From the NCBI GenBank assembly GCA_001781205.1, contig MFLE01000009.1, positions 1 through 48,533 on the forward strand: a stretch of 48,533 nt of DNA, written 5' to 3'. The notes under the pieces are model-generated. The model ran no database searches, was not told where the DNA came from, and saw only the letters and a list, made by a program, of their open reading frames with translations. The DNA is from Candidatus Kaiserbacteria bacterium RIFCSPHIGHO2_02_FULL_49_34. Its GTDB lineage: Bacteria > Patescibacteriota > Minisyncoccia > Phycocordibacterales > UBA918. Both the position numbers and the translations under genes were made by a program. Positions 1-48,533 of this stretch are shown here, one piece after another. The first letter of the stretch is position 1. Each line of letters opens with the position of its first letter.

Positions 1-1
1 A

Positions 2-268
2 GCAGAAGTATACGTACTTTCTAAGGACGAAGGTGGTCGCCACACTCCATTCTTCAAGGGCTACAAGCCACAGTTCTACATCCGCACAACGGACGTAACA
101 GGTGAAGTTACTCTCGAAGAAGGTAAGGAAATGGTTATGCCAGGAGACAACGCTGTCTTCAAGGTAAAGCTCATCGCTCCTGTTGCGCTCGAAGAAAAGC
201 AGTCATTTGCTATCCGTGAGGGTGGTAAGACTGTGGGTGCGGGTGTAGTAACCAAGATCGTCGCGTAG
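2..268 (+). CDS. tuf: Elongation factor Tu, C-terminal part (5' truncated by window edge)
   Basis: EF-Tu is the GTPase that delivers aminoacyl-tRNA to the ribosome. Only the last 88 codons are present, in the frame that ends with TAG at 266-268. The visible part is the end of the second beta-barrel (domain III), with the hallmark stretches [30 protein letters not shown] and [15 protein letters not shown], which bind tRNA and EF-Ts in the family. The G domain lies outside the window. The next gene is rpsJ, the arrangement seen at the end of the str operon (fusA-tuf-rpsJ) in many bacteria. No U-tract terminator follows the stop; a palindromic repeat starts within a few bases instead. Confidence 0.97.
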
Positions 269-271
269 CGA

Positions 272-386
272 CGCCACAGCTTTCCGAACTACTTCGTTGC
301 GTGCACCATTTTACTCCTCACCGTACTCAGGTACGGCTCCAAGCAAAATGGCGCCCGCGCCTCGTATTTCGAAAACCTGAGGCATC
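272..386. repeat. Palindromic repeat, family 3 copy 1 (after tuf stop codon)
   Basis: The core is an inverted repeat ACCGTAC-tca-GGTACGGCT flanked by ATTTTA and AAAAT arms. The same core occurs after the stop codons at 10489 and 46086, and its right half after 43654. It starts directly behind the tuf stop and may act as an RNA 3'-end structure. Confidence 0.55.
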
Positions 387-430
387 GCCATTGCGCTAAT
401 TGTGTGTTGCGTTATTCTATGGTTTGCATT

Positions 431-475
431 TACTTGTTTACTATGCTATAAAGCACGCACTAAACGATAGTTCAT
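431..475 (+). promoter_or_regulatory. Probable promoter of rpsJ
   Basis: A TATAAA hexamer preceded by TGC (extended -10 type, 451-456) lies about 20 bp upstream of the rpsJ ATG, with TTTACT further upstream as a possible -35. This is inferred from motif and spacing only; rpsJ may also be read from tuf. Confidence 0.4.
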
Positions 476-823
476 ATGGTTACAAAGAGCACTTCAAAAA
501 CAAAGGCCGAGGGCGCGACCTCGAAGCTCCGTATGCGTGTAAGCGCGTACGAGCACAAGGTCCTTGATACATCAGTTAAGCAGATTATTGACACTGCCCG
601 CCGCTTTGATGCGGAGGTGCACGGTCCAATCCCGCTTCCAACTGAAATCAAGAAGTATACCGTCAACCGCGCGACATTCGTGCACAAGGATGCGCGAGAA
701 CAGTTCGAAATGCGAATGCATAAGCGTGTCATCGATATCTTGAGCCCATCAGCTAAAGTTGTCGAAGCGCTCACGAACCTCTCACTTCCGTCTGGCGTTA
801 CTATTGACGTCAAGATGGCGTAA
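476..823 (+). CDS. rpsJ: Small ribosomal subunit protein S10
   Basis: S10 (uS10) is a 30S head protein that also takes part in transcription antitermination with NusB in other bacteria. The 115-residue product shows the family core LRMRVSAYEHKVLDTS, the HGPIPLPT loop, and TVNRATFVHKDAREQFEMR with the long hairpin between them, ending in GVTIDVKMA. It is slightly longer than typical S10 because of a basic N-terminal tail of about 16 residues. It sits 207 bp after tuf, but rplC and the rest of the S10 operon do not follow; a strong terminator comes next. The gene is therefore uncoupled from the classical S10 operon here. Confidence 0.96.
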   Translation: MVTKSTSKTKAEGATSKLRMRVSAYEHKVLDTSVKQIIDTARRFDAEVHGPIPLPTEIKKYTVNRATFVHKDAREQFEMRMHKRVIDILSPSAKVVEALTNLSLPSGVTIDVKMA

Positions 824-856
824 ACAAAAAATCTCCGCAAGGAGATTTTTTGTTTG
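824..856 (+). terminator. Rho-independent terminator after rpsJ
   Basis: Stem AAATCTCC / GGAGATTT with a short GCAA loop, preceded by an A-run and followed by a T-run. It starts right after the rpsJ stop codon. Confidence 0.9.
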
Positions 857-877
857 TCTGCGATACATTATAATATC

Positions 878-1061
878 TGTCATCCTCGGAATGTAGAAAG
901 TAAACGTAGCGGAGCGTAGTATTGCTCTCACATATCCGGGGATCCAGGCGTTCGAGCAGTTTTTTCATCATGGATCCCCGGGTCATTTGAAAACATAGTC
1001 GTTATGGTTCGACAGGCTCACCATAAATCGCTCCTTGTTTTCATGATGCCCGAGGATGACA
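878..1061. repeat. Dispersed cloverleaf-like repeat, family 1 copy A
   Basis: The ends are TGTCATCCTCGG and CCGAGGATGACA, forming a 12-bp outer stem. Inside is a strong hairpin CCGGGGATCCA...TGGATCCCCGG, a second hairpin GAAAACA...TGTTTTC with a small internal palindrome (GTTATGG...CCATAA), and a weaker first hairpin. Further copies lie at 13428, 25084, 29463 and, shortened, at 43915. A TATAAT hexamer at 869-874 sits right before this copy. Confidence 0.85.
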
Positions 1062-1097
1062 AAACTTAGAGACTGTTGCAAGAGCCAAAACTTTCCG

Positions 1098-1109
1098 TAT
1101 ACTCGGTGC
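1098..1109 (+). promoter_or_regulatory. -10 box and leaderless start of the 1110 gene
   Basis: TATACT at 1098-1103 followed by 6 nt and then ATG at 1110. This places the expected transcription start on the A of the start codon and decides the start. Confidence 0.7.
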
Positions 1110-1709
1110 ATGTATCGTTATACTCTTCCGAACGGTGTCGTACTGAACACCCATCAGCTTATTGATGCTGTTGTTGAAAGTGCAGATTTCCCACATTGTT
1201 ACCTCGACCTCGATACGGGGGTGGTGCTTACCGTAAACTCACAAGAGGTACTTTCACAGTGGAAGCGAGGTGTCAGTGCACTTTCTCTGAAGCACTATCT
1301 CAAGCTCACACCATTCCCACCAAGCGACCAAGACCAAATTGCACAAGGATTCATCACTGATGTCATCGCGCTTATCATGCCGAATAAAGTCACTGTCGCA
1401 AAAGAAGCGCTCATGCAAGGAGGCTGGGAAGGTGTTGAAGATTTTCTTGCTGCGTTCGCACCCGAACTCATCGAAGGCTGGTACCTCCATCTCGACATGC
1501 ACGGTGGCGCTCGCCTCCACGAGATCATCATGGGCCAAGACTACGTGGAAATTGAAGCAGACCTGCGCGGTTGCGGCGACTGCACCACCTGCAAACTCGA
1601 ACAAACAGGACAAGAAATCGACGAAGCAAAACTCCAAGAACTAGAAACCGAAGAAATCATGCAGCACGTCGCCCGTCAGCTCGACCTCCGCCGCCAAAAT
1701 GGTGAGTAA
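1110..1709 (+). CDS. Hypothetical protein with C-terminal cysteine cluster
   Basis: I do not recognise a defined family. The product is 199 residues and soluble, with no signal peptide or membrane segment. The N-terminal part (YRYTLPNGVVLNTHQLIDAV...CYLDLDTGVVL) vaguely recalls the start of UPF0158-type proteins, but this is weak. Near residue 155-165 it has CGDCTTC, a CxxCxxC pattern that could bind metal, followed by an acidic, Gln/Glu-rich tail. A longer reading frame opens at 1056, but the TATACT box 6 nt before the internal ATG at 1110 supports the shorter form. The gene is monocistronic, between repeat A and a bidirectional terminator shared with recG. Confidence 0.7.
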   Translation: MYRYTLPNGVVLNTHQLIDAVVESADFPHCYLDLDTGVVLTVNSQEVLSQWKRGVSALSLKHYLKLTPFPPSDQDQIAQGFITDVIALIMPNKVTVAKEALMQGGWEGVEDFLAAFAPELIEGWYLHLDMHGGARLHEIIMGQDYVEIEADLRGCGDCTTCKLEQTGQEIDEAKLQELETEEIMQHVARQLDLRRQNGE

Positions 1710-1710
1710 C

Positions 1711-1747
1711 AAAAACAACCCTACCATTAATGGTAGGGTTGTTTTTA
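1711..1747. terminator. Bidirectional terminator between the 1110 gene and recG
   Basis: Perfect stem AACCCTACCATT / AATGGTAGGGTT with an A-run on the left and a T-run on the right. It can serve the convergent genes on both strands; the recG stop codon (TAA, complement of 1745-1747) overlaps its edge. Confidence 0.9.
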
Positions 1748-3898
1748 CTCCATATGCAGTTCGCCGAGGTGAGTCAACCTTTCGGCAAGTGTTGGATACT
1801 TTTTTAGTTCAGGGTCTTTTGCGACGAGGTTTTTTGCTTCGGTGCGGGCGGCTTCTACGAGTTTGAGGTTTTTAAGGGCGGTCATGCCTAGGTCGCTGAG
1901 GCCTGATTGGTTGCGGCCGTAGAGTTCGCCGGCGCCGCGGAATTCCAGGTCGTGTTCGGCAAGCGCAAAACCGTCGTTGGTTGCGACGAATGCTTTGAGG
2001 CGAATGGCGGTGTTGGCGGCTTTTGAGGTTGTTGAAACAAAGCAGTATGGCTGATGGGTGCCACGAATGACGCGACCGCGGAGCTGGTGGAGCTGGGAGA
2101 GCCCGAAACGTTCGGCGCCTTCGATGATGATGTTGGTGGCGTTGGGGACGTTCACGCCGACTTCGACAACAGAAGTGGCAACGAGGACGTCGAGACGATG
2201 TGCGTTGAAATCTGCCATCACCTCATCTTTTTCAGCTGGCGTCATTTTGCCGTGCATGATGCCGATTCTCCATTCTCTAAGAGGGCCAGTGCGGAGGCGC
2301 TCTGCTTCAGCAATCACTGACTTCATTTCGACGGCAGTTTCTTTTTCAGGGTCTGGTTCATCAATGCGTGGGCAAATAACGTACGCTTGTCGTCCGGTTT
2401 TTAGCTCACTGCAGACATGCTCGTACATTTTTTCTTCGTCGTCTTTGCCGATGTATTTCGTGATTGTCGGCTTGCGGCCTGGAGGCATCTCATCGAGCAA
2501 TGTTAAATCAAGGTCGCCGTACATGGTGAGCGACAGTGTGCGGGGGATTGGCGTTGCAGTCATAGAGAGAAGGTGTGGCATCGGCGCGCCTTTTTGGGTG
2601 AGAGCTTTACGCTGCTTCACGCCGAAACGGTGTTGTTCGTCAATGATGACTTGGCCGAGGTGTTTGAATTGTACTTTTTTATACACGAGTGCATGCGTGC
2701 CGATGAGGATGGGGATTTCGCCGTTTTCCACCCATTTCAAAAGTTGTGCTTTTGAGATTGAGGTTGGCTTCGTCGGGTCAACTTTTGATGGAAATTTTTG
2801 ACAGCCGGAGCCAGTGATGAGTCCGATTTGAATCGGGAGGTGTTTGAAGTATTCGATAAAACTCTCGAAGTGCTGCTTCGCAAGAATTTCCGTTGGCGCC
2901 ATGTAGGCGACTTGGAGGTTGCCCCAGTCTTTGGTTGCGTCGGGGCGGCTGGTGCAGACAGCGTATGCGGTTGTTGCCGCAACCGCCGTTTTGCCCGAGC
3001 CGACGTCGCCTTCAAGAAGTCGTGACATCGCACTCATGCCATTAAAGTCGCCAAAAATACTTTCGAGTGCACGAGTCTGTGCTCCGGTAAGGGGGAACGG
3101 GAATCGGTCAACAAACTTTTTAATATGCTCGGCATCAGTTGCAAACTGGTAACAATCGGCAGCAGAAATAGCCGCACGTTCTTGCGCGTGGCGTGTTTGA
3201 ATCGCAAACACCTCTTCAAACGCAAAACGCTTCTGTGCAACTTGGTAGCGCTTTTCTTGTGTTGGCTGATGAATATCTCGCAGCGCTTGTGCAAGATGTG
3301 GTAGGGAATATTTCTTGCGAATGTCTTCCGGAATGGGGTCGTTAATATCGTTGAGCAAGCCTGCATCAAACCACTTTTTCAAAATATGAAATATCCACTT
3401 TGAGGTCACACCTTTTGACTCGGGATAAATCGGATAAATTGTTTCGTCCTGTGCACGTTCTTGAAACAGGGAGTCACCACCCTCCTTTACGGCGTTCGTT
3501 TCCTGCACTTCAGGGTTTGCAATGTAAATTTTATCGCCCTTACCTGCAACCTTGCCAACAAGCTTCACGACCATGCCGTCACGAAGCATCTTCGCCAAAT
3601 ACGGCTGGTTAAACCACATGATTTTAATACGTGCGGTTCCGTCTTCAATCCACCCTTCCGCAATAGTCTTCTTGGTTGTCCATGCCTTTCTTGCGGCGAG
3701 CCCCGTAAGCCGCCCGTACACAATCACATCCTCACCCTCCTTTACGGAAGCGAGCGCATGAATACTCCCCGCCGCTTCATAACTTGCAGGGAAGTGATAC
3801 AAAAGGTCACGCACCGTAACAATCCCCAGCTTCTTCAAAGCTTTCGCTCGCACCGCATCAATCCGTACATGAGAAGTGAGCAAATCAAGTAATTCCAT
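1745..3898 (-). CDS. recG: ATP-dependent DNA helicase RecG
   Basis: RecG is a monomeric superfamily 2 helicase that reverses stalled replication forks and branch-migrates Holliday junctions. The product has 717 residues, close to the family norm. In order: an N-terminal helical segment with a helix-hairpin-like AKALKKLGIVTVRDLLYHFP (about 18-37), the OB-fold wedge domain (about 55-140), Walker A GDVGSGKT at 298-304, the Walker B DEQH box at 420-423, SMTATPIPRTL (motif III region), and the helicase C domain with VEVGVNVPNA and QLRGRVIRG (QxxGRxxR type). The frame is open 30 codons further upstream, but the ATG at 3898 has a TATACT box 6 nt before it and begins the normal MELLDLL start. It is divergent from the 3998 gene. 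Confidence 0.95.
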   Translation of the reverse strand: MELLDLLTSHVRIDAVRAKALKKLGIVTVRDLLYHFPASYEAAGSIHALASVKEGEDVIVYGRLTGLAARKAWTTKKTIAEGWIEDGTARIKIMWFNQPYLAKMLRDGMVVKLVGKVAGKGDKIYIANPEVQETNAVKEGGDSLFQERAQDETIYPIYPESKGVTSKWIFHILKKWFDAGLLNDINDPIPEDIRKKYSLPHLAQALRDIHQPTQEKRYQVAQKRFAFEEVFAIQTRHAQERAAISAADCYQFATDAEHIKKFVDRFPFPLTGAQTRALESIFGDFNGMSAMSRLLEGDVGSGKTAVAATTAYAVCTSRPDATKDWGNLQVAYMAPTEILAKQHFESFIEYFKHLPIQIGLITGSGCQKFPSKVDPTKPTSISKAQLLKWVENGEIPILIGTHALVYKKVQFKHLGQVIIDEQHRFGVKQRKALTQKGAPMPHLLSMTATPIPRTLSLTMYGDLDLTLLDEMPPGRKPTITKYIGKDDEEKMYEHVCSELKTGRQAYVICPRIDEPDPEKETAVEMKSVIAEAERLRTGPLREWRIGIMHGKMTPAEKDEVMADFNAHRLDVLVATSVVEVGVNVPNATNIIIEGAERFGLSQLHQLRGRVIRGTHQPYCFVSTTSKAANTAIRLKAFVATNDGFALAEHDLEFRGAGELYGRNQSGLSDLGMTALKNLKLVEAARTEAKNLVAKDPELKKYPTLAERLTHLGELHME

Positions 3899-3910
3899 GA
3901 AGACAGTATA
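3899..3910 (-). promoter_or_regulatory. -10 box of recG
   Basis: On the minus strand TATACT (complement of 3905-3910) is followed by 6 nt and then the recG ATG, the leaderless spacing seen repeatedly in this window. Confidence 0.7.
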
Positions 3911-3983
3911 ACAGAATTGCAACCCTTCGGCACACGTAAGAGATGAGAAGGTTTTATCTTGGTTCTTGTTCTCAATAGTATGG

Positions 3984-3997
3984 TACACTATCTACAT
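3984..3997 (+). promoter_or_regulatory. -10 box of the M14-like pair
   Basis: TACACT preceded by TGG, 8 nt before the ATG at 3998. A very short leader is predicted. Confidence 0.5.
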
Positions 3998-4900
3998 ATG
4001 AAAAATATTTTAATACTTGGCGCAGTGGTAGTAGCTGCGATTGTTGGCGGATTCGCCCTTTATTCGTTTATTAGTAATGACAAGAGTGTTGTAACCTTTG
4101 ATACATCAGCCGTGCAGACTTCTGACAGTCAGACGACAACATCCGCTGAGCCAGAGAGTGGTACTGGTGATACTGTTGAGCAGTCTCCTCAGACTTCTAG
4201 CGATGGCACAGCCTACCGTATTGGTACTTCAGCAGGTGGCAAAGACATCATGGCGCACACGTTTGGCACCGGAGAAAAAGAAGTGATTCTTATTGGTGGT
4301 ATCCATGCTGGTTTTGCACCGAGCACTGAGTCGCTTTTGCGGATGTTCATTACCACTGCGCGCGATGCGTCAGGGTTTATTCCTGCGAGTGTTCGGGTGA
4401 CAGTAATTCCTCTGCTGAATCCTGACTCAGCTACAGGTGCAGCAGGTGCGCTTTCAGGGCGCCTTAATGCAAACGGTGTTGACCTCAACCGAAACTTTGC
4501 TTGTTCGTGGCAAAAAGATGCCGTGTGGCAAACACAGCCAGTGAGCGGTGGCTCTGCGGCATTTTCTGAGCCAGAAGCACAAGCGCTCCGTGATTATATC
4601 GCCAAAGCAAAACCAGTCGCGGTGGTTGCCTACTACGCTAAAGCAGGAGGCGTCTATGCGTCTGCTTGTGGCGACAAGACGGTCGCACAAAGCTCTACAC
4701 TCACCAATCTGTATGCAGGAGCGACCGGCTACAGCGCACACAAAGCATTTGATTCATATGCTACTAGCGGTGACCTAACCAACTGGCTTGCAGGACAAGG
4801 CGTCCCTGCCATCAGCGTGCTTTTGACCTCATACACAGAGGCCGAATTTGCTAAAAATGCCCTGGGTATTTCTGCTGTGTTGCAAGAGATTGTAAAGTAA
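3998..4900 (+). CDS. Membrane-anchored M14 carboxypeptidase-like protein lacking catalytic residues
   Basis: The product has 300 residues, an N-terminal membrane anchor (about 4-25), a Ser/Thr/Glu-rich linker and an M14-type metallocarboxypeptidase fold. It keeps the family landmarks IGGIHAG, VIPLLNPD and DLNRNFACSW. Compared with its neighbour at 4902 it has lost key positions. The metal-binding Glu of HGGYE is Ala (HAGFA), the second metal His of FWHSQ is Tyr (AYYAK), and the catalytic Glu of TVELT is Leu (SVLLT). It is therefore probably an inactive paralogue, perhaps a peptidoglycan- or peptide-binding partner of the active copy. It ends 1 bp before the next ATG, so the two are surely co-transcribed. 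The ATG at 3998 is preferred over an upstream in-frame start because of the -10 box. Confidence 0.8.
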   Translation: MKNILILGAVVVAAIVGGFALYSFISNDKSVVTFDTSAVQTSDSQTTTSAEPESGTGDTVEQSPQTSSDGTAYRIGTSAGGKDIMAHTFGTGEKEVILIGGIHAGFAPSTESLLRMFITTARDASGFIPASVRVTVIPLLNPDSATGAAGALSGRLNANGVDLNRNFACSWQKDAVWQTQPVSGGSAAFSEPEAQALRDYIAKAKPVAVVAYYAKAGGVYASACGDKTVAQSSTLTNLYAGATGYSAHKAFDSYATSGDLTNWLAGQGVPAISVLLTSYTEAEFAKNALGISAVLQEIVK

Positions 4901-4901
4901 T

Positions 4902-5819
4902 ATGCATAGAAAACGAGTAGGGATTGTTGCCTTTTCACTCATGATGCTCGCACTTATCTTTGCGCTGAGTATACAAAAGTCGACACCAGAACAGGCACCA
5001 GTTCCTGAGGAACCTGTTGGTGTAGAGGAGGAAGAAGTTGTCGAAGCCGATGTCCCGCAAGTAATCGGCTATTCAGTCGAGGGGCGCGCAATCCCCGTCT
5101 ATCATTACGGGAGCATGGGCGCGCAGTCCGCAGGAACACACACACCTCGCCGATTTCTTTTTGTCGGAGGCGTTCATGGTGGATACGAATGGAATAGTGT
5201 CGTGCTTGCGTACGAAGCAATGGATTATTTCGAAGCGCATCCTGAAGTAATCCCTGAAGGCACGTCCGTTGCCGTGATTCCAAATCTTAATCCTGATGCC
5301 GTCTATAAGACTTTTCAGAAGGAAGGGAGAGTAACGCTCGCAGACCGAGCTGCGCTTCCTGCGGATACCGATTTCGCTGCTGCGCGTTTCAATGCAAACA
5401 ATGTAGATCTCAACCGAAACTTTGCCTGCAAGTGGCAACCAGAGAGTTCATGGCGCGGCAAAAAAGTAAGTGCGGGTACTGAAGCATTTTCAGAACCTGA
5501 AGCTGCGGCATTGCGCAACTTTGTAGCGGAATTTAAGCCACATGCAGCAATCTTTTGGCATTCACAAGCAAGCGCTGTGTATGCTTCAGAATGTGAAGAG
5601 GGCGTTTTACCAAAAACACTTTCACTTATGAATATATATGGCAATGCTGCGAAGTATAAAACTGTCGATAGCTTCGATGCGTACCCCGTCACAGGTGATG
5701 TTGAAGGCTGGCTTGCCTCAATCAACATTCCCGCCATTACAGTAGAACTCACTACTCATGAAGATGTTGAATGGGAGCGGAACCTTTCTGGAATACAAGC
5801 AGTACTGAAGCAGTTTTGA
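4902..5819 (+). CDS. Membrane-anchored M14-family zinc carboxypeptidase
   Basis: M14 enzymes hydrolyse C-terminal or gamma-D-Glu peptide bonds with one zinc ion; many bacterial members act on cell-wall peptides. The 305-residue product has an N-terminal signal anchor (about 5-25), an acidic Pro/Glu/Val linker, then GGVHGGYEWNS (first metal ligands His and Glu), VIPNLNPDA, NNVDLNRNFACKW (substrate-binding Asn-Arg), SEPEAAAL, FWHSQA (third metal ligand) and ITVELTTHED (catalytic Glu). All key residues are present, unlike the upstream paralogue at 3998. The domain is expected on the outer face of the membrane. A hairpin terminator follows directly. The substrate cannot be read from sequence; peptidoglycan stem peptides are the most natural guess. 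Confidence 0.85.
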   Translation: MHRKRVGIVAFSLMMLALIFALSIQKSTPEQAPVPEEPVGVEEEEVVEADVPQVIGYSVEGRAIPVYHYGSMGAQSAGTHTPRRFLFVGGVHGGYEWNSVVLAYEAMDYFEAHPEVIPEGTSVAVIPNLNPDAVYKTFQKEGRVTLADRAALPADTDFAAARFNANNVDLNRNFACKWQPESSWRGKKVSAGTEAFSEPEAAALRNFVAEFKPHAAIFWHSQASAVYASECEEGVLPKTLSLMNIYGNAAKYKTVDSFDAYPVTGDVEGWLASINIPAITVELTTHEDVEWERNLSGIQAVLKQF

Positions 5820-5822
5820 TTG

Positions 5823-5853
5823 AAAAAACAGCGCAACAGGCGCTGTTTTTCTT
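5823..5853 (+). terminator. Terminator after the M14 pair
   Basis: Stem AAAACAGCGC / GGCGCTGTTTT with an AACA loop and a T-run, starting 3 bp after the stop codon. Confidence 0.9.
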
Positions 5854-5916
5854 TACAGACAACAAGAGGCGTGTCATCGGTAACGCTATTTTGCGCCATA
5901 ATAGCAAAAGAGGACG

Positions 5917-5952
5917 TTGTCCACAGTTGCTTTTTTGTGAGTCGTGTATAAT
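5917..5952 (+). promoter_or_regulatory. nrdA promoter with DnaA-box-like element
   Basis: TTGTCCACA at 5917-5925 and a consensus TATAAT (extended by TG) at 5947-5952. The expected transcription start is near 5959. The same TTGTCCACA-to--10 spacing occurs upstream of 28691 and 34539. Confidence 0.65.
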
Positions 5953-5958
5953 GCATCT

Positions 5959-6057
5959 ATCAGGCGCTGCTCTAAGCCTGCATACACACTAACTTACTGC
6001 GATTGGTGTGTATGCTGTTTTAGAGCAGTGTTTTTTTAGCCAATAAATAATTAGTCC
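5959..6057 (+). promoter_or_regulatory. nrdA leader with long hairpin and T-run (possible attenuator)
   Basis: Between the -10 box and the nrdA ATG is a two-part hairpin. The lower stem of 11 pairs (5965-5975 with 6020-6030) and the upper stem of 10 perfect pairs (5980-5989 with 6006-6015) are separated by a 4x4 internal loop and closed by a 16-nt loop. Seven T residues (6031-6037) follow at once. This is a complete intrinsic-terminator structure inside the leader, so read-through into nrdA must be controlled or partial. No known riboswitch class is recognised. Confidence 0.65.
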
Positions 6058-8964
6058 ATGATTCACGAGATTGTAAAACGAGACGGTTCTGTCGTGCCAT
6101 TCGACGCAACCAAAATTATCACCGTGATGCGCAAGGCGCTCACCTCCACCAAAGTCCCCACAACGGATGAGCTTTTGCAGCAAATGACGGATCGTATCGT
6201 CGCGCGTCTCGGGATGATGTGTGATAATGACCCAGCATGCGCGACGGTTGAAAAGGTGCAGGACCTCGTTGAACAAACGCTCATGGAGCGCGGGTATTTT
6301 GATACGGCGAAGCACTTCATTTTGTACCGCTACCAGGCATCCGAAAAGCGCAAGGACAAAGTCATTGAAGCTATCGAGGACAGTCGCCTTACCGTTACCC
6401 GTACTGACGGTACGAAAGAGCAGTTCTCACGTAACACCATGATTGCGTACGTGCAGAATTTCGTGAAGGGATATGAAGACGAAATCAACGTCAAAGCAAT
6501 TGTGACGCAGCTTGAGCGCGAGATCTACGATGGCATTAAAACACGCGACCTCGCAAAGCTTGTGACCCTTATTCTTCGTGCTCGTATCGAAGAAGGTCCA
6601 GCATATTCATACGTTGCTGGTCGCCAGCTCAATGCTCAGACAGTTGAAGAAGTGCTCGACATTCCACAGGCAGATGAGCGCGGCACGAAGGTATACGACA
6701 AAAAGTATCGCGCAGGCTTCGCTAAGAATATCAAGAAAATGGTTGATGCAAAGCGACTCAACAAAGAACTCCTTGACTTTGACCTCGAGCGTCTTGCGCT
6801 TGCTATCATGCCAGAACGCGACGACCTCTTCGCGTTCATGGGTATTGAAACACTCTCCGACCGCTACTTCATTTCTGCAGGAGGAAAGCAGCTTGAAGTC
6901 CCGCAGACCATGCTCATGCGCATCGCTATGGGGCTTGCGCTCGGTGAAGAAAAGAAACACCGTAATGACCGTGCGATTGAATTCTACAACGTCATGTCGA
7001 CACTTCGTTTCGTGCCGTCCACACCAACACTCTTCCATGCAGGTACGGTGCATCCACAGCTTTCTTCATGCTACCTCAACGACGTATCCGATGATCTCAA
7101 TCACATTTTCAAAGTTTATGGCGACAACGCACAGATGTCGAAATGGGCGGGCGGTATTGGTACGTCATGGTCAAAAGTTCGCGCAACGGGCGCTCTTGTG
7201 AAGTCTGCAGAAATTCATTCACAGGGTGTGATTCCATATCTTAAAATTGCGAACGATGTGTGTCTCGCCATCAACCGCTCAGGTCGCCGCCGTGGTGCAA
7301 CTGCCGTATATCTCGAAAACTGGCACTACGATTTCCCTGAATTCCTCGAACTCCGCAAGAATACCGGTGACGAGCGCCGTCGCACACATGACCTCAACAC
7401 CGCAACGTGGGTTTCCGACCTCTTTATGAAGCGTGTGCAAGCTGATGAGGAATGGACACTTTTCTCACCTGACGAGACACCTGAACTCACCGAAGTTTAC
7501 GGCAAAAAGTTTGAAAAAATCTACCAAGACTACGAAAAGAAAGCGGATGCCGGTGATATTGAGCTCTTCACCCGTGTGAAGGCACGCGATCTCTGGAAGA
7601 AAATGCTCGGTATGCTCTTTGAAACAGGACATCCATGGATTACCTTCAAGGACCCGTCGAACATTCGTTCACCACAAGACCACGCAGGCGTGATTCACCA
7701 CTCAAACCTTTGTACGGAAATTATGCTCAATACGTCGGAAGACGAAACAGCGGTCTGTAACCTTGGTTCAGTGAACTACCCGATGCACATCACTGACGGT
7801 AAGCTCGACGAAGCGAAAATCCGCGAAACCGTTCGCACCGCAATGCGCATGCTCGACAACGTGGTGGATATCAACTTCTATCCAACCATCGAAGGGAAGA
7901 ACTCGAACCTTCGTCATCGCCCCGTCGGCCTTGGTGTCATGGGCTTCCACGACGCGCTCTACATGCAGAACATTGTCTTCGATTCTGAAGATGCAGTAAA
8001 GTTTGCGGATACCTCAATGGAAATCATCGCACACTCAGCAATCCTCGCCTCAACAGAACTCGCGGAAGAGCGTGGTGCATATGAGAGTTTCAAAGGTTCA
8101 AAATGGGATCGTGGCATCTTGCCAGTTGATACCATTGCACTTCTCGAAGCTGAGCGCGGCATGGGCACCGGCGTAGACCGTAACGAAACCCAAGACTGGA
8201 CAACTGTTCGCGACCGCATCAAGAAGTTCGGCATGCGTAACTCAAACTGTATGGCAATCGCGCCGACAGCAACGATTTCAAACATTGCCGGTTCAATTCC
8301 AGGTATCGAACCGATTTACAAAAACATTTACGTTAAGTCAAATATCTCCGGCGACTTTATTGTTATCAACACACACCTTGTTGAAGCGCTCAAGAAGGAA
8401 GGTTTGTGGACAAAAGAAATGCGCGAGGAAATTAAGCTCAATGATGGTTCAGTCCGAAACATTGCGAGCATCCCCGAACATATTCGCGAAATGTTTAAGG
8501 AGACATTTGAAATCGATATGCGTTGGCTCGTTCGTCATGCCGCACAGCGCGGTAAGTGGATTGACCAAGCGCAGTCACTCAATATCTTCTACGCAGGAAC
8601 CTCTGGGAAAGACATTAGTGACCTCTACCTCTACGCCTGGGAGCTCGGACTCAAAACAACCTATTACCTCCGAACCCTCGGTGCGACACAGGTTGAAAAG
8701 GCAACGTCCAATGAAGCAGGAACTCAGACACGCAAGAAGGCAGAATCAAACATGTCGCAGGCAGAACCTGCTGTCGCAACTCCTGCAGCTCCAACTGAAA
8801 CCGCCGACGAAGGTAACTCTCCCTCATCGGCAATCGCCACAGCAGTAACTCCCTCGGCCTCTTCTAATTCCTCAGGACTGGCCCATTCGAATCCCTCAGG
8901 GCAGGCAAAACCAAATTACAAACTCCACGTCGCCGAAGAAGCGATTTGTGAGAGCTGTCAGTAA
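6058..8964 (+). CDS. nrdA: Class I ribonucleoside-diphosphate reductase, large (alpha) subunit
   Basis: The enzyme reduces ribonucleotides to deoxyribonucleotides. The product has 968 residues. The N-terminus is an ATP-cone (IVKRDGSVVPFDATKI, about 4-95) and a second cone-like segment follows (TRTDGTKEQFSRNTM). The catalytic barrel has SSCYLND, NLCTEI with N550, C552 and E554, and AVCNLGSVN, giving the redox and thiyl cysteines. Y869-Y870 (TTYYLRT) match the radical-transfer tyrosine pair of class I NrdA, which argues against class II. A Ser/Pro/Ala-rich linker (about 895-945) leads to the C-terminal CESCQ, the swinging thiol pair that re-reduces the active site. The small subunit nrdB is not in this window. 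Expression is probably controlled by the leader hairpin. Confidence 0.93.
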   Translation: MIHEIVKRDGSVVPFDATKIITVMRKALTSTKVPTTDELLQQMTDRIVARLGMMCDNDPACATVEKVQDLVEQTLMERGYFDTAKHFILYRYQASEKRKDKVIEAIEDSRLTVTRTDGTKEQFSRNTMIAYVQNFVKGYEDEINVKAIVTQLEREIYDGIKTRDLAKLVTLILRARIEEGPAYSYVAGRQLNAQTVEEVLDIPQADERGTKVYDKKYRAGFAKNIKKMVDAKRLNKELLDFDLERLALAIMPERDDLFAFMGIETLSDRYFISAGGKQLEVPQTMLMRIAMGLALGEEKKHRNDRAIEFYNVMSTLRFVPSTPTLFHAGTVHPQLSSCYLNDVSDDLNHIFKVYGDNAQMSKWAGGIGTSWSKVRATGALVKSAEIHSQGVIPYLKIANDVCLAINRSGRRRGATAVYLENWHYDFPEFLELRKNTGDERRRTHDLNTATWVSDLFMKRVQADEEWTLFSPDETPELTEVYGKKFEKIYQDYEKKADAGDIELFTRVKARDLWKKMLGMLFETGHPWITFKDPSNIRSPQDHAGVIHHSNLCTEIMLNTSEDETAVCNLGSVNYPMHITDGKLDEAKIRETVRTAMRMLDNVVDINFYPTIEGKNSNLRHRPVGLGVMGFHDALYMQNIVFDSEDAVKFADTSMEIIAHSAILASTELAEERGAYESFKGSKWDRGILPVDTIALLEAERGMGTGVDRNETQDWTTVRDRIKKFGMRNSNCMAIAPTATISNIAGSIPGIEPIYKNIYVKSNISGDFIVINTHLVEALKKEGLWTKEMREEIKLNDGSVRNIASIPEHIREMFKETFEIDMRWLVRHAAQRGKWIDQAQSLNIFYAGTSGKDISDLYLYAWELGLKTTYYLRTLGATQVEKATSNEAGTQTRKKAESNMSQAEPAVATPAAPTETADEGNSPSSAIATAVTPSASSNSSGLAHSNPSGQAKPNYKLHVAEEAICESCQ

Positions 8965-8996
8965 TTAGTTACTCAGTTACTCAGAAATTAGTTATT

Positions 8997-9028
8997 TAAA
9001 AACACATGCCAAAGGCATGTGTTTTTTC
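8997..9028 (+). terminator. Terminator after nrdA
   Basis: Stem AAACACATGCC / GGCATGTGTTT with an AAA loop and a T-run, 33 bp after the nrdA stop. Confidence 0.9.
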
Positions 9029-9030
9029 TG

Positions 9031-9120
9031 ACGCTTTGCTTCCTTCTGTTCTTGTTCGGTCATATCCAAATCTTCGCTAACGCTGCGGCTTGGCTACGAC
9101 GCTCACTCGTTTGAAAGATA
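9031..9120 (-). repeat. Dispersed ~88-bp repeat, family 2 copy 1
   Basis: Read on the minus strand it begins ATCTTTCAAACGAGTGAGCG and ends in GGAAGCAAAGCGTC. Related copies lie at 39084 (+), 43705 (+) and 13576 (−). It directly abuts the nrdA terminator. Confidence 0.75.
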
Positions 9121-9174
9121 GGCAACTAAGCAACTATACTTCGCTATCAACAGCTTGCATTTTCAGATTAATGG

Positions 9175-9180
9175 TATACT
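9175..9180 (+). promoter_or_regulatory. -10 box upstream of the 9215 gene
   Basis: TATACT preceded by TGG, giving a predicted leader of about 28 nt before the ATG at 9215. Confidence 0.55.
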
Positions 9181-9214
9181 TCAATTACGACGTTCATGAG
9201 ACGCACCTCTTCTT

Positions 9215-9484
9215 ATGACTTTCACCCTTGCTTTTACTCTCGCATGGTATCTCGGCGCGCTTGCGCTTCTTTGGTACGTGAGTATGCGTTATTGTGAGGG
9301 TGATGCACTTTCTCGAACGATACCACTCGGCAGCATTGCTATTCTGATGCTTATTACCGCATCGGGAATCTATTATGAGTACACCGATGCACCGATTTTC
9401 CGTAGCATCTACGTACTTTGGGCTGTTGCGCTCGCGTGGACGGGCAGCACGCTACTTCTTCGAAACCGCATGTCTCATCATTAA
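9215..9484 (+). CDS. Small three-helix membrane protein, hypothetical
   Basis: The family is not recognised. The 89-residue product is almost entirely hydrophobic, with three predicted membrane helices (about 4-21, 34-52 and 60-79) separated by short polar turns, and a short basic tail ending in His-His. It ends 3 bp before the next gene, which is also a membrane protein, so the two probably form one transcript and perhaps one complex. No RBS is evident. Function unknown. Confidence 0.7.
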   Translation: MTFTLAFTLAWYLGALALLWYVSMRYCEGDALSRTIPLGSIAILMLITASGIYYEYTDAPIFRSIYVLWAVALAWTGSTLLLRNRMSHH

Positions 9485-9487
9485 TCT

Positions 9488-10489
9488 ATGTTCTTCAGTC
9501 AACCATTCATTCTTGCAAGTGACTTCGTGCAGCATGTTATGCTCCTGGTTTCGTGCGGCATTGTAACACTTGGATATTGTCTGTATCGTAATACTATTCG
9601 CGAACAGCACGGGATGCTCCTTATGGTGATTATCATTGCGGCTTTTTGGGTGCTTATGGAATATTTTGTCCCCGTCAAGCTTCTTCAGTTTCATCTTTTC
9701 ACCCATATTCCCCTTACACTTGCAGTTATTGCATACCTGTATCGTATGAACCTCATAGATATGCCGCGACATCTTATCTATATCCGTCATAGTATTGTCG
9801 CTTTGAGTATAATTCTTATTGGAGCCGATTTTTATCAAATAGTTACTATGGCTCCTGAGCCGCGACTTTTCCGGTCGCTTGTAAAGACAGCTGAAGTTTT
9901 CGCATTATACACATTCGTGGTACAATTCGCTCGATACTATCGCATGACTGAACCAGCATCAGCCTTTGATCTTGCTCCTCTTAAACGCGTAACCGCGAAG
10001 GCTGTTGTCGCGCTCCTCCTTTTCTTTGTGAGTGCGCCATCTGTCAGCGCCTTTAGCCTTACGACTCGCATCGGCGACCAGTCCACAGAGCTCAAGGCTG
10101 GTGACCGTCTCTATTTTGATGTCGAAATCAAATGGCCAGAAAACGACCGTCGCCAAGACCTCCGTGTTGAATATCAAATCTTGAGCGAGGGAACTGTTAT
10201 CGCCAGCGAAAAGGTTCTCCGTGCGGTCGAAACACAGGCTTCATTCCTCGACTACATCGTTGTTCCGCAGAATGCCACCGAAGGTATGAAGATGCTCAGT
10301 GTTATTCTCGAAACCTATGATCAGTCACTCAAAGAAAACATCTCAGCAACCTTCTACGTCGCCGCAGCCGAGAATAAAATGCTGATTTACTTTATTATTC
10401 TTGCGGCAGCAATTGCGTTGGTTATCATGCTCGTAATCGTACAAATCGCCATGATAATGAGGACACAGCGCGCTATGGTCCACGCCTAA
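9488..10489 (+). CDS. Polytopic membrane protein with extracytoplasmic beta-rich domain, hypothetical
   Basis: The product has 333 residues. The N-terminal half has about five membrane helices (between residues 10 and 150). A further hydrophobic segment near 165-182 ends in SAPSVSAFS and resembles an internal signal sequence. A polar domain of about 110 residues follows (TTRIGDQSTELKAGDRLYFDVEIKWPENDRR...), predicted to lie outside the cell and to be an Ig- or cohesin-like beta sandwich. A last membrane helix (about 300-323) and a short basic tail close the protein. It is coupled to the 9215 gene by a 3-bp gap. I cannot assign a function; export or surface-structure assembly is only a guess from topology. 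Confidence 0.7.
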   Translation: MFFSQPFILASDFVQHVMLLVSCGIVTLGYCLYRNTIREQHGMLLMVIIIAAFWVLMEYFVPVKLLQFHLFTHIPLTLAVIAYLYRMNLIDMPRHLIYIRHSIVALSIILIGADFYQIVTMAPEPRLFRSLVKTAEVFALYTFVVQFARYYRMTEPASAFDLAPLKRVTAKAVVALLLFFVSAPSVSAFSLTTRIGDQSTELKAGDRLYFDVEIKWPENDRRQDLRVEYQILSEGTVIASEKVLRAVETQASFLDYIVVPQNATEGMKMLSVILETYDQSLKENISATFYVAAAENKMLIYFIILAAAIALVIMLVIVQIAMIMRTQRAMVHA

Positions 10490-10618
10490 CTGAATCGCTT
10501 GAAACGGGCGCACTTGCGTTTCTTTCAGAACATTTTCAACACTCACCGGACATCAGGTACGGCTCGGTCAAAAATATTCTGAAAGAAACGCAATTGCATC
10601 CCGTTTCAAGCGATTCAG
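10490..10618. repeat. Long palindrome, family 3 copy 2
   Basis: Arms of about 41-42 bp (10490-10530 and 10577-10618) pair almost perfectly: CTGAATCGCTTGAAACGGG with its complement, then TTGCGTTTCTTTCAGAA with its complement, interrupted only by a small unequal bulge. The 46-nt loop holds CATCAGGTACGGCTC, the sequence shared with the other family 3 copies. It begins directly after the stop codon of the 9488 gene. Confidence 0.85.
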
Positions 10619-10747
10619 AATGCCTTCGTAGAAGTAGAACTGCACTCAATTTTGGAAATTTCAGGTGGTGCTACTGGTTGGAGGGTTTCGAATTAAAGGA
10701 GATTGAGGTTTTAATCTCGACATACTCGATATGCAAAAAATGTCATT
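10619..10747. other. Intergenic region with family 3 remnant
   Basis: Contains AACTGCACTCAATTTTG, which also occurs in the family 3 element at 46190, and a small hairpin GAGATT...AATCTC near 10699-10718. No convincing gene or -10 box for the 10748 gene is seen. Confidence 0.4.
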
Positions 10748-11863
10748 ATGATACTCAAGTATATGTCATGGCTGCTCGTTCTTGGTTCGATTGTGGGAAC
10801 AATCGTATATTTTAACGTGTATGACAGAATGACTCGCGCACCACTGAAAGTTCTTTGGGTTGATTCGGTGTATGCTCGCGATCTTCGCAATATTCTTGAC
10901 GAATTCACCGATCGTACGAACATTTCCGTTCACGTTGAAAGTGTCCCCCGCGAACTCTATCGTGAAGCCGTTACTCGCGACCTCGACAAGTCGGAGCAGC
11001 AGTATGATATTGTCATAGCTGAAGCAGTCTGGACACGCAGAGATATCTCACGCAACTTCTACGAAGACATCACTACTCTTGTTCGCGAAAGTTGGCTCTT
11101 CCGAACCCATAGTCCTGCAGTTGACGGCGATCTCTTTGTCGCAAAAAGTGGTGTCTACTATGGCATGCCGGTGGCGCTTGACGTTTTTGGGGTGTTGATT
11201 CCACAGAACGCACAGCAGCCACAAACTCTTGCTGACCTCGCCCGCGGTTCGCTTGTAGATACTCAAACGAGTGGCGAACTCACCCATACGTTCCTCGCAC
11301 TTCTTCTTGCTCAAGGGGGTGTGTTCATTGATAGCGACGGCAATCTAAGTAAAACAGGACTCGTAAGCGACGTCGCAAAAAATACCCTTGAAGTTATGCG
11401 TACCATGCGTATCCCTGGTACGTCACCACGTATCGGTCGTACCGAACATCTTCACAAAGTAGCAACATCCACTGATATATTTGCACCGCTTCCAGGAGAA
11501 GGAAGCTCAGTTTACACAACGCTCTATCTCGCGCATAAAGTGAAGGGAAGTAGCAATCCCCGCGCCGCGGATGCACTCCTCGCCTGGCTTGGTACGAAGC
11601 AGGCAGTACAGTATCTACAAGAAGAAAGCGGTTCAACTCTCGTCCGAAGTCTCCATGATCCGCTTCTTGCTCGAAGTTACAGTAACACTCGTCGTAACAA
11701 CACAGTCCCCGTCCATTTCTTCGAAACAGAAAACGCTGAAGAAATGCTCCACTTGGCCGACACCTATCTCGCTGGATACCTCAGTGGTAGCGCCAAGTTT
11801 ACCGCACAGGAGACCCTAGAGACTATAGCAACCGCATGGGAAAAGGAGCTCACCATAAAGTAA
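10748..11863 (+). CDS. Membrane-anchored extracellular solute-binding protein (family 1-like)
   Basis: The 371-residue product starts with a membrane anchor (about 5-24) and then resembles ABC-transporter family 1 binding proteins. LKVLWVDSVYARDLRNILDEFTDRTNISV is the first strand and helix of the Rossmann-like lobe. YDIVIAEAVW, YYGMPVALDVFGVLI (hinge region, the usual Y-G-x-P segment), a later lobe with GSSVYTTLYLAHKVKGSSNPRAADALLAWLGTKQA, and a C-terminal helical part follow. Such proteins normally capture sugars or other small solutes. No permease or ATPase gene is nearby, so the partner transporter is elsewhere or the protein is used as a free sensor. It lies alone between a palindrome and a perfect hairpin. 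The start at 10748 is the most upstream ATG and is only moderately certain. Confidence 0.75.
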   Translation: MILKYMSWLLVLGSIVGTIVYFNVYDRMTRAPLKVLWVDSVYARDLRNILDEFTDRTNISVHVESVPRELYREAVTRDLDKSEQQYDIVIAEAVWTRRDISRNFYEDITTLVRESWLFRTHSPAVDGDLFVAKSGVYYGMPVALDVFGVLIPQNAQQPQTLADLARGSLVDTQTSGELTHTFLALLLAQGGVFIDSDGNLSKTGLVSDVAKNTLEVMRTMRIPGTSPRIGRTEHLHKVATSTDIFAPLPGEGSSVYTTLYLAHKVKGSSNPRAADALLAWLGTKQAVQYLQEESGSTLVRSLHDPLLARSYSNTRRNNTVPVHFFETENAEEMLHLADTYLAGYLSGSAKFTAQETLETIATAWEKELTIK

Positions 11864-11872
11864 CACCATCAG

Positions 11873-11913
11873 GCCACATGAAATACCACTTCCGCAAGTG
11901 GTATTTCATGTGG
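11873..11913 (+). terminator. Perfect hairpin after the solute-binding protein gene
   Basis: An 18-bp perfect stem (CCACATGAAATACCACTT and its complement) with a CCGC-type loop begins about 10 bp after the stop. The T-run behind it is weak, so it may be a terminator or an RNA-stabilising structure. Confidence 0.65.
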
Positions 11914-11974
11914 TGCAACATTCGATTTCATTTTTACTTCACTTTTCCTTCACTTTTACATTAACTCACTTCGG

Positions 11975-11980
11975 TATACT
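11975..11980 (+). promoter_or_regulatory. -10 box of the SipW-type surface locus
   Basis: TATACT preceded by CGG, giving a predicted leader of about 74 nt before the ATG at 12061. This is longer than most leaders here; the leader ends in an A-rich stretch without a Shine-Dalgarno motif. Confidence 0.6.
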
Positions 11981-12060
11981 GGTGCAGGGTCACACGAGAG
12001 CATCACCATATAAAGAATGCCGCAGCGGCCACATTATTTTAATACAAAAACAAAATATAT

Positions 12061-12672
12061 ATGATCAAACAGATCGCACTCCCGATTGCCGTAATAGCAA
12101 TCGCAGCCGGCACCACTCTAGGAGCAACCGGCGCATTCTTCTCAGACACTGAGACATCAGCGGCTAATGTGTTCTCAGCAGGAACGCTTGCACTTACTGT
12201 AAACACGAATGGTTCACTAGGAACATTCGACGCCTTTGTGCCAACAGATATTGCTGATCTTATGCCAGGTAGTACATTTGATGTTAGTCATGAAATTACC
12301 GTAAGTTCAAAAGCGTGGGCAAAGCTAGAGCTCGTGCTTACAGGGGTATCTACACCTGAAAATGCGGCATTTATCGCAGCAATTGATGATTCTGGATTTG
12401 ATCTTATGAATACAACTGATAACGTTGCCGTTTCTGGTACATTTACAAACGTTGGAGGTGTCATTACGTTTAAGCCTACCGCACCACTTGAAGTTGGCAA
12501 AACGTACAGGGTTGTTGGAGATTTCTGTTTTGGAGTATGGGATAGTATGTCTACCATCTGTGACGGTTCAAGTGTGAATGATGATTCGCAAGGAGCTTCA
12601 GTTGATGGAGCATTCACCTACGAAGTTACACAATACGTAAACAACGAAAACGGTGAAGTAAATCCACTCTAA
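12061..12672 (+). CDS. SipW-type secreted protein, TasA/camelysin-like
   Basis: The 203-residue product has the bipartite N-terminus of SipW-dependent secreted proteins: a hydrophobic segment (about 5-24) followed by GAFFSDTETS...NVFSAGTLAL, as in TasA and CalY/camelysin. The rest is beta-rich with no transmembrane helix and two Cys in the C-terminal part, consistent with an extracellular Ig-like subunit. By analogy with TasA it may polymerise into surface fibres after cleavage by the signal peptidase at 13793; that is inference. It is followed after 17 bp by a second protein with the same N-terminal pattern, so the two are likely co-transcribed from the promoter at 11975. Confidence 0.82.
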   Translation: MIKQIALPIAVIAIAAGTTLGATGAFFSDTETSAANVFSAGTLALTVNTNGSLGTFDAFVPTDIADLMPGSTFDVSHEITVSSKAWAKLELVLTGVSTPENAAFIAAIDDSGFDLMNTTDNVAVSGTFTNVGGVITFKPTAPLEVGKTYRVVGDFCFGVWDSMSTICDGSSVNDDSQGASVDGAFTYEVTQYVNNENGEVNPL

Positions 12673-12689
12673 TAATAACTTAACTACAT

Positions 12690-13403
12690 ATGTATTCGAT
12701 AGTACGTAGTATTGCGGTCATCGGATTCACAGGAGCTGTTGCCTATACGGGCGTGACGGGCGCGTTCTTCACTGACAGCGAAAGCTCGGTAGGAAACGTC
12801 TTCACAGCAGGTACGTTTATGGGTATTTCGCTTGATAGTATTGGACACATAACAAACGGTCAGTTCGTCCAATCAGGATGGCTCGCCGGACAGCCATACG
12901 GAAAGTTTTTTGAATTCCCAACAGTTGTTCCGGGAGACAGTGGTGTACGACACCTTAGTCTTCATAATGACAATACTAGCGAGTCTGCGTATATTTGCTT
13001 CAATACGGGCACTATAACCACAAATACACACAGCGCGGGCGCAGAAATCACTGCGCTTGTGTGGAGAGATAATAACTTCAGCGGTACCTGGAACCCGTCT
13101 GAGCCGATGTTAACACAAGCGCCAGTAAGTATTGAAAATCTTACTAAAATTGTGTTTGCTGACAGTACAACAGGTACGCCTCTCGCAGCAGAAGGACGTA
13201 GCGACATAGCTGTTGCATGGTGTGCAGGTACCGTTGTAGCAAATGCTGGCGGTAACCCTTCAATTCTTCCTGGACTACCAGGTTCAACCATCACCTGCGA
13301 CGGTACAAGTATGACCACCCAAGGCGGCTCATACGTTGCCGATATGATTGTGTATGCAGAGCAAGTGACGAATAATGGTTCGTTCACCTGTGCAGGAATG
13401 TAG
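12690..13403 (+). CDS. Second SipW-type secreted protein, TasA-like
   Basis: The 237-residue product starts with a membrane segment (about 4-22) and GAFFTDSESSVGNVFTAGTF, the same post-signal motif as its upstream neighbour. The mature part is Thr/Ser/Gly-rich, contains VPGDSGVRHLSLHNDNTSESAY (a stretch typical of camelysin/TasA folds, where a donor strand is followed by conserved polar residues), and has several Cys that could form disulfides. No further membrane helix is seen. It probably forms a surface assembly with the 12061 protein. Repeat copy B follows, which separates it from the signal peptidase gene by 389 bp. Confidence 0.8.
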   Translation: MYSIVRSIAVIGFTGAVAYTGVTGAFFTDSESSVGNVFTAGTFMGISLDSIGHITNGQFVQSGWLAGQPYGKFFEFPTVVPGDSGVRHLSLHNDNTSESAYICFNTGTITTNTHSAGAEITALVWRDNNFSGTWNPSEPMLTQAPVSIENLTKIVFADSTTGTPLAAEGRSDIAVAWCAGTVVANAGGNPSILPGLPGSTITCDGTSMTTQGGSYVADMIVYAEQVTNNGSFTCAGM

Positions 13404-13427
13404 TTTCTGCAACCAAACCCAATGAAT

Positions 13428-13711
13428 TGTCATCCTCGTGATTTAGAAAACAAACGACCTTTGGGAGTATTGTTTTCAAATACACGGGGACCCATGGCTT
13501 TACTGGTATCCTTTTAATCCATGGGTCCCCGGATACTTTGAAAGTATAGTCGCTATCGCTTCTTACTTTCATGATGCTCCGCTTCTTTCTTCTCTCGTTC
13601 TCAAATGAAAATCTCCGCTTACGCTTCGACTTCCACTTGCTCACTCGCTTGAAAGATAAGTTCCGAGGATGACAAACCTTGGTATGGACTGCCAAGACCT
13701 TGAGGATGACA
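13428..13711. repeat. Cloverleaf-like repeat, family 1 copy B, with nested family 2 element
   Basis: Starts TGTCATCCTCG, holds hairpins GAAAACAA...TTGTTTTC, CGGGGACCCATGG...CCATGGGTCCCCG and GAAAGTA...TACTTTC, and ends CCGAGGATGACA at 13674. A second right end (GAGGATGACA) follows at 13702-13711. A family 2 element lies between the third hairpin and the right end. With its flanks it fills most of the 389-bp gap at 13404-13792, in which I see no gene. Confidence 0.85.
13576..13658 (-). repeat. Dispersed repeat, family 2 copy 2 (nested in copy B)
   Basis: On the minus strand it runs from ATCTTTCAAGCGAGTGAGC to GAAAGAAGCGGAGC, matching copies at 9031, 39084 and 43705. It interrupts the right half of the family 1 element. 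Confidence 0.7.
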
Positions 13712-13792
13712 GATATTGGTATATCTACAAAACTTCACATTACTCTCAATAGTATTAAGAGTAATGATGAGGCAATGTGTCTCTAAAATTTT

Positions 13793-14311
13793 ATGATGAA
13801 AACTATTCACACCCTAATTATCTCAGCGCTTGCGACGGTCGGCGTGCTGTTTGTGTTGTCGTCACTTTCGGTCGGTGGCTTTACGGCGAAGCTCGTCCTC
13901 TCCGGCTCAATGGAACCAACAATCCCCACCGGCTCTGTTGCATTTCTTCTCCCACAAAAGAACTATGAAGCTGGCGATGTTATTACCTTCAAAACAGACA
14001 CTGCCGCACAGCATCCGACAACTCACCGTATCATGTTCCAAAACGACGATAGTACATTCACCACTCGTGGAGATGCCAACGACGCTAACGACTTCGTCAT
14101 GGTGAGTCCTGAGCATATCTTCGGCAAAGTTCTCTTCGCCATTCCATACCTCGGCTATATTCTCGATTTTGCAAAAAAGCCACTCGGGTTTGTACTCCTT
14201 GTAGGTATTCCCGTCACCTACATAATTCTCGATGAACTGAGCAAAATAATCGCCATCATTCGCCGCCATCGTGCCGAAAAGAAAGTACACGAACCAAAAG
14301 AAACTGTATGA
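13793..14311 (+). CDS. SipW-like (ER-type) signal peptidase I
   Basis: This membrane serine peptidase removes signal peptides. The 172-residue product has an N-terminal membrane helix (about 8-28), the nucleophile box LVLSGSMEPTIPTGS with Ser39, and HPTTHRI with His78 where canonical bacterial enzymes carry the general-base Lys. The Ser/His arrangement is the ER/archaeal and SipW type. GDANDANDFVMVSPEHIFGKV is the conserved substrate-binding and Asp-containing segment. A second membrane region (about 123-155) and a basic tail end the protein. Its gene is surrounded by three genes encoding SipW-type substrates and overlaps the next one by ATGA, so it is the dedicated processing enzyme of this locus. 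The start could be either of two adjacent ATGs. Confidence 0.9.
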   Translation: MMKTIHTLIISALATVGVLFVLSSLSVGGFTAKLVLSGSMEPTIPTGSVAFLLPQKNYEAGDVITFKTDTAAQHPTTHRIMFQNDDSTFTTRGDANDANDFVMVSPEHIFGKVLFAIPYLGYILDFAKKPLGFVLLVGIPVTYIILDELSKIIAIIRRHRAEKKVHEPKETV

Positions 14312-15525
14312 TGAAAAAACTCCTACTCACCATAATCCTACTCACCGTGCCACTCACGACGCACGCGTATTTTTCTGACACACAAACAAGTGTCGCAACC
14401 ATGAGCGCAGGACGCATTGCGTTTACGATGTCGGCAACCACAACAGACATCATTCTAGGTGCAGCATCGTTCACCTTTGCAATTAATGACGAAAGCACTC
14501 AATCCCCGCAGTACACGTTCTCGGTTGTGAGTTCAACATGCGGTACAGCAGCATTCCAATTTGATGTAACGTCATTCAGCGGAGAGCACACCGTGACAGC
14601 ATCAGAAGTAACAAGCCCCTGCGAACTCACTATCCTCGCCGAAGCGTGGCAACAAAACTTCACCTATAACCAAGGCGGGTTTACTTCATCTTCAGTGCTG
14701 ACGTTTACATTTACTAATTCAATCGAGCCGCAGCCAACTGCAACGATAATTTTGAACGAGATATTTCCACATCCAACATCAAACGCATCCTCCCCTTTAA
14801 CTATTGAATGGATAGAGCTTTATAATAGTACAAGTGAGGAGATTGACGCTGCGGGTTGGTCAATAGCAGAGGAGAGTGGCACGAATATTAACCATCATGA
14901 AATAGTGTCGATATGTCCAACAAGTAAGGTTTCGAAATACATGTCGCCGGTTATTGGCACGGATACCACAATCAACGCAGGCGATGTAAAAGCATTTAAG
15001 TTCTGCGGATCGGCTTCGTATCTCAATCAGGGCAATAGCGGTGAAACTGTGTATTTGCATGTGAATAGCACGTCAGCATCTGTTAGTAGCTATACCTACA
15101 CTACAAGTACTGAAGGCACCTCATTCGCTTGGAATGGTTCTCAATGGATTGTAAATGCAGTACCCACACCAAATACAGAAAACTTTCCTGTAACATCTAG
15201 CGTGGCACAAATCGTAACTACTCTTTCATTCGGTGATTCAGAACTCACCATACTTATAAGTAATGAAGAGAATGAAGTAAAAAAGGAGGAGGCTCCTGAC
15301 GTTGAGTCAGGAAAGGAAGAAGAATTGGTTACTGAGCCTAATACAGTAGAAGAAGAGGCTGTCGGCGTAGTGATTGAAGACAAAGTTGAAGACCAGGTTG
15401 AGGACATCGTTCTGGAGGAATCGGAGGAAGATGTTCTTGAAACTGAGCCAGTACCAGAGCCTGAGCCAGAAGAGCCTGAGCCCGCATCAGAAGTATCAAC
15501 AGACATTAATCCAGAAGAACTATGA
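14308..15525 (+). CDS. SipW-type secreted protein with lamin-tail domain
   Basis: The 405-residue product begins with a signal segment and AYFSDTQTS...SAGRIAF, a third version of the motif shared with the 12061 and 12690 proteins. After an N-terminal beta domain comes a lamin-tail (LTD) domain at about 148-295: IILNEIFPHP, IEWIELYNSTSEEIDAAGWSI, and a late NAVPTPNTEN. LTD domains occur in bacterial surface proteins and nucleases and are thought to mediate protein or DNA binding. The last 80 residues are almost entirely Glu/Val/Pro-rich and probably extended, perhaps spanning the envelope. No sorting signal is seen. It overlaps both its neighbours by 4 bp (ATGA), so translation is probably coupled. 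Confidence 0.8.
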   Translation: MMKKLLLTIILLTVPLTTHAYFSDTQTSVATMSAGRIAFTMSATTTDIILGAASFTFAINDESTQSPQYTFSVVSSTCGTAAFQFDVTSFSGEHTVTASEVTSPCELTILAEAWQQNFTYNQGGFTSSSVLTFTFTNSIEPQPTATIILNEIFPHPTSNASSPLTIEWIELYNSTSEEIDAAGWSIAEESGTNINHHEIVSICPTSKVSKYMSPVIGTDTTINAGDVKAFKFCGSASYLNQGNSGETVYLHVNSTSASVSSYTYTTSTEGTSFAWNGSQWIVNAVPTPNTENFPVTSSVAQIVTTLSFGDSELTILISNEENEVKKEEAPDVESGKEEELVTEPNTVEEEAVGVVIEDKVEDQVEDIVLEESEEDVLETEPVPEPEPEEPEPASEVSTDINPEEL

Positions 15526-16499
15526 GACTCTTAAAATTATATCTACTGGTTGCACTTTTTGCACTTCCTCTTGTGGCTTCAGCGGCGGGACTTTCGGTTG
15601 TGTTTCAAGCGACACCACTCTTTGGTGAGGCACAGTTTATGCCTGGAGCACTGGTGTCACGTACGGTGGAGGTGAAAAATACTGATGCCGTTGCGCATGC
15701 GCTGTATACACGTGCAACGTCAACGCTCTCAGGCGGGCTCGAAGAGGCGATTGATTTCACTATCACATCGGATACGTCACACTTTAACGGAACGCTCGCG
15801 GAATACTACGGATCAGCCTCAGTATTTCTCGGAACCCTTGCGCCAAACGAAACAAAAGTTTACACCTTCGGCGCAACATTCCGCAGTAGCGCTGCAGATA
15901 GCTACCAAGGCAAAACAACAAAGTTTGATATCGAAGTCGGCTTTGAAGGTGGGGAAGTTGTGACTGATACGGGTGGCGGCACTACGGGCAGTACGGGCGG
16001 CACGACAAGTGGAGGCAGTGGTGGAACCTTCGGTGTTGGTGGCAGTGGTACGGGTGTAGAGCCTCGCGTCCTTGGCGACAGTATCGTTGCAGATTTTGTC
16101 AATGACTTCGCGGACAATATTGCCACAGTCTACAATGCAGGTGCCAAAGCCGTCGCACGAGTTCTCGGCGATGAAGACATTGCAGAAACAGAGGGAGCTG
16201 CAACCGAAGCGCTCCAAGAAAGTAACGAGCCCACAAAAACCGTCACACAAGCACTCGTCGACACACACTGCCAGCTCTGGTGGCTTCTCGGATTCGTACT
16301 TATGCTTGCAGGACGTATTCTTATTGAATATGTGCGAGCACAAAAAGAGTCATATAAGCTCATCCGTAGCAGTACTATCGTATTCGCCGCATTTATAGCT
16401 ACTGCCTTTGCTACCGTAATTCTCCTTGGCTTCCCTTGCTCATTTGTTACGGCACTGACTGTTGGAGGTATCTATGTACTCTTGATGAGTGTAGAATAA
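15522..16499 (+). CDS. Secreted/membrane surface protein of the SipW locus, hypothetical
   Basis: The 325-residue product has a classical signal peptide (LLVALFALPLVASAAG) and an N-terminal beta domain with VSRTVEVKNTDAVAHALYTRAT and LAPNETKVYTFGATF, resembling a COG1470/NPCBM-associated Ig-like domain. A Gly/Thr/Ser-rich linker follows (about 145-180), then a helical segment and two or three C-terminal membrane helices (about 250-322). The topology suggests an outward-facing domain tethered to the membrane, a plausible anchor for the fibre subunits of this locus. It overlaps the LTD gene by ATGA and ends before a strong terminator, so it is the last gene of the operon. Function is inferred only from context. 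Confidence 0.72.
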   Translation: MRLLKLYLLVALFALPLVASAAGLSVVFQATPLFGEAQFMPGALVSRTVEVKNTDAVAHALYTRATSTLSGGLEEAIDFTITSDTSHFNGTLAEYYGSASVFLGTLAPNETKVYTFGATFRSSAADSYQGKTTKFDIEVGFEGGEVVTDTGGGTTGSTGGTTSGGSGGTFGVGGSGTGVEPRVLGDSIVADFVNDFADNIATVYNAGAKAVARVLGDEDIAETEGAATEALQESNEPTKTVTQALVDTHCQLWWLLGFVLMLAGRILIEYVRAQKESYKLIRSSTIVFAAFIATAFATVILLGFPCSFVTALTVGGIYVLLMSVE

Positions 16500-16521
16500 A
16501 AGAGTACGCTTCACGTAAGCT

Positions 16522-16555
16522 CACAAAAACTTCGCTCACGAGCGAAGTTTTTGTG
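16522..16555 (+). terminator. Terminator of the SipW-type locus
   Basis: Perfect stem ACAAAAACTTCGCT / AGCGAAGTTTTTGT with a CACG loop, 22 bp after the stop codon. Confidence 0.9.
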
Positions 16556-16621
16556 TCAATGATACATTTGACTTTTGTGCGCCGCCGCATAATACTATTT
16601 GTCTTGAGCGTACAAAATACT

Positions 16622-18286
16622 ATGCACACATTCATTAATCATCTCAAAACAAACTGGCAAGCAGGACTCACGGTCGCGCTTATTTCAGTGCCGCTTTCAC
16701 TGGCTCTTTCTATTGCGTCGGGTGCAGGGCCGATGCCAGGCATTATTACTGGTGTATGGGCAACACTTATTGCATCAGTGTTTGCCTCATCGAATTACAA
16801 TATTATTGGCCCCGCGGGTGCGCTTGCGACGGTGCTTTTTGCTGCTACCATTGCGCCGCAATTTGGCGTTGGTGCGGCAATCCTCCCTCTTATCGCCATT
16901 GGTGTCGGTATTGCCATATTCGTAGTCTTTGCACTGAAGGCCGACCGATTCCTCTATTACGTACCGGCAAGTATTATTCATGGATTTTCTGCGGGTGTGG
17001 CGGTACTTATTGCATCCTCACAGCTTTTCGATGGTGCAGGGCTCGCACTCAAACGAACCGGACACTTTATCGGCGACCTTGAACTTTTCGGTGCACATAT
17101 CCGCGATGTGAATCCGTACGCGGTCGGCACTTTTGTTATCTTTCTCACGTTTATCTTGCTCTGGAAGCGATATATAAAGAGTATTCCTGCTGTTATCCCC
17201 GCAGCACTCTTGGGTATGGGATTTGGGTACATCGCAACACTCACACAACTGCCTGTCACGACCCTTCTTGAAAAATTCGGCACGCTTTCTGGTACACTCT
17301 ACCTTGGATTCGATATGTCGGCGCTCACAGCAATCATGAGCAGTCACGCGTCTATTATTGCCTACATTAAAGTAGTGCTCCTCGTTGCTGCAATCGCTAT
17401 TCTTGAAACCCTCATTACTGCAAAGGTTGGAGATAAAATGACACGCACACAGTGCTCGCCACGCAAAGAACTTTTCGGGCTTGCACTTGCAAATATTGGT
17501 TCGGGATTTATGGGAGGGCTCCCCGCAACAGGAGTGTTCCTTCGTACAGGCGCGAACATTAAAGCAGGGGCTACGCATCGTACTGCCGCAGGTGTTTCTG
17601 CGGTGGCGACCGCACTTATTGCTGTTGTTGCCTTGCCATTTTTTGTGTATCTTCCCGCCGCAGTGATTGCAGCAATGCTTATCAATACCGCGATTGGACT
17701 CATTGAAATGGGTACGTTCAAAGAATATTGGAAACGAGACAAGCAGAGTTTTGGTATCGCAATTCTGGTTGCAGTTATTACGATTGTTGAGGATCCGGGA
17801 CTCGCAGTGCTTGCAGGTGTTATGGTTGCCCTTCTTGTATATGTTGATCGTGTGAGTCGTGGACATAGCCGCCTTACTTATAATTTTAAAGATGGCACGA
17901 CCAAAGAAGTTGTTGTTGCGAAGGGGATTGCTGTCCCCGAAAAGCCAGTAGATCTTGCCGTCTACTCAATCGCGGGGACGGTATCGTATATTTCAGCACC
18001 ACAGCACAGCACAAACCTTCGGAAGCTTATGCGTACAGAGCATGTGCGAGCGATTGCGGTACGTCTGCGTGATTGTTATGCACTCGACCTTGATGCGGTA
18101 GAAATGCTTGAAGAAATCGCACATGAAGCACGCCTTGCTCACAAAAAAATATACTTCACCTCCGTCAATGACGAGGTGCGTGCGGAGCTCATGAAATTCC
18201 CCACACTCGCACTCCTTCTGAATAAAGAAACATCGTTCACAAAAACAAGTGACCTCGTACAATCCCTAAAGACACGCACAATCTAG
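16622..18286 (+). CDS. SulP-family anion transporter with STAS domain
   Basis: The 554-residue product has the SulP/SLC26 organisation: about 10-12 hydrophobic segments (residues 15-410) and a C-terminal cytoplasmic STAS domain (about 455-550). Recognisable parts are the first-helix region AGLTVALISVPLSLALSIASGAGPMPG, GPAGALATVLFA, GFSAGVAVLIASSQL and GGLPATGVFLRTGANIKAGATHRTAAG. Family members carry sulfate, bicarbonate, chloride or carboxylates, and the substrate cannot be told here. The frame is open 62 codons upstream, but that stretch crosses the preceding terminator, and the ATG at 16622 begins the normal N-terminus. A TACAAA box lies 5 nt before it. The gene is monocistronic between two terminators. 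Confidence 0.88.
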   Translation: MHTFINHLKTNWQAGLTVALISVPLSLALSIASGAGPMPGIITGVWATLIASVFASSNYNIIGPAGALATVLFAATIAPQFGVGAAILPLIAIGVGIAIFVVFALKADRFLYYVPASIIHGFSAGVAVLIASSQLFDGAGLALKRTGHFIGDLELFGAHIRDVNPYAVGTFVIFLTFILLWKRYIKSIPAVIPAALLGMGFGYIATLTQLPVTTLLEKFGTLSGTLYLGFDMSALTAIMSSHASIIAYIKVVLLVAAIAILETLITAKVGDKMTRTQCSPRKELFGLALANIGSGFMGGLPATGVFLRTGANIKAGATHRTAAGVSAVATALIAVVALPFFVYLPAAVIAAMLINTAIGLIEMGTFKEYWKRDKQSFGIAILVAVITIVEDPGLAVLAGVMVALLVYVDRVSRGHSRLTYNFKDGTTKEVVVAKGIAVPEKPVDLAVYSIAGTVSYISAPQHSTNLRKLMRTEHVRAIAVRLRDCYALDLDAVEMLEEIAHEARLAHKKIYFTSVNDEVRAELMKFPTLALLLNKETSFTKTSDLVQSLKTRTI

Positions 18287-18321
18287 AAAATACTCGACAC
18301 ATGATGTCGAGTATTTTTCTT
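18287..18321. terminator. Bidirectional terminator between sulP and the 18350 gene
   Basis: Stem AAAATACTCGACA / TGTCGAGTATTTT with an A-run on the left and T-run on the right, suited to the two convergent genes. Confidence 0.88.
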
Positions 18322-18349
18322 TCAAACGAGAGCAGAAAGAAATGAATGG

Positions 18350-19765
18350 TTAGTCGAATGCTTCAGGATCAAAACGTTTGGTGGTTTCGAGGAGGTGGTC
18401 TTGGGCTTGTGCGGCCGGGATGAGATTTCGATTTGGATAAACGGCTTGGAGGGTATTGCGGAGACGGTTGTCGTTCAAGGTTTGAATGTTGAGGTTATTT
18501 TGGGTGATTGCTAGATGTGCAGCGTCGCTGATTTGGATGCCATTGCTTGCATCAAGGTCGTCATCGAGCGATTGCAGGAAGCGGGCGATGCGGGTGACCC
18601 GCGCGTCAGTAACGTTTGCTCGAGCAACGCCCACGAGGTCCTGCGGGAAAATGAATTCGTTCGTAGTGGCGCCATTGCGGGAAATAGAGCCGAGCACTGC
18701 GCTGCCGATACTAAAGGTGACGGTGTCGTCGGGGAGTCTGGTAAAGGTTCCATTGTCGCGAGTGATACCGTTTACATTCTTTTGTGAGGTATAGCGCACG
18801 CCTTTGACACGACTGTCAACAAGGGTGCCGACATTGGCCGAAGCGATGGCGTCGACATAGATAAGTCCTGTACAGGTACCACCGACGCCTGTTTCAGGAA
18901 TTTTTATGGTGAAGAAGAGTGATGAAGTAGCGATAGTTTCCGTGCTCACTCTTCGGGCAAGATAGAGGTCGGTTGAGGTTGCGCTGGTTTCAAGGGAAAA
19001 TGAGGCAGCATTATCCCATTCAACACGACTGAGTGACCAGTGTTGGTTCACTGCAGGGATGGAGCCCATGACAGAACAGGAGAGATCTGTACCACGAACG
19101 GCAATAGTTGCGGCAGTGTTGCCTCCCTGTGCGACAATCATTTCGGAGGCGTTCGCAGCGGTTGTGGTAGCACCGATTGCAAGCGCACCATAGCTAATCG
19201 TACCGGGGACGGTGAATGCGAGGAGTGAATTAATTTCAACCGTTGTTGTGGCGGTGGCAGTAAGCGCAGAAAGGTCAGTCGTTTGGATATGCCCAGTCCA
19301 GATTGTATCCTCATAGGCGCTGCCTACGTCGGTAGCGTCGGCCCATGAAGCGAGTTCAATAGGGCACGTGTAGCGAGCTTCGGATGCGGAGCCATATGAT
19401 GTGTCGATGGTACAGCTCGTGCGATAACAGTTCTTTAGAAATGCACTGCATGACGAAGTTGCTGCGAGGTCAGTACGATAGAAGACGGCAGTTGTGGTTG
19501 CAATGTTCTGGGCACCATTAGGGTCGAGGAGCACGCCCGTCATATGGAAGGTGGTCGTACCGACAGATGGCGTGATGCCGCCTGCAAATTCTGGATTACC
19601 GTAGGCAACTGAGGAGAGTCCGAGGCTTGTAACCTGTGGCGGTGCATTGTCGATAACCACTGTCACCGTTGACGATTGTTCTTCCGCATGCACGAAAGCA
19701 GCTCCGGCAATAAATATGCCGAGCAAGAATGTTGCTATGCTACGATGTATGAATGCAGTCACCAT
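18350..19765 (-). CDS. Secreted beta-rich protein, paralogue of the 27042 protein
   Basis: The 471-residue product has a signal peptide (about 1-27, ending AAFVHAEEQ). The central region is paralogous to the 27042 protein. Both share the opening PPxVxSLGLSSxAYGxxxxxxGITPSVGT pattern, a VNSLLAF / VNSLLAL strand, IAVRGTDLSCSVMGS / VQVSGGNMACTALGS, and a GVGGTCTG / GVKGTCTG segment. The C-terminal part differs: it has DLVGVARAN...RIARFLQSLDDDLDASNGIQIS, the leucine-rich RxLQxLDxDxxxxNGI motif found in various bacterial exported lipoproteins. The frame is open further upstream, but the ATG at 19765 starts the signal peptide and has a TATACT box 13 nt before it. Function unknown; likely a cell-surface adhesin or enzyme accessory. 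Confidence 0.75.
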   Translation of the reverse strand: MVTAFIHRSIATFLLGIFIAGAAFVHAEEQSSTVTVVIDNAPPQVTSLGLSSVAYGNPEFAGGITPSVGTTTFHMTGVLLDPNGAQNIATTTAVFYRTDLAATSSCSAFLKNCYRTSCTIDTSYGSASEARYTCPIELASWADATDVGSAYEDTIWTGHIQTTDLSALTATATTTVEINSLLAFTVPGTISYGALAIGATTTAANASEMIVAQGGNTAATIAVRGTDLSCSVMGSIPAVNQHWSLSRVEWDNAASFSLETSATSTDLYLARRVSTETIATSSLFFTIKIPETGVGGTCTGLIYVDAIASANVGTLVDSRVKGVRYTSQKNVNGITRDNGTFTRLPDDTVTFSIGSAVLGSISRNGATTNEFIFPQDLVGVARANVTDARVTRIARFLQSLDDDLDASNGIQISDAAHLAITQNNLNIQTLNDNRLRNTLQAVYPNRNLIPAAQAQDHLLETTKRFDPEAFD

Positions 19766-19778
19766 GCGTAATGCGGTA

Positions 19779-19784
19779 AGTATA
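19779..19784 (-). promoter_or_regulatory. -10 box of the 18350-19765 gene
   Basis: TATACT on the minus strand, 13 nt before the ATG, giving a predicted leader of about 7 nt. Supports the start at 19765. Confidence 0.55.
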
Positions 19785-19902
19785 CCATGTGACTCAGAAA
19801 ACGTGAGTGACGCTATCTTTTGAACGAGAGAAGGAAGGAACGACTTGTGGTGAGCTTGTTGAACCAAGCGTCATCCCCGAGAAGGGTTTTGCAGGGTTGT
19901 GA

Positions 19903-19914
19903 TATACTAGTGCC
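19903..19914 (+). promoter_or_regulatory. -10 box of the aldolase-ROK operon
   Basis: TATACT at 19903-19908, 6 nt before the ATG at 19915, leaderless spacing. Confidence 0.7.
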
Positions 19915-20925
19915 ATGGAAAAGAATGAAGAACTCTACCGCATTGTCGATGCACTTATGCAAGAAGGCAAGGGCCTTTTGGCGGCAGACGAGAGCGATGG
20001 CACTGCGGCGAAGCGTCTCGAACTAGCGAAGCTTCCCAACACACAAGAAAACCGTCGCGCATGGAGGGAAATCATGCTCACGACGCCAAATCTTGAAGAG
20101 TTTATTTCAGGCGTTATTTTCTTTGATTCGACGATTCGCGATACTGCGTCGCTCGGCATGCCATTTGCTGACCTTGTTGCCGCCCGTGGTATTGTGCCAG
20201 GTATTAAGGTCGACAAGGGGCTTGTGCTGGTTGAAAATTTTGGTGAAGAAACGGTCACGGAAGGGCTTGACAGTTTAGCAACTCGGCTCCGCGAATATCA
20301 CGACCTCGGTGCGCGATTTGCAAAATGGCGTGCAGCATTTACGGTCACGCCTGCACCGAGTGATGAGGTGATTATGCTTAATGCGATGATGATGGCCCGC
20401 TATGCAGCACTGTGCCAGGCAGCGGGCATTGTCCCGATTGTCGAGCCCGAAGTACTGTACGATGGCGAACACACCATTGAAGCAGCACAAGAAGTTACCG
20501 AAAAGGTTCTGGTGTGGACGTGTGATGTGCTCGAACGGTATCATGTTGATTTGAAGGCGTGTATTTTGAAAACATCAATGGTACTCGCCGGTAAAAAACA
20601 CGAACGTTCGTCGCCTGCAGATGTTGCCGACGCAACTGTTCGTACACTCCATATTGCGGTTCCGCACACAATGGGTGGTATTGTCTTTCTTTCGGGTGGG
20701 CAGGAAGCAAAGCAGGCAACACAAAATATGCATGCAATCGCAAAGCTTGGCACACAGCCGTGGCGTATTTCGACCTCGTATTCACGTGCGCTTGAAGAAC
20801 CAATGCTGAAAGTATGGGCAGGCAAAGAGGAAAATATCGAAGACGCACAAAACGTACTCGCCCATCGTGCGCATATGAACGGCCTTGCACAAAAAGGAAT
20901 GTACGACGAATCGAAAGATATATGA
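19915..20925 (+). CDS. Fructose-bisphosphate aldolase, class I
   Basis: This enzyme cleaves fructose-1,6-bisphosphate to dihydroxyacetone phosphate and glyceraldehyde-3-phosphate via a Schiff base, in glycolysis. The 336-residue product shows the eukaryotic-type class I signature. LLAADES has the catalytic Asp25, GIKVDKG and KWRAAF contribute phosphate- and substrate-binding Lys, VEPEVL holds the acid/base Glu residues, and VDLKACILKTSMV carries the Schiff-base Lys219. GGIVFLSGGQ near residue 255 is the phosphate-binding loop. It is slightly shorter than the usual 360 residues, missing part of the flexible C-terminal tail. It overlaps the next gene by ATGA, suggesting a sugar-metabolism operon, and has a leaderless promoter. 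Confidence 0.93.
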   Translation: MEKNEELYRIVDALMQEGKGLLAADESDGTAAKRLELAKLPNTQENRRAWREIMLTTPNLEEFISGVIFFDSTIRDTASLGMPFADLVAARGIVPGIKVDKGLVLVENFGEETVTEGLDSLATRLREYHDLGARFAKWRAAFTVTPAPSDEVIMLNAMMMARYAALCQAAGIVPIVEPEVLYDGEHTIEAAQEVTEKVLVWTCDVLERYHVDLKACILKTSMVLAGKKHERSSPADVADATVRTLHIAVPHTMGGIVFLSGGQEAKQATQNMHAIAKLGTQPWRISTSYSRALEEPMLKVWAGKEENIEDAQNVLAHRAHMNGLAQKGMYDESKDI

Positions 20926-21665
20926 TTATTGCAATTGACATAGGTGGCGCAACACTCAAAGTTGCGTCATACGAGCATGATGCTCTTTCTGTTCCACTGC
21001 GGCGTACGACGCCGCGGGAGTTTGCTGCGGGGTTTTCCCTCATTAAAGACCTTGTTCGTCAGGCAGCTGGCGAGGGCATAATCGATGCTATTGTCATTGG
21101 TGTACGAGGTATTCTTGCGGAAGACGGTAGGCGCATCGAGCGCGATACGGTGCTGCTCAATTGGGTAGGGAAGCCGCTTTCGTATCTACTCGAACATGAA
21201 TTCAAAGTGCCGGTCACCCTTGCGCCTGCTTCGATGTGCGCTGCGCATGCGGATACACATGCAGAGCCGAGTATGTATTTCAATGTCGGCGCAGGAGTTT
21301 CGGCGGCAACGCACGAAAAGGCAATTCACTCGCATGATATGCTCGACGCGCTCGATGCAACTATTGGCGGACTTGCGGTGACCGGCCGTCGCGGCGTACA
21401 TCCATATGAAATCCCGCTGGACGACACCTACTGGCGCCATGCTGCCGACTATCTCGCACATGGCATCGCGCAACTTGCAAAAGAAGAGAAGGTTTCAATA
21501 GTGGTACTCGGTGGTGCAATGATTCTTGGTTATCCAAAAATTTCAATCCCCGACACGATTCAGTCTGTCCACAAACTCATAGGGGCAGACTCGTCGCCAA
21601 CGATTGTGCCAACACGGCACGGCGACAACGTTGTGCTTGTCGGCGCAGTGAGGTTGCTTATATAG
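20922..21665 (+). CDS. ROK-family sugar kinase-like protein
   Basis: The 247-residue product belongs to the actin-like ATPase superfamily. The N-terminus IIAIDIGGATLKVASYEHD is the phosphate-1 loop, with GG-A-T in place of the common GGT-K. AIVIGVRGILAEDGRRIE corresponds to the second strand region. YFNVGAGVSAATHEK matches the ROK NVGTGVGGG phosphate-2 loop, and VVLGGAMILGYP is the adenosine-binding GG motif. It is shorter than glucokinases of the family (about 300) and I do not see the complete zinc-binding CxCGxxGC signature, so the substrate is uncertain. It starts inside the end of the aldolase gene (ATGA) and ends before a terminator, which suggests a role in hexose metabolism. The longer frame upstream is ignored because it overlaps the aldolase. 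Confidence 0.75.
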   Translation: MIIAIDIGGATLKVASYEHDALSVPLRRTTPREFAAGFSLIKDLVRQAAGEGIIDAIVIGVRGILAEDGRRIERDTVLLNWVGKPLSYLLEHEFKVPVTLAPASMCAAHADTHAEPSMYFNVGAGVSAATHEKAIHSHDMLDALDATIGGLAVTGRRGVHPYEIPLDDTYWRHAADYLAHGIAQLAKEEKVSIVVLGGAMILGYPKISIPDTIQSVHKLIGADSSPTIVPTRHGDNVVLVGAVRLLI

Positions 21666-21700
21666 AAAAACATCCGTTAAGGTACGGATGTTTTATATTG
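21666..21700. terminator. Bidirectional terminator between the ROK gene and the 21702 gene
   Basis: Stem AAAACATCCGT / ACGGATGTTTT flanked by A- and T-runs, between two convergent genes. Confidence 0.88.
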
Positions 21701-21701
21701 T

Positions 21702-22193
21702 TTATGCCGCTTCAGACATAGAAATTTTAGTATTGCTCGCGAGTGCGCGGTCGAGCATGAAAAGCTCTTTGAACTGCTCGCGAAGCTTCGCGACTTTTTC
21801 TGCATCTTTCGCTTGTACTGCTTCGCCGAGGTCGTGTCGAATTTGATCAAGCAGCGAAGGCATTTCTGCGCTCTCGACGATTTCAGCACGAGGGCTCGGC
21901 CGTTGCATTGCAGCGCGTAGTTCTTCAGAAGGCTCAATATATTCAATTGGCTTTGGTTCTTCTGTAGGGGTTTCGCGAGGCGCAAGTCGAACAAGCGCCT
22001 CTCTCCGGAAATCGGCTGCAGACTTGCTGCCGCCAGGAATATTTTCAGTCCAGACATTTTCAGAGAGCACTTTTTCACGCATCCGCGCTTCCTTCTGTGC
22101 CTCTTCGGCGACATGCTGTTCCCAGGAACGCTCTTCTTTAAAGCCTGAGGACGCACGCTCCATTGGCGGCGCTTGTATTTTTTCTTTCCACAT
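21702..22193 (-). CDS. Small charged helical protein, hypothetical
   Basis: The family is not recognised. The 163-residue product is soluble and highly charged, with long Glu/Lys/Arg/Ala-rich stretches (HVAEEAQKEARMREKVLSENVW and LDQIRHDLGEAVQAKDAEKVAKLREQF) predicted as helical or coiled-coil, and a Pro/Glu-rich linker between them. No signal peptide or membrane segment. The frame extends 40 codons further upstream, but the ATG at 22193 has TATACT exactly 6 nt before it. It is divergent from leuS with only 75 bp between start codons, so the two promoters lie back to back. Confidence 0.7.
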   Translation of the reverse strand: MWKEKIQAPPMERASSGFKEERSWEQHVAEEAQKEARMREKVLSENVWTENIPGGSKSAADFRREALVRLAPRETPTEEPKPIEYIEPSEELRAAMQRPSPRAEIVESAEMPSLLDQIRHDLGEAVQAKDAEKVAKLREQFKELFMLDRALASNTKISMSEAA

Positions 22194-22205
22194 AGCAAAA
22201 GTATA
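22194..22205 (-). promoter_or_regulatory. -10 box of the 21702-22193 gene
   Basis: TATACT on the minus strand (complement of 22200-22205), 6 nt before ATG. Decides the start. Confidence 0.7.
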
Positions 22206-22251
22206 CTGTAGAATCAAAAAAACACCATGTGCATAACTCGTTTGCTTGTGG

Positions 22252-22268
22252 TATATTCGGCAGTACGT
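22252..22268 (+). promoter_or_regulatory. -10 box of leuS
   Basis: TATATT preceded by TGG, 11 nt before the ATG at 22269, giving a leader of only about 5 nt. Confidence 0.55.
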
Positions 22269-25073
22269 ATGCACAAGAAATTCGATCATCTCGCCATCGA
22301 GAAGAAATGGCAAAAGTCGTGGAAAGACGCCAATTTATACGCGGTAGGGAAGCGTGATCTGCAGAAAGAAAAGCGGTATTTACTCGTGGAGCTGCCGTAC
22401 CCGTCAGGGGATCTCCATATTGGTCACTGGTATGCGTTTGGCGTGCCCGACATTCTTGTGCGTCATGAGCGTATGCAGGGGAAGCAGGTACTCTACCCCC
22501 TCGGCTTCGATGCGTTCGGTATGCCTGCAGAAAATGCTGCAATCAAGCGAGGACTCAACCCAAAGGAATGGACGTACAAAAACATGGACACTATGCGCGC
22601 ACAGCTCGACCAAATGGGCAACGCGTTTTCAACCGACATGACCGTAAGCACCACCGACCCTGAATACTTCAAGTGGACACAGTGGATGTTTGGCGAATTT
22701 TTCAAAAAGGGAATCGCGTATCGCGGCGAAGGAATTGTAAACTGGTGTCCGCATGACCATACCATTCTCGCAAATGAGCAAGTTTTGAGCGATGATACCT
22801 GCGAGCGCTGTGGTACAAAAGTAGAAAAGCGGACCATGGCAAGCTGGAAGCTCGCTATCACCAAGTATGCAGACCGTCTCATCGATGACCTCGATACCGT
22901 GCAGTGGCCTTCGTACATCAAAGAGCTCCAGCGTAACTGGATTGGACGCTCAAAGGGTGCAGAAATCCCATTTACTCTTTCAAACGGCGACAAAGTCACG
23001 ATATTCACTACCCGTCCCGATACACTGTATGGTGTGAGTTTCCTAGTGCTTGCACCAGAACACCCACTCCTTAAAACTCTTCCCGTGGAGAATACAGAAG
23101 AAGTGCAAAAGTATGTTGATGAAGCAACTCAAAAAGATGAAGTAGACCGCCTCAATGCAACCAAAGAAAAGACAGGAGTAAAACTTGAAGGAGTCAGCGC
23201 AATCCATCCACTCACTGGCGAATCAGTCTCTGTATTCGTTGCCGACTACGTTCTTGGCAATTATGGTACTGGCGCCGTGATGGGTGTACCTGCACATGAC
23301 GAACGTGATAATGCGTTCGCAAAGAAGTATGCCCTTGCTATCACTCCCGTTATTTCTCCAATAACAGGTGTTCCTCAGGAAAATCCTGAACATCGCAAGA
23401 GCATTGTGGCGATTGTCTATAATCCACGTACCGACACGTACATGACCATTAATTGGAAAGAGCAGCAGCAAACGCTCTTTATCGGTGGCGGTATCGAAGA
23501 AGGCGAAGATGTAATTGCTGCTGCGATACGCGAAATACAAGAAGAAACGCAGTGTACGAACGTAGTGTATAAGGCACAGACAATGCCGATTCACCATCAT
23601 TATTTCGCACATGCAAAGAATGTTGCACGTGAGATAGATGCAGTCGGACTCCTTTTTGAACTTGCTGATGATGAAGAGACTGCAACACAACTTGATGGTG
23701 CTGAAGAAGGAAAGTTCGAAGCGGTGTGGAAAGATGCAAAAACCATCGAACGTGAAGTCATTGATGAATTACATCGAACCGTCTGGGAGATGCTCGTAGA
23801 TGGCAAGGTGCATTCAGGGGCGGGCACCTTGATTAATTCCGGTGAACATACAGGGCTTTCAAGTGAAGATGCGAAAGCGGCAATTACGCAGGCAACTGGT
23901 GGCAAAGAAACAAGCACCTATCGCCTTCGCGACTGGTCTATTGGTCGTCAGCGATATTGGGGGGTGCCAGTGCCGATTGTGTATTCTCCGGAAGGTGAAG
24001 CACACCCGGTTCCCCTTGAACATTTGCCATGGACACTTCCGACAGATGTTGATTTCCGCCCGACAGGCGAGGCGCCACTTGCGAAATCGCAGGAGCTCCG
24101 CGACCGTGTGACGAATATTTTTGGCGAAGGCTGGACGCCAGAAGTAGAAACGATGGACACATTTGTGGACTCATCGTGGTACTTCTTGCGCTACTTTGAT
24201 GCGCAAAATGGTGGAGCGCCGTCGTCGCTCGCCGCGCAAAAAGATTGGATGCCGGTTGACCTCTACATGGGTGGCTCGGAGCACACGACGCTCCACCTTC
24301 TCTATTCACGCTTTTGGCAGAAAGTGCTCTTTGATATGGGGCTTGCGACAGAAAATGAACCGTACACGAAGCGTATCAACCGTGGACTTATCCTCGGCCC
24401 AGATGGACAGAAAATGAGTAAGTCGAAGGGGAATGTGGTGAATCCCGACGAACATGTTGAACGTGTGGGTGCCGATACGGTAAAGATGTATCTCGCATTC
24501 ATGGGTAACTATGGTGAAGCAGCGAATTATCCATTTGACCTCGGCGGCATTGCAGGTATTCGCCGCTTCCTTGAGCGAGTCAATGGTATTCGCGAACATG
24601 TGAAGGAAGAAGAATCGAAAGACATGACGAGACTTCTGCATAAGACTATCGCAAAGGTCTCGACTGATATTCTCGAACTCAAGTTTAATACCGCGATTTC
24701 TGCACTCATGATTTTTGTGAACGCTGCAGAAAAAGAAGGTCTCGCACAAGAGTCATACGAGACATTCCTCAAACTCATGGCGCCATTCGCACCACATCTT
24801 ACCGAAGAGCTTTGGCATGAGCTTGATAAAACTGATTTTATTCATGAACAGTCATTTCCGACCTTCGATGCAAGCCTTGCGAAAGACGACGTCGTCACCA
24901 TTGGCGTCCAAGTAGCAGGGAAGCGTCGTGGCGATATCACCATTGCGCCAGATACAACACAAGAAGAGGCGTTGACTGCCGCCCTCACAAACCCAGAGAT
25001 CGCGAAATATATCGAAGGTGCTCCGAAGAAAGTTATTTACGTTGCGGGGCGAATTTTGAATATTATCCCATAA
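22269..25073 (+). CDS. leuS: Leucine--tRNA ligase with inserted Nudix domain
   Basis: The enzyme charges tRNA-Leu. The 934-residue product has HIGH at 50-53, a CxxC-type zinc-ribbon region (WCPHDHTILANEQVLSDDTCERCG), editing-domain motifs TTRPDTLYG (about 247) and GVPAHDERD (about 339), GGSEHTTLHLLYSRFW, and KMSKS at 715-719, then the anticodon-binding helices. Unusually, residues about 377-512 form a Nudix domain inside the CP1 editing region. It begins SIVAIVYNPRTD and carries the Nudix box G407-x5-E413-x7-R421-E422-I-x-E425-E426, with Gln in place of the final Gly. The LeuRS sequence resumes with GAGTLINSGEHTGL. The metal-binding Glu residues are intact, so it may be an active hydrolase. 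The start at 22269 fits the promoter; the frame is open 14 codons upstream. Confidence 0.95.
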   Translation: MHKKFDHLAIEKKWQKSWKDANLYAVGKRDLQKEKRYLLVELPYPSGDLHIGHWYAFGVPDILVRHERMQGKQVLYPLGFDAFGMPAENAAIKRGLNPKEWTYKNMDTMRAQLDQMGNAFSTDMTVSTTDPEYFKWTQWMFGEFFKKGIAYRGEGIVNWCPHDHTILANEQVLSDDTCERCGTKVEKRTMASWKLAITKYADRLIDDLDTVQWPSYIKELQRNWIGRSKGAEIPFTLSNGDKVTIFTTRPDTLYGVSFLVLAPEHPLLKTLPVENTEEVQKYVDEATQKDEVDRLNATKEKTGVKLEGVSAIHPLTGESVSVFVADYVLGNYGTGAVMGVPAHDERDNAFAKKYALAITPVISPITGVPQENPEHRKSIVAIVYNPRTDTYMTINWKEQQQTLFIGGGIEEGEDVIAAAIREIQEETQCTNVVYKAQTMPIHHHYFAHAKNVAREIDAVGLLFELADDEETATQLDGAEEGKFEAVWKDAKTIEREVIDELHRTVWEMLVDGKVHSGAGTLINSGEHTGLSSEDAKAAITQATGGKETSTYRLRDWSIGRQRYWGVPVPIVYSPEGEAHPVPLEHLPWTLPTDVDFRPTGEAPLAKSQELRDRVTNIFGEGWTPEVETMDTFVDSSWYFLRYFDAQNGGAPSSLAAQKDWMPVDLYMGGSEHTTLHLLYSRFWQKVLFDMGLATENEPYTKRINRGLILGPDGQKMSKSKGNVVNPDEHVERVGADTVKMYLAFMGNYGEAANYPFDLGGIAGIRRFLERVNGIREHVKEEESKDMTRLLHKTIAKVSTDILELKFNTAISALMIFVNAAEKEGLAQESYETFLKLMAPFAPHLTEELWHELDKTDFIHEQSFPTFDASLAKDDVVTIGVQVAGKRRGDITIAPDTTQEEALTAALTNPEIAKYIEGAPKKVIYVAGRILNIIP

Positions 25074-25083
25074 CTCAAATACT

Positions 25084-25245
25084 TGTCATCCTCGGGATTT
25101 AGGAAACAAATGAGCGAGAGCGAATATTGTTTCCAAATACCCGGGGATCCAAGGCTGGAGAACATTGCTCGTCAGCCTGGATCCCCGGGTATTCAAAAGT
25201 AATACTCGCTATCGCTCGTTTACTTTCAGAATCCCGAGGATAACA
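25084..25245. repeat. Cloverleaf-like repeat, family 1 copy C
   Basis: The outer stem is TGTCATCCTCGGGATT / AATCCCGAGGATAACA. Three hairpins follow in order: GGAAACAA...TTGTTTCC, ACCCGGGGATCCA...TGGATCCCCGGGT, and AAAGTAA...TTACTTT. This copy shows the four-way-junction layout most clearly. Confidence 0.88.
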
Positions 25246-25271
25246 ATTCTTGGGATTTTTGTATTAACCAC

Positions 25272-26381
25272 ATGTTTGCCTCAATTTTCAAACCCGCATA
25301 TCTCATAATTCTCCCCGCGCTTGTCATTGCGGGTTTTGGTTTGGCAACGCTGTATACGTTTCAGGGGACGAACTCTTTTTTCACGAAGCAGGCAATTGTG
25401 CTTGGCATCGCCCTTGGGGTATGTCTCTTAGCCTCAATACCTGACTATCGATTTATGCGTACCGGGCATTCGGTGTTGTGGATATATATCGCGATGTGCG
25501 GCATGCTCGCGCTGACGTATGTGCTCGGCTTTACCGCGCTCGGCGCACAGATGTCGTTCGACCTCGGTGCCTTCTCTCTTCAGCCTGTTGAATTTGCACG
25601 TATCGCGCTCATTCTCGTGCTCGCAAAATATTTCTCCATGCGCCATGAACTTATTGGCTCGTTCCGGCATATTTTTGTTTCAGGGGTTTACCTCGGTGTG
25701 CCATTTGTGCTTACACTTCTCCAGCCGGACTTCGGGTCGGCTATTATGCTCGGGATTATCTGGTTTGGCATCGTACTTATATCAGGCATTCGTATGCGAC
25801 ACATTGCTATTGTCGGGAGTTTGGCGACAGCTGGTATCACGTACCTCTGGCTTTTTAAATTCGAACCCTACCAAAAACTTCGCATCTATAACTTTCTCGA
25901 CCCGCTCGCTGATATCCAAAATACAGGCTACAACGCCTATCAAGCAACCATCGCGTCAGGCTCGGGGCAGATGCTGGGCAAAGGCATTGGCTACGGTACG
26001 CAGTCCAAGCTCAATTATTTGCCCGAATCACAGACTGACTTTATCTTTGCGTCATTTGCAGAAGAATGGGGGTTTGTCGGCTCGATGCTCCTCTTTGTAC
26101 TGTTTGCAGCGATTGTTATCTTTCTTATTCGTGCCGCACGCAGTGCTCCCACAAACTTCGAACGCATTTTCACTATTGGTTTTGCAATATACATTGTCGC
26201 GCAGTTTACTACACACATTGGCATGAACATCGGTGTGCTTCCTATTACCGGACTTCCGCTCCCCTTCATGTCGTTCGGCGGCTCCCACCTCGTATCAGAA
26301 TTTCTTGCGCTCGGCATGATTATAGGCATGACAAAACACACACGCCGTGTCGTCGAACTGGAACGGAGTGAGTTAATCTGA
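25272..26381 (+). CDS. rodA: SEDS-family peptidoglycan polymerase, RodA/FtsW type
   Basis: SEDS proteins polymerise glycan strands from lipid II together with a class B PBP. The 369-residue product has about ten membrane helices. Typical parts are LQPVEFARIALILVLAKYFS (cf. QPSEFAKI), LLQPDFGSAIMLGIIW with the catalytic-type Asp (QPDxG), a short extracellular loop with YNAYQATIASGSGQMLGKGIGYGTQSKLNYLPESQTDFIFASFAEEWGF, and GLPLPFMSFGGSHLVSEF near the C-terminus. The moderate length and the LPESQTDFIFA motif favour RodA over FtsW. No PBP gene is adjacent. It is followed after 13 bp by the HD-domain gene, which has its own -10 candidate. Confidence 0.88.
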   Translation: MFASIFKPAYLIILPALVIAGFGLATLYTFQGTNSFFTKQAIVLGIALGVCLLASIPDYRFMRTGHSVLWIYIAMCGMLALTYVLGFTALGAQMSFDLGAFSLQPVEFARIALILVLAKYFSMRHELIGSFRHIFVSGVYLGVPFVLTLLQPDFGSAIMLGIIWFGIVLISGIRMRHIAIVGSLATAGITYLWLFKFEPYQKLRIYNFLDPLADIQNTGYNAYQATIASGSGQMLGKGIGYGTQSKLNYLPESQTDFIFASFAEEWGFVGSMLLFVLFAAIVIFLIRAARSAPTNFERIFTIGFAIYIVAQFTTHIGMNIGVLPITGLPLPFMSFGGSHLVSEFLALGMIIGMTKHTRRVVELERSELI

Positions 26382-26394
26382 TACAGTAGCTTTT

Positions 26395-26967
26395 ATGACC
26401 TACTCACCTCGCGTCGAACGCGCCATAAAACTCGCCGCATGGCTCCATCGCGACCAAGTTCGCAAGGGAAGAATTTCCTATCCGTACATCACGCACCTCA
26501 TGTCGCTTGCACTCATGCTTCGCGATTATACTGACGATGAAGATGTTATTATCGCTGCACTCCTACATGATGCACTTGAAGATACGGTCTTTACTGAAGC
26601 GGAGCTGCAAGAAGAATTTGGCGACCATGTGCTCGCCATTGTTCTCGGCGTATCCGAGTGGACAGGCGATTATGCGCAGCGGCCATCACTCGAAGTGCGT
26701 CGTGCCCGCTACGTCGCCCAGCTCAAAAAAGCACCACTCGAATCCCTCCTCGTCTCTCTTGCCGACAAAATCCACAACCTTCGCTCAATGGTGGAAGAAT
26801 ATGACGGTCGCCCCGAAGACTTCGCTCGCGACTTCGGCAAAGCCGATACACGCCTTCATTTCTATCAAGAAATCGGCACTATTCTCAGAGAACGTCTCGA
26901 AACACATCCTCTGCTCTCAAGCTTCGATGATGCACTCTCTGAATTCAGAGCTCTGTGTGCAAAATAA
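26395..26967 (+). CDS. Stand-alone HD-domain protein, (p)ppGpp hydrolase-like
   Basis: The 190-residue product matches the N-terminal HD domain of RelA/SpoT and small alarmone hydrolases. AAWLHRDQVRKGRISYPYITHLMSLAL supplies the first metal His, AALLHDALEDT holds the HD pair (H58, D59) and the catalytic ED (62-63), and VSLADKIHNLRSM supplies the last Asp. The synthetase, TGS and ACT domains are absent. The likely role is degrading (p)ppGpp or a similar nucleotide, tuning the stringent response; other nucleotide substrates remain possible. TACAGT lies 7 nt before the ATG, which predicts a near-leaderless transcript, and a terminator follows directly. Confidence 0.85.
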   Translation: MTYSPRVERAIKLAAWLHRDQVRKGRISYPYITHLMSLALMLRDYTDDEDVIIAALLHDALEDTVFTEAELQEEFGDHVLAIVLGVSEWTGDYAQRPSLEVRRARYVAQLKKAPLESLLVSLADKIHNLRSMVEEYDGRPEDFARDFGKADTRLHFYQEIGTILRERLETHPLLSSFDDALSEFRALCAK

Positions 26968-26992
26968 AATCCCCCTCTGTAGGGATTTTTTG
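26963..26992 (+). terminator. Terminator after the HD-domain gene
   Basis: Stem AAATCCC / GGGATTT with a T-run. The T-run runs directly into TTGTCCACA, part of the next promoter. Confidence 0.85.
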
Positions 26993-27041
26993 TCCACAAC
27001 TATCCGTTTTGCGTTTTCGCAAAACGGAGTACAATATGCGC
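26990..27041 (+). promoter_or_regulatory. Promoter and palindromic operator of the 27042 gene
   Basis: TTGTCCACA (26990-26998), then a perfect inverted repeat CCGTTTTGCG-N4-CGCAAAACGG at 27004-27027, then the -10 box TACAAT at 27030-27035, 6 nt before ATG. The palindrome occupies the place of the -35 region and is a likely regulator site. A similar layout precedes the paralogue at 48424. Confidence 0.7.
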
Positions 27042-28601
27042 ATGAGTACAAACATAAAAATCTTCGGCACACTTATCTCCGTATCCTTCCTTCTCATCGT
27101 AGGGCTAGTGATCCGCTATACCGGTGCAGCCGACGTCGCAACAACCGCAGAAATCACAAACGAACCACCAACCGTTGATACGATCCGTTTTTCAACCACC
27201 GCATACGGCGCAGATGATCTAACAAGCTCAGGTATTCTCCCCAACGTAGGTACCGATAGAACCATTCACATCAATGGTGTCATGAGCGACGCAAACGGAG
27301 AAAACGACATCGCCTCTTCAACCATCAATCTCGTCTTCCACAAAACAACAAGTACCAACATCTGTCTTGCAGACAACAATGACTGTTATGTAATCAATTC
27401 CTGCGACACAAACTACACCGATGGCGACGACACACAGATCGCATACAACTGCGAAGTACCTATACAGTATTTCATCGACGCAACCGACGCCGCCTCAATC
27501 TATGCAGAAGACACTTGGACTGCCTATGTCGCCGTCGAAGACCTTGCAACAGCACAAGGAACCCTCACTGCAACAATCGAAGTAAACTCCCTCCTTGCAC
27601 TCAACCTCCCCGATGCTATCGACTACGGTACGAGAACACTGGGTGAAGTCTCAAGCAGTACCACAAACGTTGAAACCACCATCACCCAGCGTGGCAATAC
27701 CAAGGCTGATGTACAAGTTTCTGGTGGAAACATGGCATGTACTGCTCTTGGCTCACTTGCTACGTCAACACAGGCTTGGGCACTTACCAGCGTTGGTCAT
27801 ACCGCATCAACAATCCTCACTGACACACTTGTCGCAACCGAACGTAACATTGACCTCCGTACCGATGAATCAAATGAACTTGATGTAAACCTTTACTGGA
27901 ACATTGCGATTCCTGCGAGTGGGGTGAAGGGAACGTGTACTGGTTCGAATACTATTGCGGTGATTGCGCAGCCAGCAGGTCCGCTTATGGTGCAATATGA
28001 TGGTGGACCGTACGATGCAACAGGGGAAAACCGCAATAATGGCGGCTACTACCGCACTGTTACCATCGGCACACAAACATGGTTTAAGGACAACCTTAAT
28101 GCTGGCGTAATGCTCGCATCAGGAACAACTGAGCCAACAAACGATAGCACAATTCAAAAGTGGTGCTACGATAATAGTACGACAAACTGTGACAACGAAG
28201 GAGGTCTCTACAACTGGAACGAAACAATGGGCTATGTCACCACTGAAGGTGCACAGGGCATTTGTCCTACAGGTTGGCATATCCCCACCGACAATGAATA
28301 CAAAACGCTTGAAATTTTCCTTGGTATGACGCAAGTGGAAGCTGATGCAACAGGCTGGCGTGGTACCGATCAAGGAACACAACTCAAAGTTGGGGGTTCA
28401 TCAGGATTTGATGGAGTTCTTGCTGGCAACCGCAATTCAAGTGGTGCGTTCGGCAACCAAGGCTCGAGCGCGAACCTCTGGTCGTCGTCCATCTCTGGCT
28501 CTGATGCGTGGATACGTAACCTTCTCTCGGTCTTTGAGACAGTCTACCGTAATACGATTGATCAGGATTTCGGGTTCGCTATTCGTTGCTTGAAGGACTA
28601 A
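27042..28601 (+). CDS. Secreted protein with C-terminal FISUMP (major paralogous) domain
   Basis: The 519-residue product has an N-terminal signal anchor (about 6-28, MSTNIKIFGTLISVSFLLIV...). The central beta-rich region is paralogous to the 18350 protein, with paired Cys (TNICLADNNDCYVINSC). From about residue 335 it has the FISUMP domain (Fibrobacter succinogenes major paralogous domain): GYYRTVTIGTQTWFKDNLN, KWCYDNSTTNCDNEGGLYNW, GICPTGWHIPTDNEYKTLE, GNRNSSGAFGNQGSSANLWSSS and FAIRCLKD. FISUMP proteins are exported and related to C-type-lectin-like or formylglycine-enzyme-like folds, with unknown roles. The start is set by the -10 box 6 nt upstream. The same N-terminus reappears at 48424. 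Confidence 0.85.
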   Translation: MSTNIKIFGTLISVSFLLIVGLVIRYTGAADVATTAEITNEPPTVDTIRFSTTAYGADDLTSSGILPNVGTDRTIHINGVMSDANGENDIASSTINLVFHKTTSTNICLADNNDCYVINSCDTNYTDGDDTQIAYNCEVPIQYFIDATDAASIYAEDTWTAYVAVEDLATAQGTLTATIEVNSLLALNLPDAIDYGTRTLGEVSSSTTNVETTITQRGNTKADVQVSGGNMACTALGSLATSTQAWALTSVGHTASTILTDTLVATERNIDLRTDESNELDVNLYWNIAIPASGVKGTCTGSNTIAVIAQPAGPLMVQYDGGPYDATGENRNNGGYYRTVTIGTQTWFKDNLNAGVMLASGTTEPTNDSTIQKWCYDNSTTNCDNEGGLYNWNETMGYVTTEGAQGICPTGWHIPTDNEYKTLEIFLGMTQVEADATGWRGTDQGTQLKVGGSSGFDGVLAGNRNSSGAFGNQGSSANLWSSSISGSDAWIRNLLSVFETVYRNTIDQDFGFAIRCLKD

Positions 28602-28624
28602 TCCTCGTCAGTTATCCATCACAA

Positions 28625-28650
28625 CAAAATCCCTGTACGGGGATTTTTTG
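28625..28650 (+). terminator. Terminator after the 27042 gene
   Basis: Stem AAAATCCC / GGGGATTTT with a TGTAC loop and a T-run, overlapping the start of the next promoter's TTGTCCACA. Confidence 0.85.
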
Positions 28651-28690
28651 TCCACAAATTCTTTTGAGCGTTCCGAGGTATACTGTGTAC
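28648..28690 (+). promoter_or_regulatory. Promoter of the LOG-family gene
   Basis: TTGTCCACA at 28648-28656, 25 nt spacer from its sixth base, then TATACT at 28679-28684 and 6 nt to ATG. Confidence 0.65.
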
Positions 28691-29437
28691 ATGACTGATA
28701 AAATAACCTGCACGCCTCCTTCGGCGCATCGTATTACGACCGACCTTTTTGCAAACGATAAAGACATCGACCAATCATGGCGTGTCTTTACGATACTTGC
28801 CGAATTCGTTCAAGGCTTCGATATGCTTCGTCGGTACGGGAGCGCGGTAACTTTTATGGGAAGTGCTCGTACGCTCCCGTCTGACCCGTACCATCAAGCA
28901 GCAACGGAACTTGCCTGTATGCTCGCGGGCGAAGGAGTCACTATCGTAACTGGTGGCGGCGAAGGTATTATGGGTGCCGCAAACTTCGGTGCGTATCGCG
29001 CAGGAGGGAAGTCGATTGGTTTTAATATCAAGCTTCCAATGGAGCAGAAGCTCAACCCCTATGTCACCGAATCAAAAACCTTTCATTACTTTTTCTCACG
29101 CAAGGTGATGCTTGCGTACGCAAGCGAGGTATACGTCTTTTTCCCAGGCGGCTACGGTACCTTCGATGAACTCCTCGAAGTGCTCACACTGGTGCAGACA
29201 CGAAAAATTGAGCGCGTGCCGATTGTGCTGTACAGTGCAGAATATTGGAATCCCCTCGTTGATGTATTTAAAAATGTCCTCGCCGCACGTGGCTTCATCA
29301 ATAAAGAAGACCTCGACCTTTTTGTGGTACGTGACACCGTCGAGAGTTCATTCGAGTACATTGCCGACGCAATCAATAGTCGTCACAAAAAACGTTCACG
29401 TACAGAGAATGAAGTACCAACACAGCAACCGTCGTAA
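28691..29437 (+). CDS. LOG-family protein (TIGR00730-like Rossmann-fold phosphoribohydrolase)
   Basis: LOG-family enzymes release the base from nucleoside 5'-monophosphates (cytokinin-activating activity in plants, nucleotide phosphoribohydrolase in bacteria). The 248-residue product shows the Rossmann start AVTFMGSARTLPSD, VTGGGEGIMGAANFGA (the GGGxxG motif), and VFFPGGYGTFDELLEVLTLVQT with the conserved PGGxGTxxE catalytic signature. The N-terminal 45 residues (TTDLFANDKDIDQSWRVFTILAEFVQGFDML) are a helical cap typical of the longer bacterial subgroup. The reading frame is open 35 codons upstream, but the -10 box fixes the start at 28691. Monocistronic; repeat copy D follows. Confidence 0.88.
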   Translation: MTDKITCTPPSAHRITTDLFANDKDIDQSWRVFTILAEFVQGFDMLRRYGSAVTFMGSARTLPSDPYHQAATELACMLAGEGVTIVTGGGEGIMGAANFGAYRAGGKSIGFNIKLPMEQKLNPYVTESKTFHYFFSRKVMLAYASEVYVFFPGGYGTFDELLEVLTLVQTRKIERVPIVLYSAEYWNPLVDVFKNVLAARGFINKEDLDLFVVRDTVESSFEYIADAINSRHKKRSRTENEVPTQQPS

Positions 29438-29462
29438 AAATTTTCCAACCCACCCCAGTATT

Positions 29463-29628
29463 TGTCATCCTCGGGCGCTATGAAAGCAAGGAGTGGTAGC
29501 GACTATACTTTCAAGTGAACCGGGGATCCATGGATTATAAGGCTTGCTCGCTATCCATGGATCCCCAGTTCTAGAAAGCAATATTCGGACAGGCGTCCTC
29601 ATTTGCTTTCTTAATCCCGAGGATGACA
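29463..29628. repeat. Cloverleaf-like repeat, family 1 copy D
   Basis: The outer stem is TGTCATCCTCGGG / CCCGAGGATGACA. Inner hairpins: GAAAGCA...TACTTTC, CCGGGGATCCATGGAT...ATCCATGGATCCCC and AGAAAGCAA...TTGCTTTCT. Its third hairpin loop (TCGGACAGGCGTCC) is nearly identical to that of copy E. Confidence 0.87.
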
Positions 29629-29654
29629 GTTCACAAGGGAAAATAAAAAATTTC

Positions 29655-31103
29655 ATGCAAGAAACATCACCACACAACACAACCGAATTCTACACACCAT
29701 CACCGTTGCGATGGTGGGCGTTTTCGCGTCAAGTGTTGTATGGTACAGGTATTCTTGTGCTCGTGCTTGCCCTCATGTATTGGGGATACCGTTCGTTTCT
29801 CTATGCAGAACCGACGTGTTTCGACGGTATTGAAAATGGTATGGAAACAGGCATAGATTGTGGCGGTGCCTGCGACAAAATCTGCACAGCAACTGTCGTT
29901 GCACCAAAAGTAGAATGGGCACAGGCATTCAAGGTGACTGACGGTGTGTATCATGCGGTGGCGGTGGTCACGAATGCGAACCGTGTCGCTGGCACGCGAT
30001 CACTTCCGTACACTATCATTCTCGAGGATGCACAAGGTGTAATTGCTGAGCGTTCGGGCACCACAACGCTCCCGCCTGACGGGCAATACCCGCTTTTCGA
30101 AGCACGTATCGCCACAGGTGTACGTACGCCAACATCGGTCCGCATCACGTTTGACCATGCAACATCCTACTGGAGCGCGCTCACTTGGAATCGTAATGAC
30201 TACACCGTTCTTACCCGCACTATTTCCGGAGCAGGTGCGCCGACGCCAAGACTCACAGCAAGTATTCAAAATAATCTTTACACCGCTACCGAAGACCTCC
30301 GCGTTGTTGCGGTTGTGTATGACAGTAAACGCATGCCGCTTGTTGCCTCGCAAACGGTAATCCCGCGACTTGGTGCGCAAGAGAAGCGTGATGCAATTTT
30401 TACGTGGACATCACCGATTGCGGGCACGCTCCGCTCGTGTCAAATTCCCTCCGACCTCGTGCTCATGATGGATCGTTCTGGCTCAATGGCAGCCGACGGC
30501 GGCACACCACCCGAGCCACTCCACAGTGCAAAGAATGCCGCAGCATCATTTATTGAAACGCTCGGTGCAAGCGACCGTGCCGGACTTGTGTCCTATGCGA
30601 CAACGCCGAGTATTGATGGTGCACTCGCAGTCGAGCACGCGCAGACGCGCGATGCAATTATGAATATCACTATTGGCAAGGACGGCATACAATACACCGA
30701 CCTCTCCGCAGCAATCCGTGAAGCCGCACGAGTACTTCAGGCAGGACACAACCCCGATGCGCGCCAAGTTATTGCGCTCTTGACCGACGGCGACGTCACT
30801 CGCCCGCTTAATCCGCAAGGCGTGCGCGATATTCCGTACGCCGAAGCACAGGCGCTCGAAGCAGCCGATGCAGTAAAGCGTGCCGGCATCTCGCTCTATA
30901 CGATCGGCTTCGGCAAAGTATACGAGGGAGCGGGAGCCGAAGTTGCCCGCAATCGTGAACTTATCACCGCACTCGCCACATCTCCCGCACATAGTTTCTT
31001 CGCACCGACCGCTACAGACCTCGCTGGTGTCTACAAAGAAATTTCCGAAGGTATCTGCGAAGACGGCCCTGCCATCATTGATATTTTCATTGTCCCGCAG
31101 TAA
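29655..31103 (+). CDS. Membrane-anchored von Willebrand factor A (VWA) domain protein
   Basis: The 482-residue product has a membrane helix (about 28-48) after a short cytoplasmic tail. A Cys-rich motif follows at about 55-77 (CFDGIENGMETGIDCGG, then C and C), seen in many bacterial surface proteins, then a beta-rich region. The VWA domain spans about 265-480: LVLMMDRSGSM with the MIDAS Asp273/Ser275/Ser277, GIQYTDLSAAI with the MIDAS Thr, and VIALLTDGDVT with the MIDAS Asp. VWA domains bind ligands through a divalent metal, so this is a probable surface adhesion or complex-assembly protein facing outward. No MoxR ATPase gene is adjacent. The start at 29655 follows repeat D; a longer frame would run through the repeat. 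Confidence 0.85.
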   Translation: MQETSPHNTTEFYTPSPLRWWAFSRQVLYGTGILVLVLALMYWGYRSFLYAEPTCFDGIENGMETGIDCGGACDKICTATVVAPKVEWAQAFKVTDGVYHAVAVVTNANRVAGTRSLPYTIILEDAQGVIAERSGTTTLPPDGQYPLFEARIATGVRTPTSVRITFDHATSYWSALTWNRNDYTVLTRTISGAGAPTPRLTASIQNNLYTATEDLRVVAVVYDSKRMPLVASQTVIPRLGAQEKRDAIFTWTSPIAGTLRSCQIPSDLVLMMDRSGSMAADGGTPPEPLHSAKNAAASFIETLGASDRAGLVSYATTPSIDGALAVEHAQTRDAIMNITIGKDGIQYTDLSAAIREAARVLQAGHNPDARQVIALLTDGDVTRPLNPQGVRDIPYAEAQALEAADAVKRAGISLYTIGFGKVYEGAGAEVARNRELITALATSPAHSFFAPTATDLAGVYKEISEGICEDGPAIIDIFIVPQ

Positions 31104-31108
31104 TCCTT

Positions 31109-31137
31109 ATGCAAAAAACCCGCGTAGGGATTTTTTG
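31109..31137. terminator. Terminator between the VWA gene and the PRTase fusion
   Basis: Stem AAAACCC / GGGATTTT with A- and T-runs on both sides, between convergent genes. Confidence 0.8.
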
Positions 31138-31140
31138 TAG

Positions 31141-32868
31141 TTATCTTTTTCGCGTGAGGGCGTAGATTTCGTTGGCGAAAGTGGGGAGGAAGTACATGCC
31201 CATCTCTGGGTCGTGGGCGATTTTGTTGGTGATACGTTCGGTGACGAGGGTGAGGGAATTTACCTTGCCTGTTTCTGGGTCGAGCTCGTAGAGGTGTCCA
31301 CTATTTTGTCCGACATAGAGGCGGCCGTCAATAATGGTTGGCGATGCGAAGATGCGTGCAGGAGTGGCAAATTTCCATACACTTTTTCCAGTGCCCACAT
31401 CAAAGGCGTGAATGATTTTGTCGAGACTGGTGACTATGATGATATTCTTGTACACGATGGGTGTCGAGTAGATGCCGAAATGGAGGTCAGTGTAGGTGAA
31501 GCGAGGTTCGCCAGTTTTAATATCACAGACATAAATAGCTCCCCGCTCGCTATCTTCGTGGTCACCTCCAATGCCGCCGAAAATAATTTGTCCGCGTTTT
31601 TCATCAATGCATGGTGCGTATTTAATTTCTGAAATGGTTTCGTAGTCCCAGATAAGCTCTCCTGTTTTTGCACTGAGTACATGGAGTTTCTTGTCGTTGG
31701 AACCACACGCGACAACATTGTATTTTTCCGAGTATATGGGTGATCCGTGTGTGAATTCCTCGCTACGATATTCCCAAACCTTTTTACCAGTTGCCGCATC
31801 AATCGCTGTTACACCGCCACGCTTTTTGAAGAGTCCGTACTCCATACCGATAAAAATGAGACCAAGTTTTTCTGAGAAGCACGGCGAGGAACCAATCCAG
31901 TCGGCTTCCATAAAAATCCACTTCTTGGTACCGGTTTGCGCATCAAGGAGGTAGAGGTTGCCATCGTATGCGCCAAAGCAAACAAATGTTTTCTTTTTGA
32001 TAGTTACCAAACACGGCGATGAAAAGATAAGCTTCTTCTTGGAGCCAAACGGTACCCGATATTGCCACACAAGTTCACCAGTTGCGTTATTCAGGCACAC
32101 AAAATCCCCCGAGTCAGTTCCGAAATACAGCTTGCCATCATGCACGAGCGGCGCAGACTTTGGCACAACATAAAAATAATTTGGCTTCGAGCCTTTCCAA
32201 TACCAGGAAATCTCAAAATTATTTGGAGTCGGTATCTCATCAATACGAGCGGGAAGGTTGCGGACGTTCAGTTGCGGCTTCGTTTTTTTAATGTGTTCGT
32301 GCAGATCGTCGAGAGTCAGCAGGGAAGTGACCGCGATATTCCTCTGAGAGAAATAGGTGTAGAAATCAAGATTTCGAAAACGAACAATACTAAACACCGA
32401 GACGATAGCAAGTTTATTGAGGGTTGGTGTCTCTGCACGAAGTTTTTCAAGCACCTCGACTTGCCGAATAAAACTATTTCCCGAATTGAGAATGTCGTCA
32501 ACAAGGATAACTTTTTCATTCTGCACGGTACCTTCAATTATCGAAAGAAGCCCGCTTTTTTTACGTGACTTCTTAATGTAGAACCCGTTCACCGGTGTGC
32601 CAATCATCTGGCTTTTCATCACAATTGCCGCCACGAGCGGAATAGCTGCAGTCTCGAGACCACATACTTGAAAAGGGTAGTGCGCCGCATGCTGCTCAAG
32701 AAACGACGACGCATATCTATCAAGCACCGCAGGCGTCAGAATAACTTTACGCAAATCCATCAGCCAGTGCGCAGGGTTTTCATTATCCAAATCAATAGGC
32801 TGCACATCCGCAGTAGCCATGCATCTATTCGCAATCTGTTCTGCAAAAAATGTTTGCGTTTCGTCCAT
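31141..32868 (-). CDS. Phosphoribosyltransferase fused to PQQ-like beta-propeller
   Basis: The 575-residue product joins two unrelated domains. Residues about 1-200 form a type I phosphoribosyltransferase closest to orotate PRTase: CGLETAAIPLVAAIV (cf. GxExGGIPLA), FYIKKSRKKSG (cf. the flexible RKExKxHG loop), and the PRPP-binding signature VILVDDILNSGNS at 120-132. Residues about 235-575 are a PQQ/pyrrolo-quinoline-type beta-propeller of about seven blades with repeated G-x-x-W-x-Y and LYVG-type strands (TGELVWQY, TGTKKWIF, TGKKVWEY, TGELIWDY, TGKSVWKF). No signal peptide or membrane helix is present, so it should be cytoplasmic, unlike most PQQ propellers. No pyrimidine genes are adjacent. 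TATACT lies 7 nt before the ATG at 32868, favouring it over the upstream ATG. Confidence 0.85.
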   Translation of the reverse strand: MDETQTFFAEQIANRCMATADVQPIDLDNENPAHWLMDLRKVILTPAVLDRYASSFLEQHAAHYPFQVCGLETAAIPLVAAIVMKSQMIGTPVNGFYIKKSRKKSGLLSIIEGTVQNEKVILVDDILNSGNSFIRQVEVLEKLRAETPTLNKLAIVSVFSIVRFRNLDFYTYFSQRNIAVTSLLTLDDLHEHIKKTKPQLNVRNLPARIDEIPTPNNFEISWYWKGSKPNYFYVVPKSAPLVHDGKLYFGTDSGDFVCLNNATGELVWQYRVPFGSKKKLIFSSPCLVTIKKKTFVCFGAYDGNLYLLDAQTGTKKWIFMEADWIGSSPCFSEKLGLIFIGMEYGLFKKRGGVTAIDAATGKKVWEYRSEEFTHGSPIYSEKYNVVACGSNDKKLHVLSAKTGELIWDYETISEIKYAPCIDEKRGQIIFGGIGGDHEDSERGAIYVCDIKTGEPRFTYTDLHFGIYSTPIVYKNIIIVTSLDKIIHAFDVGTGKSVWKFATPARIFASPTIIDGRLYVGQNSGHLYELDPETGKVNSLTLVTERITNKIAHDPEMGMYFLPTFANEIYALTRKR

Positions 32869-32881
32869 ACTGTTTAGTATA
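32869..32881 (-). promoter_or_regulatory. -10 box of the PRTase-propeller gene
   Basis: TATACT on the minus strand (complement of 32876-32881), 7 nt before ATG. Confidence 0.65.
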
Positions 32882-32910
32882 CGTAGTTTGGCAATTTGTT
32901 TCAACTCATA

Positions 32911-32923
32911 TATACTCATCTAT
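32911..32923 (+). promoter_or_regulatory. -10 box of the 32924 operon
   Basis: TATACT at 32911-32916, 7 nt before ATG. It is back to back with the minus-strand promoter at 32876, only 29 bp apart. Confidence 0.65.
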
Positions 32924-33169
32924 ATGATAAAAGATAACGAAGCATCAAGGCCTGGGCTTTACGACGTCTATCACGATACGGAAGGAAAGAATATTATTGT
33001 GCTCCAAGGACTGAGTATTGAAAATCCCCAAACAGAGCCGCCTCTTCAGCAGTTTATTCATACACACTATCGAGTATTTGAGGTGGGGTATTGGGGCTTG
33101 CTCTTCGTAGTGTCACTTGTCGTGATTACAAAATGTATCGCAGTACCACTTTATAATAAATTTAAATAA
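32924..33169 (+). CDS. Small single-span membrane protein, hypothetical
   Basis: The 81-residue product has a polar N-terminal half (KDNEASRPGLYDVYHDTEGKN) and one membrane helix near residues 54-73, then a short basic tail. The family is not recognised. It lies 8 bp before the HTTM-like gene, so they share the transcript starting at 32911 and may form one membrane complex. A start 35 codons upstream is possible in frame but would overlap the divergent gene and its promoter. Confidence 0.65.
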   Translation: MIKDNEASRPGLYDVYHDTEGKNIIVLQGLSIENPQTEPPLQQFIHTHYRVFEVGYWGLLFVVSLVVITKCIAVPLYNKFK

Positions 33170-33177
33170 CGTCCTCT

Positions 33178-34398
33178 ATGTTCTCCAAAGAAATCGCACA
33201 AAACAAAATTCTCCAGTGGGCATTTGGTTCGCTCCTCTTAAGTTACTACATCACGTTCTCTGGTTACTTTTATTCCGGTACCATGACGCAGAGCGCCTAT
33301 GATTCGTTTCGCACTGTATGTCGACCATGGTTTCAGTCATGTGAGCAATGGATACTTCTTGAGCAGCTACCCTATGGCTATTCGCAACCGACGCTCTACA
33401 TGCTCTTTTTCGGACTCATGCTATGGGTGGTGTACCTTATATACAAAAAAGAATGGCGTGAGGCACAACTTTCCCTCATACCACTTTTTGCCTGGCATTT
33501 TTTCACGACCTTCTTTGGCACCGATTTGCTCTTAGGTAACTATGATTACTACATTATCATCTTCGCAATTGTACTGCTTTTTTTGCCGCATAAAGAATTT
33601 TTCTTGAAACTTGGATTGGTACTGTTTTACGTATTATCAACGGTTTCAAAAATATCGCCTGCGTGGATAGAGGGTGGGTACTTCACCGCGATGTATACAG
33701 GGCTCCCTTTCTTTCCTGATTGGAGTATCCCTCTCTTCACCAATCTTGTTATTGTGGCAGAAATGGTGCTGGCATGGTTTTTGCTTTCGCCAAATAAATT
33801 CCTTCAGCGGACGGCGCTCGTATTCTTTGCAGCATTCCACTTTTATTCAAGTATTCTCGTCGGATATCATTACCCCACGATTGTCTTTGCCATGATACTT
33901 GTGATGTTTGGCCCATGGTATCGCTATACTGCGCCGCCATTTGATACAAAATCACTCCCTGGATGGGGGCTCATCATACTCCTTATACTCGCACAATTGT
34001 CGCCAAAGTTTATTGAAGGTGATGAGAAGCTTACTATGGAAGGCAATAAAAATGGCCTCTATATGTTTGAAGCGAATCATCAGTGTATATCGCAAGCAGT
34101 CGTCTACGGAAAAAACGGCGAAACCGAGAATATCGATATGGTGAGTGAGTCTGCTCGCAGGCGGTGTGATCCATATCGTGACTGGTTCCGTCTTACTCGC
34201 CTTTGTGCTGCAATGAGCGATATTAACCGCATCAGTTTTACATTTGACCACTCCCTTAATGGCGGGCCGTTTTATCGCATCGTCGATACCAATAATATCT
34301 GCGCGCTTACCTACAAGGCAATTGGACATAACGACTGGATACACACCGAAAACGAAGCAGAAATAGTCGGCTATCCTGTGAAAAATCACTATCGATAG
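33178..34398 (+). CDS. Polytopic membrane protein, HTTM (gamma-carboxylase-like) type
   Basis: The 406-residue product has about seven to nine membrane helices over residues 12-280, then a polar C-terminal domain of about 120 residues containing several Cys. The arrangement (SGYFYSG, PTLYMLFFGLMLWVVYLI, LFAWHFF, YYIIIFAIVLLFLPH, LVLFYVLSTVSKISPAWIEGGYF, LPFFPDWSIPLFTNLVIVAEMVLAW, FFAAFHFYSSILVGYHYPTIVFAMILVMFGPW) recalls HTTM-domain proteins related to vitamin-K-dependent gamma-carboxylase. The LSTVSKISPAWIEG and FAAFH motifs support this. Whether it is a carboxylase is unknown, as many HTTM proteins are uncharacterised. It follows the small membrane protein by 8 bp. Confidence 0.65.
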   Translation: MFSKEIAQNKILQWAFGSLLLSYYITFSGYFYSGTMTQSAYDSFRTVCRPWFQSCEQWILLEQLPYGYSQPTLYMLFFGLMLWVVYLIYKKEWREAQLSLIPLFAWHFFTTFFGTDLLLGNYDYYIIIFAIVLLFLPHKEFFLKLGLVLFYVLSTVSKISPAWIEGGYFTAMYTGLPFFPDWSIPLFTNLVIVAEMVLAWFLLSPNKFLQRTALVFFAAFHFYSSILVGYHYPTIVFAMILVMFGPWYRYTAPPFDTKSLPGWGLIILLILAQLSPKFIEGDEKLTMEGNKNGLYMFEANHQCISQAVVYGKNGETENIDMVSESARRRCDPYRDWFRLTRLCAAMSDINRISFTFDHSLNGGPFYRIVDTNNICALTYKAIGHNDWIHTENEAEIVGYPVKNHYR

Positions 34399-34495
34399 GG
34401 CTTGGCAGATTTGGCCATTTCGACAAGCTTAGGACCGGCAGGCTCGCCGCAAGCAACCTCTTTCAACTTCACTCAGGTTACCTCACCTTGAGTAG
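34399..34495. other. Intergenic stretch without a gene
   Basis: Contains TTCGACAAGCTTAGGACCG and CAGGCTCGCC, which resemble the TTCGACAGGCTCACC segment inside repeat A and commonly seen extragenic palindromes. No open gene. Confidence 0.4.
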
Positions 34496-34538
34496 TTGTC
34501 CACAGGTTGCTTTTTGCGATACATGCTATACTGTCAGT
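34496..34538 (+). promoter_or_regulatory. Promoter of the 34539-39031 surface operon
   Basis: TTGTCCACA at 34496-34504, then TATACT (preceded by TGC) at 34527-34532 and 6 nt to the ATG. The same layout and a similar TTGCTTTTT tract occur upstream of nrdA. Confidence 0.7.
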
Positions 34539-34736
34539 ATGAAATACATTAAATACATTTTCTACGGCACGATGGCGATACTTGCTGTTTTTCTTATAGG
34601 GAAAAAGGATGCAGGCTCGCTTGTTAGTGATGAAGAACGACAAAGTTTTTTCGGACCTGAAAGCGCGTATGCTGATACGCAGACTCGCACCTATAACGTC
34701 ACCACAGGTGACGATGGTGATGATGGTGGTAACTAA
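34539..34736 (+). CDS. Small exported peptide, hypothetical
   Basis: The 65-residue product starts with a basic-hydrophobic segment (MKYIKYIFYGTMAILAVFLIG), which is a signal or anchor, and continues with a polar part ending in an Asp/Gly-rich tail (TTGDDGDDGGN). The family is not recognised. It is too short for a folded enzyme and may be a secreted peptide or a small membrane subunit. It is the first gene of a likely operon and ends 12 bp before the next one. The start is defined by the -10 box 6 nt upstream. Confidence 0.6.
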   Translation: MKYIKYIFYGTMAILAVFLIGKKDAGSLVSDEERQSFFGPESAYADTQTRTYNVTTGDDGDDGGN

Positions 34737-34748
34737 TATACGAATACC
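34737..34748 (+). promoter_or_regulatory. Possible internal promoter of the 34749 gene
   Basis: TATACG immediately after the previous stop codon, 6 nt before ATG. This matches the leaderless spacing, but the hexamer is imperfect. Confidence 0.35.
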
Positions 34749-36047
34749 ATGTTTAAAAAAATTCTCTATCCTATATCTGCGGGCATTATAGTACTCGGTG
34801 TTATCTATGCGTTGTATGTTGCGAATTATACTCCTGTACCGACACTCTCCGAGGCTGATGTGCAGCGTGACGCACAAATAGCTGCAGACACACTTCTTAT
34901 GCAACAGATAACTGACGCTCGACGAGTGCGAGAGCGGAGTGATACATTGCAGCGGGATTATACAAGCGAAATCGCTATGCTCGATGAGCTCGCAACACGT
35001 AACACTGCAGGTAATGATGAGCAGAGAGATTTATACGTACGCGCAAAGCTTTCAAAGGCTATTTTACTGCAGCAAACCAATCTTGACTACACTACCGATA
35101 CTTCTCGCAATAATTTTATTGCTTCGTATCATGAGATGCTCGATATTTTTACGTCCGCTGAGGCAACACCAGATGAGAAGCGAAATGCACTCAGTCAAAT
35201 CCTCATCGGTATTCAGCAGTCATGTGAGTGCTACGATTGGTTTGCTGCTGCTGCGGAGACCTATGATAATGGAGAGTTTCTCAAGAAGTACACGCTTGAC
35301 GATTTTATGGTAACAAACGATACGCAGTGGCGCAATGATCGATATCTCGGTGTGTATATGTTGCCATTTACAGTAAAGCCACTAACGGATGCGGACGTTC
35401 TTTGGCAGAACGGACACTTCAAAGCACTCAGTGTTTTACATGCCATGATGCAGGAGCTTCCCGAAACGGATCCGTATCTTGTCGCGTGGGATATGGAGTA
35501 TCTTATTCATAACCTTGACCGCACCGATTTGAGCGACGGCGCTCGTGCGCGCATTCTTGGAGAAATTGATACGCTCTACCCGTACCTTGATGGTAGAACA
35601 TTGCTTTTCCGAGAAACTCGTTATCATGCGCTTCTTCTTAAGGGGTATCAGACAGCATTGAAGTATTCACTCTCTGTGTACCTCCCTGAGAAATACTCAT
35701 TTGATGCTGAGGCAGGATTACAGACAATCAACGATGCGCTGGCAACAGCGGGAGGTATTGTGGCTCGTGGCGACGGTGATATTGTATACCAAGAAAGTAT
35801 AACAGGATTCCTGCAGCTTTACTATGCATATCTTGCTGATGCAACAGGTGTACACCGTGAGCGTATTCCAGAGATGCTTGCACGCTTCGATACACCTGAG
35901 GCATTACGTGTGTCGCAAGGACTTTATCTCTTCTTTACGCTTCCGCATTGGCAAGATGCGTTGCGTTCCTTCGTGCTTACCTATGCGGAAGGAAGCCTTT
36001 CCACTCGGACAACCCTAGAGGGCATGGGGTGGTCATTTAGCAAATAA
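34749..36047 (+). CDS. Membrane-anchored helical protein, hypothetical
   Basis: The 432-residue product has an N-terminal membrane anchor (about 5-26) and a long, mostly helical extracytoplasmic part. Regularly spaced aromatic/Ala pairs (YVRAKLSKAILLQQTNLDY, NNFIASYHEMLDIFTS, HFKALSVLHAMMQELPETDPYLVAWDMEYLI) suggest a TPR-like or other helical-repeat solenoid, but no clean TPR consensus is visible. The family is not recognised. It is followed after 13 bp by a clearer TPR protein with the same anchor topology, so both probably act together in the envelope. Confidence 0.65.
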   Translation: MFKKILYPISAGIIVLGVIYALYVANYTPVPTLSEADVQRDAQIAADTLLMQQITDARRVRERSDTLQRDYTSEIAMLDELATRNTAGNDEQRDLYVRAKLSKAILLQQTNLDYTTDTSRNNFIASYHEMLDIFTSAEATPDEKRNALSQILIGIQQSCECYDWFAAAAETYDNGEFLKKYTLDDFMVTNDTQWRNDRYLGVYMLPFTVKPLTDADVLWQNGHFKALSVLHAMMQELPETDPYLVAWDMEYLIHNLDRTDLSDGARARILGEIDTLYPYLDGRTLLFRETRYHALLLKGYQTALKYSLSVYLPEKYSFDAEAGLQTINDALATAGGIVARGDGDIVYQESITGFLQLYYAYLADATGVHRERIPEMLARFDTPEALRVSQGLYLFFTLPHWQDALRSFVLTYAEGSLSTRTTLEGMGWSFSK

Positions 36048-36060
36048 TATATAGTATAGT

Positions 36061-36885
36061 ATGCAAGAAGAAAACACCTCATCTACTCTACAGTACATCC
36101 TCCTTGGCTTTACTGTCACCATAGCAACGCTTGTGCTGCTGTTTCTCATGCTCTCACTAAGCGCGCCACGGTTTGCAGGGGCACTTATGTTTGCTGTGAC
36201 GGGAAGTGACCGTGCAACACTTATTGCGAGCCGTGGGAATTCTGATGTATATGTCGACCTTGGTTCGCAGTATTTTGGCGGTGCACAGCCATATAATGTA
36301 CTGCTTGCAAAGGAGTATTTTGAAAAGGCGATTAGCCGTGATGCAGAAAATTATCTTGCACACTACCAGCTCGCTCGCGTACTGTTTGTACTGAATGATA
36401 TTGAAGGAGCAAAAGAGCACATTGATACCAGTACCGCACTGGTACCTGATTTTAGCCGTAACTACTACATGCAAGGACTCATTTATGGATTTGCACAAGA
36501 GTACGAAAAAGCAGAAGCAGGTTTTAAAGAATTCATCACACGACAGCCTAATCTTTGGGCGGGCTATGTTGATCTCTCGTGGATTTACTTTGCACAAGGT
36601 AAATTTACTGAAGGACGTGAACTTCTTGAACCGATTGTCGACATGTTCCCGAACAATCCATGGGTTGCAAATTCCTATGGACTATTCCTTATGCATTCGC
36701 ATCAGTTTGCAGAGGCGAGTGAACAGTTTGATATAGCACTCGCTGCACTTGGAGCAATGATGCCTGATGACTTTGGTATTGCATACCCTGGCAACGACCC
36801 AGCATACTATGAGGAAGGGTACGAGCAAATGCGTACTAGTATCGAACACAACATTGCTACATTGGTTCAGTTAACATCACAATAA
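36061..36885 (+). CDS. Membrane-anchored TPR protein
   Basis: The 274-residue product has an N-terminal membrane helix (about 11-33) and an extracytoplasmic solenoid of about four tetratricopeptide repeats. AKEYFEKAISRDAENYLAHYQLARVLFVLNDIEGAKEH, YMQGLIYGFAQEYEKAEAGFKEFI, LSWIYFAQGKFTEGRELLEPIV and YGLFLMHSHQFAEASEQFDIAL fit the W-LG-Y-A-F-A-P spacing. TPRs mediate protein-protein contacts. Its neighbours encode another anchored helical protein and a large Ig-repeat surface protein, so an assembly or scaffold role for the surface protein is reasonable. A TATAGT hexamer 5 nt before the ATG may add an internal promoter. Confidence 0.8.
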   Translation: MQEENTSSTLQYILLGFTVTIATLVLLFLMLSLSAPRFAGALMFAVTGSDRATLIASRGNSDVYVDLGSQYFGGAQPYNVLLAKEYFEKAISRDAENYLAHYQLARVLFVLNDIEGAKEHIDTSTALVPDFSRNYYMQGLIYGFAQEYEKAEAGFKEFITRQPNLWAGYVDLSWIYFAQGKFTEGRELLEPIVDMFPNNPWVANSYGLFLMHSHQFAEASEQFDIALAALGAMMPDDFGIAYPGNDPAYYEEGYEQMRTSIEHNIATLVQLTSQ

Positions 36886-36889
36886 CACT

Positions 36890-39031
36890 ATGCATACTCA
36901 TATCTTACAATTTCGCACACGCTATGCCGCTGCACTCGGTGCACTGCTCGCACTCGCACTTCTTGGGGTGATGGTGTTTCTCCTTACTTCGCTTGTAACG
37001 CCATCTCGTGCGGCTGTTCTTACAGAGGACGCGCGACACGAGCTCGTGTTTTATGAACTCTCGCCGCTCGGTGAAGCTGGCGGCTACATGATGCCGGCAT
37101 CATGTCCGTCTGGCTATGTTGAGTCTGGACCGCATGCATGGAGACAAACTGGTAGCCAAGTAATCGGATGGGGTAGACGTCAAACAACAAGAATCACCGA
37201 AACATACAGCGCTCCGTGTACTGCCGCAGCGGCACCAACGCTCAGTCTCACGGCAAATCCATCAAGCATAAGCTACAACAGTGCATCAACACTTAGCTGG
37301 TCATCAGCAAATGCCACGAGCTGTACCGCATCAAACGGTTGGTCAGGTGGTAAGGCTCTCAGCGGCTCGCAGTCAACAGGGGCACTTACTTCTAGTCGTA
37401 GTTATACACTCTCATGTACGGGTGCAGGAGGAACAGTTACGCGTTCGGTTACGGTATATGTCGCAGCGGCACCAGCAATGACCTCTATAAATGCAACATG
37501 TAGCGCCGATGGCAATACAGTCAGTGCAAACTGGTCAGCAACAAATGCAACCTCATACAATCTCCGTGTGGATAATCAATCGAATCCATGGAAGGGGGCA
37601 TGTAATGTTGCTCAGTATCCTGGCGACGTCTGTGCTGATGGATATGGTAGCACCTCTTGGAGTGCCGGTGGAGCACAAGGAAACACATACAATGTATGGG
37701 TTCATGCATGTGTTGCGGGATACTGTAGTTCACCAATAAGTAGGCAAGTAACCTGTACACCTCCAACGCCAACCCTTACTTTCACAGGAAATCCAACATC
37801 AGTTACATATAATACCGCATCAACACTCAGCTGGTCATCAACAAACGTCACCAGTTGTACTGCATCAGGTGCATGGTCAGGCAGCAAAGCAGTCTCTGGC
37901 AGTCAATCAACAGGTGCTCTTACTACAACACCAAATACCTACACCCTCACCTGTACTGGCCCTGGCGGTTCTATTACACGGAATGTTACTATCACTATTC
38001 CTGCGCCAACACTCAGCTTCACGGGAAATCCAACATCAATAAGTAACGGTGGCGCATCGACACTCACGTGGTCAACAGCAAATGCCACCAGTTGTACTGC
38101 GTCAGGTGCGTGGTCAGGAAGCAAAGCTGTCTCGGGTAGTCAATCAACAGGTGCCATTACTACAACACCAAATACCTACACCCTCACCTGTACTGGCCCC
38201 GGTGGTTCCATCACAAGGGATGTAACGGTGACTATCCCCGCACCAACACTCACTATCAAAGCGAATCCAACAGTTGTTGGGTATGGCGGTGCATCAACTG
38301 TTACTTGGTCAACCACAAACGCAACCGCATGTACTGCATCAGGTGACTGGACCGGAAACAAAGCAGTTTCTGGCAGTCAGACTATGAGCAATATTATCAA
38401 GACGCCAAACACCTATTCAATGACCTGTACTGGTCCAGGTGGATCAGTGACAAGAATTGCCAATGCAACTACTGGAGGTACAAGTGGCACGAGTGTCACT
38501 ATCCCTGCACCAACGGCAACCTTGCAGGTCCGTGTGAATGGCGGTGCTTGGACAACTGCTGCGCAAACCATTGAACCAACCGATACAATCAATCTTCAAT
38601 GGGGTTCAACAAATGCAAGCACCTGTAATGCCGGTGGATTTACCGCAGGCACAACCTCAGGAATCGCAACTGCTGTCGATGAGCCTGCGCCAGGCACGAC
38701 AAAAACCTATACGGTTCAATGTCCTGGTGCTACGGGCACATCACCCGCAAATGCTTCGGTGGATGTCACTACACGCAGTCGCTTACCGACGCTCACCTCA
38801 AGTAGCCTTATTGTCACCTCTGGTTCAACCGCAACCCTCACCTACGATCTTAATAGCAATCCATCGTGTACCTTTGACACTACTGATACGACACTGAACA
38901 ATGTTGTCGTGAGCACGAATGGTGCAAAGTCAACAGGGCAAATAACGAAGCAAACCGTCTACACACTCGAGTGTCCAGGCGGCAATGCAACAATTATTAT
39001 TAATATCGAAGGAGATATCCGAGAGCAATAG
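36890..39031 (+). CDS. Large secreted protein with tandem Ig-like repeats
   Basis: The 713-residue product has an N-terminal membrane anchor (about 12-38), a Cys-containing region (MPASCPSGYVESGPHAWRQ), and then at least six Ser/Thr-rich beta domains. Four units follow the pattern NPxSxxYxxASTLxWSSxNATSCTASGxWSGxKAxSGSQSTG...YTLTCTGPGGSxTRxVTV, each with a conserved Cys pair suited to one disulfide. The two middle units (near 37780-37995 and 38020-38230) are almost identical at DNA level, pointing to recent duplication. One unit (about 37480-37755) is a diverged form. The repeats resemble Ig/Big-type adhesion modules common in CPR surface proteins. It is the last gene of the operon that begins at 34539 and ends at a perfect terminator. 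Likely a fibre or adhesin exposed to the host cell. Confidence 0.85.
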   Translation: MHTHILQFRTRYAAALGALLALALLGVMVFLLTSLVTPSRAAVLTEDARHELVFYELSPLGEAGGYMMPASCPSGYVESGPHAWRQTGSQVIGWGRRQTTRITETYSAPCTAAAAPTLSLTANPSSISYNSASTLSWSSANATSCTASNGWSGGKALSGSQSTGALTSSRSYTLSCTGAGGTVTRSVTVYVAAAPAMTSINATCSADGNTVSANWSATNATSYNLRVDNQSNPWKGACNVAQYPGDVCADGYGSTSWSAGGAQGNTYNVWVHACVAGYCSSPISRQVTCTPPTPTLTFTGNPTSVTYNTASTLSWSSTNVTSCTASGAWSGSKAVSGSQSTGALTTTPNTYTLTCTGPGGSITRNVTITIPAPTLSFTGNPTSISNGGASTLTWSTANATSCTASGAWSGSKAVSGSQSTGAITTTPNTYTLTCTGPGGSITRDVTVTIPAPTLTIKANPTVVGYGGASTVTWSTTNATACTASGDWTGNKAVSGSQTMSNIIKTPNTYSMTCTGPGGSVTRIANATTGGTSGTSVTIPAPTATLQVRVNGGAWTTAAQTIEPTDTINLQWGSTNASTCNAGGFTAGTTSGIATAVDEPAPGTTKTYTVQCPGATGTSPANASVDVTTRSRLPTLTSSSLIVTSGSTATLTYDLNSNPSCTFDTTDTTLNNVVVSTNGAKSTGQITKQTVYTLECPGGNATIIINIEGDIREQ

Positions 39032-39032
39032 C

Positions 39033-39070
39033 CTACAAAAACACCTCCGTAAGCGGAGGTGTTTTTGTAG
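39033..39070. terminator. Terminator of the surface operon
   Basis: Perfect 17-bp stem CTACAAAAACACCTCCG and its complement with a TAAG loop. It is symmetrical and can also stop minus-strand transcription from marR. Confidence 0.92.
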
Positions 39071-39083
39071 AAAGGAAATCAGC

Positions 39084-39171
39084 TATCTTTCAAACGAGTG
39101 AGAGTTGTAGCCAGGCCGAAGTGTTAACGAAGGTTTGGATATAACCGAGCGAGAGTAGAAAGAAGCGAAGC
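39084..39171 (+). repeat. Dispersed repeat, family 2 copy 3
   Basis: Runs from TATCTTTCAAACGAGTGAG to AGAAAGAAGCGAAGC. It fills the space between the surface-operon terminator and the marR stop codon. Confidence 0.75.
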
Positions 39172-39172
39172 A

Positions 39173-39613
39173 TTACTCGGCAACATGTGCACAGGCGATG
39201 ATTGTTTTTTCGAGTGTTGTCAGCACCGACGTGCGTGCTGAAGGGGAAATGTCAGCAAGTGTTATTTTAAGTCCTTTGGCAAGCGTCTGCTCTGCATCTT
39301 TACATAGTTTCGTGCCCTTAAGGGTGAGTGTGATATGGTGCTCGCGACGGCTGTCAGTGTGGATACTGCTCTTAATAAGCTTCGAAGCCTCCAGGTTTTT
39401 CAAATGGCGTGACATTGCGGGATGTGATACAGCAAGAAGATGTGCAAGTACGGTTGGCATGGTGGTGCCGCTCGCAATATGGCGCAAAATTCTGTATTGT
39501 GTAAAGGTAATGGTGATGCCTGCTGCACGCAGAATAGTATTCGCTTCGGCATCAATAAATACCGCCGCGCGGAGTAGGGTATCAGGGTAGCTGAGGGAAA
39601 ACTTTGATTCCAT
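39173..39613 (-). CDS. MarR-family transcriptional regulator
   Basis: MarR proteins are dimeric winged-helix regulators, often sensing small ligands or oxidants. The 146-residue product has an N-terminal dimerisation helix, FTQYRILRHIASGTTMPTVLAHLLAVSHPAMSRHLKNLEASKLIKSSIHTDSRREHHITLTLKGTKL (helix-turn-helix with recognition helix SHPAMSRHLKNLE, followed by the wing with D-SRR-H), and a C-terminal helix. Length is normal. No obvious target operon lies next to it; a perfect palindrome spans its own start codon, so it probably represses itself. TAGAGT, a possible -10, lies 6 nt before the ATG. Confidence 0.88.
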   Translation of the reverse strand: MESKFSLSYPDTLLRAAVFIDAEANTILRAAGITITFTQYRILRHIASGTTMPTVLAHLLAVSHPAMSRHLKNLEASKLIKSSIHTDSRREHHITLTLKGTKLCKDAEQTLAKGLKITLADISPSARTSVLTTLEKTIIACAHVAE

Positions 39614-39620
39614 GGAATCA
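39605..39620. promoter_or_regulatory. Perfect 16-bp palindrome over the marR start codon (operator candidate)
   Basis: TGATTCCATGGAATCA is centred on the start codon of marR and touches the -10 candidate (TAGAGT, complement of 39620-39625). MarR proteins typically bind 16-20-bp palindromes in their own promoters. Confidence 0.55.
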
Positions 39621-39671
39621 CTCTACGCTTTTTAGATATGAGTATGTATTGCGCACTCGCGTTTTGCATGG

Positions 39672-39677
39672 TATATT
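39672..39677 (+). promoter_or_regulatory. -10 box of rnpB
   Basis: TATATT preceded by TGG, placing the RNA 5' end near 39684. Confidence 0.6.
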
Positions 39678-39683
39678 CACGCC

Positions 39684-40012
39684 GTCAGACAGTCGCTCGG
39701 TAGTAATACTGGGAGGAAAGTCCGGACATGCCCATGCTCGCAAGAGCATGGAGGACGGTAGTAGGTAACTCCTGCACGCGGCAACGCGCGAGGTGCGAAC
39801 AGAGACGCTTTAATCGAAAGAAAGAAGTCCCTGCGATGGGAAGCTATGCACGAAACGAAGTGTGTAGTTGAAACGGCTAAATCCTTACCTGCATGCAAGG
39901 TCGTGCTTCTCCGCAAGGAGATGAGAACCGCTCGAGCAGTGTGGCGACACATTGCCCAGATAAATGACTGTCACCACCCCGCAAGGGGCGGCACAGAATC
40001 CGGCTTATCGAC
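39684..40012 (+). ncRNA. rnpB: RNase P RNA, bacterial type A
   Basis: RNase P RNA is the catalytic RNA that trims the 5' leader of tRNA precursors. Conserved regions are all present and in order: GGGAGGAAAGTCCGGAC near 39711-39727 (CR I), the P3-like hairpin CATGCTC/GAGCATG behind it, AACAGAGACGC, GTTGAAACGGCTAAATCC (CR II/III area), CAGATAAATGACTGTCACC (CR IV), and ACAGAATCCGGCTTATCG (CR V) at about 39992-40009. The spacing fits the A type. Exact ends are estimated: the 5' end from the -10 box at 39672, the 3' end just before a 16-bp hairpin. Confidence 0.93.
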
Positions 40013-40046
40013 ACACAAACACGCACTTCGGTGCGTGTTTGTGTGT
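40011..40046 (+). terminator. Hairpin terminating rnpB
   Basis: 16-bp stem ACACACAAACACGCAC and its complement around a stable TTCG tetraloop. No clear T-run follows, but a second, longer hairpin begins immediately. Confidence 0.7.
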
Positions 40047-40107
40047 GCATACATGTCTCTCAGGGAGGAGAGGTCTTGCCCTCTCCTCCCTGAGAGACAT
40101 GTATGCA
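40046..40107. repeat. 28-bp perfect inverted repeat downstream of rnpB
   Basis: Arms at 40046-40073 and 40080-40107 (starting TGCATACATGTCTCTCAGGG) are perfectly complementary around a 6-nt loop. It adjoins the rnpB hairpin without any gap. No open reading frame or T-run. Confidence 0.85.
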
Positions 40108-40150
40108 TATCGCTTTAACCACCCATCCAAACGCCTGCTGTGTACGTTAC

Positions 40151-40293
40151 TTTTGTCATTCTGTAAGAATCCAGAGTCGGCACATTATACATGATTCTAA
40201 AGCGTTCGTGCTTTTAAGCACATCGCTCTACCTATCGGTTGTGGCTACATTGAGCATGCCGTTTCGACGCTGGATTCTTCCAGGATGACAAAA
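40151..40293. repeat. Inverted-repeat element with TTTTGTCATTC ends (family 1-related, F)
   Basis: Ends TTTTGTCATTCTGTAAGAATCCAG and CTGGATTCTTCCAGGATGACAAAA (given in two parts: left TTTTGTCATTC + GAATCCAG, right CTGGATTC + GGATGACAAAA). The interior is AT/GC-mixed without a gene. Related to the TGTCATCC family but lacking its GGATCCCC hairpin. Confidence 0.7.
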
Positions 40294-40370
40294 TGAGGGA
40301 ACAGTTCTCAAAATTAGATACTAGTTAAAATCAATTTTAAAATCTTTACTAAAATTTCCCCAACTAATGC

Positions 40371-40382
40371 TATACTGCGCAT
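40371..40382 (+). promoter_or_regulatory. -10 box of pilB
   Basis: TATACT (preceded by TGC) at 40371-40376, 6 nt before ATG. Confidence 0.75.
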
Positions 40383-42032
40383 ATGATTCAATTTGATGAT
40401 GAACGTGTTGCAGGGAAGCTTGCGTCACTCCGACATGACGAAGTAGAAGAACGGGTGCGAATGCTTGCGGCGCAGATAGGGACGAATTATATCAACCTCG
40501 TCGGTATTTCTATTAACCCAGAAGCATTATCGCAGATCCCTGAAGCACAAGCGAAAGAGCTTGAGATGGTTGCCTTTTTGCTCCACGGCACCACGCTCTC
40601 GATAGCGATGAAGAATCCGAAGAATCCGCGCGCGCAGGAGGTTGTCACAACCTTAAAAAAGAAGGGATATGTCGTCAAAGAGTACATGGTCTCTGAGGCG
40701 AGCCTTCAGCATGTATATCTGCGTTATGCGGATTTGCGTAGCGCGACCGCATCATCCAAACACTCACTCGACATTGATGCCGAGCTTGTTGCATCACTCT
40801 CGGAGCGTATCCGTTCACACCTCGATGTTGACACTATGATGCAAGAAGCCTTCGCAATGGAGTCATCAGAAAAGATTAGCCGCATCGTGAGTATCATGTT
40901 CGCAGGTGCAAACGCGCTTCGTTCCTCCGACATTCACATCGAACCCGAAGAAGACACAACGCGTATGCGATACCGTATCGACGGCGTACTATGGGAGGTC
41001 ACTAATCTTCCTCCAACGATTTATCACGGTGTAATGCAACGTATCAAGCTTCTTGCTGGTGCGAAACTCAATGTCCACAATGAAGCGCAAGACGGACGTA
41101 TGAGTTTCGTACTTGGCGCGGCGACGATTGATGTGCGTGTCTCAATTATTCCAGGCGGGCACGGTGAGTCAGTCGTGATGCGTCTTCTTAACTCTGAATC
41201 GGCGCAGCTCTCACTTGAAGATCTCGGCTTTAGTGAAATACTGCGCAATGTTATCGAAGAAGAACTTGCGCGTCCGAATGGCGCTATCATTACGACAGGT
41301 CCTACCGGGTCAGGTAAAACAACTGCGCTCTATGCGTTTCTTATCGCCGTACATAAACCAGGCGTTAAAATCATAACGATTGAAGACCCTATCGAATACC
41401 GTCTGCCGGGCATTGTACAAACACAAACAGGCGCACACTACACATTTGCATCTGGGCTGCGCGCAATTCTCCGTCAAGACCCAGATATTATTATGGTCGG
41501 CGAAATGCGCGACCTTGAGGTGTCAGAAACTGTTGTACATGCCGCACTCACGGGGCACTTGGTGTTTTCAACACTCCACACCAACAGCGCCATCGGTGCG
41601 ATTCCTCGCCTTATCGACATGGGTATCGAACCAACAATTCTTGGAAGTTCCTTTAACCTCATGCTCGGACAGCGTCTCGCGCGCCGCTTGTGTCCGCATT
41701 GTAAAAAAGCGCGCACCGCAACACCTGATGAACAGAAAATCATGATGCGTGTACTGGGGACTGCACCAGCATCGACACAAATTTACGATGCTGTCGGCTG
41801 CGATAAGTGTGGTATGAGTGGCTACAAAGGTCGTATCGGTATTTACGAAGCCGTCCGCATGACTCACGACCTTGCGCCACATATCAAAAAGGGAATTAGC
41901 GAAGAAGAAATTTCCGAACGTATTAAACCACAAGGAATTCCGTCCATGCAGCAAGACGGCGTCATGAAAGTCCTTGCGGGCGTCACTTCGCTCGATGAAC
42001 TTGAACGTGTTGTCGATTTACATGGCACATAG
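40383..42032 (+). CDS. pilB: Type IV pilus assembly / type II secretion ATPase, PilB (GspE) family
   Basis: PilB hexamers power pilus extension from the cytoplasmic face. The 549-residue product has an N-terminal GspE-II/MshEN-like domain (about 20-115), a linker, SSDIHIEPEEDTTRMRYRIDG (180-200), Walker A GPTGSGKT at 306-313, the Asp box ITIEDPIEYR (331-340), Walker B IIMVGEMRD at 369-377 (Met in place of the common Ile), and the His box GHLVFSTLHTN (391-401). Two CxxC pairs at C437/C440 and C473/C476 form the zinc site of the PilB/GspE type, absent in PilT. No other pilus genes are adjacent. Leaderless promoter; transcription may continue into ybeY. Confidence 0.93.
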   Translation: MIQFDDERVAGKLASLRHDEVEERVRMLAAQIGTNYINLVGISINPEALSQIPEAQAKELEMVAFLLHGTTLSIAMKNPKNPRAQEVVTTLKKKGYVVKEYMVSEASLQHVYLRYADLRSATASSKHSLDIDAELVASLSERIRSHLDVDTMMQEAFAMESSEKISRIVSIMFAGANALRSSDIHIEPEEDTTRMRYRIDGVLWEVTNLPPTIYHGVMQRIKLLAGAKLNVHNEAQDGRMSFVLGAATIDVRVSIIPGGHGESVVMRLLNSESAQLSLEDLGFSEILRNVIEEELARPNGAIITTGPTGSGKTTALYAFLIAVHKPGVKIITIEDPIEYRLPGIVQTQTGAHYTFASGLRAILRQDPDIIMVGEMRDLEVSETVVHAALTGHLVFSTLHTNSAIGAIPRLIDMGIEPTILGSSFNLMLGQRLARRLCPHCKKARTATPDEQKIMMRVLGTAPASTQIYDAVGCDKCGMSGYKGRIGIYEAVRMTHDLAPHIKKGISEEEISERIKPQGIPSMQQDGVMKVLAGVTSLDELERVVDLHGT

Positions 42033-42081
42033 AGTTCTTGGTGGAACCGCGAACTGAGTTGGGATTTTTGCATTGTGCAGG

Positions 42082-42093
42082 TATACTGTGCGT
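42082..42093 (+). promoter_or_regulatory. -10 box of ybeY
   Basis: TATACT at 42082-42087, 6 nt before ATG. Decides the start at 42094 over an in-frame start at 42073 that would overlap the promoter. Confidence 0.72.
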
Positions 42094-42474
42094 ATGAGTT
42101 TTTCAATCGCACATACTACGCGAACGTATCCAAAACAGCTTCCATTTGAACGCATGAAGCGAGATATTTTAGGTGCGAACTATGAGCTAACACTTATATT
42201 TGTCGGACGAACGCGTGCACAAGCACTCAACATCGCCTATCGCAAGAAAGACTACTATCCAAACGTACTTTCTTTTCCATTGGATGATACGCAGGGCGAA
42301 ATCTATATCTGCCCAGAGGTTGCAAATCGCCAAGCGAAGAAGTTCGGTATGACACCCACCGGCTTCATGGGTTTTCTCTTTATTCACGGACTCTACCACC
42401 TCAAAGGGCATGATCACGGCGACAAAATGGACGCACTCGAAGAGAAGACGGTCAAAAAATACGGGTTAAAATAA
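42094..42474 (+). CDS. ybeY: Endoribonuclease YbeY
   Basis: YbeY is a metal-dependent endoribonuclease involved in 16S rRNA 3'-end maturation and ribosome quality control. The 126-residue product has NVLSFPLD (cf. the family's TDVLSFP) and the zinc motif HGLYHLKGHDH, i.e. H-x3-H-x5-H pattern with the conserved GHDH. It is shorter than most YbeY proteins (about 150) because the N-terminal part is compact. The next gene, ftsA, starts 1 bp after the stop, so the two are co-transcribed. Confidence 0.92.
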   Translation: MSFSIAHTTRTYPKQLPFERMKRDILGANYELTLIFVGRTRAQALNIAYRKKDYYPNVLSFPLDDTQGEIYICPEVANRQAKKFGMTPTGFMGFLFIHGLYHLKGHDHGDKMDALEEKTVKKYGLK

Positions 42475-42475
42475 T

Positions 42476-43654
42476 ATGAGTAAGCGTACACGTATCATCA
42501 CAGGTATCGACATGGGCTCATCACTGATTAAAGTGATGGTCTTTCGTGCCTCCGAGAAAGATGGTGAGCAGGTGTCGCACGTAATTGGGTTCGGCAAGGC
42601 GGAGTCTCGTGGTATTGAACGTGGGTACGTCGTCAACCACGCTGATGCGCTCCGTGCACTGCAAAATGCGCTTGCCGAGGCGGAGAAAAACGCTAAGCAT
42701 CACATTACCGATGCGTATCTTTCAATTGGGGGTGAGATGCTGGGTTCGAACTACGCACACGGCGAAACGATAGCGCAGGGGCCAAACCAGATTATCGCGC
42801 ACGATGACATCGAGCGTGCTATTGCGTATGGTACCGAGCAGATTCGTGGCGAGCTCGTGAATATGCATCTGTTTCCTGAAATCGTGCTCCGCACGGCGCT
42901 CGACGACAAGAAGGTTATTGGGCACGCCGAGGGGATGCAGGGCAATAAGCTTGAAGTTGATACGATTATTGTCTCGGCACTCCAGCAACAATATGATGCG
43001 CTAAAAATGCTTGCACAGCATGCAGGAGTGCGAATTGTTGATGCGGTGCCGTCGCCATTGGCGTCGTCAATTGTGTCACTCTCACGTGTGCATAAGCGCA
43101 TGGGTGCTATGCTGGTTGATATTGGTGCAGAGACAACAACTGTGACGGTCTTTGAAGAATCCCGTCCTGTTGCACTTGTCGTGCTTACCATCGGTTCCGC
43201 GAATTTGACGGAAGAGCTTGCCGTACACTTCCGTATAACCCCCGAAGAGGCCGATAAAATAAAGCGTGTTGGCGTGCAGGGAACTGCTTTCCCGAAAAAG
43301 AAATACGATACCGTGGTACAAGATTTCTATACTAAACTCTTCACGAAAATCCGCGATCACTTCCGTCGCATGAAATTCCGCAATATCCTTCCCGCAGGTG
43401 TATTTTTGACTGGTGGCGGTGCACTCGCGTCAGGTATCGATGAAATTGCACGTACTATCCTCGAACTTCCCGCACGTAACGTTGCAACACCGTTTGAGAA
43501 AAAGGGCGGTATTCCTCACGAGTACCTCATGACCGTCTATGGTACCTGCATGTGGGCCGTCAATCTCGACGACGAAGCACAAGAAACAGGCATTCCAACA
43601 CCAACAAAAACAAAGGGGTTTTTCAGCTACTGGCTCAAACAATTCATACCGTAG
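42476..43654 (+). CDS. ftsA: Cell division protein FtsA
   Basis: FtsA is an actin-like ATPase that tethers FtsZ to the membrane. The 392-residue product shows the phosphate-1 loop IITGIDMGSSLIKVMV, the SHS2/1C domain region (DAYLSIGGEMLGSNYAHG), the phosphate-2 loop MLVDIGAETTTVTVF, the adenosine loop AGVFLTGGGALASGIDEIA, and a C-terminal amphipathic membrane-targeting end FFSYWLKQFIP. Length matches the family. ftsZ does not follow, which is unusual compared with the common ftsQAZ order; a nested palindromic repeat comes next instead. Confidence 0.92.
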   Translation: MSKRTRIITGIDMGSSLIKVMVFRASEKDGEQVSHVIGFGKAESRGIERGYVVNHADALRALQNALAEAEKNAKHHITDAYLSIGGEMLGSNYAHGETIAQGPNQIIAHDDIERAIAYGTEQIRGELVNMHLFPEIVLRTALDDKKVIGHAEGMQGNKLEVDTIIVSALQQQYDALKMLAQHAGVRIVDAVPSPLASSIVSLSRVHKRMGAMLVDIGAETTTVTVFEESRPVALVVLTIGSANLTEELAVHFRITPEEADKIKRVGVQGTAFPKKKYDTVVQDFYTKLFTKIRDHFRRMKFRNILPAGVFLTGGGALASGIDEIARTILELPARNVATPFEKKGGIPHEYLMTVYGTCMWAVNLDDEAQETGIPTPTKTKGFFSYWLKQFIP

Positions 43655-43659
43655 ACTTC

Positions 43660-43868
43660 TTCCAAAATAAGCGAATTTGCACTGGTTTCAGAAATTTTTG
43701 ACTCATCTTTCAAGCAAGTGAGCGTCGTAGCTGAGTCGAAGCGTAAGCGGAGATTCAGATATGACCGAACGAGCGAAGAAAGAAGCGGAGCGTCACAAGT
43801 ACATTGGGTACGGCTCCTGCAAAAATATCTTCCAACCAGCACAACTTCATCTCATTTTGAAAGAAGTC
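43660..43868. repeat. Palindromic repeat, family 3 copy 3, interrupted by family 2
   Basis: Left part CTTCCAAAATAAGCG...TTGCACTGGTTTCAG and right part GGGTACGGCTCC...CCAACCAGCACAACTTCATC...TTTTGAAAGAAG are complementary in pieces and match the family 3 element at 46090. The space where its loop would be is taken by a family 2 copy. With repeat E it fills most of the 416-bp gap 43655-44070, in which I see no gene. Confidence 0.65.
43705..43793 (+). repeat. Dispersed repeat, family 2 copy 4 (nested)
   Basis: Runs from ATCTTTCAAGCAAGTGAGCG to GAAAGAAGCGGAGCGTC, close to copies at 9031 (−), 13576 (−) and 39084 (+). Confidence 0.75.
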
Positions 43869-43914
43869 TTTGTTTTACTCTGCGTGGTATTGTAAGCATA
43901 CAATACAAACATCT

Positions 43915-43987
43915 GTCATCCCCGGGTATTTGAAAGCAATAGTCGGACAGGCGTCCTTCTTTGCTTTCAAGACCACGAGGATGACAA
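43915..43987. repeat. Shortened family 1 copy E
   Basis: TGTCATCCCCGGGTATTTG is joined directly to the third hairpin GAAAGCAAT...TTTGCTTTC and the right end ACGAGGATGACA. The first two hairpins are deleted. The hairpin loop is nearly identical to copy D. Confidence 0.8.
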
Positions 43988-44070
43988 AATATTTTTGGTT
44001 ACCAGAGATTAATGAGCTCGCGCCCTTGGATTTTGCATTCTCTGCAGAGGTGTGGTAGTATCTGGGAACT

Positions 44071-44310
44071 ATGGAAGCTATGCAATCGGTACTCCCGTAC
44101 GCTCAGGTGATTCTCTCTATCGTTCTCATTGCGGCAATTCTTTTGCAGCAGCGCGGTTCGAGCCTTGGTGGCGCGTTCGGCAGCGATAATTTCAGCGGCA
44201 CATTCAACAAGCGTCGCGGCGGAGAAATGTTTTTGTTCAAGGTGGCAATTGTCTCAGGTATTCTTTTTGTGCTTACGACGCTACTTTCTCTTATTTTGGC
44301 GCAGGGCTAG
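44071..44310 (+). CDS. secG: Protein-export membrane protein SecG
   Basis: SecG is the small accessory subunit of the SecYEG translocon. The 79-residue product has two membrane helices (about 8-25 and 54-76) with the family signature between them: LLQQRGSSLGGAFG, the conserved (L)LQ-x-(R/G)-x-x-G-L/G-x-x-F-G loop, and GTFNKRRGGEMFLFK before helix two. Length is normal. TAGTAT lies 9 nt before the ATG. The next gene (peptide-binding-like protein) starts within 80 bp and may be on the same transcript. Confidence 0.9.
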   Translation: MEAMQSVLPYAQVILSIVLIAAILLQQRGSSLGGAFGSDNFSGTFNKRRGGEMFLFKVAIVSGILFVLTTLLSLILAQG

Positions 44311-44388
44311 ACTCTTTTGCATAATCTATTCATACTCGCGTTCTTTGTAAAAGAAGATGCGTGTCTTTACTTGTTTTCCAATTCTACC

Positions 44389-46086
44389 GTGGATCGTCTC
44401 TTTGCATATTTTGACCATCTGAAGCCGGGTGACCGACTGCTCTTTGCGTGTGCGCTTGGTGCGCTTGTGATTACGTTTCTTCTTGCCGTGGTGCAGGTAA
44501 GTAATCGTTTTCTTGTGGAAACGCCACTTCATGGTGATGCTCTTACTGAAGGTTTTGTCGGCGTACCTCGGTTTATAAACCCAGTGCTTGCAACCACGCA
44601 ACTTGATAAGGATCTCTCGGCGCTTGTTTATGCAGGGGTGATGCAGATTGATGCCGAAGGAAATCTCGCGTATGACCTTGCGGAAGACGTTGCGATAAAC
44701 GACGAGGGTACCACCTACACTATCACTCTCGCACAGAACCGTATGTGGAGTGACGGCACCCCAGTCACTGCAGAAGATGTTGCTTTCACCATTCGGACCA
44801 CACAAGATGCAATTGTCGGTTCGTCACTTCGCGCACCGTTTCAACATGTTTCTGTGGAAGTTGTCGGCACGCATGAGGTTGTGCTTACTATTCCTGCGCG
44901 CGATCCCGGTTTTCTTGAACTTCTTACTATTGGCATTTTGCCCGCACATATTTGGAGTCCAATTGCGCCTGATCGTCTAAGCTATAGCGACTATAATCTC
45001 ACTCCTGTCGGTGCAGGGAAGTTCACACTCGCAACACGGAAGACGTCTATCGATGGTTCGCCTGAAGTATTTGTCTTCGTGCCACAAGGAGTATCTACTG
45101 ATGCTCCACGGGTGAATCTCCATGCGCGCTTCTTCCCTAATGACGAACTACGGATTGGAGCCCTCTTAGCAGGAACGATTGACATGGCGGCAAGTATTGA
45201 CGCAGCGAGCGCCGCACGAATTCAGGCAGCATCTGACGTGTCGCTCATGACACGTACTTTGCCGCGTACCTTTGGTGTCTTCTTTAATCAGAAAACCGCA
45301 CCAGCACTTCTTGACACGGCTGCACGCGAAGCACTTGACCTACTTATTGACCGTGAAGCGCTCACACACGCAGTGCTCGGCAGTTACGGCGAAAGCACTA
45401 GTGAACCACTGCCTGTAGCGTGGAAGACAGGGGTTGATGGGTTAACTCCAGCAGAGGACAAGAGTATTGGACTTGAAGCTGCACGAGCAAGGCTCGAGCG
45501 CGGTGACTGGGAGTGGCATGAAGATGAAAGCCTTTGGGCAAAAAAGATTGCCGGCGCAACCACAACACTCTCATTCACCATAACCACACTCAACACACCT
45601 GTTTTTACCGAGACTGCCGCAGCATTCGCAGCCCGGCTCGCAGAGCTTGGTGTTCCTACAAAAGTTATTGCACGTGAACGTGCTGATATGAACAGTACTA
45701 TCGCGGCGCGAGAATATGAAATGCTCTTGTATGGGACAGCGTTCGGACGAGCTCGTGACCTGTATCCATTTTGGCATTCATCACGCCGCGTTGAGCCAGG
45801 CCTCAATGTTGCACTCTATACGAACCTTTCTGCCGACACGTCGCTTGAACATATGCGAAGCGCAACGACAACCGAAGCATACGGTGCAGCATATGAAAGT
45901 TTTATGACTGCGTTCCGTGCTGATACGCCCGCCCTGTTTCTCTTCAGTCCATACTTTATATATGCAGTACGCGATGACGTCACGCTCGAGCTGCCTGCTC
46001 GCATCGTCGACCAGTCTGAACGTTTTGCACTCATACAGACATGGTATAAGGAGACAGAGAGAGTCTGGAAAATATTTGCAAAATAA
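44389..46086 (+). CDS. Membrane-anchored oligopeptide-binding-like protein (SBP family 5)
   Basis: The product resembles family 5 extracellular substrate-binding proteins of peptide/nickel ABC transporters. Landmarks are GFVGVPRFINPVLATTQLDKDLSALVYAGVMQID, LAEDVAINDEGTTYTITLAQNRMWSDGTPVTAEDVAFTI (the classic W-x-DG-x-P-x-T/A-x-DV motif), LTIGILPAHIW, GVFFNQKTAP, and AREALDLLIDREAL. A membrane helix follows a short cytoplasmic segment (LLFACALGALVITFLLAVV), so it is anchored rather than a lipoprotein. No permease or ATPase genes are near. The start is uncertain: the frame opens with TTG at 44317, but GTG at 44389 gives a compact MDRLFAYFDHLKPGDRLL N-terminus (565 residues) and is preferred here. 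Confidence 0.82.
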   Translation: MDRLFAYFDHLKPGDRLLFACALGALVITFLLAVVQVSNRFLVETPLHGDALTEGFVGVPRFINPVLATTQLDKDLSALVYAGVMQIDAEGNLAYDLAEDVAINDEGTTYTITLAQNRMWSDGTPVTAEDVAFTIRTTQDAIVGSSLRAPFQHVSVEVVGTHEVVLTIPARDPGFLELLTIGILPAHIWSPIAPDRLSYSDYNLTPVGAGKFTLATRKTSIDGSPEVFVFVPQGVSTDAPRVNLHARFFPNDELRIGALLAGTIDMAASIDAASAARIQAASDVSLMTRTLPRTFGVFFNQKTAPALLDTAAREALDLLIDREALTHAVLGSYGESTSEPLPVAWKTGVDGLTPAEDKSIGLEAARARLERGDWEWHEDESLWAKKIAGATTTLSFTITTLNTPVFTETAAAFAARLAELGVPTKVIARERADMNSTIAAREYEMLLYGTAFGRARDLYPFWHSSRRVEPGLNVALYTNLSADTSLEHMRSATTTEAYGAAYESFMTAFRADTPALFLFSPYFIYAVRDDVTLELPARIVDQSERFALIQTWYKETERVWKIFAK

Positions 46087-46089
46087 TGG

Positions 46090-46211
46090 GCGGCTTCCAA
46101 AATTGTCACATTTGCACCGGCTTCGCGAAATTTTCTCTTCACCGTACGTCAGGTACGGCTCCGATAAAATTTCACTCCAGCCGGCACAACTGCACTCAAT
46201 TTTGAAAGCCG
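46090..46211. repeat. Palindromic repeat, family 3 copy 4
   Basis: Nested inverted repeats: outer CGGCTT-AAAATTG / CAATTTTGAAAGCCG, middle GCACCGGCT / AGCCGGCAC, inner GAAATTTT / AAAATTTC, core ACCGTAC-gtca-GGTACGG. Starts 4 bp after the stop of the substrate-binding protein gene. Confidence 0.85.
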
Positions 46212-46235
46212 TAGCACGAACCTCGCAGAACTAAA

Positions 46236-46268
46236 AACTATTAAACAATTTTAACTATTAAACAATTT
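46236..46268 (+). promoter_or_regulatory. Tandemly duplicated 17-bp segment carrying the rnj -10 box
   Basis: AACTATTAAACAATTT occurs at 46236-46251 and again at 46253-46268. The second TATTAA lies 7 nt before the rnj ATG, fitting a leaderless start; the first would give a leader of about 17 nt. Confidence 0.55.
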
Positions 46269-48308
46269 ATGGAACCCTCATCATCATCTCCACGATCACG
46301 GCGCGTCTTCTCAAATATGCGCCCACGTCGTACATCGGGAGACGAAGCACGTACCTCACGTGCGCCGTACCCGCGTCGCGCCCCTGATGCTTCACACACT
46401 CCCCGTGCGCCGCTTCCGTCGCATACTCCCCGCACTCCGCATACACGGAATCGCGCCGAAAGCGCACCAGCATCACCTGCTGGTCGCAACAACATTCGCT
46501 TCGTCCGCAAAGACGAGCCACGTAAGCGTGTGCGTACACAGGCGCGTCAGCGTCGTAGCACTACGTCGCCAGCACTCGTACAGCGTCCGAATACAGACAT
46601 TCGTCCGCTTGCTATACAGCAAGTAACCGACCCAAACATTGTTCGTATTGGTGTTGTTTCTGGTGCAGAAGGCATCGGACGCAACATGTACTTCTACGAA
46701 GACCATGAAAACATTATCATCTTCGACTGTGGACTCCAGTTCGTATCACCGCTTCACAATGCGCCGGGCGTTAACTTCATCTTGCCAAACACACAGTACC
46801 TGGAAGCCAATAAGCATAAAATCCGTGGCATGTTCATCACGCACGGACACCTCGACCACATCGGCGGTATTCAATTCCTCATCGAACGTCTCGGCTATCC
46901 ACGCATTTACACACAGTACCTCACGTCGCTCCTTATTTTGAAGCGTCACGAAGAGTATCCTCATCTTGACCCGCTCGACATGCAGGTTATTAAAGAAGGG
47001 GAGTCAGTTACCTTCAGTACGGGCATCAAGGTAAAAACATTCCCTGTTACTCACTCGATTCCTGACGCAATGGGTGTCATGGTGGAAACACAATGGGGCA
47101 ATGTTGTCTTTACCGGCGACGTGCGCCTCGATCACAAAAACGAAGAAGTAGTCGGCGAAGAAAAACGCTACTGGGAACACGTCGGTGCACAGAAGAACCT
47201 CCTTCTCATCGCTGACTCAACCAACTGTGACCGCCCCGGCTTCTCACAGCCAGAAGGTGTTGTCTTCGAGAATCTTCGCAAGTACATTCGCGACACGAAA
47301 GGTCGTCTCGTTATAGGTACCTTTGCGTCACAGTTTGAACGTCTCACGTCAATCGTGCAGTCATGTATTGAGTTCGGTCGTGTTATCGTGCCTGAAGGTC
47401 GTTCAATTAAGACGAACCTCGACATCGCCATCAAAGCAGGCATCATCACGGTGCCCCCAGGACTCATTGTCTCCGCGCCAGAAGCCGAAAAGCATCCACG
47501 CGAAAAGCTCGTTATCCTTGCAACTGGTGCACAGGGCGAAGAGTTCGCCGCAATGTCCCGCATTGCAACAGGCGGACACCGTTTCTTTAAGCTCGACCAG
47601 TACGACACCGTGCTCCTTTCCTCATCAGTTATTCCAGGAAATGAACTCGCCGTACAGTCGCTCAAAGACAAAATCTTCCGCAACAACTCACGCGTTGTCA
47701 CCTACCAGGGCGACAATATCCACGCATCAGGTCACGGATACTCAGGCGAAATGAATTGGATTCGTCGCACTGTCGGACCAAAGTTCCTCATGCCGATTCA
47801 CGGTAACCACTTCCACCTCAAGAGCCACATGTATGCGGCGATTGCGGATGGATTCCCACGTGAGAACGTCGTCGTGCCAGACAACGGTTCAGTTATCGAA
47901 ATCTACAAGGGGGAACTCCTCCGTGTGCTCCCCGACAAAATGCCGAATGAAGACCTTACCGTTGACGGACTCTCTGTCGGACTCCGTCAAGAAGTCGTGC
48001 TCCGCGACCGTATCGCGCTTTCGAACGATGGCATGTTTGTCGTCGTAGCATCACTCGACACCCGCACCGGAAAGCTTCGTAAGTCACCTGATATTATATC
48101 GCGAGGCTTCATTTACCTCCGTGAAAACCAGCAACTCTTGAACGACGCGCGCACCATGGTGCGCGACCACATCGAGCGTTCAACCGCTGGCTCTCGCCAT
48201 ATTGATCTCGATGTTCTCCGTGACGAAGTCACCGAAGCCCTTACGAAATTCCTCCTCGTACAAACCAACAAGACTCCAATTGTAATCCCAGTAATTATAG
48301 GATTTTAG
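46269..48308 (+). CDS. rnj: Ribonuclease J with basic N-terminal extension
   Basis: RNase J is a metallo-beta-lactamase-fold 5'-3' exonuclease/endonuclease for mRNA turnover and rRNA maturation. The 679-residue product has an unusual N-terminal extension of about 120 residues rich in Arg, Pro, Ser, Thr and His (SRRVFSNMRPRRTSGDE...), likely disordered and RNA-binding. The core begins near 122 with VRIGVVSGAEGIGRNMYFYE. The metal motif THGHLDH is at 191-197, later FPVTHSIPD and FTGDVRLD give further metal ligands, and the beta-CASP region has ADSTNCDRPG and GTFASQFERL. HASGHGYSGEMNWIRRTVGPKFLMPIHGNHFHL carries the C-terminal His residues, and the RNase J C-terminal domain ends at about residue 678. 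A terminator follows. Confidence 0.94.
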   Translation: MEPSSSSPRSRRVFSNMRPRRTSGDEARTSRAPYPRRAPDASHTPRAPLPSHTPRTPHTRNRAESAPASPAGRNNIRFVRKDEPRKRVRTQARQRRSTTSPALVQRPNTDIRPLAIQQVTDPNIVRIGVVSGAEGIGRNMYFYEDHENIIIFDCGLQFVSPLHNAPGVNFILPNTQYLEANKHKIRGMFITHGHLDHIGGIQFLIERLGYPRIYTQYLTSLLILKRHEEYPHLDPLDMQVIKEGESVTFSTGIKVKTFPVTHSIPDAMGVMVETQWGNVVFTGDVRLDHKNEEVVGEEKRYWEHVGAQKNLLLIADSTNCDRPGFSQPEGVVFENLRKYIRDTKGRLVIGTFASQFERLTSIVQSCIEFGRVIVPEGRSIKTNLDIAIKAGIITVPPGLIVSAPEAEKHPREKLVILATGAQGEEFAAMSRIATGGHRFFKLDQYDTVLLSSSVIPGNELAVQSLKDKIFRNNSRVVTYQGDNIHASGHGYSGEMNWIRRTVGPKFLMPIHGNHFHLKSHMYAAIADGFPRENVVVPDNGSVIEIYKGELLRVLPDKMPNEDLTVDGLSVGLRQEVVLRDRIALSNDGMFVVVASLDTRTGKLRKSPDIISRGFIYLRENQQLLNDARTMVRDHIERSTAGSRHIDLDVLRDEVTEALTKFLLVQTNKTPIVIPVIIGF

Positions 48309-48316
48309 AGAAGTCT

Positions 48317-48346
48317 AAAAAATCTGCGCTAAGCAGATTTTTTTGT
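48317..48346 (+). terminator. Terminator after rnj
   Basis: Stem AAAATCTGC / GCAGATTTT with a GCTAA-type loop and a T-run. Confidence 0.88.
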
Positions 48347-48377
48347 TGGAGGATGTGACTGATATAATGCTCGTTAG

Positions 48378-48423
48378 TTATCCACTTCTTATTTTCGCAA
48401 AGTGGAGTTATAGTGTACTCACT
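48378..48423 (+). promoter_or_regulatory. Promoter region of the 48424 gene
   Basis: TTATCCAC at 48378-48385 (DnaA-box-like), an imperfect inverted repeat CCACTT-N12-AAGTGG at 48382-48405, and TATAGT at 48409-48414, 9 nt before ATG. A further TATAAT-like hexamer lies near 48362. The layout parallels that of the paralogue at 27042. Confidence 0.55.
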
Positions 48424-48533
48424 ATGTCAACCAATACAAAAATCTTCACCACCCTCATTACCATCTCATTCCTCCTCATCATAGGAATCGTCCTCCGCTA
48501 CACCCAAGCAGCCGACGTCTCAACCTCAGCAGA
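48424..48533 (+). CDS. Start of a secreted protein paralogous to the 27042 protein (3' truncated by window edge)
   Basis: The first 36 codons are visible: a signal anchor MSTNTKIFTTLITISFLL... that matches the 27042 protein nearly residue for residue (MSTNxKIFxTLIxxSFLLIxGxVxRYTxAADVxTxA). This marks a third member of the family, with the gene at 18350 being the most diverged. The rest lies beyond the window, so the C-terminal domain is unknown. Confidence 0.8.
   Translation, partial: MSTNTKIFTTLITISFLLIIGIVLRYTQAADVSTSA

Follow-up and report, generated by a model that had tools for sequence, protein, structure and literature searches.

What would a five-gene locus with its own signal peptidase and its own secreted substrates build at the surface of a Patescibacterial cell? 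The question is raised by positions 12061–16499 (forward strand) of a stretch of 48,533 nucleotides from Candidatus Kaiserbacteria bacterium RIFCSPHIGHO2_02_FULL_49_34 (contig MFLE01000009.1), which was analysed as a whole and is referred to here as the window. All open reading frames of the locus were found at the positions given in Table 1. Two of the products are camelysin/TasA-like proteins; the others are a SipW-type signal peptidase, a SipW-type secreted protein bearing a lamin-tail domain (LTD) and a membrane-anchored protein. It is rather likely that the locus specifies a surface fibre of the TasA (donor-strand) class together with the machinery to make it.

Locus layout and the signal peptidase

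A sequence-only reading of the window had described a self-contained locus, with a Ser/His SipW-like signal peptidase, three proteins carrying the motif A-[FY]-F-[ST]-D and genes overlapping by ATGA between 13793 and 16499, and these points held. The enzyme scores 102 bits with TIGR02228 (cut-off 51.85) and 100.8 bits with the Bacillus-specific SipW equivalog NF046067, below the cut-off of 190 for that model. It shows the features that define the SipW-type class, namely a Ser-His pair (His for Lys), a conserved Asp, an N-terminal transmembrane segment and a family score above cut-off, and the catalytic residues Ser39, His78, Asp94 and Asp100 are unchanged in every one of 84 SipW sequences from Patescibacteria. 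The motif reads AFFSD in the 12061 protein, AFFTD in the 12690 protein and AYFSD in the 14308 protein. A six-frame search of the genome with the SipW-substrate signal TIGR04088 (cut-off 19 bits) gave 21.0 bits for 14308, 20.0 for 12061 and 14.0 for 12690, and in a protein scan 12061 and 14308 reached 16.2 bits, slightly under the cut-off. Beyond these, the genome-wide search returned one weak match, in a frame of 38 amino acids. The genome has three credible SipW-type signals, and all of them lie in this locus.

Table 1. Features of the locus and their positions in the window
Feature	Position	Strand	Basis
TasA/camelysin-like secreted subunit 1, 203 aa, putative fibre subunit	12061..12672	+	SipW-type signal; PF12389
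TasA-like secreted subunit 2, 237 aa, signal ending AFFTD	12690..13403	+	iterated family with subunit 1
Dispersed repeat, MITE-like, arms TTGTCATCCTC/GAGGATGACAA	13424..13661	.	inverted repeats; between subunit 2 and sipW
SipW-type (archaeal/ER-type) signal peptidase	13793..14311	+	TIGR02228 2.6e-29; NF046067 SipW 6.6e-29
LTD subunit: AYFSD SipW-type signal, N-terminal beta-domain, lamin-tail domain, acidic tail	14308..15525	+	PF00932, TIGR04088-like signal
Lamin-tail domain, residues 141-265	14728..15102	+	PF00932 1.8e-10; also six-frame search
Acidic C-terminal tail, probably disordered, about 87 residues	15262..15522	+	composition
Membrane-anchored TasA-like protein, 325 aa	15522..16499	+	AF2 model, PDB fold match, profile match
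TasA-like beta-domain of the anchor, residues 24-143	15591..15950	+	AF2 model, fold search, profiles
Predicted C-terminal transmembrane helices of the anchor, residues 248-324	16263..16493	+	model secondary structure; homologue hydrophobicity scan

The ATGA overlaps join sipW to the LTD gene (14308-14311) and the LTD gene to the anchor gene (15522-15525). The TasA-like gene pair is separated from sipW by 389 bp that contain the dispersed repeat, and a single transcript for all five genes is therefore putative only. The repeat, which has 46 matches in the genome, lies outside the cassette proper, and its position between subunit 2 and sipW makes a stoichiometry deduced from operon position uncertain. 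A hairpin before sipW (fold z -6.3) was considered as an attenuator dividing the major subunits from the enzyme and was rejected, as it is part of this repeat. A scan for promoters and terminators gave no clear excess over shuffled sequences.

Secreted subunits and membrane anchor

Subunit 1, with predicted cleavage before A25-FFSD, matches PF12389 over residues 3-75 only (4.2e-6; 27.2 bits, cut-off 22.5). An HMM of its family can be aligned, over positions 2-200, to a camelysin of Sutcliffiella, which itself matches PF12389 at 1.8e-20. Subunit 2 alone has no Pfam match; it falls into the same iterated family as subunit 1 and TasA-like proteins from related loci, and is contained in alignments A1/A3. 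As to a TasA/CalY-like fold of the 12061 protein, the sequence link to camelysin/TasA stands, but the AF2 model is a beta-sandwich of low confidence (pLDDT 66), and TasA was missing from its top 50 fold matches in the PDB. These were generic beta-sandwiches, and the search was set aside as support for a TasA fold. With the family profile, TasA was reached among PDB sequences at E 2.1 only. For the proposed major subunit, a TasA fold is suggested by the sequence family but not by the low-confidence model.

The 15522 protein had been described as membrane-tethered, which agrees with its C-terminal hydrophobic helices; in addition, it is TasA-like itself and has Gram-positive homologues ending in sortase motifs. 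It consists of an ordinary Sec signal without the FSD motif, a beta-domain, a disordered G/S linker and the hydrophobic helices. The beta-domain was modelled with a pLDDT of about 88, and its first match in the PDB is the TasA fibre 8aur (E 1.3e-5), followed by chaperone-usher pilins and archaeal filaments. Profile-profile comparison linked the anchor to LPXTG-tailed Gram-positive homologues in SipW loci (99.2%, 1.4e-19) and to camelysin-type proteins (2.2e-6). A comparison of the anchor profile with PDB sequences hit antibody-fragment linkers only, through the G/S-rich linker, and was discarded. Sortase-anchored TasA-like proteins of Bacillota and Actinomycetota (L039:6356, L041:10934, L051:9410) likewise have the homologous beta-domain and lie beside SipW and TasA-like substrates, but they have LPXTG-type ends where the 15522 protein has predicted transmembrane helices. 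No LPXTG-type C-terminal motif was found in the 15522 protein, which places it outside the sortase-anchored class. Two sortases are encoded elsewhere in the genome.

These data bear on whether the TasA-like proteins form fibres at all. They could instead be secreted or wall-associated matrix or coat proteins, or camelysin peptidases, with SipW merely processing this export class. Such a non-fibrous role would fit the name of PF12389 in Pfam (metallo-endopeptidase) and the generic beta-sandwich modelled for subunit 1. It is nevertheless quite improbable, as the best fold match of the anchor is to the TasA fibre and then to donor-strand pilins, and as conservation within the subunits is highest at the SipW-type N-terminus. 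The N-terminal strand is conserved in the subunit alignments, and in a comparison with a Kaiserbacteria relative, subunit 1 shows 97% identity over residues 1-30 (the signal and the first part of the mature strand) and 17-40% over its body. In the same comparison, the LTD region shows about 27-37% identity, SipW 85% and an upstream NrdA-like protein 93%. Fast divergence of the subunit 1 body and the LTD region is expected of exposed surface parts.

The lamin-tail protein beside sipW

The third substrate does carry a lamin-tail domain and an acidic tail, as had been read from the sequence. The domain scores 41.6 bits (curated PF00932 cut-off 34.3), and the last 80 residues of the protein are 41% D/E and 4% K/R. 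Such a tail is common among LTD proteins of this order and missing from short LTD proteins of other classes. The N-domain is related to the TasA-like domain of the anchor by profile-profile comparison. The gene has the placement of a TapA-type gene, adjoining sipW with a stop/start overlap and encoding a SipW-substrate motif. The 14308 protein has no TapA/YqxM family match in Pfam or NCBIfam, and is therefore TapA-like in position only.

Conserved synteny of sipW with LTD genes, on which the sequence-only reading depended, was recovered. SipW exceeds the cut-off in 25 of 197 genomes of the same order and in 90 of 380 sampled Patescibacteria genomes. PF12389 occurs in 25 genomes of the order, almost the same set as those with SipW. 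In at least 17 of these 25 SipW genomes, an LTD follows downstream of SipW on its strand at a distance of up to 1.5 kb, with only about two LTDs per genome in the order. The recurring cassette order is one to three TasA-like genes, SipW, LTD and anchor. Among 21 scored loci of the order, TasA was found in 19, LTD in 14 and the anchor in 12, and among 58 scored loci of the phylum in 48, 27 and 33, respectively; some SipW loci lack the LTD or the anchor. Five of the 27 phylum loci with an LTD have it as a SipW::LTD fusion frame with an internal substrate signal, and one Patescibacterial SipW::anchor fusion (L144) ends in LPETG. Outside Patescibacteria, an LTD was near SipW in none of 44 scorable loci, and a whole-genome search of 50 non-Patescibacterial genomes found none adjoining SipW, as far as contigs could be matched.

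That the LTD gene is a chance neighbour of sipW was rejected in view of synteny and fusions. The protein might still be an independent secreted one, a hydrolase partner or a DNA/glycan binder, sharing only the processing by SipW. The LTD is a general extracellular domain here, present in 147 of 197 genomes of the order and often in other proteins, and the LTD part diverges fast. One such surface protein of the same genome (contig C17, 461 aa) resembles the 14308 protein in its extracellular LTD, but has an ordinary signal, a PKD-like middle (read from sequence), a C-terminal transmembrane segment and no link to SipW. An independent role is rather unlikely in view of the gene order directly after sipW, the stop/start overlap, the fusions to SipW and the relation of the N-domain to the anchor. 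The SipW::LTD fusions further suggest equal, low synthesis of both proteins.

Relation to known fibres and possible role

The cassette seems to belong to a known class of biofilm fibres, in a version with LTD protein and anchor that is apparently undescribed. In a full-text literature search, no paper describing TasA, SipW or camelysin from Patescibacteria came up; most subscription papers are outside its coverage, and the absence is not proof. The tapA-sipW-tasA operon of Bacillus subtilis likewise has a dedicated SipW, camelysin-type secreted subunits with a conserved N-terminal strand, and a minor SipW substrate gene adjoining sipW with overlapping stop and start codons. The present locus differs in that its minor substrate bears a lamin-tail domain and an acidic tail where TapA has its own domain, in the additional gene for a TasA-like membrane anchor, and in the two TasA-like subunits encoded ahead of sipW. 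Archaeal bundling pili (AbpA) are not known to have an LTD partner. Compared by description only, they are alike as TasA-like donor-strand fibres outside Bacillota (PMC9674648).

The sipW locus of Bacillus cereus (TasA, CalY, CapP) also combines two camelysin-type subunits with a helper, CapP, whose disordered, charged C-terminal region retains it at the wall. CapP, however, has DUF4047 and QKKV/AEE repeats without an LTD, and a TasA-like transmembrane anchor is not described for that locus (all from the available part of PMC13082335). Precedent for TasA/TapA/CapP systems is provided by PMC9674648, PMC10151520 and PMC13082335.

The locus probably encodes a surface fibre of the donor-strand type, in which the LTD protein would be a minor subunit (tip or nucleator) and a TasA-like membrane protein the base. 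Judging from their signals, both TasA-like subunits would be exported by Sec, as would the LTD protein, and the enzyme family, the motif and the exclusive pairing suggest that the local SipW cleaves them immediately ahead of A-[FY]-F-[ST]-D. By analogy with TasA, the freed, strongly conserved N-terminal strand may slot into the groove of the following beta-sandwich, which would chain the subunits. The 15522 protein, whose TasA-like domain fold is supported, would offer a groove but lacks the SipW-type donor strand, and could hold the fibre base in the membrane. The LTD protein may be a low-abundance, donor-bearing subunit in the TapA/CapP position, acting as nucleator or distal cap; its placement at tip or base is by analogy. 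The LTD and acidic tail would be exposed as the likely ligand-binding part, a role proposed next to observed synteny and fusions.

Such a fibre would serve surface adhesion, to a host cell, the matrix or sister cells. Attachment to the host cell is plausible. There is nearly an even chance that the fibre is real but works in biofilms or in cohesion between cells instead: in Bacillus, TasA/CalY act in matrix scaffolding (PMC9674648 and PMC13082335), and cultured Saccharibacteria are reported to use type IV pili in episymbiosis (PMC12206443).

The comparison with Gram-positive homologues suggests that the anchor of TasA-type fibres may have changed between a sortase motif and membrane helices. 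A more far-reaching view, doubtful at present, is that Patescibacteria widely possess an attachment fibre of the TasA class, distinct from type IV pili, in which a fast-evolving lamin-tail adhesin tip would recognise the host cell and a TasA-like membrane base would replace the Gram-positive sortase anchor. For the attachment of Patescibacteria to their hosts, type IV pili are the structures favoured in the literature; the cassette adds identified genes for subunits, enzyme, anchor and a putative tip, and gives the lamin-tail domain a definite setting outside the cell.

Composition of the cassette and its signal peptidase substrates

All five open reading frames of the sequence-only reading were found on the forward strand (table), and its ATGA overlaps join the last three genes. 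The A-[FY]-F-[ST]-D motif ascribed to three proteins is present in the first, second and fourth. A Ser/His-type SipW-like peptidase had been proposed, and the 13793 protein indeed matched TIGR02228, the SipW-type signal peptidase family, in a family-library search (2.6e-29); Ser39, His78, Asp94 and Asp100 are invariant in 84 Patescibacterial sequences. Camelysin (PF12389) matched residues 3-75 of subunit 1 (4.2e-6). Subunit 2 had no match of its own in the family library and falls into the same iterated family as subunit 1; the HMM of this family could be aligned with a Sutcliffiella camelysin over positions 2-200. The third substrate was described as having a lamin-tail domain (LTD) and an acidic tail, and both were recovered: a SipW-type signal is followed by an N-terminal beta-domain, the LTD (PF00932, 1.8e-10) and the tail.

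Coordinates of the cassette genes
Feature	Position	Strand	Characteristics
Subunit 1, TasA/camelysin-like	12061-12672	+	A-[FY]-F-[ST]-D motif; PF12389
Subunit 2, TasA-like	12690-13403	+	A-[FY]-F-[ST]-D motif; iterated family
SipW-type signal peptidase	13793-14311	+	TIGR02228
LTD protein	14308-15525	+	A-[FY]-F-[ST]-D motif; PF00932
Membrane-anchored TasA-like protein	15522-16499	+	modelled beta-domain, C-terminal helices

A six-frame search of the whole source genome (828 kb, 98% complete) with a SipW-substrate signal model returned only the three cassette proteins and one weak match in a 38-aa frame, so that the recognisable substrates lie with the enzyme in one locus.

The 13404-13792 interval, which separates subunit 2 from sipW, contains a dispersed repeat with arms TTGTCATCCTC/GAGGATGACAA and 46 matches in the genome, which looks like a MITE family. 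The nearest named relative is a Candidatus Kaiserbacteria genome whose SipW is 84% identical, which places the source genome in Patescibacteria. In this relative, similar TGTCATCC arms lie before sipW and also between the LTD and anchor genes. Beyond a sulfate permease gene, a 505-aa secreted protein is encoded on the reverse strand (18350-19867), for which the family-library search gave no convincing match; an ORF of similar length directly follows the relative's cassette on the opposite strand. The genome's second LTD protein (L203:2047-3432, contig C17) has a Sec signal, an LTD, a PKD-like stretch and a C-terminal transmembrane segment, and many other genomes in the order contain LTD ORFs of ~500 aa.

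Fold of the anchor and of the major subunits

The 15522 protein, previously called membrane-tethered, was found to be TasA-like as well. It had no match in the family-library search. A model built on a 13-sequence alignment shows a beta-domain at residues 24-143 (pLDDT about 88), then a disordered linker and C-terminal helices. Its best PDB fold match was the TasA fibre 8aur (E 1.3e-5), and further matches include chaperone-usher pilins, cannulae and an archaeal filament, with low TM-scores because linker and helices were included. Profile-profile comparison linked it to homologues with LPXTG-type tails in SipW loci of Bacillota and Actinomycetota (99.2%, 1.4e-19) and to camelysin-type proteins (89%, 2.2e-6). 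Model, fold match and profiles therefore point to a membrane-anchored TasA-like domain. The protein has no sortase motif, and two sortases are encoded elsewhere in the genome. At another locus (L144:7048-8376), SipW is fused to a TasA-like anchor that ends in LPETG, which represents a sortase-type anchor inside Patescibacteria.

The model of subunit 1 was poor (pLDDT 66) with generic fold matches, and TasA reached no better than E 2.1 in a PDB profile search; the proposed TasA relationship of the major subunits is thus based on sequence families and context.

Conservation within and beyond Patescibacteria

Synteny of sipW with LTD genes, named as a check by the sequence-only reading, was observed across the order. 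Among 197 genomes, 25 carry SipW over the cut-off and 25 carry PF12389, in nearly the same set. Of the SipW genomes, at least 17 of 25 encode a same-strand LTD at a distance of 0.5-1.4 kb downstream from the sipW gene. As genomes carry only about two LTDs, well under one such case is estimated to occur by chance. Annotation of the regions around sipW with family HMMs repeatedly revealed one to three TasA-like genes followed by SipW, LTD and anchor. TasA, LTD and anchor were present in 19, 14 and 12 of 21 scored order loci and in 48, 27 and 33 of 58 scored phylum loci, several of the incomplete ones being truncated by contig ends. The full set occurs at a Berkelbacteria locus (L036), where the LTD protein has just 186 residues and lacks the acidic tail. 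Since LTD proteins of this short, tail-less form are found repeatedly in other classes, the tail is a feature of this group and signal plus LTD the general core. Signal, domain and tail occur without LTD at L034 and L111, and at L033 and L117 SipW is fused to an internal SipW-type signal and, behind it, the tail. Two loci (L121, L123) have SipW-like genes and no TasA-family matches in the neighbourhood; several neighbours in L121 start with a similar MKK...FAAFE stretch and are possibly a diverged substrate set.

Outside the phylum, an LTD was found near SipW in none of 44 scorable loci from Bacillota, Actinomycetota, Chloroflexi and archaea, a non-exhaustive sample picked by similarity to the query SipW; 18 of 50 such SipW genomes encode LTDs somewhere. 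A full-text literature search, covering few subscription papers, did not turn up any work on TasA, SipW or camelysin in Patescibacteria. For cultured members (Saccharibacteria), the reported attachment structures are type IV pili (PMC12206443).

Compared with the Kaiserbacteria relative, identity is 93% for the NrdA-like protein, 85% for SipW, 72% for subunit 2, 66% for the anchor, 46% for the LTD protein and 45% for subunit 1. The first 30 residues of subunit 1 are 97% identical and its body past residue 60 only 17-40%; in the LTD protein, identity drops to about 27-37% across the LTD region. A surface fibre would be expected to combine a conserved N-terminus with exposed parts that change fast, though relaxed constraint may also account for the divergence.

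Proposed fibre assembly

The TasA donor strand, residues 28-38, completes the next subunit (PMC9674648), and the first strand is possibly supplied by TapA (PMC9674648; PMC10151520). By analogy, the cassette would yield TasA-like subunits with donor strands generated by SipW. The anchor, having a TasA-like domain and no SipW-type strand, would serve as the membrane-side acceptor, and the LTD protein, which has such a strand, would sit at the far end as cap or nucleator with LTD and tail exposed. The LTD protein may instead be cell-proximal, because the disordered C-domain of B. cereus CapP keeps this helper at the wall (PMC13082335).

At five loci (L186, L187, L192, L197, L202), SipW and the LTD protein form a single ORF with an internal substrate signal. 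In each, a signal peptidase is naturally fused to what is presumably its own substrate, whose release would require self-cleavage. Fusion implies equal synthesis of both, which would suit a minor rather than a bulk fibre subunit. This resembles B. subtilis, where the minor subunit TapA is coupled to SipW through overlapping stop/start codons (PMC10151520).

The idea of a self-contained SipW-type surface-fibre locus with an LTD subunit is supported in part, and is extended by an anchor that is itself TasA-like. The cassette presumably represents a variant of the TasA/SipW kind of fibre that is widespread in the phylum.
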